From Bacteroidales bacterium (GTDB lineage: Bacteria; Bacteroidota; Bacteroidia; Bacteroidales; PUMT01): a stretch of 41,793 nucleotides of DNA. Position numbers and translations under genes: made by a program. Position 1 is the stretch's first letter, and each line of letters begins with the position of its first letter. The notes beneath the pieces were generated by a model that ran no database searches, had not been told where the DNA came from, and was given only the letters and a program-made list of their open reading frames with translations. Positions 1-41,793 of the stretch are shown piece after piece. The stretch lies in contig SLPB01000089.1 of assembly GCA_007132225.1 (NCBI GenBank), positions 1 to 41,793 of the forward strand, written 5' to 3'.

Positions 1-590
1 ACTGGTATATCAACCTCCACCTTGTGCTGCCTAACATCCAGAAGTGTAGCTACGGGCATTCCTGCATCAACCAGTTCGTTAGGGCTGAAGTTTAACTTCT
101 GAATATAACCGGGAACAGGTGTAACCAGGCGTGTGTCATTGAGCTGATCACGGGCCTGCTTAAGCTGCGATTCAGCCATCTGCAGACCTGCCACTGCCTT
201 GTCGTAATCATTGGCAGCAATACTTTTACGATTGTACAGTTCTATCACCCGTCCGGCTTCGGCTTTAACCCTCTCGTACCGGGCCTGGGCCACATTCAGC
301 TGAATCTCATAATCGCGCTGATCCATTTGTGCCACCAGTTGACCAGCCTGCACGTAGTCACCCTCCCTCACCGCAATTTGTGATACCGGACCGGCAACCC
401 TGAAGGCCAGGTTCAGCTCGGCTGTCTCCTTCACCCGGCCAGGAAAGATTTTAACCTCAAGAGTATCTGCCAGCTGTGCGGTCTCAATTTTTACTTTCCT
501 GGTTATCCTGACAACCTCATCATTACCTTTACAGCCCCAGCAAAGCAGGCTTATAAAAAAAATAATGACTGAATTTACATTTGTTCTCAT
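1..590 (-). CDS. RND efflux periplasmic adaptor (membrane fusion protein), 5' part only
   Basis: This is the N-terminal part of a HlyD/AcrA-type adaptor, which links an inner-membrane RND pump to an outer-membrane channel; the gene runs off the left edge. The ATG at 590 opens a short hydrophobic signal ending in LLCWGC, so it is probably a lipoprotein. It continues with the lipoyl-like half (AELNLAFRVAGPVSQI, then REGDYVQAGQLVAQMD), a coiled-coil hairpin rich in Gln, Ala and Arg, and the returning half (DTRLVTPVPGYIQKL, then VDAGMPVATLLDV). This order is typical of the family. The pump and outer-membrane factor are presumably further left. The substrate cannot be read from this fragment. Confidence 0.88.
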   Translation of the reverse strand, partial: MRTNVNSVIIFFISLLCWGCKGNDEVVRITRKVKIETAQLADTLEVKIFPGRVKETAELNLAFRVAGPVSQIAVREGDYVQAGQLVAQMDQRDYEIQLNVAQARYERVKAEAGRVIELYNRKSIAANDYDKAVAGLQMAESQLKQARDQLNDTRLVTPVPGYIQKLNFSPNELVDAGMPVATLLDVRQHKVEVDIP

Positions 591-901
591 ATGAAACAGG
601 TTTTAGAATGTCATTTCGGGGTTGTATAAAAGTTCTAAAGTAATTGGCAATACAGCCCATTAAATAATAACTACAAAAAGGAAGTTACATAAAAGTAAAA
701 TTATAAGGGCAGGAGGAGATTTGCAGAAGATTTTTTCGTGAAATGATAAAATCGATGCATGAAATGCTTTTGTTGTCCTGATATCGTATAAATCACTGAA
801 ATAATCAGGCAGCAAAATTATCAGGGGTGATTAATAAAATATGGTAGATGCTTTCATGTGGAAGATTCTTTTACTTGCTGATGACCGGGAAAATAACAGG
901 A
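591..901. other. Intergenic region between the efflux adaptor and the lycopene cyclase
   Basis: About 310 bp of AT-rich sequence without a credible reading frame, hairpin or repeat. It must hold the promoter of the leftward adaptor gene and the 3' end of the cyclase transcript. I found no match to the TAnnTTTG element and no T-tract hairpin. Confidence 0.5.
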
Positions 902-1588
902 CTATTTCTTTTTATTTGTTCTGACCTTATACTCATAAACCATAAGGGTAACCAGCATCATACTTAAAAAATAAAATGCATCCTCAACCGGAATGCTGCC
1001 AATGCGGAGGGAGAGATTTTCGCTGTTATCATAAGTTACTACCGGCAGGGCGGTCAAAAGGCCGTTTATAATATAAAAAGGAAGAAGGCCAACAAAATAC
1101 ATAAAGTAGAAGTGACTTAACCAGCCTTTATAAGATTTAATAACCAGCTGCCAGGATAAAAGTACGCAGCTCAAAGACATCACAATAAATGTGTATATTT
1201 TTTCTATATTACCCAGGGCGGTTATCAATGTTAAAATAGCCAGCAACACAGTCAGCACAAAGGCAAGTTTTGGAAAACAGAAACCTGGAAAAAAATATTT
1301 TAGAACTTCATATATGAAAACACAACAATAGGTGATAATTATAAAAAACATCCATTCTTCCAGGGGCAGGTCCAGCAGATAAATGCCTGTGATATACTGA
1401 TAATTGAACGACCATACCCCCATCCGGGTAAATGCTATGTCCCAGGGAATAAAAAGCATCATCATTACCAGTATACCGCTAAAAAGTTCCGGCCATTTTT
1501 TGTAATATGCAACCCTGTTTTCAAAACTTCTGATAAAGGGAATAATGAAACTTGCTGATAACAAAAACGTATATGTCCAATTATCCAT
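902..1588 (-). CDS. crtYcd: Lycopene cyclase, fused CrtYc-CrtYd type membrane protein
   Basis: Predicted to cyclise one or both psi ends of lycopene into beta rings. The 228-residue protein is almost wholly hydrophobic, with about six or seven membrane segments, and has two homologous halves. Each half carries the Pro-x-Glu signature of heterodimer-type cyclases: LPLEEWMFF at residues 74-82 and IPVEDAFYF at 199-207. A PWD motif at 48-50 precedes the first. This is the fused form of the crtYc/crtYd pair known from Bacteroidota and, as an N-terminal domain, from fungi. It is divergent from the ketolase gene, with 165 bp between them. Monocyclic versus bicyclic action cannot be read from sequence; the nearby CruF favours a monocyclic product. 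Confidence 0.87.
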   Translation of the reverse strand: MDNWTYTFLLSASFIIPFIRSFENRVAYYKKWPELFSGILVMMMLFIPWDIAFTRMGVWSFNYQYITGIYLLDLPLEEWMFFIIITYCCVFIYEVLKYFFPGFCFPKLAFVLTVLLAILTLITALGNIEKIYTFIVMSLSCVLLSWQLVIKSYKGWLSHFYFMYFVGLLPFYIINGLLTALPVVTYDNSENLSLRIGSIPVEDAFYFLSMMLVTLMVYEYKVRTNKKK

Positions 1589-1753
1589 AGTATAAAATTT
1601 CCCAGTAGTTTTTAAGATAACATTTCACCAGACTTTTTGTTTTCTCTCTTAAATTGGAAGTTGTTTATTTGTTTATACTTAACTTTAAGGTAGTAACTAA
1701 ATACTGATTAATTGAAAAAACCGTACAGGGAATTATAAATTAAATATTGCAAT

Positions 1754-2443
1754 ATGGGCATAATTCTTGCATTAATCATCATAGCCCTGTGGGGATTTCA
1801 TCTTGCCTATATGCTGTCATATGTGGCATTTTCTACAGGTAACCCATGGATGTATTTACACATAGTTATTCAGGCTTATCTGTATACGGGCTTATTTATA
1901 ACCGGACATGACGCCATGCATGGCGGTGTCGCCCGGAGCAAACAACTGAACAATGTGTTAGGTGCATCAGCAACATTTCTTTTTGCCGGCATGTCATACT
2001 GGCGGCTTAAGAAAAACCATAAAATGCATCACCGCTTTCCTGCAGCAAAGGAAGATCCGGACTTTTATACGGGATCACAAAATTTCTGGGTTTGGTGGGG
2101 AACATTTATGTGGAGATATCTTACCCTCGGGCAATTGATCATTATGGCAGCAGCCTTCAATGTTTTTGTACACATCTTTAGGATGGGCGAATTTAAAGTA
2201 CTAACCTACTGGGCCTTACCTGCCATACTGGGTACCTTGCAGCTGTTTTATTTCGGGGTTTACCGGCCTCATCGCTTGCCCCACCAGGAAAATATGATGC
2301 CGCACCGGGCACGATCGCAAAGTAAAAACCACTTATGGGCCATGCTGAGTTGCTACTTTTTTGGTTATCACTTTGAACATCATGAAAATCCGGGTATACC
2401 ATGGTGGAAGTTATATCAGTCAAAACAGCCCAATACTGAATAA
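1754..2443 (+). CDS. crtW: Beta-carotene 4-ketolase of the CrtW type (membrane di-iron desaturase fold)
   Basis: Predicted to add a keto group at C4 of a beta ring, using a membrane di-iron centre. The His boxes are HDAMH (52-56), HKMHH (89-93) and HFEHH (206-210, within YHFEHHENP). YRPHRLPH at 170-177 also fits CrtW rather than acyl desaturases. At 229 residues it is close to the usual CrtW length of about 240. It is the only carotenoid gene here on the plus strand, convergent with crtI (79 bp apart) and divergent from the cyclase. No Shine-Dalgarno sequence precedes the ATG. A generic fatty-acid desaturase is possible but less likely given motif spacing and neighbours. Confidence 0.82.
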   Translation: MGIILALIIIALWGFHLAYMLSYVAFSTGNPWMYLHIVIQAYLYTGLFITGHDAMHGGVARSKQLNNVLGASATFLFAGMSYWRLKKNHKMHHRFPAAKEDPDFYTGSQNFWVWWGTFMWRYLTLGQLIIMAAAFNVFVHIFRMGEFKVLTYWALPAILGTLQLFYFGVYRPHRLPHQENMMPHRARSQSKNHLWAMLSCYFFGYHFEHHENPGIPWWKLYQSKQPNTE

Positions 2444-2522
2444 CGCAAAATATAAATGGAGAAGCCGGAAAAAAAGTTTAAACACCGAATAAAGAATAAA
2501 CAAACATTTATTGTAAGGCCCA

Positions 2523-4001
2523 TTAACTGTTTGAAAATTTTTCAATTCTCCTGCAGGCCAGTTTTGAACTAATTATCGACATGGGAAGGCCAGCTCCGGG
2601 AACAGTTGAAGCACCGACATAAAAGACATTTTTAAATTTTTCATCAAAATTGGCAGGCCGGAATGCACCAATCTGATACATGTTGTGCGCCAGGCCCAAT
2701 CCGCTTCCCCTATGAAGATTGAACTGGTTTTGCCATTCCAGGGGTGTGTAAATTGTTTTTGAAATGACTTCAGGTTCAATATCTTTTTTTATACGTTTGG
2801 AAAAATCGGTTATTATACTATTCACTATGCTATCCTTATCACCCCAATCCGGTTTATAATGTAAATTCGGTACAGGACAGACAAATAGAAGGCTTTCGCA
2901 ACCTTCGGGGGCACATTCCAGGTTATGCTTTGAAAGCACATTTACGTAATAATAGGGCTTTTGCAATGAACCGGGATTTTGTTGAACATTGTTTGCATAC
3001 TCCTCAAAGTTGGTTCCCAGGTAATAATTGTGATGATTAACTTGCGGCAGCTTGCATTTTATACCCAGGTAAAATGTAAGGTATCCCATTGTCCATTTCA
3101 TTTTATCAAGCTTTGTTGCCGAATAGGCCTTTCGTTGAAAAATTCTGCTTCTAAAAACTGCAGCATCCGCATTGACCAGTACAACATCTGCAGTCCATTT
3201 TTTACCTGCGCTATCAACCAGGTGATCAAGTTTTTTATTATTCTCAATATAACTTACAATTTCAGTATTATAAGTGATTTTCACATCCTCCTTTTTCAAT
3301 TCATCAACTATTCCTTCAACTATTTTATACATTCCCCCTTCTACATTGAAATAACCATCATGCTGAAATTCGGTGTAGGATAGCAAGGTATAGATAGCCA
3401 TTGTGTCGAAGGGTGTCCGGCCAAGGAAAAAAGCTACCAGAGAAACTATTTGCTGCGCTTCTTTAGATGAGAAGTTTTGCATGACCTCCTGCCAGAAGCT
3501 CCTGAAAAGAACAGGAATATGCATGGGATTAACTCTCATCAAAGTGGTGAAATATGAAAAGCGGGAATCAAAATTATTCTTTATAACCAAATCTACCGTA
3601 TCATGAAATAATTTGCCTGATTTCCTGAGATACCTCACCATATTCGCTTCAAATTCAGGTTCAATATCCTTAAATTGTTCGGCAAGTTTTTTTATGTCCT
3701 TATGCATATGGAATATCTGCGGACTGTTGCTGAAGTTAACTGCATATAAGGGATCAAGTTCAAAAAATTTGAAAGGGATATCTATATTGCAATCTTTTGC
3801 AAATTCCTGAAATTCATATGACATACTGAAAAAACTGGGGCCTGTATCAAATGTAAAGCCATCTTTTTTTATCTGGTTCAATCTTCCACCAGCCCGGGAA
3901 TTTTTTTCAATAACCTCCACCTTAAAACCCTTTTTTGCCAGGCGCAATGCAGTTGCCAAACCACCAAGTCCGGCACCAACAACTAAAACCTTCTTATTCA
4001 T
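2523..4001 (-). CDS. crtI: Phytoene desaturase family (CrtI) FAD-dependent oxidoreductase
   Basis: Predicted to desaturate phytoene stepwise to lycopene. The FAD-binding Rossmann motif GAGLGGLATALRLAKKGF lies at about residues 9-26, followed by EVIEKNSRAGGR. The C-terminal signature VFYVGASTVPGAGLPM is the usual CrtI/CrtD ending, and 492 residues is normal. It is the last gene of the leftward carotenoid run, 109 bp after the glycosyltransferase, so it may have its own promoter. CrtI and the 3',4'-desaturase CrtD cannot be told apart by eye. As the only such gene beside crtB, CrtI is the simpler reading; a CrtD, if the pathway uses one, lies elsewhere. Confidence 0.9.
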   Translation of the reverse strand: MNKKVLVVGAGLGGLATALRLAKKGFKVEVIEKNSRAGGRLNQIKKDGFTFDTGPSFFSMSYEFQEFAKDCNIDIPFKFFELDPLYAVNFSNSPQIFHMHKDIKKLAEQFKDIEPEFEANMVRYLRKSGKLFHDTVDLVIKNNFDSRFSYFTTLMRVNPMHIPVLFRSFWQEVMQNFSSKEAQQIVSLVAFFLGRTPFDTMAIYTLLSYTEFQHDGYFNVEGGMYKIVEGIVDELKKEDVKITYNTEIVSYIENNKKLDHLVDSAGKKWTADVVLVNADAAVFRSRIFQRKAYSATKLDKMKWTMGYLTFYLGIKCKLPQVNHHNYYLGTNFEEYANNVQQNPGSLQKPYYYVNVLSKHNLECAPEGCESLLFVCPVPNLHYKPDWGDKDSIVNSIITDFSKRIKKDIEPEVISKTIYTPLEWQNQFNLHRGSGLGLAHNMYQIGAFRPANFDEKFKNVFYVGASTVPGAGLPMSIISSKLACRRIEKFSNS

Positions 4002-4110
4002 AGCATTAATTTATAATGTAGTTTACAATAGCTCTTTAACCCATAAAAAACAATTATCATTTTCCAGCGGCAACAGGTTTTTAACAATTAAAAAATCATG
4101 ATAAATTAAA

Positions 4111-5202
4111 CTATACTATTTTTCGTCCTTTCCACTGATGTTGCTTTTTGTACTTATTTATCAATGCCCTGTAAATAAAACAACCAATTGCTAATTGCTG
4201 TGGTATAAATAAAACCAGGTTCATAAGTATATTTTGGTTGCTGATAATTGAAATAATAATCCTTGTAATTGTTATAATCAGAACAAACAGGATAACCATA
4301 ATAATATCCAGGGTTAATAATACAGCAAGGATACCAAATGTTGTAATTATCCAGAAAAGCAATGCAGCTATGATGGAATTACTAAAAAAGGCGAAGATGT
4401 TTCTTGAAAAGCCATCTACCGCTTCGTTAAAACTTTCATACATTCTGCATTTTATATTATCATTACCAGCTATACAAGCAGTTTTCACACCTTTTTGTTT
4501 AAAATACCGGGCGATTTTTATGTCTTCAACCTTATTATCTTTAACTTTTTTGTGAGGGGATAGTTCGCGGTATCTTGCTGAATTAAAAAGCATGAACTGG
4601 CCATTTGCAGATGCCAGCGATTGGTAATTGGATTTACGGACTAGAACAAGCGGTAAAAGTGATAACAATATATAGTTCATAGCAGGTACGGCAATTCGCT
4701 CACCGATTGTAATCATTTTCTGAACGGGGAATATTGAAAGAAGTCCCAGTTTAAACTTTTCAGATAAAGTAACTGCCTTTATAATGACATCTTTCTTTAA
4801 CCTCACATCAGCATCTAAATAGAGAAGGTATTCTCCATTGGCAAATTTTGACAATATATAACAAGCGTAATTTTTACCTAACCAACCATCGGGCAATCCG
4901 CCGGATTTGATAAACCGGATCCGATTGTCAAGTTTTGAATGTTTATTAACGATTTCAGCAGTTTTATCAACTGAGAGATCATCAAAAACAATTATTTCAA
5001 TATTCTGATAATCCTGCTCATATAAATCACGCAAAATATTTGCAATGTTTTTCTCTTCATTTCGTGCCGGAATTAAAACGGAAACCAATCCTTTAAAAGC
5101 TGAGTTTTGCCCTGGAAATGATTGCCTGAATAAAATATTCACAAAAGCAATCAATAATTGAATCACAGAAAACATGAAACTTATATATGCCAGGTAAATC
5201 AC
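4111..5202 (-). CDS. GT2 glycosyltransferase, probable carotenoid glycosyltransferase (CruC/CruG-like)
   Basis: A membrane-bound family 2 glycosyltransferase, inferred to put a sugar on a hydroxylated carotenoid. Residues 1-24 form a membrane segment. The GT-A domain begins SVLIPARNEEKNI at 41, has DDLSVDKT at about 74-81, GWLGKNYA at 106-113 and the DXD-type metal motif DAD at 130-132. A later VEDI supplies the likely acidic base. The C-terminal third is hydrophobic with several membrane segments. Its ATG overlaps the acyltransferase stop by 4 bp (ATGA), so the two are probably coupled in translation. Green-sulfur CruC and cyanobacterial CruG are of this kind. The target is inferred from context; a lipid glycosyltransferase is the alternative. 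Confidence 0.78.
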   Translation of the reverse strand: MIYLAYISFMFSVIQLLIAFVNILFRQSFPGQNSAFKGLVSVLIPARNEEKNIANILRDLYEQDYQNIEIIVFDDLSVDKTAEIVNKHSKLDNRIRFIKSGGLPDGWLGKNYACYILSKFANGEYLLYLDADVRLKKDVIIKAVTLSEKFKLGLLSIFPVQKMITIGERIAVPAMNYILLSLLPLVLVRKSNYQSLASANGQFMLFNSARYRELSPHKKVKDNKVEDIKIARYFKQKGVKTACIAGNDNIKCRMYESFNEAVDGFSRNIFAFFSNSIIAALLFWIITTFGILAVLLTLDIIMVILFVLIITITRIIISIISNQNILMNLVLFIPQQLAIGCFIYRALINKYKKQHQWKGRKIV

Positions 5203-5828
5203 ATTTTGATCATTAATTGTTTTTGATTTTCAACGCATTGCCTGTAAAAGTGATTGTAATAGTGCTGAATATTTTTTATTGTAAAATCTGTTTCCGGAAA
5301 ATCTTTTATGTACATATATATTGAGGGTTTAGGATTTGAAAAATAATCGACCAGGTTTGCCATTAAAATGATTTGAATCTTTCCTTCCTTATTATTTACA
5401 ACCCGCTCAATTCCTTTTTCAAAATGAAAATCTTGCTGATGCATTGATTGTATTTCACCCTGCGGATAGAATAAAACAAGGTTCCTGCTGCAGCTAAGTA
5501 TTTCTTCAGTATAGTTCAGGGATTCAAGTATGCTTCTTGACTTTTTATTAACAGAAAAACCTCCGGTGTATCTGAAAAACCAGTACTTTCGCAGCTGTTC
5601 TTCCAGCATCATGAAATGAAATTTTCTTTTTAAAATCTTCATATTCAAATACATTGCCCAAAAACCATCCCACCAGCTTATATGATTTGACAGAATCAAA
5701 ACAGGTAGTTGGGATTTCTTAATATCTCCGATGATATAAACAGAGTCAAAATTCCTTTTGATTTTCCATTTAGCATATCCTTTAAAGAAATTATACAGGA
5801 AAAAATTATGATTTGATTTAAATATCAT
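5199..5828 (-). CDS. PlsC-type acyltransferase, probable carotenoid glycoside acyltransferase (CruD-like)
   Basis: A small lysophospholipid-acyltransferase-fold protein. The catalytic HX4D motif is NHISWWD (H49, D54), and YPQGE at 121-125 matches the acceptor-side block. At 209 residues it is shorter than most PlsC proteins. It overlaps CruF upstream and the glycosyltransferase downstream by 4 bp each, so it is deeply embedded in the carotenoid operon. In green sulfur bacteria the analogous CruC/CruD pair makes carotenoid glucoside esters. I infer that this enzyme esterifies the sugar on the carotenoid; a housekeeping role in phospholipid synthesis is less likely from context. Confidence 0.78.
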   Translation of the reverse strand: MIFKSNHNFFLYNFFKGYAKWKIKRNFDSVYIIGDIKKSQLPVLILSNHISWWDGFWAMYLNMKILKRKFHFMMLEEQLRKYWFFRYTGGFSVNKKSRSILESLNYTEEILSCSRNLVLFYPQGEIQSMHQQDFHFEKGIERVVNNKEGKIQIILMANLVDYFSNPKPSIYMYIKDFPETDFTIKNIQHYYNHFYRQCVENQKQLMIKM

Positions 5829-6499
5829 TTTATGATATCAAAAAAAATAAATAAACTGAGAAAAAAACAAAACTGGCAAACCAAAATTATCTCTGCCAAA
5901 CTGTTTTTAGTTTGAATATTAAAAACTTTAAATAAAGAATGAAAACCAAGTGCTAAAATAAACCATACAACATAGTTCTGCAGTGGCACCTGATTATTGC
6001 TCCAGTACCACATGTCCATTTTTGGTGCAACCTGCTCAAGAACAAGATCGTAAAGCAACATGATCAAAGAGGCTGCAATTATTCCCGGGAAACCCCTTAT
6101 GTTATATTTCCGGGTAACAGAAGAAGTCATGTAAACCAGTATCAGCCAATTAACCCCGATAATCAGGGGAGTATCAAAAACCTTGAAACCCAGGCCATTT
6201 CCATATTCATATTCACCGAAAATAAGCCCGGTACTTACGCCAAAAACTTCAATTGCATAGCCTATTAAGTAGATTAAAAATGAAACAATAACTATATTGG
6301 AATCATATCTGCCACGATGAAATAAGGTAAGAATTAACAAATTTAATATAAGTGTCGCGGGGATTAATTGTATAAATAATGGATTTGTATATGGCACTGC
6401 TATTCCGGCAACTCCTACTGCATAGAAAATAATGAAGAATACCTTGAATTTTTTATAGCCTGGTATTAGATATTTAATTTTGTTTAAGTGGTTCTGCAT
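5825..6499 (-). CDS. cruF: CruF-family carotenoid 1',2'-hydratase (DUF422 membrane protein)
   Basis: Predicted to hydrate the psi end of a carotenoid, giving a 1'-hydroxy group, as CruF does in myxol synthesis. The protein has about seven membrane helices. Family signatures are GEYEYGNGLGFKVFDTPLI near residue 95 and YDLVLEQVAPKMDMWYW near 150. A longer frame starts with TTG at 6505; I chose the ATG at 6499. The stop overlaps the acyltransferase start (ATGA), and crtB ends 31 bp upstream. CruF needs an uncyclised end, so its presence beside a cyclase implies a monocyclic carotenoid. Confidence 0.85.
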   Translation of the reverse strand: MQNHLNKIKYLIPGYKKFKVFFIIFYAVGVAGIAVPYTNPLFIQLIPATLILNLLILTLFHRGRYDSNIVIVSFLIYLIGYAIEVFGVSTGLIFGEYEYGNGLGFKVFDTPLIIGVNWLILVYMTSSVTRKYNIRGFPGIIAASLIMLLYDLVLEQVAPKMDMWYWSNNQVPLQNYVVWFILALGFHSLFKVFNIQTKNSLAEIILVCQFCFFLSLFIFFDIIK

Positions 6500-6530
6500 T
6501 GACAAGGTTTTCCCATTTCAGAATGGAATT

Positions 6531-7367
6531 TTAAATTTTGTTTATCCGGTACTTCAATAATGCTTTAAAAAGTAAAAATATCTTAAAAGCATCAGTAACA
6601 CGCATTCTTTTGTTCATTATCACCTTTGACGGTGTTTTTGATAATTTTCCGAGTAAATGCCTGTAATAAATAAAGGCGATTAACACGGCTAACTTTGATT
6701 TTCCCGGTAACCTTCTTATACCTTCTTTTGATTCCTCAAAATCCTTTTCAATATTTTCAATTAACTTATATTTTATTGATTCATTAAAAGTGTCTTGGTC
6801 AAAATCCGGAAAGTAGCTGCGGTCCAATTGTTTAATATCTGCCTTCAGGTCACGCAGGAAATTTACTTTCTGAAATGCTGAACCCAGTTTCATGGCAGAT
6901 TTTTCCAGCTCATGGTAAAGTTGGTCATTACCATTTACGAAAACTTTCAGACACATTAGTCCAACGACATTTGCAGAGCCATAAATGTATTCGTCGAGTT
7001 CCTTTGAATCTGAATAACTGTTTTTACACAAATCGGCCTTCATGCTTTTAAAAAAAGATTCTACCAGGTGCGGCGGGATGTTGTATTTTTTCACCGTTAA
7101 TGCAAAAGAGTTCAATACCGGGTTTACACTAATTCTGTTCGCCAGTGCTTCATTATAGTCACGTTCAAAATTTTTTAATACCAATTCCTGGTTTATGGTA
7201 TTAAAAGTATCTACGATCTCATCTGCAATCCTGACAAATCCATATATGCTGTAAACTGCCCGCCTCATTTCGGCCGGAAGAAAACTTACTGCGGTAGAAA
7301 ATGACGTGCTGTACTTATGGGTAATAAGTTTACTGGTTTTAAAAGATATCTCATTATAAAGGTCCAT
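6531..7367 (-). CDS. crtB: Phytoene synthase
   Basis: Condenses two geranylgeranyl diphosphates into phytoene, the committed carotenoid step. The first Asp-rich motif is DEIVD at 49-53 and the second DLKAD at 173-177, followed by DRSYFP. YIYGSANVVGLM at about 127-138 and KYSTSFSTA near the start are also typical. The length, 278 residues, fits the squalene/phytoene synthase family. I chose ATG at 7367; a GTG one codon upstream (7370) is possible. It is the first gene of the leftward cluster. A geranylgeranyl diphosphate synthase is not in the window. Confidence 0.93.
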   Translation of the reverse strand: MDLYNEISFKTSKLITHKYSTSFSTAVSFLPAEMRRAVYSIYGFVRIADEIVDTFNTINQELVLKNFERDYNEALANRISVNPVLNSFALTVKKYNIPPHLVESFFKSMKADLCKNSYSDSKELDEYIYGSANVVGLMCLKVFVNGNDQLYHELEKSAMKLGSAFQKVNFLRDLKADIKQLDRSYFPDFDQDTFNESIKYKLIENIEKDFEESKEGIRRLPGKSKLAVLIAFIYYRHLLGKLSKTPSKVIMNKRMRVTDAFKIFLLFKALLKYRINKI

Positions 7368-7426
7368 CACGGCATTTCAGCATTAAACATTTTTTAAAAA
7401 TACAAACAATTTGCATTTAAAAAAAA

Positions 7427-8371
7427 CTACTTTTCTTCTGCTTGTTTTTTCCTGGCTTCCCCGATGCCTATTCGCTTTCCATTAAAATATGCTGCCAAAA
7501 ATGTGTTATCCATATCCAATGACTTCATAACCTTTGCAGCTTCCTCAAATGTATTATATGGACCAAAATAATATTTATACCAGTTTTCTTCAATCATCAC
7601 TTTTATCTGCCTGCTGCCCCCGTAAATATTCCTGATATCTTTTTCTGGGATTTCACTGCTGTGGGCAGCAATCTGCACTATATAGGTTATTCCATTGCCC
7701 GGCTGCTGATGGCGAATCTGTTCTCCGGCAAGATCTTCTTTAACAGGGCCCTCCTTTATCTCCTTCAATTCTTCATTAACAGTGGTAATTATCTTTTGGG
7801 GTATGCCGGTCATTATTGTATAATCATCATACCACTGGTATGCATATATTACTGGTAAATCCTGGTACAAACGAAGCGCTCTGCCCATGTGCAACAGTGC
7901 CAGTTGCTCAAGATCGAAGGTCATCATATAAATACGCTCTGCCCTGGTGAACTCATCGGTATCATCGGCTTGATTTCTCAATATTTCTGATTTACTGAGT
8001 TTTTCCCGGGCCCTTCGTTCCAGATTTACCGGCCTGTCAAGTTCAGGTGGAAGATTTTCCGGAAGTTCATCCCGTATTATTTTACAATACCGGGCATAAA
8101 TGCCGAATAAATTCCTGCTGGCCGAAAAAAGCTCATCGAAAGCATTTTCCAGATCGGCCCTGTTTCCAGATTCACCTGCCTGTATAATGAGTTCTTTTGC
8201 ATTTTCCTTCTTTTGCTCAATGGTGTGGATTAACTTTTTGTCATCGTCTGAAAACTCAAGATTAAGTTGCTTTAGATTAGACCATATATCTATCTGCAAT
8301 ACAACTGAATATGACTCCGATAAAGTCAGGATTGATGTAAGCACTATGAATATGATAATCTTGAGTAACAT
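7427..8371 (-). CDS. Secreted protein of unknown function with a C-terminal SPOR-like domain
   Basis: I do not recognise the whole protein. Residues 1-20 form a signal peptide (MLLKIIIFIVLTSILTLSES). The middle, about 35-200, is helical and charged. From about residue 227, GITYIVQIAAHSSEIPEKDI followed by WYKYYFGPYNTFEEAAKVM has the pattern of a SPOR fold (YxVQxG, then W-K-Y-x-x-GPY with a helix), as in proteins that bind septal peptidoglycan. It sits 59 bp upstream of crtB but has no visible link to carotenoids. Likely periplasmic; a cell-envelope role is inferred only from the domain. Confidence 0.7.
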   Translation of the reverse strand: MLLKIIIFIVLTSILTLSESYSVVLQIDIWSNLKQLNLEFSDDDKKLIHTIEQKKENAKELIIQAGESGNRADLENAFDELFSASRNLFGIYARYCKIIRDELPENLPPELDRPVNLERRAREKLSKSEILRNQADDTDEFTRAERIYMMTFDLEQLALLHMGRALRLYQDLPVIYAYQWYDDYTIMTGIPQKIITTVNEELKEIKEGPVKEDLAGEQIRHQQPGNGITYIVQIAAHSSEIPEKDIRNIYGGSRQIKVMIEENWYKYYFGPYNTFEEAAKVMKSLDMDNTFLAAYFNGKRIGIGEARKKQAEEK

Positions 8372-8517
8372 ACTATTTTAATGATATTGCAAATTGTATA
8401 TAATAAGTAATGAACTATATGAATTTTATCACCGTTATTCAGTTAAAACTGGGTCGGTGACTATATATTAAAACATAAGCTGTTAAAAATATTTAATTGA
8501 TTCTATGCAAATATGTT

Positions 8518-8548
8518 AAAAAACCCTGTGATAAAGATAACACAGTTT
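8518..8548 (-). terminator. Probable intrinsic terminator after the DUF2721 gene
   Basis: Read on the minus strand, CTGTG and CACAG pair around a 10-nt loop, flanked by AAA and GTTT that can extend the stem with a bulge. A run of six T follows at once (8523-8518). It lies 93 bp past the stop codon of the leftward gene. The stem is short, so this is moderate evidence. Confidence 0.5.
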
Positions 8549-8640
8549 AAAATGTTTGAGTATTTAATATGGATGCGGATTTGAATTAAATACAAATAAC
8601 AGGGAACTAATATTCCTCATTTTTAAAAGAATGATTACAA

Positions 8641-9054
8641 TCAACGGTGCAAAGGAAAGTCCTGATTTGCAATATCGCTCAGTTGAAGATTAAGCGCCCT
8701 GACTGATATTTGTATTTCCCATATTGAAATACCTAATGAACTAATTAACAAAAGAAGAGCAATACCAAAAACATAAATTGCTATTGTCATGTACCCTATG
8801 TAAATCAGAAACATACAGACAACGCAAAGTAGCAGGCTGGCCAGGCCGTAGATCTGCATATGTCTTATCAAAGATAAACGCAGCCTCAGGTTTTTTATCT
8901 GTCCAAATAACCGCTTATCCGGACTTTCTTTGTATTTGGCATGCAGACTCCGCACCAGAACAGCAAGAGCGAGAAAACGGTTTGTATATGCCAGCAAAAG
9001 CAATGATATTGCAGAAAACAAGAGAGCTGGTGTTGTGAGAGTAAGATCGGTCAT
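8641..9054 (-). CDS. DUF2721 family membrane protein
   Basis: A 137-residue protein with three hydrophobic segments, at about residues 8-34, 68-90 and 92-115. The N-terminal pattern PALLFSAISLLLLAYTNRFL followed by a basic helix (VRSLHAKYKES) matches the DUF2721 family, whose function is unknown. It begins 36 bp after the AEC transporter gene, with no promoter visible between, so the two are probably co-transcribed. Its role, perhaps regulatory or structural in the inner membrane, cannot be inferred further. Confidence 0.75.
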   Translation of the reverse strand: MTDLTLTTPALLFSAISLLLLAYTNRFLALAVLVRSLHAKYKESPDKRLFGQIKNLRLRLSLIRHMQIYGLASLLLCVVCMFLIYIGYMTIAIYVFGIALLLLISSLGISIWEIQISVRALNLQLSDIANQDFPLHR

Positions 9055-9090
9055 AATTAATATTTTTAAATAATCAGATCAGGGTTTATT

Positions 9091-10050
9091 CTATTTAATA
9101 ATATTTTCTATTAACCAGTATAGAAAAGGAAGAGTGAATAAACTCAGTAAAGTCGAGATGAATACATTTTCAGTGGCATGTATATCATCAGCCTTAAACC
9201 TTTTTGCAAGTACTACGATTATCGCCATACAGGGAGTACCAGACTGGAGTATTACAACGTAAAAAGCTACAGGATCTATTTTTAATGTTAATAATGACAA
9301 AGTAAGCCTGAATATCATGATAAGTGCCAGGGGAGCTATTATCAATTTATTTAAGGAAAGTATATAACCCTTTTTTTGCCTGAATATACCTTTGATATTA
9401 GTATGCGCAAGCATGCCTCCAATATAGAGCATTGCCAGGTAACTGGTTGTCTGGCCAAGCCCACTTACCGGAGTATCAATAATTTCAGGCAATTTAATAC
9501 CGGAAAGCATTAATAAAATGCCGGAAAGAAAAGCAATTGAATTCGGATTAATAAGGTTTATAAATTTCTGTTTAATTGTTAATGCAGATGATTGGCTTAA
9601 AATATTGACTCCTACGGTCCACATAACTGAATTTGAGGCAAGGTAGAATAAAGTGGCATAAAATAATGCCTCACCACCGGGAAACAGTGCGTTCATAAGC
9701 GGAAAGCCGAGAAATACGACGTTTCCAAAAGCTGTATGGAGTATGTGAATTGAGGAAGTTTCCTTTTTCATTCCAAGAATTCTGGAAGATAATCGCCCTG
9801 CGCTTAGAAGAAAAAACAGAGAAAATAATGACATGACCAGAACCAAAAAACCATTTCTGAGCAGTTCAAGCGTAATGTCAAGATTTGAAAAGGAACTTAA
9901 GATTAATGATGGCAGTGTAACATTTACCACCAGAGAAGCAATGCCTTCTTTTAAGGTTTCGGTAATTATGCCTGCTTTTGTAGCGATTACTCCAATACAA
10001 ACAATTACTCCAAGAATTATTATCTGGTTTAAAATTATCTCGGACTGCAC
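9091..10050 (-). CDS. AEC (auxin efflux carrier) family transporter
   Basis: An inner-membrane secondary transporter of 319 residues with about ten membrane helices in two inverted halves, as in the AEC/BART fold. Diagnostic blocks are VVNVTLPSLILSSFSN near residue 41 and VVILQSGTPCMAIIVVLAKR near 274, where the conserved Asn/Pro and SGTP-like turns occur. In bacteria the family exports or imports organic acids and other small anions; the substrate here is unknown. The start is GTG at 10050: the frame has a TGA seven codons upstream and no ATG between. DUF2721 follows in the same direction. Confidence 0.85.
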   Translation of the reverse strand: MQSEIILNQIIILGVIVCIGVIATKAGIITETLKEGIASLVVNVTLPSLILSSFSNLDITLELLRNGFLVLVMSLFSLFFLLSAGRLSSRILGMKKETSSIHILHTAFGNVVFLGFPLMNALFPGGEALFYATLFYLASNSVMWTVGVNILSQSSALTIKQKFINLINPNSIAFLSGILLMLSGIKLPEIIDTPVSGLGQTTSYLAMLYIGGMLAHTNIKGIFRQKKGYILSLNKLIIAPLALIMIFRLTLSLLTLKIDPVAFYVVILQSGTPCMAIIVVLAKRFKADDIHATENVFISTLLSLFTLPFLYWLIENIIK

Positions 10051-10068
10051 ACTTATGTTTTTAACTCA

Positions 10069-10076
10069 CAAAAGTA
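10069..10076 (-). promoter_or_regulatory. Candidate -7 promoter element for the AEC gene
   Basis: On the minus strand this reads TACTTTTG, matching the Bacteroidota -7 consensus TAnnTTTG. It would give a leader of about a dozen bases before the GTG start. I found no clear -33 TTG at normal spacing. Confidence 0.35.
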
Positions 10077-10118
10077 TAAAATATAACTAACATATAATTT
10101 TAAAAAGCCATCAATAAA

Positions 10119-10214
10119 CATGCGGGTTCCATACGAGTGAAATACCGGATATGAATAACATGCCTTAGTAAATAACTGAATTTAAATTTGATAACAATAG
10201 TTTATTCGTATGAA
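10119..10214 (+). repeat. Dispersed ~95-bp intergenic repeat, copy A
   Basis: It begins CATGCGGGTTCCAT, identical over 14 bp to 41699-41712, and ends TTTATTCGTATGAA, 12 of 14 identical to 41780-41793. The two blocks are 82 bp apart here and 81 bp apart in copy B. The middle is diverged, but the AAATT-G-TAAC stretch before the second block also lines up. It is not inside a gene. Identity of the element is unknown. Confidence 0.6.
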
Positions 10215-10218
10215 TCGT

Positions 10219-10271
10219 CCATGACGATATTTTCAATATCTTCACAAAATACAATGAAAATATTGTCATGG
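10219..10271. repeat. 17-bp inverted repeat with 19-nt loop
   Basis: CCATGACGATATTTTCA at 10219-10235 pairs with TGAAAATATTGTCATGG at 10255-10271, with one G-T pair in 17. No T-tract follows on either strand, so it is not an ordinary terminator. It begins four bases after copy A of the dispersed repeat and may belong to the same element, or be an RNA hairpin or operator. Confidence 0.6.
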
Positions 10272-10537
10272 TAAGATCCATAAGACCAATAATTTAATAT
10301 TAATATTTACTTATGAATTAATTATCCAGGATCATTGTTTTATTAAAATTGGTATCCCTTCGCAGTAGGAATATGTACAATAAAAAAGATTTTTCAATGT
10401 TAAACTTTATACCAGATGCAGATAGAATTAATGATCAGGATTGTTTATACTTGTATTCATTGTAAACGTGGTATTCATTAGTAGTTGTTACTAATAAATT
10501 AATTTTATAAAAGTATTTCCTGACAATATGCTTGTTT

Positions 10538-10545
10538 TATATTTG
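10538..10545 (+). promoter_or_regulatory. Candidate -7 promoter element for the TonB-like gene
   Basis: TATATTTG matches the Bacteroidota consensus TAnnTTTG exactly and lies 33 bp before the ATG at 10579, which would give a leader of roughly 25 bases. A convincing -33 TTG is not present at the usual distance. Confidence 0.42.
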
Positions 10546-10578
10546 TGGAATAATCGGTCCGGCGAAAAAATCTTTTAA

Positions 10579-11307
10579 ATGCAAAGAACCATAAAAAAAA
10601 ACATTAACGGTATACTGGGTACAGTAGTTTTTCATCTTGTATTAGTGGTCATTATTATGGCCGCAAGACTTTCTTCAGTGCAACAACAATATGAACAAAG
10701 AATGATTATTGAATTTGAATCTGAAATCATTGAACAGTCATTAAGTGATATTACTGAAACCGATTCCGATCAGTCAGATTTGCGTGAAGACAATCAGGGA
10801 AACTTACGAAGGAATATAGCTGTTAACGTTTCTGAAGACAGGCCGGTACCCGATGACTTTAAAAGAATGTCGCAACAGGATTTATCAGAATTGGATCATA
10901 GGGTCAATGAAATACTTGAAAATGCTGCTAACGGGGTTATGCCAGAATTAGAACAACCGGAAATAAAATTCGAACCACCAACCGAAATTGTCCGCCAGGA
11001 AAGCGGGGAATCCGAGCCCTACAAGGGCCCTACCACCATAACCTATGATCTCCCCGGCCGCACCCATTTAAGGATGCCTGTACCCGTTTACAAATGTCCT
11101 GATGGAGGAATTGTTGAGGTCAGTATTTTAGTCAACCGGGACGGGATTGTAATTAAGGCCGGTGTTGATTCAGATCCGGCTAATTTTAATGAGGAATGTA
11201 TAAATAAAATGGCCCTTGAGGCAGCTTTAGGAAGCCGGTTTAGTTCTAATCACGGATCATCTGAGGTTCAGAGTGGTACAATTACTTTTTATTTTCAAAA
11301 TCAATAA
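10579..11307 (+). CDS. TonB-like periplasmic protein with N-terminal membrane anchor
   Basis: A 242-residue protein with a cytoplasmic N-terminus, one membrane helix at about 13-32, a long acidic and Gln-rich linker, and a C-terminal domain. GGIVEVSILVNRDGIVIKAG near residue 176 and the final GTITFYFQNQ resemble the TonB C-terminal fold (VxVxFxIxxDGxV, then ending strand). The linker lacks the Pro/Lys-rich spacer of classic TonB. It may energise or scaffold outer-membrane transport, but ExbB/ExbD are not nearby and the gene stands alone. A TonB-like domain of unrelated use is possible. Confidence 0.65.
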   Translation: MQRTIKKNINGILGTVVFHLVLVVIIMAARLSSVQQQYEQRMIIEFESEIIEQSLSDITETDSDQSDLREDNQGNLRRNIAVNVSEDRPVPDDFKRMSQQDLSELDHRVNEILENAANGVMPELEQPEIKFEPPTEIVRQESGESEPYKGPTTITYDLPGRTHLRMPVPVYKCPDGGIVEVSILVNRDGIVIKAGVDSDPANFNEECINKMALEAALGSRFSSNHGSSEVQSGTITFYFQNQ

Positions 11308-11445
11308 AATAATGATTGTAATTAGCATTATTAAGAATTAAATTTTATTTATTTTGTACAATATTTAAATTGTATGTAATGTTTGAATAAGTTTCAAACA
11401 ATTTTATCCAGGAAGCATTATATTTTGATCTGATAATTATTGCAT

Positions 11446-11772
11446 ATGAACAAGAAACGCCTGATAGTCAGCATGAACAACTTACCAGAGGGAGTTAACG
11501 AAGCTATTAAAGATAAGTATCCGGGCGGATACCAAAACTTTGTTATTAAAGTCCCAAAAGGAGATAATGATTTTTTTTATGCGATTACAGTTGATATGGA
11601 AAATGCGAGCTACCTGGTTAAGGTAAATGTTAAAATTGATTCCCTGGCAAACAATGATGATGATGATGAAGATAATGATGATGATGAAGATATTCCGTTA
11701 GATTCTGAAGATAAATCCATTGCAGGGGGAGATCCCGGAGAAATTGCAGATATGGACGATATGGATGATTAA
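11446..11772 (+). CDS. Small protein of unknown function with an Asp/Glu-rich tail
   Basis: I do not recognise this 108-residue protein. Residues 1-65 look like a small alpha/beta domain (LPEGVNEAIKDKYPGGYQNF, then FYAITVDMENASYLVKVNV). From about residue 70 it is a low-complexity acidic tail, encoded by repeated GAT/GAA codons at about 11656-11690. A frame two codons longer starts with TTG at 11440; I chose the ATG at 11446. It lies 112 bp before siaC in the same direction. No signal peptide is evident, so it is probably cytoplasmic. The acidic tail could bind cations or basic partners, which is a guess. Confidence 0.65.
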   Translation: MNKKRLIVSMNNLPEGVNEAIKDKYPGGYQNFVIKVPKGDNDFFYAITVDMENASYLVKVNVKIDSLANNDDDDEDNDDDEDIPLDSEDKSIAGGDPGEIADMDDMDD

Positions 11773-11884
11773 TTTTTTCAAATCCATTTGTTCCCGGTAA
11801 TGATTAGAAGTATATATTTCCTTTAATATTGCAATGTTGAATGAATTATTATTATATTTAGATATCTAACCAATAAAGGCAACA

Positions 11885-12256
11885 ATGGATCCAATTTATA
11901 TTAAGGGCACCAACAGAACTCCTTTTGTAAACATGGACCCCTCTGGTAAATTTAAAATCTCTGGCAGGTCTATTCATGAAAACCCCTCGAAGTTCTTTGA
12001 TCCAATTGTGGAGTGGGTTAAATCCTATATTAATAATGACCATAAAACTACTATATTTGATATTGAACTAGAATATTTCAATAGCGGGTCTTCGCGATAC
12101 ATATTAGATATACTCAGACTATTAATGGAAGATAATGCAAATAAAAACCTGATTATTAACTGGTACTATGAGGATGGAGACGACGATCTTCTGGAGCGGG
12201 GTGAGTATTATGAATCCATTCTAAATACTAAGTTCAACTTCATTGAATTTCAATAG
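11885..12256 (+). CDS. siaC: SiaC family regulatory phosphoprotein (DUF1987)
   Basis: A 123-residue cytoplasmic protein matching SiaC/DUF1987, an anti-sigma-antagonist-like phosphoprotein. In Pseudomonas aeruginosa it is phosphorylated by SiaB, dephosphorylated by SiaA, and controls the diguanylate cyclase SiaD. The core is TTIFDIELEYFNSGSSRYIL at about residues 55-74; Ser67 in NSGSS occupies the place of the phosphorylated Thr in NTSS-type sites (inferred). The family's FxMSGRSxPE-like start is here FKISGRSIHENPSKFF. No SiaA, SiaB or SiaD homologue is in the window, so the partners must be elsewhere. Its 3' end overlaps the convergent zinc-ribbon gene by 17 bp. Confidence 0.85.
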   Translation: MDPIYIKGTNRTPFVNMDPSGKFKISGRSIHENPSKFFDPIVEWVKSYINNDHKTTIFDIELEYFNSGSSRYILDILRLLMEDNANKNLIINWYYEDGDDDLLERGEYYESILNTKFNFIEFQ

Positions 12257-12419
12257 ATATATTTTCTCCTTCTCTCTCTTCTCTTTCGATTTCAAGTGCC
12301 ATTGCCCATCCAATGCGGTAGTTATGTAATTCCAGTAATTCACTTATGCAAGTGGGGCATATCTCCTCAGTAGCTATATTTTTTCTGCATCTTGAACAAA
12401 TACGTTCTTTGTTATCCAT
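12240..12419 (-). CDS. 59-residue zinc-ribbon-like small protein
   Basis: A short reading frame from ATG at 12419 to TGA at 12240. The N-terminal half has two CxxC pairs, C8-C11 (ICSRCRK) and C21-C24 (ICPTCIS), spaced like a zinc ribbon. The C-terminal half is a charged helix (ALEIEREEREGEN). The tight Cys pattern and ordinary codon use make it likely to be real, although it is short and overlaps the convergent siaC end by 17 bp. Such proteins may bind nucleic acid or a protein partner; function is unknown. It is 180 bp downstream of the 321-residue gene on the same strand. Confidence 0.6.
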   Translation of the reverse strand: MDNKERICSRCRKNIATEEICPTCISELLELHNYRIGWAMALEIEREEREGENISIEIQ

Positions 12420-12599
12420 TACCAGACTTATTGATGACCTTTTCAGATATCTTTTACGCCTGCAAGCCCTTTATTGTTGCAGTTTTCCTTATCTTTTTTA
12501 AACTTATTGGTGAATCTGACAAAGAGGTCGTTGTTGGATAAGCAAAACGATATTTGTTAATAATTGTGGTGGTCCAATAAACAGCAATAAGAGTGCACC

Positions 12600-13565
12600 T
12601 TAAAGGAATGAATCTTCATCATTACTGAATACTACCTTGCAAACTACCGGCTCACCTGCCGGGTTACGATTATAGGCAGCCGGAGAATGTCCTGAATCTA
12701 TACTCCAAACCTCAATATCGGGATATCGTGCTGCAAGCAATAATGAAGAAAGAGTAAAGGGTTTTGGGCCAATAGGTAGTATTGCGACCTGATAATTAAG
12801 TCTCAGACTGATTGTCAGAGAAGTAAGCAGAGTGTCAGTTTGTTTGTAATCTCCAATCGGATATTTAATTATATGTTCCCGGGGAAGCATATTTAAGATT
12901 TTTTTATTGTTTTTTAATACCCTGTCAGCGTAACGGCTATCAAATGCAGGATCTGAATAGAAAGCGAATACTGCTTCATATTCAAATTTTTGAATTAGTT
13001 TCTGGGTAAGGTATTTCTCATAACCAAGACCAATTATCAGAGCCAGAGGTTTGTTTGGAATATGATTTGCTTTTAGCAATCCAATGGGATCTTTAGGTAA
13101 GTTTTTATTCCCTGGATTGATCGGTTCGGAAAATACTGCTGATGAATATGAAAAATAAATTTCCAAATCATCAGTGGTATTTGTTTCACTTAATATGAAA
13201 TATTTTAAAAACCCTGCGTACCATATCTTGCTCATGCAGGAATAATCTATCAGGATTTTGATTTTTTTAAATCCTTTATTATCATTAATTGCATTATCAA
13301 GAAACTCAATAATATTATTGTTCTTATCGGCAGATTCTTCTATAAAAACAAATCCTTCCTCAGAAAATCGCTTATCATTTTTATTACGGTACAGGAAATT
13401 CTTTCTGTCGTTGAATGCAATGGCGATTTTATGCACAGCATTTACAGGAATCGAGTCTATTAAATAAGTGCAACGGTTTTCATAGCCCGATGCAGCAATA
13501 AAATAGTCAAATTGGTTATCTCTTAATTGATCAAACCCAACCTGATGTGCAAAAATCAATTCCAT
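12600..13565 (-). CDS. Protein of unknown function, two alpha/beta halves
   Basis: I cannot assign this 321-residue protein to a family with confidence. It has no signal peptide or membrane helix, so it is cytoplasmic. Notable blocks are FDYFIAASGYENRCTYLIDS (residues 19-38), KILIDYSCMSKIWYAGFLKY (about 103-122), LALIIGLGYEKYLTQKLI near 173 and VAILPIGPKPFTLSSLLLAA near 260. The strand-Gly-rich turn-helix pattern in the second half suggests a Rossmann-like fold. It is flanked by the zinc-ribbon gene and the carboxylase operon, neither of which explains it. An enzyme of nucleotide or defence metabolism would be a guess. Confidence 0.7.
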   Translation of the reverse strand: MELIFAHQVGFDQLRDNQFDYFIAASGYENRCTYLIDSIPVNAVHKIAIAFNDRKNFLYRNKNDKRFSEEGFVFIEESADKNNNIIEFLDNAINDNKGFKKIKILIDYSCMSKIWYAGFLKYFILSETNTTDDLEIYFSYSSAVFSEPINPGNKNLPKDPIGLLKANHIPNKPLALIIGLGYEKYLTQKLIQKFEYEAVFAFYSDPAFDSRYADRVLKNNKKILNMLPREHIIKYPIGDYKQTDTLLTSLTISLRLNYQVAILPIGPKPFTLSSLLLAARYPDIEVWSIDSGHSPAAYNRNPAGEPVVCKVVFSNDEDSFL

Positions 13566-13722
13566 ATTAAAGATAAAACTAGCACCTACTGAGGGCTAAA
13601 TATAAGAATAGTTATCATTAAAAAAAAAATCAAAATTTCATATTTTATAACAGATAGAAGAGTTATAAGAAACAACGTGATTTAAAACTGACCGGGATTC
13701 CTTTAATTATTTTTTTTTTTTA

Positions 13723-13730
13723 TATGTTTG
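13723..13730 (+). promoter_or_regulatory. Candidate -7 promoter element of the carboxylase operon
   Basis: TATGTTTG fits TAnnTTTG exactly. It overlaps the most upstream in-frame ATG (13724), so transcription would start after that codon. This supports the next ATG, at 13757, as the real start of the biotin carboxylase gene. Confidence 0.45.
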
Positions 13731-13756
13731 CATGCTTTATAACATATTTTTCAGAT

Positions 13757-15262
13757 ATGATAAAAAAAGTACTTATTGCCAATCGTGGCGAAATAGCTGT
13801 AAGGATAATCCGGACTTGCAGGGAAATGGGAATTGAAACTGTAGCTGTTTTTTCCGATGCTGACAGGAAATCATTGCATGTAAGATATGCTGATGAAGCA
13901 ATCCATATTGGTAACTCTCCCTCAACGGAAAGTTACCTGGTAAAAGAAAAAATTCTTAACGCTGCAAAAATATCAGGTGCTGATGCGATCCATCCGGGCT
14001 ATGGATTTTTATCTGAAAATGCAGATTTCGCCGAACTAACAAGAAATGAGGGCATTATTTTTATAGGCCCTTCGGCTGAAAGTATTCGCCTGATGGGTGA
14101 TAAAATATCAGCAAGAAGCATAATGGAAAAAGCCGGTGTACCTGTTGTTCCGGGAACAACAGAAAAAATCAGGGATACTGAAAAAGCGCTGGAAATTATA
14201 AAAACAATAGGTTTTCCCATCATCATAAAGGCTTCAGCTGGCGGGGGCGGTAAAGGGATGAGGCTGGTTCTTAAAGAATCAGAATCACTTCAGGCTATTA
14301 ATTCTGCCAAATCTGAGGCAAAAGCTGCTTTTAACGATGATTCAGTATATATAGAAAAATATATATCTTCGCCACACCACATTGAGTTTCAGGTTATTGC
14401 TGACAAGTTCGGCAATATTATTCATCTTTGTGAACGGGAATGTTCCATTCAAAGGAGGCATCAGAAAATAATTGAAGAAACCCCCTCTCCTATTATGACT
14501 GAGGAATTAAGAAAAGAAATGGGAGAAAAAGCTATAGCTGCTGCAAGATCTGTAAATTATGAAGGTGCCGGGACCATTGAATTCCTGGTGGATGATAAAC
14601 TGAATTACTATTTCCTTGAAATGAATACCCGCCTTCAGGTCGAACACCCCATAACCGAACGTGTTACAGGTGTTGATTTGGTGAAAGAACAGATAAGAGT
14701 TGCCGCAGGAGAAAAACTTTCATATGAACAGTCTGATATATTTCAGGATGGCCACGCTATTGAATGCAGAATATATGCTGAAGATCCCGATAATAATTTC
14801 ATGCCCAGTCCCGGATTGATAAGGAAAATTTCTGAACCCATGGGATTTGGAGTAAGAACTGATGGCTATGTCTATGAAGGATATGAAATTCCGATTTACT
14901 ATGATCCCATGATATCAAAACTTATTACCTGGGGGAAAATACGAAGTGAAGCTATTACACGAATGAGCAGATCACTTGGGGAATATTATATTATGGGAAT
15001 AAAGACTTCAATAGATTTTCTTAAAAGAATCATGGAAAATCCTGAATTCGTTCAGGGCGTTTATGACACGCATTTTATTGACACCCATAAGGAGCAACTC
15101 TTTTCCCCGTGTGATAATGTAAAAGAAATTGAAGATTTGGCTATGATAGTAGCTTTTATGGAACATATGGAAAACATTACAAGCGGACAGGACTTATCGC
15201 TCTATCCAAATTTTTCAAACTGGAAATTACAGAACAGAAGGAAAAATCTCTCCCAACAATAA
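13757..15262 (+). CDS. Biotin carboxylase subunit of acyl-CoA (propionyl-CoA) carboxylase
   Basis: Carboxylates biotin on the carrier subunit using ATP and bicarbonate. The N-terminus MIKKVLIANRGEIAVRIIRT is the standard family start, which is why I chose 13757 over the upstream in-frame ATG at 13724. The ATP-grasp glycine loop (GGGGKGM) is at about 161-167, RECSIQRRHQK near 228, and EMNTRLQVEHP at about 287-297. At 501 residues it has the three biotin-carboxylase domains and a short C-terminal extension but no fused biotinyl domain, which is supplied by the next gene 29 bp downstream. First gene of a three-gene operon. Confidence 0.93.
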   Translation: MIKKVLIANRGEIAVRIIRTCREMGIETVAVFSDADRKSLHVRYADEAIHIGNSPSTESYLVKEKILNAAKISGADAIHPGYGFLSENADFAELTRNEGIIFIGPSAESIRLMGDKISARSIMEKAGVPVVPGTTEKIRDTEKALEIIKTIGFPIIIKASAGGGGKGMRLVLKESESLQAINSAKSEAKAAFNDDSVYIEKYISSPHHIEFQVIADKFGNIIHLCERECSIQRRHQKIIEETPSPIMTEELRKEMGEKAIAAARSVNYEGAGTIEFLVDDKLNYYFLEMNTRLQVEHPITERVTGVDLVKEQIRVAAGEKLSYEQSDIFQDGHAIECRIYAEDPDNNFMPSPGLIRKISEPMGFGVRTDGYVYEGYEIPIYYDPMISKLITWGKIRSEAITRMSRSLGEYYIMGIKTSIDFLKRIMENPEFVQGVYDTHFIDTHKEQLFSPCDNVKEIEDLAMIVAFMEHMENITSGQDLSLYPNFSNWKLQNRRKNLSQQ

Positions 15263-15291
15263 TAATTTCACAAAAGATTTATTTTAAGATT

Positions 15292-15804
15292 ATGTCAGCA
15301 ATCGAATTGAAAACCGGGAACAGATCAGAACCTGTTGAAATACTCGACCAAAATGGTAGCAATCTCAAAATCATGTTGGGAAATAAAGAGTATAATCTTG
15401 ATATCATTAAAGTGGAAAAGAACATTTACTCTGTCCTGCTGGGAAACAAATCCTATGATATCGAGATAGTTAGCTCAGGCAAGAAAAATAACTTTTCAGT
15501 AAGATATATTTGTCATTCCTATAATGTGAAAATTGTAGATGCTGAAATGCGCTATTTGAAAAACAGGATGAAGGCTGCCGGAGAAAGTGAAGAAAATATT
15601 ATATCCTGTCCGATGCCAGGTAAAATTGCCAGAATAATGGTTAAAACAGGAGACAATGTAGAAGTCGGACAGGTAGTCATTATTGTCTCTGCAATGAAAA
15701 TGGAAAGTGAATATAAAACAGGTAAAACCGGCAGGATTAAGGAAGTTATGGTTAGCGAAGGTGATGTTATCGAAGCAAATATGCCCTTAATAGTTTTGGA
15801 ATAA
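15292..15804 (+). CDS. Biotin carboxyl carrier subunit of acyl-CoA carboxylase
   Basis: Carries the carboxybiotin between the two catalytic subunits. The C-terminal biotinyl domain spans about residues 104-170: CPMPGKIARIMVKTGDNVEV, then SAMKME with the biotinylated Lys136, then GDVIEANMPLIVLE. Residues 1-100 form an extra domain of beta strands, as in propionyl-CoA carboxylase carriers of Bacteroidota and in decarboxylase gamma subunits. It lies 29 bp after the biotin carboxylase gene and 32 bp before the carboxyltransferase gene, on the same strand. Confidence 0.92.
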   Translation: MSAIELKTGNRSEPVEILDQNGSNLKIMLGNKEYNLDIIKVEKNIYSVLLGNKSYDIEIVSSGKKNNFSVRYICHSYNVKIVDAEMRYLKNRMKAAGESEENIISCPMPGKIARIMVKTGDNVEVGQVVIIVSAMKMESEYKTGKTGRIKEVMVSEGDVIEANMPLIVLE

Positions 15805-15836
15805 ATATTTTAACCTAAACAGTAACTTTAAATAAT

Positions 15837-17375
15837 ATGTCTACTTTAAAAGATAAATTCCAGGAACTGGATGAAAGAAATAGAGAAGCTTCTCTTGGAG
15901 GCGGAAAAGAAAAAATTGAAAAACAACACAACGGTGGAAAACTCACCGCAAGAGAACGCTTGGAGTTATTGTTAGATGAAGGAAGTTTCATGGAGACCGA
16001 TAAAATGATGAAACACCGTTGCACTGATTTTGGAATGGAAAAAAACAAAATATCAGGTGATGGAGTTGTATCGGGTTATGGGAAAATAGACGGAAGGCTG
16101 GTTTTTGTTTTTGCTCAGGACTTTACTGTATTTGGCGGCACACTTAGCAGGGCTAATGCCGATAAAATAGTTAAAGTCATGGAAATGGCAATAAAAATGG
16201 GGGCACCACTTATAGGCCTTAATGATTCCGGCGGTGCACGGATACAGGAAGGTGTTCAAAGCCTGGCCGGATACGCTGATATTTTTCATCTCAATGTAAA
16301 AGCTTCCGGAGTTATTCCGCAAATTTCATCTATACTCGGCCCATGTGCAGGAGGTGCTGTGTATTCTCCGGCACTTACAGATTTCATTATAATGACAAAG
16401 CAAAGCAGTTACATGTTTGTCACCGGGCCCGAAGTTATTAAAACAGTAACACATGAAAACGTTACCAAAGAAGAACTTGGCGGAGCTATGACTCATAACT
16501 CCAAATCAGGGGTTGCCCATCTTATTGGAGATGATGATGAACACAGTATGATGATGGTCAGGGAACTTATCGGATTTCTTCCGTCAAACAATATGGAAGA
16601 CCCGCCGGTAAGACATGCCACTGATGATATAAACCGTGAAGATGAAAATCTCCAGAGCCTGGTTCCGGCCGACCCTAATAAGCCTTACGATATTATGACA
16701 ATCATAGAATCTGTGGTTGATGATCATAATTTCTATGAGATTATGCCCCATTATGCTAAGAACATGATTACCGGATTTGCCAGGATGGATGGAAAATCAG
16801 TTGGTATTGTTGCAAATCAACCTGCCTTTCTGGCTGGTGTGCTGGATATTAATTCATCAGTAAAAGCTGCAAGATTTGTTCGTTTTTGTGATGCCTTCAA
16901 TATACCACTGATAACATTGCTGGATGTTCCTGGATTTTTACCTGGAACTAACCAGGAATTTGGAGGTATAATAAAACACGGGGCCAAACTTTTATATGCA
17001 TTTTCCGAAGCAACTGTCCCCAAAGTCACACTGATTACAAGAAAAGCCTATGGAGGAGCCTATTGTGTTATGGCCAGCAAGCATATAGGAGCAGATGTTA
17101 ATCTTGCATATCCTACAGCCGAAATTGCAGTTATGGGCCCGGAGGGAGCAGTAAACATTATTTTTAGAAATAAAATATCTGATGAAGATAAAGCCACTGC
17201 TATTGAAGATTATCGGGAAAAATTTGCCAATCCCTACAAAGCAGCCGAACTGGGATATATTGATGAGGTTATTTACCCCCGTGAAACAAGGAAGAAACTA
17301 ATTCTTGCATTGGAAATGAGCCAGAATAAAAGTGTTTCCAGGCCTCCCAGAAAGCATGGAAATATACCTTTATGA
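15837..17375 (+). CDS. Carboxyltransferase subunit of acyl-CoA (propionyl-CoA) carboxylase
   Basis: Transfers the carboxyl group from biotin to an acyl-CoA, most likely propionyl-CoA to give methylmalonyl-CoA. The two crotonase-like halves are complete in 512 residues. Diagnostic blocks are [60 protein letters not shown] and [19 protein letters not shown]. The sequence alone also fits the alpha subunit of sodium-pumping methylmalonyl-CoA decarboxylase, but no membrane beta subunit is present and the adjacent biotin carboxylase favours a carboxylase. It ends 16 bp from the convergent serine hydrolase gene, without a visible terminator. Confidence 0.9.
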
Positions 17376-17391
17376 TATATTACGGCTTTGA

Positions 17392-18732
17392 TTATTTCAA
17401 TTCCGCAATTTCAGGATAGATAAAAGGTTGATTTTCAAAAAAATGAAAAAGGTCATGATCCGGCCATTTTTCAATTTTATTCAACGCGGACTGCACCTCA
17501 CGGTTTATTTCCCTTGAAAGGGCACTTCCCTTATATGTACTGGAGTTAAATAAGACAGACCATGTTATACCATTATTCTGTCGGATCACCAGAGCCGAGG
17601 TTCCGGCGAATGTACCGGTACGCCAATAGTTACCCGCTCTGTCAGATCGGGACCAGCCTATGGTTCTGTTCAGGGAGGATCCCGTATTGGACATCAATGC
17701 GATACTTTCATCCGAAATAATATTCGGAACATCGTTTTTATCATCAATTGCAACTATCAGCCTAAGAAGCTCTGAAGGTGAGGCGATCCATCCTCCTGCA
17801 GCACCAAGCACTTCAATATCATTGCCTCCATATGATTTAGGCACTAATTCTCCTATATCATATATTGAGTTAACCTTAAAGGCGTTGTACTGTTCATAAT
17901 ATTTAACTTCATTATTAAAACGGTCTGCTTCGAGGTTTTTTCCAATTCGCATATCCTTTATTCCAAGGGGAAAAAGTATTGCTTCCCTTACATAATCTTC
18001 ATATGGGAGCCCGGAAATCTTTTCAATTACTTCACCCAGAATCACATAGCCAAGGTTTGAATAACTGGTTCCGGAACCGGGATTATAATGAAGCCGCTTA
18101 CTTAGTGCAAATCTGATAATATCGGTTGACCGGACAGGTAAGTCAACTTTCATCTCCCTGGAGATAATATGGGACATAAACAGATGATCCCCGAAACGGT
18201 GGCTCCAGCCAGCGGAATGTTCCAGAAGATTCCTCACAGTAATTTTTTCTACCCTTGGGTCCCTATAATTAAGATAAAGGCTGTCATTAAGAATTCCTTC
18301 CCTACCAAAAACTTTGTCATCCAGATCAAGTAATCCGAATTCTCTTAATTTAATTATTGTAGTTGCGGTGATAAGTTTTGATATGCTGGCAATCCTGAAC
18401 ATATGTCCGGGTTCTACCCTCTCTTCCTTTTCAATATCAGCATGCCCCAATCCCTTGGCAAAAACCAGCTTCCCGTCCCTGGCCACGGCAATTGAGGCCC
18501 CTTTCATGTCGTACCTTTTTAAAATTGAAGCTATACGCACTTCCAAATCCTGAAAACTTTCAAAATCTGATAACTCATTGCTGATCCTGTTTGACAGGGG
18601 TTGTACCTTATTTGAACTTACTGTCATATTCGTGGAATTATTACCTGATGAAGTCACAGAAACATCCCAGAAATAAAAAACCACAAATAAAAATATCTTT
18701 AAAACAATGCCCGAGAAATATAATTTCACCAT
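17392..18732 (-). CDS. Serine hydrolase of the beta-lactamase / penicillin-binding class C family
   Basis: A secreted or membrane-anchored hydrolase of the class C beta-lactamase fold. The active-site SxxK is SISK (S116-K119 from this start), the Tyr motif is YSN in YSNLGYVILG, and the third motif appears as WRTGTFAGTS. HSAGW near the middle is also typical. I chose ATG at 18732, which gives a normal signal or anchor (MVKLYFSGIVLKIFLFVVFY); a frame from 18807 adds 25 residues in front of it. In Bacteroidota such proteins are often D-aminopeptidase- or esterase-like; the substrate is unknown, and drug resistance should not be assumed. Confidence 0.87.
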   Translation of the reverse strand: MVKLYFSGIVLKIFLFVVFYFWDVSVTSSGNNSTNMTVSSNKVQPLSNRISNELSDFESFQDLEVRIASILKRYDMKGASIAVARDGKLVFAKGLGHADIEKEERVEPGHMFRIASISKLITATTIIKLREFGLLDLDDKVFGREGILNDSLYLNYRDPRVEKITVRNLLEHSAGWSHRFGDHLFMSHIISREMKVDLPVRSTDIIRFALSKRLHYNPGSGTSYSNLGYVILGEVIEKISGLPYEDYVREAILFPLGIKDMRIGKNLEADRFNNEVKYYEQYNAFKVNSIYDIGELVPKSYGGNDIEVLGAAGGWIASPSELLRLIVAIDDKNDVPNIISDESIALMSNTGSSLNRTIGWSRSDRAGNYWRTGTFAGTSALVIRQNNGITWSVLFNSSTYKGSALSREINREVQSALNKIEKWPDHDLFHFFENQPFIYPEIAELK

Positions 18733-19367
18733 AAACAACAGATAATTCTGTATGAAACTTAAATTAATTCTGGCCTTAATTCCGGGGATCAAAAAACCCG
18801 AATGCAAGCTATCAGAATTTTATGTATTAAAATATGTACCTTATTACAACAAGTCGCTCAAAAATAAGAAAAAACCATTACTATTGAAGGTTATGGCGAC
18901 TTTTTTAATTATTATCAGTAAAACAGATTGCAATTGTCGTTTTTAAGTTGATAAATGTATCAATGATTTATGTTTGTTACGTTGATAATGCTGATTAGGT
19001 TTCATTAATTCCCTACAACAAATCACCTTTTCTCATTACCGGTTTCAAAAATTTTCAAAATGGTCAAATTGAACGGGTGACCGTATTTCATCCATTATGA
19101 TTTATTCCGGAATTTGATTGTTTTCAGTTAAATACTATTAATCGTTTATTCCAGAGAATTAAATCCCAGAGAGTTAAATTTTATAAGAGCTGTTATCGGA
19201 TTAATTATCGGATAGATTATTTTGGTATATAGTTAATTTGTAATTTATTATACTAAATTTAATTTGGTTCTTAAGCAAAAAAAATGTATTTTTATGATAA
19301 CACAAGTTTTTAAATTTAATCTTAAAAGCAATTTAACGTAATACTAACCTTAAAAAAAATAAATATT
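18733..19367. other. 635-bp intergenic region upstream of the ytxH cassette
   Basis: A divergent region containing the promoters of the serine hydrolase and the YtxH gene. It is AT-rich. A 15-bp imperfect tandem repeat (CCAGAGAATTAAAT, then CCCAGAGAGTTAAAT) lies at about 19151-19180, and TTATCGGAT occurs twice near 19193-19214. A 64-codon frame at 18752-18946 looks like chance. No hairpin or RNA gene was recognised. Confidence 0.5.
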
Positions 19368-19655
19368 ATGAGTAAATCATCAGTAAGTGCAGTTTTAGGT
19401 TTTATGGCCGGTGCGGCAGCAGGTGCTGCTATTGGAATATTATTTGCACCAGAAAAGGGAGCCTCAACAAGAAAAAAGATCAAAGACCAGGCTCACAAAT
19501 TAAGTGATGAGATGACAGATAATGTCTCCCGTAAAGTTGATGACCTTAGTAAATATCTTTCTGGCTTTGCAAACGAGACCAAGGAAAAGATTGCCGATCT
19601 GGAAAAGAAAACCAGGCAGGAAATAAAAGAAGTGAAAGAAAAAGCTACTAAATAG
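19368..19655 (+). CDS. YtxH domain protein
   Basis: A 95-residue protein with a glycine/alanine-rich membrane segment (VLGFMAGAAAGAAIGILFAP, residues 9-28), the signature EKGASTRKKIKD, and a long charged amphipathic helix ending KEVKEKATK. This is the YtxH pattern; family members are often stress-induced, and E. coli YqjD/ElaB are similar in layout and bind ribosomes at the membrane. The next gene begins 7 bp downstream. I infer a stress- or stationary-phase membrane protein. Confidence 0.88.
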   Translation: MSKSSVSAVLGFMAGAAAGAAIGILFAPEKGASTRKKIKDQAHKLSDEMTDNVSRKVDDLSKYLSGFANETKEKIADLEKKTRQEIKEVKEKATK

Positions 19656-19662
19656 ATATTAA

Positions 19663-20049
19663 ATGGCCAATTCATCTTTTACAGAAAATGCAAATGAAAT
19701 AATTAAAATTGCACGTTCTTACGTGATCACAAGAATTGAATTATGGAAATTGTCTCTGCTTGAAAAAACCTCTCTGGCAGGGGCCTTTTTCCTTAGTTCA
19801 GTAATAATCGTATTGATCGTTGCATTTTGTCTGTTGTTTATTTCACTATCTTTTGCATTCTGGTATGGACAAAGGACAGGTGATCTTTCTATAGGATTTC
19901 TAATTCTGGCAGGTTTTTATCTTATTTTAGGCCTGATATTCATAATCAGCCGAAAACATCTTATTACCGGGCCTGTGGTAAAATCACTGTCTGATATACT
20001 TTATAGTGATGATGATGAACCTGAAGAACCGGATAGTAATGAAAAATAA
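19663..20049 (+). CDS. DUF1469 / phage-holin-superfamily III membrane protein (YqjE-like)
   Basis: A 128-residue protein: an amphipathic N-terminal helix (ENANEIIKIARSYVITRIEL), two membrane helices at about 44-68 and 77-101, and a short acidic cytoplasmic tail (DDDEPEEPDSNEK). This matches the DUF1469/YqjE group. It is called holin-like in databases, but nothing phage-like is nearby, so lysis is unlikely. It is the middle gene of a tight cassette: 7 bp after YtxH and overlapping the next gene by 11 bp. Confidence 0.8.
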   Translation: MANSSFTENANEIIKIARSYVITRIELWKLSLLEKTSLAGAFFLSSVIIVLIVAFCLLFISLSFAFWYGQRTGDLSIGFLILAGFYLILGLIFIISRKHLITGPVVKSLSDILYSDDDEPEEPDSNEK

Positions 20050-20302
20050 GAAAGGTTATAATTCAATTCATGATATAAAAATTGCCAGGGAAAGACTCAG
20101 GTACGAAACAAAATTGTACGAAGAAAAACTCCGGAATACCAATAACCTGATACTTTCAGGAATCACCTTGTCAATGAAGAACCTGAAGTTCAATATACGA
20201 AACAGGCTTATCACCTATTCGATTTTCCGTTCTTTCTACAAATCTAATTTATTTTATGATTTTGTAAAAAATTTTTTCAGGGGATTCAGGAAGTCCAGAT
20301 AG
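20039..20302 (+). CDS. Small basic protein of unknown function, YqjK-position
   Basis: An 87-residue, strongly basic protein starting at the ATG that overlaps the 3' end of the DUF1469 gene by 11 bp. A longer frame from 20006 runs inside that gene and is less likely. The N-terminal half is a charged helix (KIARERLRYETKLYEEKL), and the C-terminal half is Arg/Phe-rich (NFFRGFRKSR). There is one weak hydrophobic patch and no clear membrane helix. By position it resembles E. coli yqjK after yqjD-yqjE; I claim similarity of arrangement, not of sequence. Confidence 0.7.
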   Translation: MKNKKGYNSIHDIKIARERLRYETKLYEEKLRNTNNLILSGITLSMKNLKFNIRNRLITYSIFRSFYKSNLFYDFVKNFFRGFRKSR

Positions 20303-20316
20303 CAGAAATTATCAAT

Positions 20317-20372
20317 AAAATACCAGCCCGGTCCGAAAATTAATTCAAATTTTCGGACCGGGCTGGTATTTT
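20317..20372. terminator. Perfect 25-bp hairpin, bidirectional intrinsic terminator
   Basis: Left arm 20317-20341 and right arm 20348-20372 are exact complements around a 6-nt AATTCA loop. The stem has a GC-rich centre (CCAGCCCGGTCCG) and A/T-rich ends, giving a T-run on both strands. It stands between the rightward ytxH cassette and the leftward beta-barrel gene, as expected for a shared terminator. A second small hairpin (CCGGGA / TCCCGG, 20378-20394) follows. Confidence 0.88.
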
Positions 20373-20406
20373 TATTTCCGGGAACTCTTCCCGGGCTGAT
20401 TTGTTT

Positions 20407-21027
20407 TTAAAGAAATATTCCCAGGCTGACTATGAACTGCCTGCTTCGGGAGTCAAATTCCCTTTCCTGTCCGCCTATTGTAATTCCGCTACCAAGTTTG
20501 CTTAAATTGCCTTCATATTTAAGGTCAACCGCAAAACGCCCAAAGATATCCAGGCCGGCACCTACCTGGTAGCCGAATGTGGCAGAATTGAATTCTTCAC
20601 GGATTGGATAATCCCTGAGTTCCGAATCAGTATTGAGTATTATTGTTCCCACGGGTCCTATTCCCAGGCGGGCCGGGCCAAATCGTCTGCCAACCAGAAC
20701 CGGAAAATCCAGTTTGGTAAAGCTTTGTTCACGTATATGACCAATAACATTGTTTTGAAGTTCTTCAACTCTTACCTCACTGCCTACTGATGTAATCAGT
20801 AACTCAGGCTGCAGGAATATTCCAAAAAAAGATATCTGAGTCATCAATCCTGCATGGAATCCTACCTGGGCATCCCCAAGGGTTGTTAAACGGAAATCCT
20901 CTGTTTCCACATTGGTGGCATCAAAATAGGCGGTATTAATACCTCCCCTTAGCCCGAACCGGATTTGGGAGCTGACACTTGATGCAAGCAATATTGAAAT
21001 TATTATTAATACTGCAAATCTTTTCAT
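20407..21027 (-). CDS. Outer-membrane beta-barrel protein, PorT-like family
   Basis: A 206-residue secreted protein with a clear signal peptide (MKRFAVLIIISILLASSVSS, cut before Q-I-R). The mature part alternates short amphipathic strands and begins RFGLRGGINTAYFDA, the usual start of the PorT/OMP_b-brl_2 group in Bacteroidota. The last residue is a leucine after ...SLGIF, in the pattern of a closing barrel strand. Length fits an eight-strand barrel. No operon partner is evident; the M48 protease gene is 144 bp upstream. Function is not known. Confidence 0.82.
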   Translation of the reverse strand: MKRFAVLIIISILLASSVSSQIRFGLRGGINTAYFDATNVETEDFRLTTLGDAQVGFHAGLMTQISFFGIFLQPELLITSVGSEVRVEELQNNVIGHIREQSFTKLDFPVLVGRRFGPARLGIGPVGTIILNTDSELRDYPIREEFNSATFGYQVGAGLDIFGRFAVDLKYEGNLSKLGSGITIGGQEREFDSRSRQFIVSLGIFL

Positions 21028-21171
21028 AATTAATAGAATTTATAATATCAGATTAAAAATATATTGTTTACTAATAGTGAACTCACAAAGTAAAGCTATA
21101 TAAAATTTCAGTATATTCAGCCTGGTTCAGATGTTTTATGAATTTTATATTTATATGTACGGATTCCCGAT

Positions 21172-22413
21172 TTATAAGGTTTCATCATGCCCTGCCCTCT
21201 TTAAGGCTTCCAGCCTTTTAAGCAAGGGGGGGTGCGAATAGTGAATAGTCACATAAAGTGGATGTGGTCTCAGGTTGCTTAAATTCTTGACTGATAATTT
21301 TTTTAATGCATCGGCCAGGTATTTTGCCGAATGGTGCTCTGCAGCAAATCGGTCGGCTTCATACTCATTTTTCCGGGAGATCCAGTTGCCGGCAACACCA
21401 AAAATTGCTGAAACAGGAGAATAGAGTATGCCAAAAGCAATAAGTCCCATATGAAATGAAGGCTGTTCCGACCCAAGGGCAGTCGAAAGAGCCGGATTTG
21501 AAACCAGCAGCGAAAGAATGTACAGGGTAATTGCACTGGTTATAAAAGAAATAGCCAATCCTGAAATTATATGCTTCTTCTTATAGTGACCAATTTCATG
21601 AGCTAAAACACCAACTATTTCTTTAATTTTCAAGTCTCCGATTAAAGTATCAAAGAGTACTATCCGTTTCTTCTTTCCCAGCCCTGCAAAATAAGCATTC
21701 GCCTTGGTACTCCTCTTAGAGCCGTCTATTACAAACACATCGTCGAGACGGAAATCTGTCCGCCGGCTTATTGATTCTATTGATTCACGCAATTCTCCCT
21801 CCTGTAATGGAGTTTGTTTATTGAAAAGCGGTACTATAAGTGTCGAATAAAAAAAGTTCATGAAAATCATGAAAAATGTTATAAGTGCCAGCGCATAAAC
21901 CCAGAACCATTCAGCAGTTTGCAAATAGAACCAGGTTATCATAGCCAGTAATCCGCCTCCGATTATTATGGTAAGAATCCAGCCTTTGAGTTTATCAGTG
22001 ATGAAAATGCGGGGGGTGGATTTATTGAATCCAAATCGTTCTTCGATAACAAATGTAGCATACCAGTCAAAAGGAGTGTGTAAAATATCCGAACCAAACA
22101 TAATTATTCCAAAAAATATAAGGGTAATCAGAACAAGATTGTCAGTCCCCCCCCGGGCAAATTCATCTATTAAAGCAAAGCCCCCAAAAAACAACATTGC
22201 CAGAATTAAAATAAGGCTGAACGAACCGCGGACCAGCGAAAATCGTTGTTTCACCTTTTCATATTCAATCGACTTGCGATATTTGTCTTCATCATAAATA
22301 TCTTTAAGTTCATCAGGCAATACCGGCGACCTTCTGGTGGAATTAAGAAATTCCAGTAAAACTTCCAAAAGAAAGGAAGCCAGCACAAGTCCAACTATAA
22401 TATAAAACAACAT
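21172..22413 (-). CDS. M48 family zinc metalloprotease, Ste24 / CAAX protease-like
   Basis: An integral membrane protease of 413 residues. The zinc site is HEIGH (in AHEIGHYKKKH), with the third ligand in NEYEADRFAAEH. The N-terminal half has several membrane helices and the Ste24-type block PFDWYATFVIEERFGFNKST. Bacterial members act in membrane protein quality control rather than prenyl processing, because bacteria lack CAAX proteins; this is family knowledge. It follows the DUF6340 gene by 42 bp on the same strand and may share its transcript. A CAAAGGTA (TACCTTTG on the minus strand) at 22440-22447 could be a weak internal promoter. Confidence 0.9.
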   Translation of the reverse strand: MLFYIIVGLVLASFLLEVLLEFLNSTRRSPVLPDELKDIYDEDKYRKSIEYEKVKQRFSLVRGSFSLILILAMLFFGGFALIDEFARGGTDNLVLITLIFFGIIMFGSDILHTPFDWYATFVIEERFGFNKSTPRIFITDKLKGWILTIIIGGGLLAMITWFYLQTAEWFWVYALALITFFMIFMNFFYSTLIVPLFNKQTPLQEGELRESIESISRRTDFRLDDVFVIDGSKRSTKANAYFAGLGKKKRIVLFDTLIGDLKIKEIVGVLAHEIGHYKKKHIISGLAISFITSAITLYILSLLVSNPALSTALGSEQPSFHMGLIAFGILYSPVSAIFGVAGNWISRKNEYEADRFAAEHHSAKYLADALKKLSVKNLSNLRPHPLYVTIHYSHPPLLKRLEALKRAGHDETL

Positions 22414-22455
22414 AACTCAGATATTAAAAATTAAAAACACAAAGGTAGGTTTTTT

Positions 22456-23484
22456 TTAATTTCCCTTACCCAGCTGACGGTCGAGCTCTGCCGATTTCTC
22501 AAACCGTTCTTCGAGAATTTCAATATACTCGGCCGTTAAAGGATGGCTCCGGATCTTATAGGATCTCCTTGCCCAGTCAAGTGCCTGCCTGTAATCACCT
22601 CTGATTTCATTTAGATAGGCAAGATTATAAGCGGCAGCAGCAACAATATTATCATTTCTCCTTTCCAGAAGTTCTTTATAAATAACCTCTGCTTCATCAA
22701 ACCTTGCATTTTCAATATAACCGGAGGCTCTCCTTAACTTTCTGTTTCCTCTTGAAAAATAATTCCGCTCTTCTACTATCCAGTAAGGCGAAATCCTTCT
22801 TGCATATGCCAGGGCCGTAAAATAGGCTGCTTCCAGTGTTGCCGCCTCCGGACCGGGAAGAAAGTCCGGAATTTCATTTGCAATAAAAGAGGCATGCCGC
22901 CATACCAATGTATCACTCCAGGAGTGTTCATCCATAACACCGCCATCATTACCCCGGTAGGCACGCCACAGAGCATTTATTTCCAGTGAAATTTCTCCTA
23001 TATAATAATTTCTGATATAAGCTTCATTCCTCCTTTGAGATAATTTAATTTTATCAGGTAATTGCATTCCCAGGTATTCAAGTGATAAAATTGCATTTGC
23101 ATTCAGGGAATCGCAGAGAAAAACAATAAATTCAGGCTCGAGCATTCCCGGATCTTTGACAATCTCTTTTTGGGGAATCTCCAACAATCTGCTCTCATCA
23201 GTTGGAGCGATGCCCGGCGATTCATTGAGAATATCAGCCAGTGCGAATATTATTTCTGTTGAAGCTTTATTAAATAATTCAACATTATCATGTGGCAAAT
23301 ATGACTCTTCAATATTACCGGTTTCAACTTCTTCAATAATGGTTCTGTTAAGAATTATTACATTTTCTGTTTCCGGAACCAGCGGGTTGTCAGCAGGTTC
23401 CAATACCTGAATTTCAATAGTCGATAAAGAAACACAGGAAACAAATACCAGGGGACACAGAAATAAAATGAATTTATTTAACAT
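22456..23484 (-). CDS. DUF6340 family lipoprotein with TPR-like repeats
   Basis: A 342-residue lipoprotein: signal MLNKFILFLCPLVFVSC with the lipid-modified Cys at 17. The N-terminal half, with VLEPADNPLVPETENVIILN followed by an ADILNESPGI region, matches the DUF6340 family of Bacteroidota. The C-terminal part contains helical repeats of TPR type (ARFDEAEVIYKELLERRNDN, then AAAYNLAYLNEIRGDYRQAL). Probably attached to the outer membrane on the periplasmic side. Function unknown; possibly an assembly or scaffold protein. The M48 protease gene follows directly. Confidence 0.77.
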   Translation of the reverse strand: MLNKFILFLCPLVFVSCVSLSTIEIQVLEPADNPLVPETENVIILNRTIIEEVETGNIEESYLPHDNVELFNKASTEIIFALADILNESPGIAPTDESRLLEIPQKEIVKDPGMLEPEFIVFLCDSLNANAILSLEYLGMQLPDKIKLSQRRNEAYIRNYYIGEISLEINALWRAYRGNDGGVMDEHSWSDTLVWRHASFIANEIPDFLPGPEAATLEAAYFTALAYARRISPYWIVEERNYFSRGNRKLRRASGYIENARFDEAEVIYKELLERRNDNIVAAAAYNLAYLNEIRGDYRQALDWARRSYKIRSHPLTAEYIEILEERFEKSAELDRQLGKGN

Positions 23485-23648
23485 GAAATTATTATTACAG
23501 GCAGTAAAATTAACTATTTTATTTAAAGGTTTTAAGTACTGCCTTTGTTTAAAATATTCCCGATTATTATGTATTTTTCAGATTTTACATCATCAAATTT
23601 TCCAGGTGTTTCGGTAAATAAGCCGGACTGGAATATTTACTTTTTTCA

Positions 23649-24812
23649 ATGGGTGAAAATATGCTTATCAAAAATACATCTCTTTATTACAATATTGATG
23701 ATAAAAATCACTATGATATCTTGCTTGAAAGTGGAAAAATTGCATGTATCGCGCCGGCCGGAGAAATTAACCAGCAGGTTGATTTTCTTGACGGTGCCGG
23801 TTTAATTGCTATTCCCGGGCTAATAGATATTCATATTCATGGTGCTGGAGGAACTGATAGTCAGATTGGTACCAGGGAGGATTTTGAAACTATTTCACAA
23901 ACACTTGCGGGCATGGGAGTTACCGGCTTTTTAACTACTATGGTAATAAATCCCCATAAAAGTAACCCCCATTTAAAAACAGCAAGTGAATGTACTGGTA
24001 AAAATTTAAAAGGTTCAGAATTACTGGGTATTTATATTGAAGGCCCATTCATAAACATAAAAAAAAGAGGTGGCATAGGTACAGGTTGCATTACCAGCCC
24101 CTCAGTTAACATTTTTGAAAAAATTCTTGAGGAATCGGGTAATGCCTTGAAAATAATGACTGTTGCCCCTGAAATTCGGGGAATTGAAAAAATTGTAACC
24201 AGGTTAAGGGATAATAACATAATTGCTGCATTTGGCCATTCGGATGCAAATTATGAGGAAACAAAAAAAGGATTTGTTATGGGAATAAATCATGTTACCC
24301 ATTTGTTTAATGCCATGCCTTCGCTTCATCACAGAAATCCGGGCCCCCTTGGAGCAATTTTTGAGAATCCCGAAATCAGTATTGAATTAATTTCAGATTC
24401 TCATCACGTGCACCCAAGTTTGATCCGTATGGCCCGGAAATTAAAGGATCCCCGGACAATAACCTGCATTACCGATGGCATAAGCGGTATGGGGCTGCCT
24501 GATGGAACATATATGTACAATAATAAAAAATACACATCAAAAAATGGATTAGCCCGATATCTTGACGGCACCTTTATAGGTTCTGCCACACCCCTGGGAA
24601 ATATAGCCCGGAACTATATGACCTTCACCGGCGCCGGTTTTAAGGAGACTATAGATACAGTAACCATAAATCCTGCACGGATTCTTGGCATTGCAAATGC
24701 CAAGGGCAGTCTTGAAGAAGGTAAGGATGCCGATATTGTTCTTATTGATTCTTCATTTAATGTCCATCATACCATAATAGCGGGGAGACACATATTCAAG
24801 AGCCAGGATTAA
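23649..24812 (+). CDS. nagA: N-acetylglucosamine-6-phosphate deacetylase
   Basis: Removes acetate from GlcNAc-6-P, giving glucosamine-6-P. The amidohydrolase fold shows all key positions: HIH at 62-64, the metal-binding Glu in IYIEGPFI, His in FGHSDANYEETKKG, His in HLFNAMPSLHHRNPG, and the catalytic Asp in CITDGISGMG. The 387-residue length is normal. A second in-frame ATG at 23661 is also possible. The sodium:solute symporter follows after 18 bp and is probably co-transcribed. The deaminase-like partner is encoded separately at 29432. Confidence 0.93.
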   Translation: MGENMLIKNTSLYYNIDDKNHYDILLESGKIACIAPAGEINQQVDFLDGAGLIAIPGLIDIHIHGAGGTDSQIGTREDFETISQTLAGMGVTGFLTTMVINPHKSNPHLKTASECTGKNLKGSELLGIYIEGPFINIKKRGGIGTGCITSPSVNIFEKILEESGNALKIMTVAPEIRGIEKIVTRLRDNNIIAAFGHSDANYEETKKGFVMGINHVTHLFNAMPSLHHRNPGPLGAIFENPEISIELISDSHHVHPSLIRMARKLKDPRTITCITDGISGMGLPDGTYMYNNKKYTSKNGLARYLDGTFIGSATPLGNIARNYMTFTGAGFKETIDTVTINPARILGIANAKGSLEEGKDADIVLIDSSFNVHHTIIAGRHIFKSQD

Positions 24813-24830
24813 TTTTTTTCAGGAAATATT

Positions 24831-26309
24831 ATGAATTTCACCTATCTGGACACCATAATTATCATTGTTTATTTGACAGGCATTACCTGGTTCGGAATAA
24901 AAATAGCAGGAAAACAATCCTCATCAAAGGACTATTTTCTCGGAGGAAGGGATATTCCCTGGTGGGCTGCCTGTTTTGCCATTGTGGCAACGGAAACCAG
25001 TACACTGACTTTTATAAGTATTCCGGGACTCGCATATATTACAAACCTTAACTTTCTGCAAATCACAATTGGATATTTTGCAGGAAGAGTTGTTGTGGCA
25101 TGGATAATACTTCCTGCTTACTTCAGGGGGGAACTTGGAACGGCCTACACTTATCTCGCAAACAGATTTGGAACACCAATGAAAAATCTGGCTTCCGGGG
25201 TTTTCATGATTACAAGGCTCGCTGCTGACGGTGTAAGATTGTTTGCAACTGCAATTCCCCTTGCCCTGATTTTCCAGGGAACATTAATTGCAGAAAACCT
25301 TTCCACCGAATGGATATACACGGGATCAATATTACTAATAGCACTTATATCGCTAAGCTATACCTATATTGGAGGTTTAAGAGCAGTTGTATGGATGGAT
25401 GTAGTACAGCTGTTCATCTATTTTGCCGGTGTAATATCAGCCATAATAATTGTGAGCGGAGAATTAAGCGGTGGACTGACAGGAGGTCTCTCCGGGGCAT
25501 ATGAAGCCGGTAAGCTTGAAATATTCAACTTTTCGTTCGAAGGGGGACTAAAGGGATTTTTCTCTACTCCTTATACACTTATTGCCAGTATTTTGGGAGG
25601 GGCGTTTTTATCAATGGCCTCTCATGGGATTGATCAGCTAATCGTGCAAAGGCTGCTTGCAGCAGGTTCTTTAATAGCAAGCCGAAAAGCCCTTATTATG
25701 TCAGGCGGAATTATTATAGTTCAATTTGCCCTCTTTCTTATTCTTGGCAGTCTTTTATTTGTTTTTTATGGTGGTGCCGACATTATTCCTGATGAAATAT
25801 TTCCCATGTTCATTATTGAGGAAATGCCTGCAGGCCTGTCAGGATTAATTATTGCAGCCCTGTTTGCCGCAGCAATGTCTACGCTTTCCAGTTCAATCAC
25901 AGCGCTTGGTTCAGCTACCATGTACGACTATGTAATTCCCTACTATAAGAAACTTACAGTTGAAAATGAAATAGCAATATCCAGACTGATAACGCTGACC
26001 TGGTGCATACTTCTGGCCGGATCTGCAATACTGTTTATGCAAAGCTCATACATTGTGGTTGAGCTTGCACTTTCAATTGCTTCATTTACTTACGGCGGAC
26101 TGCTTGGTATCTTTTTTCTTTTTGTACTTTTCAGCAAGTCAGAAATAAAACATGCAATTCCTGCATTTCTGACAGGGATACTTGTTATGATATATATTAT
26201 ACTATTTACTGAAATAGCATGGACATGGTATACGCTGACAGGATCTGCAGTCACTGTTATTACCGGGCAGATACTGATACTCAGGTCTGCATACCTCCGC
26301 AGACATTGA
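24831..26309 (+). CDS. Sodium:solute symporter (SSS family)
   Basis: A 492-residue inner-membrane transporter with about 13 membrane helices. Family marks include the N-terminal SKDYFLGGRDIPWWAACFAI, then ATETSTLTFISIPG, and LIIAALFAAAMSTLSSSITA, which carries the Ser/Thr pair of the sodium site. It starts 18 bp after nagA, so an amino sugar or a related compound is the likely cargo; this is inferred from position, as the substrate cannot be read from sequence. Its last 29 bp overlap the convergent fabG gene. Confidence 0.88.
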   Translation: MNFTYLDTIIIIVYLTGITWFGIKIAGKQSSSKDYFLGGRDIPWWAACFAIVATETSTLTFISIPGLAYITNLNFLQITIGYFAGRVVVAWIILPAYFRGELGTAYTYLANRFGTPMKNLASGVFMITRLAADGVRLFATAIPLALIFQGTLIAENLSTEWIYTGSILLIALISLSYTYIGGLRAVVWMDVVQLFIYFAGVISAIIIVSGELSGGLTGGLSGAYEAGKLEIFNFSFEGGLKGFFSTPYTLIASILGGAFLSMASHGIDQLIVQRLLAAGSLIASRKALIMSGGIIIVQFALFLILGSLLFVFYGGADIIPDEIFPMFIIEEMPAGLSGLIIAALFAAAMSTLSSSITALGSATMYDYVIPYYKKLTVENEIAISRLITLTWCILLAGSAILFMQSSYIVVELALSIASFTYGGLLGIFFLFVLFSKSEIKHAIPAFLTGILVMIYIILFTEIAWTWYTLTGSAVTVITGQILILRSAYLRRH

Positions 26310-27027
26310 TAACCTGTCCGCTTATATAAGAAGAGAGGTCAGATGCAAGGAAAAGTGTAACATTTGCCACATCTTCCGGTGTCCCTCCCCTTCTTACCGG
26401 TATACTCTGGATCCATTGATTTCTTATATCTTCCGGAAGTTTAGCTGTCATATCCGTAATAATAAAGCCCGGAGCTATTGCATTACAACGTATACTCCTG
26501 GGACCAAGCTCCTTAGCAACTGATTTAGTAAAACCCAGTATTCCTGCCTTGGAAGCAGAATAATTGGACTGACCGGCATTTCCACTAACTCCCACAACAG
26601 AACTCATATTAATTATAGATCCTGAGCGCTGTTTAAGCATATATTTCTGTGTTGCCTTAGTGAAATTAAATACAGACTTTAAATTTACATTGATAACTGA
26701 ATCCCATTGCTCCTCGGTCATTCTCATCAATAATGTATCTTTTGTTATTCCTGCATTATTAACCAGTATATCAATACTTCCAAATTCCTTTGCAATATTG
26801 TCTATGGTTTTTTCAGTCTCTTCAAAATTAGCTGCATTGGAAGCATAGCCTTTAACCTTTACTCCAAAACCTGAAATCTCCTCTTCAAGTGATCTGGCCA
26901 TATCGTCATATGAAAGATCGGTAAATGCAATGTTTGCTCCATGCCGGGCCAGAGTTAGGGCAATTGCTTTGCCAATCCCACGGCATCCTCCTGTAACAAC
27001 GGCATTCTTTCCTTCAATTATCTTCAT
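26281..27027 (-). CDS. fabG: 3-oxoacyl-[acyl-carrier-protein] reductase
   Basis: An NADPH-dependent short-chain dehydrogenase for the first reduction step of fatty acid elongation. TGGCRGIG at 12-19 is the cofactor loop, NNAGITKDTLLMRM follows, and the catalytic Ser-Tyr-Lys are in MSSVVGVSGN and YSASK. The C-terminus, SGQVINVCGGMQT, is typical of FabG (family VDGGM). 248 residues is standard. Convergent with the symporter gene, whose end it overlaps by 29 bp. It is 223 bp downstream of pyrD and probably has its own promoter. Confidence 0.9.
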   Translation of the reverse strand: MKIIEGKNAVVTGGCRGIGKAIALTLARHGANIAFTDLSYDDMARSLEEEISGFGVKVKGYASNAANFEETEKTIDNIAKEFGSIDILVNNAGITKDTLLMRMTEEQWDSVINVNLKSVFNFTKATQKYMLKQRSGSIINMSSVVGVSGNAGQSNYSASKAGILGFTKSVAKELGPRSIRCNAIAPGFIITDMTAKLPEDIRNQWIQSIPVRRGGTPEDVANVTLFLASDLSSYISGQVINVCGGMQT

Positions 27028-27250
27028 TATATTATAAGTTTTGATTTAAAAACAAAATAAGCAAAGAAATTTCTAAATATCAAAAATGGAATCAATAATA
27101 TAGATTTTTATATTATAACAGCGTCTCCGGCAAAGCTTTTGATTAATTTGAGAGAACTACACCAGGGAGGAGAACGAGGTTTAAATCAGCTTAAAACTAT
27201 GTTTTATATGAAGTTTCCGGGCATCATCCGGTTTGAATAGGCGGATAAAT

Positions 27251-28303
27251 CTAGCCATCTGATTTTTTTAAATGATTTACCAGGGCTCTGTTAATTTTTT
27301 TAACAACAGCAGGGCCCTCATAAATAAACCCCGTGTAAATCTGTATAAGGCTTGCGCCAGCCTTAAGTTTTTCGATGGCATCTTCAGGGCTCATTATGCC
27401 ACCAACCCCAATAACGGGGATTTTACCATCTGATTTATTTACAAGGTACCTTATGATTTCGGTGGAACGATCTTTAAGAGGTAGTCCACTAAGTCCGCCC
27501 CTGCCAATTTCTTCCACTTTTTCCTTTTCAGTAACAAGATTATCCCGCCTGATTGTTGTATTGGTAGCAACAAAACCGGATATCCCGGTCTTTAATGCAA
27601 TATCCACAAGCTCGTCAAGCTGTGTATAGTTAAGGTCAGGAGAAATCTTAAACAATATTGGTTTCTGTATTGCTTTTTTGGCGGAAATATTTTTAAGCGA
27701 ATCAATGATCCCGGTAAGAGTATCAGCATCCTGGAGTTTCCTTATATCGCCAATATTGGGACAGCTGACATTTACAACAAAATAATCCACAACATCATAT
27801 AAAGCTTCAAAACAACATTTATAATCATCTATTGCATTGTCATTTAAGGTTGAAGTATTTTTCCCAATATTACCGCCAATAATAACTTCAGGTCTGTTTT
27901 TCCTCAGATTCCCGACAATTTTTTCCACACCCTTGTTATTCATGCCCATTCTGTTGATAAGGGCTTTATCTTCAGGAAGCCGGAAAGACCGGGGTTTCGG
28001 ATTTCCTGGCTGTTCTACGGGAGTAACTGTACCAATTTCTATAAAAGAAAAGCCGAAGGAAGCAAAATCGTTATATATCTCAGCATTTTTATCAAATCCG
28101 GCAGCAAGACCAACAGGATTAGAAAACTTTATACCAAAAACGGTTCTTTCAAGAGACCTGGAGGGTACTTTAAAAAAAACGCCAGTGAGTTTTTTCAGAC
28201 CGGGGACCATAAAGACAATCCTTAAAAAGGAAACAACAAAAGTATGGACAGATTCTGGCTGAAAACAAAAAAAAAGCGGACGGACGAGGTTTTTATATAT
28301 CAT
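27251..28303 (-). CDS. pyrD: Dihydroorotate dehydrogenase (quinone), class 2
   Basis: Oxidises dihydroorotate to orotate in pyrimidine synthesis, passing electrons to quinone. The N-terminal extension (MIYKNLVRPLFFCFQPESVH) is the membrane-associated domain of class 2. The FMN barrel has NPVGLAAGFDKNAE at 62-75, NVSCPN at 178-183 and FKISPD near 220. The catalytic-base position, Ser in the usual class 2 NxSSPN, is Cys181 here, as in class 1. At 350 residues, length is normal for class 2. It begins 26 bp after the HTH gene and is likely co-transcribed with it. Confidence 0.93.
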   Translation of the reverse strand: MIYKNLVRPLFFCFQPESVHTFVVSFLRIVFMVPGLKKLTGVFFKVPSRSLERTVFGIKFSNPVGLAAGFDKNAEIYNDFASFGFSFIEIGTVTPVEQPGNPKPRSFRLPEDKALINRMGMNNKGVEKIVGNLRKNRPEVIIGGNIGKNTSTLNDNAIDDYKCCFEALYDVVDYFVVNVSCPNIGDIRKLQDADTLTGIIDSLKNISAKKAIQKPILFKISPDLNYTQLDELVDIALKTGISGFVATNTTIRRDNLVTEKEKVEEIGRGGLSGLPLKDRSTEIIRYLVNKSDGKIPVIGVGGIMSPEDAIEKLKAGASLIQIYTGFIYEGPAVVKKINRALVNHLKKSDG

Positions 28304-28329
28304 TTTTGCCGCAAATATAATCTATTTGA

Positions 28330-28827
28330 TCATTCAGGAGAATATTCAGAAAAACTTTTATCAGAATAAAATATAACTATTTTTTCAACAACTTTTCCTT
28401 TAATTACATTTGTAACCCCAGGCGATTCCTTTGCTTCACTCTTGTAATTACTACTTTCCACCTTGTTGGTTACATTTGTATTAGTAATGTTATTATTATC
28501 ATTCACATTACCGGATTTACGGTCATCAGGCCTGTCAGCTTGATTTTCGATTACCTGTTTATTTAAATCATTTTTTTCAGGATCGTCTCCTGTGAATAAA
28601 TTACCTTGAATATTCTCTTCCTTGAACATGCTGCCTTTTCCGGTAATAAGCCATTCAGCATTTAATGAAGGATAATTAACAAGAATTTTCTGAATAAAAT
28701 CAAAACCAGGCTTATTGCGGCCTGATATAATATGTGAAATACTTGATGGCTGAACTCCTATTATTTCAGCAAATCTGGCGGAAGATAATTGTTCCCTGGT
28801 TAAAAACTTCAATAGTCTGTCCTTCAT
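28330..28827 (-). CDS. HTH (XRE/CI-like) transcriptional regulator
   Basis: A 165-residue DNA-binding protein. Residues 1-69 are a CI-type helix-turn-helix domain: FLTREQLSSARFAEIIGVQP, recognition region SSISHIISGRNKPGFDFI, then the NAEWLITGKGSMF tail common in Bacteroidota. Residues 70-130 are low complexity (Asn/Asp/Thr-rich), and the end (GKVVEKIVIFYSDKSFSEYS) may be a short beta dimerisation segment. There is no peptidase domain. It precedes pyrD by 26 bp. Palindromic sites nearby suggest autoregulation and control of the divergent NagB fusion gene. Confidence 0.87.
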   Translation of the reverse strand: MKDRLLKFLTREQLSSARFAEIIGVQPSSISHIISGRNKPGFDFIQKILVNYPSLNAEWLITGKGSMFKEENIQGNLFTGDDPEKNDLNKQVIENQADRPDDRKSGNVNDNNNITNTNVTNKVESSNYKSEAKESPGVTNVIKGKVVEKIVIFYSDKSFSEYSPE

Positions 28828-28861
28828 AGAAGAATGAATTAGTGAATTTGTATTTCATATA

Positions 28862-28877
28862 GTATACAAATGTAATG
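28862..28877. promoter_or_regulatory. Operator-like site overlapping a candidate -7 element of the HTH gene
   Basis: GTATACA-AA-TGTAATG is a degenerate version of the GATTACA-N2-TGTAATC palindrome seen at 28909 and 29270. The minus-strand -7 candidate TACATTTG (28874-28867) lies inside it, 40 bp before the ATG, so a bound protein would cover the promoter. This fits autorepression. Confidence 0.45.
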
Positions 28878-28908
28878 ATATTCAAAATAACATACGTAAC
28901 TTTATACT

Positions 28909-28924
28909 GATTACACATGTAATC
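28909..28924. promoter_or_regulatory. Palindromic operator candidate 1
   Basis: GATTACA-CA-TGTAATC: two exact 7-bp inverted arms with a 2-bp spacer, 82 bp upstream of the HTH start codon. A CI-like dimer would be expected to bind a site of this size. Confidence 0.55.
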
Positions 28925-29269
28925 TTTTAATGCTGTGAGATATATTTTTCAATTTAATATTCATTATATTTTATTCCTTGATCTATAATGTTTTATAATA
29001 TGAATTATTTTAATTAAGTGTCCATACACCTGTAGTTCAGTCTAATATATTATTCAAACTTTCAGTTCTATTAATAGTTTATATAAACCCCATATAATGT
29101 TGGTATTTAGGTTTTTAATGATTTTTTATTTACATAACTAATCTGATTTCAACATATATTCCACTATGCTTAAATAAAATGTTTATTTAAAATGCATATT
29201 TGACTGGAATTAGGTACTTTAACCTATGATTATTTACAATATTATCATTCACATTTCGCTAATTATTAA

Positions 29270-29285
29270 GATTACATATGTAATT
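29270..29285. promoter_or_regulatory. Palindromic operator candidate 2
   Basis: GATTACA-TA-TGTAATT: the inner 14 bp (ATTACATATGTAAT, 29271-29284) are a perfect palindrome with the same arms as the site at 28909. It is about 150 bp upstream of the NagB fusion gene. Confidence 0.55.
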
Positions 29286-29431
29286 ACAGCAGATTGCCAG
29301 TAAAAATTAGTGATAAAAAACTAAACTGACGGATAAACAAAATATAGCAGAGAATCTTATTAGAGTAAAATTGTGTATTTTCACATGTCTAATTACTTAC
29401 AGAGCTTTTACAGAACTAAAATTTCGTGATA

Positions 29432-31759
29432 ATGAAAAAGAATTGCCTCTCTCCTGTTGAAAAATCATTTTTTGAAATCAGTAACAGGGATATACCAACA
29501 ACCAAAATTCCCTATATTGCTGTTGATAATTTTCCTAAACTCGGGCTTTTTACTTCACTCAGATTCCTTGAATGGGTATCGGATAATCCAACCGGGGTAA
29601 TAAGTCTCCCCACAGGAAAAACCCCGGAATATTTTATAAAATGGACCAAAAGAATTGTCGATAACTGGAATGCCCCCCAAATTAAGAATATAAGAAAGAC
29701 ATACGGCCTTAATCTAAAAAACAGGCCTCAATTCAATAATCTCCAATTTGTACAAATAGATGAATTTTACCCTATAAGTTCTACTCAACATAACAGCTTT
29801 TATCATTATGTAAATGAATATTATATAAAAGAGTTCGGATTAAAAAAGGAGAATGCGTTGCTGATTAATTCTGATACAATCCCGCTCCCCGGAAATAAAC
29901 ACTTTACGGAGGTATTCCCTGATAATAAAGTTGATCTTTCACTCAGATACCGGGAGGCAAAAACCTCATTTGAACAGTTGCAGCAAAAAGCAGTCTTTGC
30001 AATTGATAACTGGTGCATAGAATACGAAAACATAATACGTGAAAAGGGCGGTATTGGTTTTTTTCTCGGAGGAATCGGGCCTGACGGACACATAGCTTTC
30101 AACACAATGGGATCCGATCATCATTCCACAACCCGGCTTACAGCTACCAATTTCGAAACCCAGGCAGTTGCTGCAAGTGATTTAGGAGGAATAGAGATCT
30201 CAAAAAACCGCCTTGTTATAACAATAGGTCTTGAATCTATTACCTATAATCCGGATGCCGTCGCAATTATTTTTGCAGCAGGTGAAGCTAAGGCATCTGT
30301 AGTCAAAGATGCACTGGAAAGAGAGAAATCAAACATTTATCCTGCTTCAGCTCTTCATCCTTTAAAAAATGCAAGATTCTATCTTACAACGGGAGCTGCA
30401 TCACTGCTGGAAGACAGTGTCGATATTTTTTATAAAACAGGTAAATGGACTAATGAAAAAACAGAAAGAGCCATTATTAACCTGTGTGAAAAACTGAACA
30501 AATACGGCCATCATTTAACAATACAGGATTTGAAAAATGATAAATATTGCAGCTTAATCCCTGATCTAAGCGAAGATTGCGTGAAGCAAGTCATAAATTC
30601 AGTACTTGAAAAAATGAAAAAAGGGATGGAAGATGAAGATAATCAAACATATTACCACACAGGGCCCCATCATGATGATATAATGCTGGGACTACTTCCC
30701 CATATTCACAGAATTCTCAGGAACGAAAGTAATACGGCTTTCTTTTCAGTGCTTACTTCCGGGTTTACAGCCGTAACAAACAAGTTTCTCCGGGATGCAC
30801 TGGTGGATACAAAAAGGTTTTTAACCGAAGGATTAATTCAAATGGTTGGTTATCCTGACTTTTTTGATATCGGATATAAGCTTAAATGGGATAAGGATGT
30901 CTATCATTTTCTCAACAAAGTTGCTTCAGGCGAGCCGTTTGAAAGAAGAAGAGGCCTCGCACACAGGATTGTGAGGGCTTTATGTTCTATACATAAAATT
31001 AAAAACGTTGAGGAGCTCAATAATAAGATTGATGATACACTTGCAACTTTAAGAAAAAGTTATGATGGTGAAAAAAATCCTCCTGATATTCAAACCTTGA
31101 AGGGGATGATAAGAGAGCTGGAAGAAGAACTTGTATGGGCCCATTTTGGAATACAGGTGAAAAATGTACATCACCTCCGGCTCGGGTTTTACACCGGTGA
31201 TGTTTTTACTGCACAGCCGGAAAAAGACAGAGATGTTAAACCCATCCTGGAGAAACTAAAGCGGATAAATCCCAGTGTCATCAGTCTTGCATTTGACCCT
31301 GAAGGCAGTGGACCTGATACTCATTATAAGGTTTTGCAGACAATTGCAGATGCAGTAAGACTATGGAAAAAGGAATCAGATCTCTCCAATTTAAGAATAT
31401 GGGGATACAGAAATGTATGGTACCGGTTTCATCCAGCTGAGGCAAATATATTTGTGCCGGTTTCACTAAATGCAATAGCGGTACTTGAAGATTCCTTTTC
31501 TAACTGTTACCTTAGCCAGGTAGATGCATCCTTCCCAAGTTACCAGCATGATGGCAAGTTCAGTGAACTTACAAAAAATATCTGGGTCGATCAGCTAAAG
31601 ACTATTCAACTTCTCCTGGGCAAAAACTATTTCTACCAGAATACTAGTCCGCGGATCAGGTCAACTCATGGAATGATATTTTTCAAGGAGATGAATGTGG
31701 ATGAATTTCTGACCAATGCAAGAGAACTGGAAAAATCAATGGAAGGGATCGACCTTTAA
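29432..31759 (+). CDS. Glucosamine-6-phosphate deaminase-like domain fused to a PIG-L / LmbE-type deacetylase-like domain
   Basis: A 775-residue cytoplasmic fusion. The N-terminal half (about 1-330) is NagB-like: FVQIDEFYPI carries the catalytic Asp-Glu pair, and GGIGPDGHIAFN is the signature, although the usual NEPxSS is here TMGSDHH. The C-terminal half has the PIG-L pattern, with GPHHDDIMLGLLPHI near 413 for metal binding and FDPEGSGPDTHYKVL near 625. NagB-PIG-L fusions of about 660 residues are known in Bacteroidota; this one is longer. It may pair deaminase with N-deacetylase activity on amino sugars. I chose ATG at 29432; a GTG two codons upstream is possible. nagA lies about 5 kb away. 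Confidence 0.83.
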   Translation: MKKNCLSPVEKSFFEISNRDIPTTKIPYIAVDNFPKLGLFTSLRFLEWVSDNPTGVISLPTGKTPEYFIKWTKRIVDNWNAPQIKNIRKTYGLNLKNRPQFNNLQFVQIDEFYPISSTQHNSFYHYVNEYYIKEFGLKKENALLINSDTIPLPGNKHFTEVFPDNKVDLSLRYREAKTSFEQLQQKAVFAIDNWCIEYENIIREKGGIGFFLGGIGPDGHIAFNTMGSDHHSTTRLTATNFETQAVAASDLGGIEISKNRLVITIGLESITYNPDAVAIIFAAGEAKASVVKDALEREKSNIYPASALHPLKNARFYLTTGAASLLEDSVDIFYKTGKWTNEKTERAIINLCEKLNKYGHHLTIQDLKNDKYCSLIPDLSEDCVKQVINSVLEKMKKGMEDEDNQTYYHTGPHHDDIMLGLLPHIHRILRNESNTAFFSVLTSGFTAVTNKFLRDALVDTKRFLTEGLIQMVGYPDFFDIGYKLKWDKDVYHFLNKVASGEPFERRRGLAHRIVRALCSIHKIKNVEELNNKIDDTLATLRKSYDGEKNPPDIQTLKGMIRELEEELVWAHFGIQVKNVHHLRLGFYTGDVFTAQPEKDRDVKPILEKLKRINPSVISLAFDPEGSGPDTHYKVLQTIADAVRLWKKESDLSNLRIWGYRNVWYRFHPAEANIFVPVSLNAIAVLEDSFSNCYLSQVDASFPSYQHDGKFSELTKNIWVDQLKTIQLLLGKNYFYQNTSPRIRSTHGMIFFKEMNVDEFLTNARELEKSMEGIDL

Positions 31760-31845
31760 TTACGGGTTTGACATAGCCCTCCTCTGCATGTTATGGAGTT
31801 TTCAGTATATCCGTATTACTATGAGGGATTGTGCGGAGCGGACAT

Positions 31846-32799
31846 TTAAAACTGTTTATTCACCTTGTACTTTACAGCAATTTTTTCAATTAACCAAATT
31901 GAAAAAATCCCTGCAAAAATAAACAGGATCGCACTTATAACTTCAGTGGAAAATGAATCAGGAATATATCTGACATAATTTTGTATTATAAAAGTTCCGT
32001 CAGGTTTGCTGATTACTACACCAAGGTCATCTGTTCTGTATACAGGATATTTCCAGGGCCACAATATTACCAGAGATCCGGCAATAAAACCTGTAAGCAA
32101 AGCGAGTGTATGATATCTGAAATTTTTAAAAATCCATGAGAGAAAATGAGAAAATACAAGAAGACCTAAAACAATACCAGTAAAAACAGGAATCAGGATA
32201 TCCAGTCTGAATTCATTGATCGCTTCAATAGCTACCAGCTCATAGTTCCCCATAAGGATAAGAATAAAAGAACCCGAAAGGCCTGGCAGAATCATGCTGC
32301 TTACAGCAGCTGCCCCGCAAAGCATCAAATATAAAATATTTTCATTGCCTTCAGCGGGACGAAGAAAAGATATCCATGCAGCGAGAAAAATCCCCACAGC
32401 CATTAGCGTAATAACTGAGAATGTCCACCGGTTAATTGTTTTTCCTACAAAATAGACTGATGCAAGTATTAATCCAAAAAAGTATGCCCAAATATATACC
32501 GGGTAATGATTAAATAACCAGGAAAGAATTCTTGCAAGAGAAAAAACACTTAATAATGCTCCGGAAAAAATGGCAAAAAGAAAAGGTAAATTTATATATG
32601 ATGAAAATGCCCTTAATTTACCTTTAAACAAGTAAGCCAGTGCAATATGATCAATTGATTTTAATGAATGGATAAGTTTTTCAAATACTCCTGTTATCAG
32701 GGCTATAGTACCGCCGGAAACTCCGGGTATTACATTGGCCGCACCCATTAAAAATCCTTTTAATGTCAATATGAAATAATCCCTGAAATGTTGCTGCAT
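31846..32799 (-). CDS. DUF368 membrane protein, probable undecaprenyl phosphate translocase (PopT-like)
   Basis: A 317-residue protein with about eight to ten membrane helices. It begins with the family hallmark GFLMGAANVIPGVSGGTIALI at about 15-35, and a second copy of the pattern occurs as MILPGLSGSFILILMG near 167, giving an inverted-repeat design. DUF368 proteins have been shown to recycle the lipid carrier undecaprenyl phosphate across the membrane (PopT). It lies 77 bp after the phosphosulfolactate synthase gene on the same strand. Only 86 bp separate it from the convergent NagB fusion, with no clear terminator. Confidence 0.85.
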   Translation of the reverse strand: MQQHFRDYFILTLKGFLMGAANVIPGVSGGTIALITGVFEKLIHSLKSIDHIALAYLFKGKLRAFSSYINLPFLFAIFSGALLSVFSLARILSWLFNHYPVYIWAYFFGLILASVYFVGKTINRWTFSVITLMAVGIFLAAWISFLRPAEGNENILYLMLCGAAAVSSMILPGLSGSFILILMGNYELVAIEAINEFRLDILIPVFTGIVLGLLVFSHFLSWIFKNFRYHTLALLTGFIAGSLVILWPWKYPVYRTDDLGVVISKPDGTFIIQNYVRYIPDSFSTEVISAILFIFAGIFSIWLIEKIAVKYKVNKQF

Positions 32800-32876
32800 A
32801 ATTCAAAAAAAATCTTATTTGCAATTATATATCTCTTATTGCAAAGCGTATGGATAAATGCACCTAAAGTTATGCT

Positions 32877-33656
32877 TTATTTGCTGATTGAATCAGGAAG
32901 AAAATCCATCAGGGTATCCCCCCTCAGCCCAAGCCGAAGAGCTTCCATTGCCAGCACTTCATCAGGAGAAATGTTACCCAGGTTGACATTGGCTCCCAGC
33001 ATTTTGATGAAATATACCTGCTGGCTTTTGATTGGTGCTTCCCAGATAACATCCTGATGATCAATATTATCAGTAATATCTGTTACAAGTTCAATATTAG
33101 CAGATCCATCCGGATTATATATACCGGTCGTGCCTGATTCCCTTGCTTCAGCTATTACCTTCCATGCTCCCGACTTTAATTCAGACTTCATCATGCTCAC
33201 CCACTTATCTACAGGGATAATTACTCCGGCAAGTTTTGAACCCACTTCTGAAAAAACCTGCACGTCACGGGACAAGATCTCAATGCATTCAAGTTTTTTA
33301 TCATGATCAATATTCACGGTACCGTCAGAAACTTCTACCAGATCCAATTCATATTCTGAAATGAATTTACGGTATCTGTCAAAAAGTCCCCTGATATAAA
33401 AAAGCTCGAAAAGCGTTCCTCCAAAATAAGGACGCACATTCCCATCGCGGTAAACTTTTAATTTAGAAGCAAGGTCTTTAGTGATAAGAGCCGTGCCAAA
33501 TCCCAGTTTTACAAAGTCGGTAAACTCTCCTGAAGACTTAACAAATTCTTCAGCCTCCATTACACTAAGACCCTTATCCATCATCATGGTTGTGCCGCTT
33601 TGCCTGGGTTTTTGAAATCTTTCAGGAATATGAGGTATATCAATGTTCATCTTCAT
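32877..33656 (-). CDS. Phosphosulfolactate synthase (ComA-like)
   Basis: Predicted to join sulfite to phosphoenolpyruvate, making phosphosulfolactate. In methanogens this starts coenzyme M synthesis; bacteria have the family without coenzyme M. It is a 259-residue TIM-barrel protein. Recognisable blocks are SGTTMMMDKGLSVMEAEEFV, FVKLGFGTALITKDL, RPYFGGTLFELFYIRG, VSDGTVNI, and VIAEARESGTTGIY. The start codon used is the ATG at 33656; an ATG two codons inside is equally possible. The next enzymes of a sulfolactate route are not in the window. In Bacteroidota a link to sulfonates or sulfonolipids is plausible but unproven. Confidence 0.85.
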   Translation of the reverse strand: MKMNIDIPHIPERFQKPRQSGTTMMMDKGLSVMEAEEFVKSSGEFTDFVKLGFGTALITKDLASKLKVYRDGNVRPYFGGTLFELFYIRGLFDRYRKFISEYELDLVEVSDGTVNIDHDKKLECIEILSRDVQVFSEVGSKLAGVIIPVDKWVSMMKSELKSGAWKVIAEARESGTTGIYNPDGSANIELVTDITDNIDHQDVIWEAPIKSQQVYFIKMLGANVNLGNISPDEVLAMEALRLGLRGDTLMDFLPDSISK

Positions 33657-33801
33657 AAGGTATAATTATCAATTTGTTTAACCAGATGTCCTGTCTTGTT
33701 TTCCTATAAGCACCTGTCAATCAATGAACATCCAATTGATTATTCATATATTTTTTGAACATCATTCAATGCAGGATAATAATCAATGATTTTTAAAAGG
33801 T

Positions 33802-35220
33802 CTATTTTAAAGGGGAATAAAATGATTCTATCAACTTCTTTACATCATCAAGCTTCGCAGCCGGGGGATAATAGGAAAAAAGTTCTTTATGAAGGTTATA
33901 ATCAAGTGCAAGGGCTATTTTAAGGTAATAATTTGCCTTCTCATTTTTTTCATTCATAAGATGATGTGCTGCCAGTCTGTAATTTAACAATGCATTTCCG
34001 GGATTTATGCGCGAAGCCTCCTTAAGAACCTGAACCCCCTGATCTGATCTCTGAAGATTCCGGTAGATCTCCGATAAATTCAACCATGAGTCAAAATCCT
34101 GGGGATCATAACTTACAGCTTTTCTGTATGCAATTATGGCATCTTCAGGCTTATCCAGTTTAATATAAATATTTCCAAGTGAATACCAGTATTCAGGGTT
34201 CTCCGGGAAATATTCAAGAGCCTTTTCAACGTAGTACAGGCTTTCATTATAACTTCCCTGTTCAAATATCACCATTCCATATCCAAGCCAGGCATCGGCA
34301 TATTCCGGGTTTACAGCCAAAGATTTACGGTAATATTTCAGGGCAGCATCCCATTGTTTCATTTTTTCATAGCACTCACCAATATAACATAAAACCTGCT
34401 CGTTATTTTCCTCCTGGTATAATAATTCCTTATATACTGAAATTGCTTCCTCGTAATCATCCTTATTGGCAAGAGTATTGGCCTTATTAAAATATGCCGA
34501 AGCATATTCTTCATCAAGTGAAATGGCAAAATCATAAGCCTCTATCGCCTTCTCATAATTTTCAGTCTGATTATACAACACACCAATATTGTACCATACA
34601 TTTTCCGAAAAAGGATCTATATCCAAAAACATATTATAATAAACCAGGGCCTTCTCGGGATTATCAATTTTTTCATAACAGTATGCTATTTCAAAAATGT
34701 ATGATAAATTATCATGCTCAAGATCATGAGCCTCCAGCAAATACTTTAATGCAGTATCAAAATGATCATGCTGTTCAAGAGTTACTGCAATATTGAACAT
34801 TATTTCGGATTTGTCCTCATCGGCGAAATAAATTGCTTTATTAAACTCTTTTATGGCGCCAGAAATATGATTCAACAGGATCAAAGCCATTCCCTTGGTA
34901 AAATAAACCTCAGGATTATTAAATTCAATTTTTTCAATATTTCTCAGTATACGCAATGATTCAAGGGGCTGTGCCTTTTCATTAAGTAACATTGCCTTTT
35001 TAAGCTGGATGGAAATCGATGACGGATGTTGCCTAAATGCATGTTGTACAGCACTTAAGGCCAGATTTGATTTACCCGAACTCATATAATGATCTATAAT
35101 TTCCTCAAAAGCATCGACATCAAAATAATACCTGGTACTTTTACTTATCATTTCCTCATAACGCTTTACCAGGTCAACAAGTCCGCTATTATTATAATTA
35201 GGTTCCTTTTCTTCACTCAT
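33802..35220 (-). CDS. Tetratricopeptide repeat protein
   Basis: A 472-residue soluble protein made almost entirely of about eleven TPR units. Examples are ENVWYNIGVLYNQTENYEKA, SAYFNKANTLANKDDYEEAI, ADAWLGYGMVIFEQGSYNES and PEYWYSLGNIYIKLDKPEDA. No signal peptide, so probably cytoplasmic. The frame can be read from a TTG at 35226; I chose the ATG at 35220. The phosphosulfolactate synthase gene is 145 bp downstream. TPR arrays bind protein partners; the partner is unknown. A minus-strand TAATTTTG at 35248-35241 may be its -7 element. Confidence 0.9.
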   Translation of the reverse strand: MSEEKEPNYNNSGLVDLVKRYEEMISKSTRYYFDVDAFEEIIDHYMSSGKSNLALSAVQHAFRQHPSSISIQLKKAMLLNEKAQPLESLRILRNIEKIEFNNPEVYFTKGMALILLNHISGAIKEFNKAIYFADEDKSEIMFNIAVTLEQHDHFDTALKYLLEAHDLEHDNLSYIFEIAYCYEKIDNPEKALVYYNMFLDIDPFSENVWYNIGVLYNQTENYEKAIEAYDFAISLDEEYASAYFNKANTLANKDDYEEAISVYKELLYQEENNEQVLCYIGECYEKMKQWDAALKYYRKSLAVNPEYADAWLGYGMVIFEQGSYNESLYYVEKALEYFPENPEYWYSLGNIYIKLDKPEDAIIAYRKAVSYDPQDFDSWLNLSEIYRNLQRSDQGVQVLKEASRINPGNALLNYRLAAHHLMNEKNEKANYYLKIALALDYNLHKELFSYYPPAAKLDDVKKLIESFYSPLK

Positions 35221-35603
35221 AATCAAAAATTGTCAGTATGCAAAATTACAAATTATAATTGAACCTTATCCATGAAAATTCAGAACTTGAAGAATAAGGG
35301 AGAAAATTAATAAAACATAGCGTCAAATTACGAAAAAGTCACAGTTTAAAAAGGGATTTAACAAAAATTGAGTATGCTATTTTATCAGAGATTATTAAAC
35401 ATTCACGCAGACCACCTGGCAAAATATACATTCTTTGAAAAAGTTATAGAAATTACAGTTAATTTTTTTATTAGTGCTATTATAAATGTCTGGATCAACC
35501 GGTACATAAAACAAACAAAATGAACAGATTATTTTAAATTATTTTTTGTTTTGAGAAAATTTTAGTAATTTGGTGATAGTAATAATAAAAAAGCGCCAAT
35601 AAT
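35221..35603. other. 383-bp divergent intergenic region
   Basis: Holds the promoters of the TPR gene and the coiled-coil gene. Apart from the element at 35241 I see no repeats, hairpins or short genes. On the plus strand the stretch TTTTTTGTTTTGAG...TAATTTGG at about 35543-35573 is promoter-like but not an exact match. Confidence 0.45.
35241..35248 (-). promoter_or_regulatory. Candidate -7 promoter element for the TPR gene
   Basis: Reads TAATTTTG on the minus strand, matching TAnnTTTG, 20 bp before the ATG. No good -33 element was found at the expected distance. Confidence 0.38.
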
Positions 35604-36515
35604 ATGGAAAACTTCAGGGAAAAACGTCTAGAACGTCAGCTAAAATCACAACAGAATATCAGTATTGTTATGGCTGTGGTATTGCTTCTTGCAATACTCG
35701 GAATTGTATATCTTCTGGTGCGTAACAGCAGGCTTAATAATGACAAGGAGGAACTTCAGAGAGAAATTTCCATGCTCGCAACTGAGGTTAATTTTCTGGA
35801 AGAATCAAATTCTGAATTGCAGGCTGAGATTTTGAAACTGAATGAAGAAAATGATATGCTCAGGGGATCGGCAGCAAATCTTGAACTGGAAATACAGTCC
35901 CGGGAAGCTCAAATTGCCAGACTCAATAGAGAACTGTTAAAATTGGAAGATATTCGTGCAGAAGTTGCAGAATATGAGTCTCTTGAAGAGGAATATGAAA
36001 AGCTTCAGGAAGAAAAGCTGGAGCTGACCGGAGAATTAGATGCAGTTAAAAAGCACCTGAGCGAGCTTAAAGAAATTGAAGAACAGTACGAAGCCCTTGT
36101 CAGGAGAGTTGAAGAAGCTACCTATTTAAGGGCTTACAATATCTGTGTTCATCATTTCAGAGACCGGTGGATCTGCAGGCCTGTTGTCATGGATGTTGCA
36201 CGCAGGGTTGATCGTACGACCCTTAGTTTTGAAATAAATGAAAACCTTCTGGTCGAACCGGGCGAAAAAAACGTTCATCTTGTTATTACGGGCCCGGATG
36301 GAAATGTTATCAGTCCATCAGCAGAAACATTCACTATTGAGGAAACGGGAGAGACCAGTGATTTCACCGAACATACTGTTATTCAGTATGATAATCAGCC
36401 TGTTGCATTAGACTTTTCCATTGAACACGACACCAATCTCGAATCCGGCACTTATCAGGTACAAATATTCCTGGATGGTGCAGAATCAGGCACCGAAGAA
36501 TTCGTGCTGGAATAA
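35604..36515 (+). CDS. Membrane-anchored coiled-coil protein of unknown function
   Basis: I do not recognise this protein. It has 303 residues: a basic cytoplasmic N-terminus (ENFREKRLERQLKSQQN), one membrane helix at about 19-40, a long coiled coil at about 42-170 with heptads of Leu and Glu, and a C-terminal beta-rich domain at about 175-303 (LSFEINENLLVEPGEKNVHL and following) that resembles an immunoglobulin-like fold. The layout suggests a periplasmic domain held away from the inner membrane by the coiled coil, as in envelope or division scaffolds. It stands alone, divergent from the TPR gene. Confidence 0.72.
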   Translation: MENFREKRLERQLKSQQNISIVMAVVLLLAILGIVYLLVRNSRLNNDKEELQREISMLATEVNFLEESNSELQAEILKLNEENDMLRGSAANLELEIQSREAQIARLNRELLKLEDIRAEVAEYESLEEEYEKLQEEKLELTGELDAVKKHLSELKEIEEQYEALVRRVEEATYLRAYNICVHHFRDRWICRPVVMDVARRVDRTTLSFEINENLLVEPGEKNVHLVITGPDGNVISPSAETFTIEETGETSDFTEHTVIQYDNQPVALDFSIEHDTNLESGTYQVQIFLDGAESGTEEFVLE

Positions 36516-36621
36516 AAGCTTTTATTATAAAAGTTGCTGAAAATATTGTTTATTAATAATAACCAATAACGGGGAAATATACAAAAACATCTTAACCAAT
36601 CAAGGCTGCAGGGAAAGAACA

Positions 36622-36654
36622 GGATCAGCATCTCTCTTTTCTTGCAGCCTTAAG
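36622..36654. repeat. Decayed copy of the folD 3' end
   Basis: The last 30 bp of this stretch match 36699-36728, which holds the final codons and stop of folD, at 27 of 30 positions, in the same orientation. It lies 43 bp downstream of the folD stop. An inverted fragment (AAGGCTGCA, 36602-36610) can pair with TGCAGCCTT inside it, forming a possible hairpin. Confidence 0.6.
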
Positions 36655-36698
36655 GTTTGGGGGACAGGTACGATGTCTTCCAGTCTATAGAAACATGG

Positions 36699-37577
36699 TC
36701 AGTATATCTCTTTTTTTGCAGCCTTAAGTGTATTGTTTAGCAGAGAAACTATGGTCATAGGCCCCACTCCTCCTGGCACAGGAGTTATATAGCTTGTTTT
36801 GGGTGCTACTTCATCATATTTTACATCACCAAGCAATTTCCAGCCGGACCTGGTTTTTTCTGAGGGGGCCCTGGTAATGCCAACATCGATAACAACTGCA
36901 CCTTCTTTCACCATACCGGCAGTTACAAATTCTGCCTTCCCCATTGCCACTATCAAAATATCTGCCTGCCTGCACCAGTCTTCTAAATTCTTTGTACGGC
37001 TATGACAGAGAGTTACCGTAGAATCGCCGGGGTAACCCTTCCGGGACATGAGCACTGCCATGGGCTTACCTACAATATTACTGCGCCCAAGGATTACACA
37101 ATGTTTTCCGGAGGTTTCTATCTCATAATGTTTTATCAACTCAATTATTCCATAGGGAGTGGCAGAAACATAACCGGGCTGGCCAATCAACAGTCTTCCT
37201 ACGTTGATTGGATGAAAGCCGTCCACATCCTTTTCCACCTTAATTCTTTCAATAACGGTATCCTCGGAAATATGACCGGGAAGAGGCAGCTGAACTATAA
37301 GTCCGTCGATATCATTGTTATCATTTATTTCATCAATCTTTTCAAGCAGAACTTTCTGGTCGGCATTTTCATTAACACGAACCACGGTAGATTTAAAGCC
37401 TACCTGCTCACATGCCTTAACCTTATGTGCCACGTAAGTTTCACTGGCCCCGTCGCTACCAACTATTACAGCTGCCAGATGGGGTTGCTTGCCACCAGAG
37501 ATTTTTATTTTTTCAACAGAAGAATAAATCTCCTCCTTGATTTGTGATGATATTTTTTTTCCATCTAATATAATCAT
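36699..37577 (-). CDS. folD: Bifunctional methylenetetrahydrofolate dehydrogenase / cyclohydrolase
   Basis: Interconverts methylene-, methenyl- and formyl-tetrahydrofolate. Key marks are [14 protein letters not shown] (the catalytic Tyr and Lys), [23 protein letters not shown], the nucleotide loop [11 protein letters not shown], and the C-terminal [19 protein letters not shown] chose ATG at 37577 ([10 protein letters not shown]), the usual family start, over an in-frame start nine codons upstream. 292 residues is normal. It is 41 bp downstream of ffh on the same strand and may be co-transcribed with it. Confidence 0.94.
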
Positions 37578-37618
37578 AGCATACAGGGCATTATGTAATA
37601 TCAAATAAAGTTATTGTT

Positions 37619-38953
37619 TTACTTCGGCATCATTGGCATTCCCTTCATCATTTTACCACCCTTTTTTCCGCTTGTCATCATTCTCATCATTTTACGGGTC
37701 TCATCGAACTGTTTGATGAGGCGGTTGACTTCCTGTATGCTCGTCCCGCTGCCATTTGCTATTCTCTTTCTTCTGCTGCCGTTTATAATGACAGGATTCT
37801 CTCTTTCTTCGGGTGTCATTGATTTTATTATAGCTTCAATGCCTTTGAAAGCATCATCATCAATATCAAGGTTTTTCATTGCTTTCCCGACTCCGGGTAT
37901 CATACCTGCAAGCTCCTTCAGGTTTCCCATCTTCTTTATCTGTTGTATCTGGGATATAAAATCATCAAAATTAAACTGGTTTTTGGCAATTTTTTTATGT
38001 AACTTCCTGGATTCATGTTCATCAAATTGTTCCTGGGCACGTTCAACCAGGGTTACAATATCACCCATACCCAGGATCCTGTCAGCCATTCTTTCAGGGT
38101 GAAATACATCAATTGCATCCAGTTTTTCCCCGGAACTAATAAACTTAATTGGTTTATTAACCACTGTCCTTACAGACAGAGCTGCTCCTCCCCTGGTATC
38201 ACCATCCATTTTGGTAAGTACAACTCCGTCAAAATCAAGTTTGTCATTAAAAACTTTGGCAGTATTAACAGCATCCTGTCCGGTCATGGCATCAACCACA
38301 AAAAGGATCTCATGAGGATTCACCGCTTTTTTAATCGCAGCAATTTCTGTCATCATCTTCTCATCCACGGCCAGTCGGCCTGCTGTATCAATTATAACAA
38401 TATTGTAGCCCTGTTGCCTGGCATATTTTATTGCCGAAACGGCAATTTTTACCGGCTGCAGGCTGCCTTCCTCAGTATATACCGGAATATCAACCTGCTC
38501 CCCCAGAATCTTAAGCTGCTCAATGGCAGCGGGACGGTATACATCGCCGGCAACCAGGAGGGGCTTCCTGCCTTTTTTTGATTTAAGAAAACTGGCCAGC
38601 TTACCTGAGAATGTGGTTTTTCCCGATCCCTGTAACCCGGAGATTAATATAACTGCCGGGTCATGCTTTATGTCAATGTCTTCCATCTCCCCGCCCATTA
38701 GGGAGGCAAGCTCATCATGAACAATTTTGATAAGCATTTCACCTGGTTTTACAGATGCAAGCACATTTTGCCCTAAAGCCTTTTCTTTTATAGTATCTGT
38801 AAAATTCTTAGCTATTTTGTAGTTTACATCTGCATCAAGCAGGGCTCTTCTGACCTCCTTAAGAGTCTCTGCAATATTTATCTCAGAAATATAACCCTCA
38901 CCCTTTAACAGTTTAAAGGAGTGTTCAAGCTTTTCAGTTAAATTTTCAAACAT
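37619..38953 (-). CDS. ffh: Signal recognition particle protein
   Basis: The SRP54 GTPase, which binds signal sequences and 4.5S RNA and delivers ribosomes to FtsY. The N domain (residues 1-90) precedes the G domain: GLQGSGKTT at 106-114 (P-loop), DTAGRLAVDEKM, and TKMDGDTRGGAALS. The Met-rich M domain runs from about 325 to the end and closes with a basic Met-rich tail (MMRMMTSGKKGGKMMKGMPM). 444 residues is typical. Promoter candidate at 38982-39012. The RNA partner gene was not found in the window. Confidence 0.96.
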   Translation of the reverse strand: MFENLTEKLEHSFKLLKGEGYISEINIAETLKEVRRALLDADVNYKIAKNFTDTIKEKALGQNVLASVKPGEMLIKIVHDELASLMGGEMEDIDIKHDPAVILISGLQGSGKTTFSGKLASFLKSKKGRKPLLVAGDVYRPAAIEQLKILGEQVDIPVYTEEGSLQPVKIAVSAIKYARQQGYNIVIIDTAGRLAVDEKMMTEIAAIKKAVNPHEILFVVDAMTGQDAVNTAKVFNDKLDFDGVVLTKMDGDTRGGAALSVRTVVNKPIKFISSGEKLDAIDVFHPERMADRILGMGDIVTLVERAQEQFDEHESRKLHKKIAKNQFNFDDFISQIQQIKKMGNLKELAGMIPGVGKAMKNLDIDDDAFKGIEAIIKSMTPEERENPVIINGSRRKRIANGSGTSIQEVNRLIKQFDETRKMMRMMTSGKKGGKMMKGMPMMPK

Positions 38954-38981
38954 TTATGGTCTGTTTTTGCTGTTAATCTTA

Positions 38982-39012
38982 CAAAATTAAATAATACTAC
39001 GGTTTTTGCCAA
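38982..39012 (-). promoter_or_regulatory. Promoter candidate of ffh
   Basis: On the minus strand, TTG (39012-39010), then 20 bp, then TAATTTTG (38989-38982). This fits both halves of the Bacteroidota consensus, TTG-N17-23-TAnnTTTG. It lies 28 bp before the ffh ATG. Confidence 0.52.
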
Positions 39013-39064
39013 TTTATATTTCCCGGGGAAGTATTAATTTTCTTATAAATACATCATACCGATA

Positions 39065-40855
39065 TTACATCCTTTCGGGGACATCTATACCAAGCAGTCC
39101 CATACCCTTTTTTATCACGTTGCCAGTCAACATGGTCAGCAGCAGGCGAAAATCTCTCAACGCAATATTCGACTCCTTTATAACCGGATGATCATGATAG
39201 AACTGGTTATATTCCCTGGCCAGTTCATATATCAGGTTTGCTATAAGAGCCGGGCTGCAGTTTCTTCCTGCTTCCTCTAAAACTGCAGGAAATTCATGCA
39301 ACAGTGCTGCAACCCTTACTTCTTTCGGACTCAAAGAGACATCCGAAATATCGGCATTACCCGGTTTAATCCCATGCAGTTCTGATTTTTTAAGTAAAGA
39401 GCATACCCTGGCATGAGTATACTGAATGAACGGACCGGTATTGCCATTAAAATCGATAGACTCTTCGGGATTGAAAATCATGTTTTTCTGGGGATCTACC
39501 TTCAATATGAAATATTTCAGGGCTCCCATACCTATTATATTTATTATATTTTTCTTTTCCTTTTCAGTGAGTCCTTCAAGCTTGCCCAGTTCAGATGAAA
39601 GAGTGCCGGCAGTGTCAATCATTTCATCAATCAAATTGTCAGCATCTACCACCTTGCCTTCCCGGGATTTCATTTTTCCGGAGGGCAATTCAACCATACC
39701 ATAGGAAATATGTTGCAATGAACCGGCCCACTCATAACCAAGTTCATCCAAAATAAGAGACAGTACCTTAAAGTGATAATCCTGCTCATTGCCAACAACA
39801 TAAAACATTTTATCAGCATCATAATCTTTTTGACGCAGTACCGCTGTCCCCAGGTCCTGGGTTATATAAACTGATGTTCCGTCTGAACGAAGCAGTAATT
39901 TTTCATCTAGTCCGCGATGCGTAAGATCAGCCCAAACCGAGCCGTCATCTTTTCTTATCAGAACGGATTTTTTCACCCCTTCCTCAACAATGCTTTTTCC
40001 TGTATGATAAGTTTCTGATTCATAGTATATTTTATCAAAAGAGACTCCCAGCTTTTCATATGTAACATCAAAACCGGCATAAACCCAGGAATTCATCATC
40101 TTCCATAAAGCATTTACCTGCTCATCACCCTCTTCCCATTTTTTTAACATCGTTTGGGCTTCTCTGATAAGCGGAGCTTCCCTTCTTGCCTGATCTTCAG
40201 GCACTCCTTTGCTTACCAGTCCCTCAATCTCTTTTCTGTAAGCATTTTCAAACTTTACGTACATATCACCAACAAAATGATCCCCTTTTACACCTGTCTC
40301 GGCGGGAGTTTTATTGTCGCCCCATTTTTCCCAGGCCAGCATGGTTTTACAAATATGAATACCCCGGTCATTTACAAGATTTACCTTTTTAACTGATTTC
40401 CCATTGGCTTCAAGTATCCTTGAAATACTGTATCCTAAAAGATTATTTCTTATATGGCCCAGATGCAGAGGCTTATTGGTGTTGGGAGAAGAATATTCAA
40501 CCAGTACTGTTTCTGCAGGCACAGCGCGGGACTGGGTCCCGTAATCCGGATTAAAAGCATATTCCTGAATAAAACGAGTCCAGTATGATGATTCAACCTC
40601 AAGGTTTAAAAATCCTTTTACTACATTGAAATCCTTTATTTCAGGTAACTTTTTCAGATAGGTTCCAAGTTCTTCTGCTGTTTCGGGGGGAGATTTTTTT
40701 ATTAACCTGACAAGAGGAAAAACTACCAGGGTAATGTTCCCTTTAAATTCTTTACGGGTTTTTTGAAGCTGAATAAGAGACTGGTCTGGTTCGGGTAAGG
40801 ATCTTTCATGGAAAAACCGGCTTACCGCTCCGGTTATGATGTTTTCGATTCTCAT
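39065..40855 (-). CDS. argS: Arginyl-tRNA synthetase
   Basis: Charges tRNA-Arg. A class I synthetase of 596 residues: the N-terminal additional domain, then the HIGH box as HLGH at 131-134 (SSPNTNKPLHLGHIRNNLLG), the KMSKS-like loop as GKMKSREGKVVDA, and the C-terminal anticodon-binding DALR domain (FIQYTHARVCSLLKKSEL onward). Leftward, 111 bp upstream of ffh; no clear terminator lies between. Its -7 candidate is at 40895-40902. Confidence 0.96.
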   Translation of the reverse strand: MRIENIITGAVSRFFHERSLPEPDQSLIQLQKTRKEFKGNITLVVFPLVRLIKKSPPETAEELGTYLKKLPEIKDFNVVKGFLNLEVESSYWTRFIQEYAFNPDYGTQSRAVPAETVLVEYSSPNTNKPLHLGHIRNNLLGYSISRILEANGKSVKKVNLVNDRGIHICKTMLAWEKWGDNKTPAETGVKGDHFVGDMYVKFENAYRKEIEGLVSKGVPEDQARREAPLIREAQTMLKKWEEGDEQVNALWKMMNSWVYAGFDVTYEKLGVSFDKIYYESETYHTGKSIVEEGVKKSVLIRKDDGSVWADLTHRGLDEKLLLRSDGTSVYITQDLGTAVLRQKDYDADKMFYVVGNEQDYHFKVLSLILDELGYEWAGSLQHISYGMVELPSGKMKSREGKVVDADNLIDEMIDTAGTLSSELGKLEGLTEKEKKNIINIIGMGALKYFILKVDPQKNMIFNPEESIDFNGNTGPFIQYTHARVCSLLKKSELHGIKPGNADISDVSLSPKEVRVAALLHEFPAVLEEAGRNCSPALIANLIYELAREYNQFYHDHPVIKESNIALRDFRLLLTMLTGNVIKKGMGLLGIDVPERM

Positions 40856-40894
40856 TTTAACAGTTTGAAATCAAATGGTTATGTTTAAAGATTG

Positions 40895-40902
40895 CAAAGA
40901 TA
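40895..40902 (-). promoter_or_regulatory. Candidate -7 promoter element of argS
   Basis: Reads TATCTTTG on the minus strand, matching TAnnTTTG, 39 bp before the argS ATG. No matching -33 TTG at standard spacing. Confidence 0.4.
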
Positions 40903-40976
40903 ATAACAATCAGTTTAATTCATACTTTCAGCAAGTCAACGTACAATAAAAATCCGTTTTGAATGTATAATATATT

Positions 40977-41000
40977 AAAAAACCGCTCCTGAAGGAGCGG
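40977..41000 (-). terminator. Intrinsic terminator after the Trp-Met repeat gene
   Basis: CCGCTCC and GGAGCGG pair around a 4-nt loop (40983-41000). On the minus strand the stem is followed at once by six T (40982-40977). It lies 57 bp past the stop of the leftward gene at 41057 and isolates it from argS. The plus strand also has a T-run at 41006-41010, so it may work weakly both ways. Confidence 0.85.
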
Positions 41001-41056
41001 TCCGGTTTTTATAGTTGCATTCTGCCTATTTAACTGTATTCGGATATTTTGACCCG

Positions 41057-41440
41057 CTAAATTGTCCAGTGTGCTGTATTAATCATCCATTTCTCTATTT
41101 TTTGATCATTATCTCTGATAATCTCCAGATAATGATTGACGCAAGGACAGCTGTTCCAATAGTATTTATTAACCATCCAGCTTTTTATAACCAGGTCTTT
41201 TTCAACAGCTGTTACGATCCCCGAGTTCCAGTATGAAATATCATACATCCACTCCTTCACAGCAAGGTTGGATTCATTTACATAAGACAAAAACGGTTCG
41301 GAAGATATTCCTGTTGCCAATGTTTTATCAAGTACGGACCTGCCTGACGGATTTGCGTCAACTTTGTTAAAGTTGTTTGCTGCAAATATTAAAAATGTAA
41401 AAAATAAAAATCTTAATAGCTTATTTGTTAATGCTTTCAT
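41057..41440 (-). CDS. Small secreted protein with three Trp-Met repeats
   Basis: A 127-residue protein of unknown function. Residues 1-29 are a signal peptide (MKALTNKLLRFLFFTFLIFA, cut near VDA-N). The rest has three copies of a short motif, [VI]-[KE]-x-W-M-x-[DN]-x-x-[YH]-W: VKEWMYDISYW at 61-71, IKSWMVNKYYW at 85-95 and IEKWMINTAHW at 115-125. The two Trp are always seven residues apart. There is a CPC at 98-100 between the second and third copies. It has its own terminator. Probably periplasmic or surface-exposed; repeats of this kind could be a binding module. Confidence 0.75.
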   Translation of the reverse strand: MKALTNKLLRFLFFTFLIFAANNFNKVDANPSGRSVLDKTLATGISSEPFLSYVNESNLAVKEWMYDISYWNSGIVTAVEKDLVIKSWMVNKYYWNSCPCVNHYLEIIRDNDQKIEKWMINTAHWTI

Positions 41441-41651
41441 AGTAATTAATTCTTTAAATAGTTTAAATATGTTTTTAAATAAAATTTCTTTTTAATTAAA
41501 ATTTCCTGTATTATATATTCTAACCTTATATCTTTATGTTCAACATGAGCAATTACATTTTGTTCAATAATTAATTCGAATAAAGTGTAGTTATAAAACT
41601 CATTATCTTTATTTTACATTAGTAATGCATTCATATTCAATATTTCACTCT

Positions 41652-41713
41652 CATGAAACCCGCATCAGCCTTTGGCAGACAAAATAACATGAACAAACCA
41701 TGCGGGTTCCATG
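41652..41713. repeat. 14-bp inverted repeat with 34-nt loop
   Basis: CATGAAACCCGCAT (41652-41665) pairs with ATGCGGGTTCCATG (41700-41713) at 13 of 14 positions. The right arm is the conserved start of the dispersed repeat; copy A at 10119 has no such left arm nearby. Confidence 0.6.
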
Positions 41714-41793
41714 GATTGAAAAGTAAAATATCCGAATCATGAATTGGTAACACATTGTTAAACAAATTGCTAACTATACTTTATACGAATGAA
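41699..41793 (+). repeat. Dispersed ~95-bp intergenic repeat, copy B
   Basis: Partner of copy A at 10119-10214: identical 14-bp start (CATGCGGGTTCCAT) and 12 of 14 identity in the end block (41780-41793), with 81 bp between block starts. The window ends at the last matched base, so the true right end is not seen. Confidence 0.6.

Follow-up and report, generated by a model that had tools for sequence, protein, structure and literature searches.

The locus considered here lies within a window of 41,793 nucleotides (the whole stretch of DNA that was analysed) and raises two questions, namely which carotenoid its seven clustered genes would produce and how such a cluster came to stand in this genome. 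The host is an uncultured bacterium of the Bacteroidales, kin of soda-lake species. The sequence-only reading had proposed a salinixanthin-like monocyclic keto-carotenoid acyl glycoside, salinixanthin being the antenna of xanthorhodopsin.

Gene content and predicted product

All seven genes of that proposal (CrtB, CrtI, a cyclase, CrtW, CruF, a GT2 enzyme and a PlsC-type enzyme) were confirmed at positions 902-7370 as intact open reading frames with family profile matches; starts were called mechanically, and the ends equalled the limits given earlier or were at most one codon off. The phytoene synthase CrtB (6531-7370, minus strand, 279 amino acids; PF00494 159.6 bits, cut-off 26; best NCBIfam model HpnD, with a score beneath its cut-off) and the phytoene desaturase CrtI (2523-4001, minus strand, 492 amino acids; TIGR02734 334.1 bits, cut-off 238.1) would give lycopene. 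One end of lycopene would be closed by CrtYcd, a fused heterodimeric-type lycopene cyclase (902-1588, minus strand, 228 amino acids; PF18916 107.8 bits, cut-off 27, and TIGR03462 104.5 bits, cut-off 39.4, each matching in two stretches), to yield gamma-carotene. A 4-keto group would come from a CrtW-type ketolase (1754-2443, 229 amino acids; best model NF045690 at 224.6 bits, under the cut-off of 350), which is encoded on the plus strand, opposite to the other six genes, and in which the histidine boxes HDAMH, HKMHH and HFEHH can be read. The open end would be hydrated to a 1'-hydroxyl by a CruF-type carotenoid 1,2-hydratase (5825-6505, minus strand, 226 amino acids; PF04240 87.8 bits, cut-off 25; TIGR03460 69.6 bits, under 154.7). 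The GT2 enzyme, a candidate carotenoid glycosyltransferase (4111-5202, minus strand, 363 amino acids; PF00535 76.1 bits, cut-off 23.3), would then attach a hexose to this hydroxyl, and the hexose would be esterified by the PlsC-like candidate sugar acyltransferase (5199-5828, minus strand, 209 amino acids; PF01553 32.5 bits, cut-off 23), in which NHISWWD is presumably the HX4D motif. NCBIfam equivalog cut-offs were not reached by CrtW, GT2, the PlsC-like protein or CruF. A search of the full genome for a GGPP synthase, as had been advised, found two polyprenyl synthases elsewhere in the genome, so that a source of GGPP is possible.

On these assignments the likeliest product is a 4-keto-1'-hydroxy-1',2'-dihydro-gamma-carotene hexoside ester, that is, the Chloroflexus pigment with an added ketone; this would be a red carotenoid carrying a sugar and a fatty acid and, unlike salinixanthin, having no 3',4' double bond. 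Calculated masses are 568.43 for 4-keto-1'-hydroxy-gamma-carotene (C40H56O2), 730.48 for its hexoside (C46H66O7) and 954.69 for that hexoside bearing a C15:0 acyl group (C61H94O8), and a 4-keto fragment would be expected at m/z 203.1; a salinixanthin-type counterpart, with two hydrogens fewer, would be C61H92O8 (952.68). A keto-free hydroxylated pigment of Rhodothermus marinus shares the formula C61H94O8 (PMC5822342). Single-peptide CrtYcd monocyclases are known (PMC2889829), and cyclisation at one end only is predicted here from competition by CruF. In the Nonlabens work, as far as the available text of that paper describes it, CrtY alone gave mostly beta-carotene and CrtY with CruF gave mainly 1'-hydroxy-gamma-carotene (PMC11855829). 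The first of these results favours bicyclic keto-carotenoids (canthaxanthin, echinenone) as the main product, with CruF, GT2 and PlsC using a minor acyclic or monocyclic pool, as does the position of crtYcd and crtW outside the cruF run and their differing affinities. CrtYcd grouped with that of genome G009 (73% identity, support 95) in a 22-row tree, belonging neither to the clade of the native genus nor to that formed by cluster-linked CrtYcd proteins, and CrtW was 79% identical to that of G009, 57% to G028, 48% to G035 and 39-45% to native-type genomes of the same genus; contig 15 of G009 carries the identical divergent crtYcd/crtW pairing. CrtB was 79% identical to that of G012. Because their affinities differ from those of the other genes and crtW is divergent, crtYcd and crtW may lack co-expression with the cluster. 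A mainly bicyclic output is nevertheless unlikely, given the monocyclic product obtained with CruF in Nonlabens and a cruF-plsC-GT2 module that would stand largely idle.

CrtD and rhodopsin searches

The absence of a CrtD and of a rhodopsin, previously noted for the window, was found to extend to the genome assembly (G000, a MAG in 181 contigs, 95.9% complete with 2.65% estimated contamination). The window CrtI was the only protein above the crtI_fam cut-off, the next-best match scoring 52.9 bits over 72 N-terminal positions, and PF01036 gave no match. The proposed likeness to salinixanthin is thus not supported, no 3',4'-desaturase having been found in G000 even though such an enzyme is encoded in the native cluster of its genus, and neither is the suggested link to a xanthorhodopsin antenna. 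Among 41 genomes (this one and 40 relatives) a single PF01036 match was obtained, in the native-type genome G010, and its third-helix motif reads NDQ, which we take to be sodium-pump-like; an antenna role was dropped, and the pigment would more plausibly serve in membrane protection.

The window CrtI was also considered as a hidden 3,4-desaturase and rejected, as it fell in a clade (support 100; 60-row tree) containing CrtIs that coexist with a CrtD and scored 211.7 bits against the CrtD model NF042421 (cut-off 500) and 326.4 bits against the CrtID model (cut-off 640). A native CrtI (L062) exceeds the latter cut-off (708.6 versus 640), which may mean that the CrtID model covers a broad range of enzymes or that the native genus possesses a pair of them. 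NF042421 was passed by the one same-genus CrtD scored against it (L149, on a contig shared with G007; 570.5 bits) and by a CrtD from another family (L044 of G028; 607.2 bits).

A true salinixanthin-type (3',4'-didehydro) pigment serving as rhodopsin antenna, with its CrtD overlooked, would fit the modifications expected of CrtW, CruF, GT2 and the acyltransferase, the first two supplying the 4-ketolase and 1',2'-hydratase genes of that pathway, and a CrtD or a rhodopsin could sit in missing sequence since the assembly is 96% complete. Moreover, Rhodothermus marinus makes salinixanthin although, in the available part of its report, no unequivocal CrtD and no CruF/CrtC homologue was found in the genome (PMC5822342), so a gene-based test for CrtD is imperfect and absence of homology is not proof. 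However, G000 has neither a CrtD-family protein above cut-off nor a rhodopsin, and the native CrtD is absent along with its neighbours from a conserved site (see below), which makes this alternative quite unlikely.

The cruF-plsC-GT2 module and the native pathway

Among 295 genomes from the order, 71 encode relatives of CruF; culturable relatives that carry the module include Maribellus, Draconibacterium and Balneicella. The next recognised genes past CruF were plsC and then GT2 in 73 of 80 related loci (a count that retains the duplicates L073, L081, L088, L096, L098 and L149, which were excluded from the trees), and this held on 17 of 19 contigs of relatives, including L047, where CruF is cut off by the contig end. 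In L044 and L046 crtW is inserted between cruF and plsC and the gene order is retained. The module is not universal, as L139 and L147 carry crtB-cruF-crtI without plsC and GT2; in L115 and L133 both are likewise absent and a TPR-like protein, X, directly follows CruF. CrtYcd was missing from 26 of the 50 related loci having room on both sides, so many relatives may produce acyclic pigments.

Of 54 plasmid records matched by GT2, ten were inspected. The identical cruF-plsC-GT2 order was seen on Niallia and Cytobacillus plasmids, and plsC-GT2 adjoins crt genes in Microvirga, Palleronia, Azospirillum, Indioceanicola, Gluconobacter and Thermus, giving linkage in Bacillota, Thermus and Alphaproteobacteria; in D. 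deserti plsC and GT2 are near crt genes with a doxX gene in between, and the tenth record, from Acaryochloris, has GT2 without carotenoid-gene linkage. In a 52-row tree (all three trees were quick trees of chosen subsets) the cluster and carotenoid-linked GT2s, a group that includes the unlinked Acaryochloris row, split from the paralogues of the same genome (support 96, long branches flagged; row L052 is the genome's own copy and duplicates the window row, and the paralogue row L050 is a weak 26-bit match). An HMM of the cluster PlsC scored 107-108 bits on two acyltransferases of Bacillota carotenoid clusters and matched none of the other four PF01553 proteins of the genome; the other PlsC and GT2 proteins of G000 were far less similar.

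The acyl-glycoside part of the original proposal is thus supported at the level of sequence by the conserved module, its linkage in several phyla and the distance of the genome's own paralogues. Neither the GT2 tree nor the PlsC HMM gave a sign that the two proteins belong with enzymes of phospholipid or hopanoid synthesis, HpnB being compared through NCBIfam scores. The best NCBIfam models for GT2 were the CruG 2'-O-glycosyltransferase (NF045692; 119.7 bits, cut-off 600) and the hopanoid-associated HpnB (TIGR03469; 105.4 bits, cut-off 379), both far from being reached. The HpnB score, and the carotenoid loci L115, L133, L139 and L147 without plsC and GT2, would suit an operon in which these two enzymes make some other glycolipid (phospholipid, hopanoid or envelope). 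This is very unlikely in view of the recurrent linkage across phyla, the exchange of the triplet as one unit within the genus, and a Planococcus pathway in which CruF and then the glycosyltransferase next to it hydrate and glucosylate a C30 carotenoid in E. coli, an acyltransferase gene adjoining (PMC8502411). The run is supported as a portable carotenoid acyl-glycosylation module common to several phyla.

Within the genus, crtD-cruF-plsC-GT2-X adjoins proC in 8 of 13 genomes (the present one included in the 13), and all 8 native-type loci carry crtD-cruF-plsC-GT2 at that site. In G000 the old locus retains proC with X alone beside it; the four genes crtD, cruF, plsC and GT2 are gone, and a search for their relics between proC and X in G000 and G006 gave nothing significant. 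The window cluster is of a different type, without CrtD and without X: its CrtI shares 85% identity with the G012 protein and 80% with the one in G038, a genome from another family, versus 25-28% with native CrtIs, and the native clade of the GT2 tree (support 99) is separate from that of the window. The Ffh encoded on the window contig is 86-89% identical to those of nine same-genus genomes, 81% to a G006 fragment and 66-78% beyond, which places the contig in the genus; no Ffh was found in the same-genus genomes G003 and G005. These data suggest that an older pigment gene set was swapped for a foreign one, with loss of the enzyme for a truly salinixanthin-like pigment, and a transferred acyl-glycoside cluster probably replaced the native pathway and brought the proposed route to a keto hexoside ester. 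That the window contig was misbinned and two organisms thereby merged is highly improbable, for although the MAG is fragmented and slightly contaminated and has the cluster and X on separate contigs, the Ffh is genus-like, G006 also has proC beside X (181-bp gap) with no module there, and in G003 a window-type crtI stands on one contig and X on another, where the roughly 680 bp preceding X contain no GT2. The genus would then offer a worked example of an entire pigment pathway exchanged, with one double bond predicted lost. Neither the replacement nor the missing, commonly present partner gene X lay within view of the sequence-only reading.

Protein X and comparison with known systems

X is apparently exported, and its gene, whose start overlaps the GT2 end in relatives, is situated in most related clusters where the window has a 109-bp gap between the GT2 stop and the CrtI start (4002-4110, minus strand). 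A 9-codon open stretch (4135-4106, GTG start, MERTKNSIV) overlaps the end of the window GT2 and matches the usual X start. X genes lie mostly within carotenoid clusters and were found in 55 of 71 CruF genomes versus 28 of 224 others (Fisher test, kinship ignored). A strict tie to the sugar was ruled out by L115 and L133, by G038 (99% complete; module present, X absent), by 11 of 80 loci with CrtI and without X, by 28 of 83 X genomes without CruF and by 16 of 71 CruF genomes without X.

No named family beyond generic TPR was matched by X. Membership of the TatT/TRAP T-component family (PF16811) was rejected, as three of five X proteins scored 14-17 bits, below the gathering threshold of 26.5, and two gave no match. 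The AlphaFold2 model (pLDDT 94.5) resembled TTC0263 (Z 19.2), HusA (Z 19.0, 2.6 Å over 191 residues, 17% identity), TatT (Z 16.8) and 7t1s, a 'bacterial sterol transporter' (Z 16.2, 12% identity) that we take to be BstC; the predicted likeness to HusA and TPR proteins is one of fold alone, not of function. HusA is a haem carrier and BstC binds sterols. When the X profile was compared with solved structures, designed TPR proteins came top (E 1.7e-32) and HusA chain 6bqs followed at E 1.6e-8, so generic TPR similarity accounts for part of the HusA match. From the predicted fold, like that of HusA and, less closely, the sterol transporter, X may tentatively be proposed as a dedicated carrier that takes hydroxylated or acyl-glycosyl carotenoids through the periplasm and on to the outer membrane, as a counterpart of HusA and BstC; such a carrier could be used with either version of the pathway, which would account for X being the only part left unreplaced. 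X shares with HusA and BstC/TatT a helical TPR-like fold, and differs in its low identity and in the location of its genes. The pathway is a variant on a known kind and X is the novel lead; this unnamed, commonly linked protein could help explain how a bulky carotenoid glycolipid exits the inner membrane.

Among known pathways, that of salinixanthin (Salinibacter ruber, R. marinus) likewise gives a monocyclic 4-keto carotenoid acyl glucoside, but neither its 3',4'-desaturase nor a rhodopsin was found in G000, and where the window has CrtW and CruF, R. marinus is described with CrtO and without a recognised CruF (PMC5822342). The flexixanthin/myxol clusters of the Bacteroidota Algoriphagus and Nonlabens share CrtB, CrtI, a cyclase and CruF, and in Algoriphagus also CrtYcd and CrtW; they differ in having CrtD and CrtZ, and the terms 'glycosyl' and 'acyltransferase' are absent from the main text of both papers. 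The Planococcus/Bacillota C30 cluster (CrtM, CrtN, CruF, glycosyltransferase, acyltransferase) has the cruF-plsC-GT2 run of the Niallia and Cytobacillus plasmids in common with the window, whereas its backbone is C30 and it is without cyclase and ketolase. The Chloroflexus-type gene set (lycopene cyclase, CruF, carotenoid glycosyltransferase, acyltransferase) is present in the window, as judged by family matches, gene order, the PlsC HMM and the GT2 tree. Chloroflexus, as described in the available text, makes 1'-hydroxy-gamma-carotene glucoside esters with cruF, cruC and cruD alongside crtB, crtI and crtY (PMC4155588). It differs in taxon and in using CrtY and CrtO, where the window has CrtYcd and CrtW and the ketone is predicted on the glycosylated pigment; the two pathways are alike in a monocyclic carotenoid, the CruF hydroxyl, a glucoside, an acyl ester and a ketolase (PMC4155588).

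Carotenoid genes of the window and their predicted product

All seven carotenoid genes claimed by the sequence-only reading were present as intact genes, with crtB-cruF-plsC-GT2-crtI and crtYcd on the minus strand and crtW on the plus strand between crtI and crtYcd (902-7370). The genome carrying them (G000) comprises 3.32 Mb in 181 contigs, the window being contig 6. The Ffh encoded on this contig shares 86-89% identity with nine same-genus genomes and 81% with a fragment in G006, compared with 66-78% for genomes outside the genus; for G003 and G005 no Ffh match was obtained under the threshold of this comparison.

A search of G000 with the crtI_fam profile returned a single member over the cut-off, the window CrtI, and with no second member no CrtD was found; there were also zero PF01036 matches. 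The genome-wide checks for crtD and a rhodopsin which that reading had proposed thus found neither gene, and its interpretation was upheld in part, in that the keto-carotenoid hexoside ester is retained and salinixanthin is not. In the CrtI tree the window protein falls in a clade (support 100) with the CrtIs of G039, G035 and L151, each of which coexists with a separate CrtD. The product is most likely 4-keto-1'-OH-gamma-carotene hexoside ester, and the pathway is a variant of the known carotenoid acyl-glycoside type. For flexixanthin and myxol, monocyclic pathways of Bacteroidota that include both CruF and CrtD have been published (PMC10784355, PMC11855829), and the lack of a detected CrtD in G000 sets it apart from them. 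For salinixanthin of R. marinus, the published assignment names CrtO and genes of the CruC/CruD type, and no CruF was recognised (PMC5822342).

Among the 41 genomes searched, the sole microbial rhodopsin was in G010, a same-genus genome with the usual (native) pathway of the genus (contig 359, L008 1423-2262). Its third-helix motif is NDQ, which we take to be sodium-pump-like.

The cruF-plsC-GT2 module

The cruF-plsC-GT2 module is real: the order was conserved in 19/19 relatives' contigs around CruF (L029-L047), and the genes were directly consecutive in 17 (in one of these, L047, CruF is truncated at the contig end). The other two, L044 and L046, have crtW inserted between cruF and plsC; L044 additionally has an opposite-strand gene ahead of GT2. 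Among the best 80 of 376 relatives' loci, the next HMM-recognised genes after CruF were PlsC and then GT2 in 73, followed in 62 of those 73 by X, a TPR-like protein, and in 59 by CrtI after X. The exceptions were L151 (crtW interposed), L115 and L133 (X directly after cruF, no plsC or GT2), L139 and L147 (CrtI directly after cruF, without plsC, GT2 and X), L120 (without PlsC) and L141 (without GT2).

CrtYcd was not seen in 26 of the 50 related loci having room on both sides (including L079, L085, L101 and L145), which suggests that many Bacteroidales have acyclic (rhodopin-type) glycoside esters, unless the cyclase is located elsewhere. L108 and L142, whose records are titled Ignavibacteria/Ignavibacteriales MAGs, show the same cruF-plsC-GT2-crtI run (with X in L142), which suggests either wider transfer or misbinning. 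In G030 the gene between idi and cruF (L033 3788-4315) encodes a Blc-type lipocalin (PF08212), a further potential carrier for hydrophobic compounds encoded within a carotenoid cluster. Pyrimidine-dimer glycosylase-like genes were located between crtB and cruF in G012 (L029 7280-7714; Pfam-confirmed) and adjoining crtYcd in G009 (L165 3607-4038; assigned by a similar N-terminus), perhaps as a link to light damage or a trace of shuffling.

Outside Bacteroidota, ten of the 54 plasmid records matched by GT2 were inspected. Those of Niallia and Cytobacillus carry cruF-plsC-GT2, those of Microvirga, Palleronia, Azospirillum, Indioceanicola, Gluconobacter and Thermus carry plsC-GT2 adjoining crt genes, and in Acaryochloris GT2 has no plsC or crt company; in D. 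deserti a doxX gene separates plsC and GT2. Judged by gene order, the Thermus pair probably corresponds to the genes that a metabolic model in the literature names CruD and CruC (PMC4021367). With a GT2 profile derived from nine cluster members, the ten plasmid GT2s scored 168-280 bits and five own-genome proteins 26-58 bits. The PlsC cluster model gave 107-108 bits on two Bacillota proteins and 20-44 on seven other carotenoid-linked ones, and did not find the other four own-genome PF01553 proteins at E 1e-3. The GT2 tree, in which long branches were flagged, separated own-genome paralogs from the cluster GT2s (support 96). A grouping of GT2 and PlsC with phospholipid or hopanoid enzymes, named beforehand as evidence against a carotenoid role, was not found as far as the GT2 tree and model scores extend.

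Probable pathway replacement within the genus

In eight of the 13 genus genomes, G000 included (G001, G002, G004, G005, G007, G008, G010 and G011), crtD-cruF-plsC-GT2-X adjoins proC. A second native locus, crtI-crtB-idi-crtYcd, stands next to a presumably tilS-like gene (from its SGGxDS motif) in G002, G007, G008 and G011, with crtI truncated at the contig end in G011; it is interrupted by contig ends in G004 and G010. In G005 the other desaturase is not part of such an operon and belongs to a different clade; for G001 none was listed over the cut-off.

The window-type crtI was found in G000, G003, G006, G009 and G012 with no other family member over the cut-off; that of G006 is interrupted by a contig end and hence itself under it. 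Upstream of the proC place, G000 is collinear with the native loci, and X alone starts 412 bp after proC (L055 8493-9329, contig 47), with 63-72% identity to the eight native Xs. The corresponding gap is 181 bp in G006, and G003 (74% complete) has no GT2 in roughly 680 bp preceding X. No relics of crtD, cruF, plsC or GT2 were found between proC and X in G000 or G006. The native pathway was probably replaced. Because X follows GT2 in most clusters, parsimony argues that crtD-cruF-plsC-GT2 was deleted beside a retained X. As X is inside the cluster in G009 and G012 and elsewhere in G000, G003 and G006, all five genomes carry a single X; for G006 one further weak match (43 bits) was obtained.

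The window cluster is without X, with 109 bp from GT2 stop to CrtI start. At the usual X start, which overlaps the GT2 end, a stop is reached after nine codons, and this match may reflect only the conserved GT2 end. In the GT2 and CrtI trees the window protein has G012 as its neighbour, with Paludibacter L074 and G038 close by. The GT2 and CrtI of G009 branch apart from this group, so more than one transfer is possible. Both crtYcd and crtW of the window have their closest match in a divergent pair of G009, a third affinity.

Protein X as a candidate carrier

X is about 240-260 amino acids long, and its hydrophobic N-terminus resembles a signal peptide. Pfam TPR models scored over the cut-off in 2/5 X proteins and under it in 3/5, Pfam TatT gave 14-17 bits in 3/5, and NCBIfam gave zero matches at E 1e-5 (3/3 proteins). 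Across 295 genomes of the order, CruF (E 1e-20) was present in 71, X (E 1e-30) in 83 and both in 55; in 46 of these 55 the two lie no more than 5 kb apart on the same contig. The Fisher p for co-occurrence was 1.7e-24, uncorrected for relatedness. Among open-licence papers on these topics, no publication was recognised as describing X or the Bacteroidales module.

An AlphaFold2 model (43 aligned sequences, L149, from native-type G007, first) was entirely helical with pLDDT 94.5. Of the solved structures, the Thermus TPR protein TTC0263 was best (Z 19.2), followed by HusA (Z 19.0, 2.6 Å, 191 residues), PTPIP51 (18.0), a TPAT transporter (17.8), TatT (16.8) and the bacterial sterol transporter 7t1s (16.2). 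HusA is only slightly prominent, because helical repeats can score about Z 13 from shape alone and TPR proteins with an unrelated role scored 14-18. Gene linkage, apparent export and fold together suggest the hypothesis that X may be a carrier, and the most novel point is the lone retained X. BstC binds sterols (PMC10942540) and HusA binds porphyrins in a hydrophobic groove (PMC6173696).
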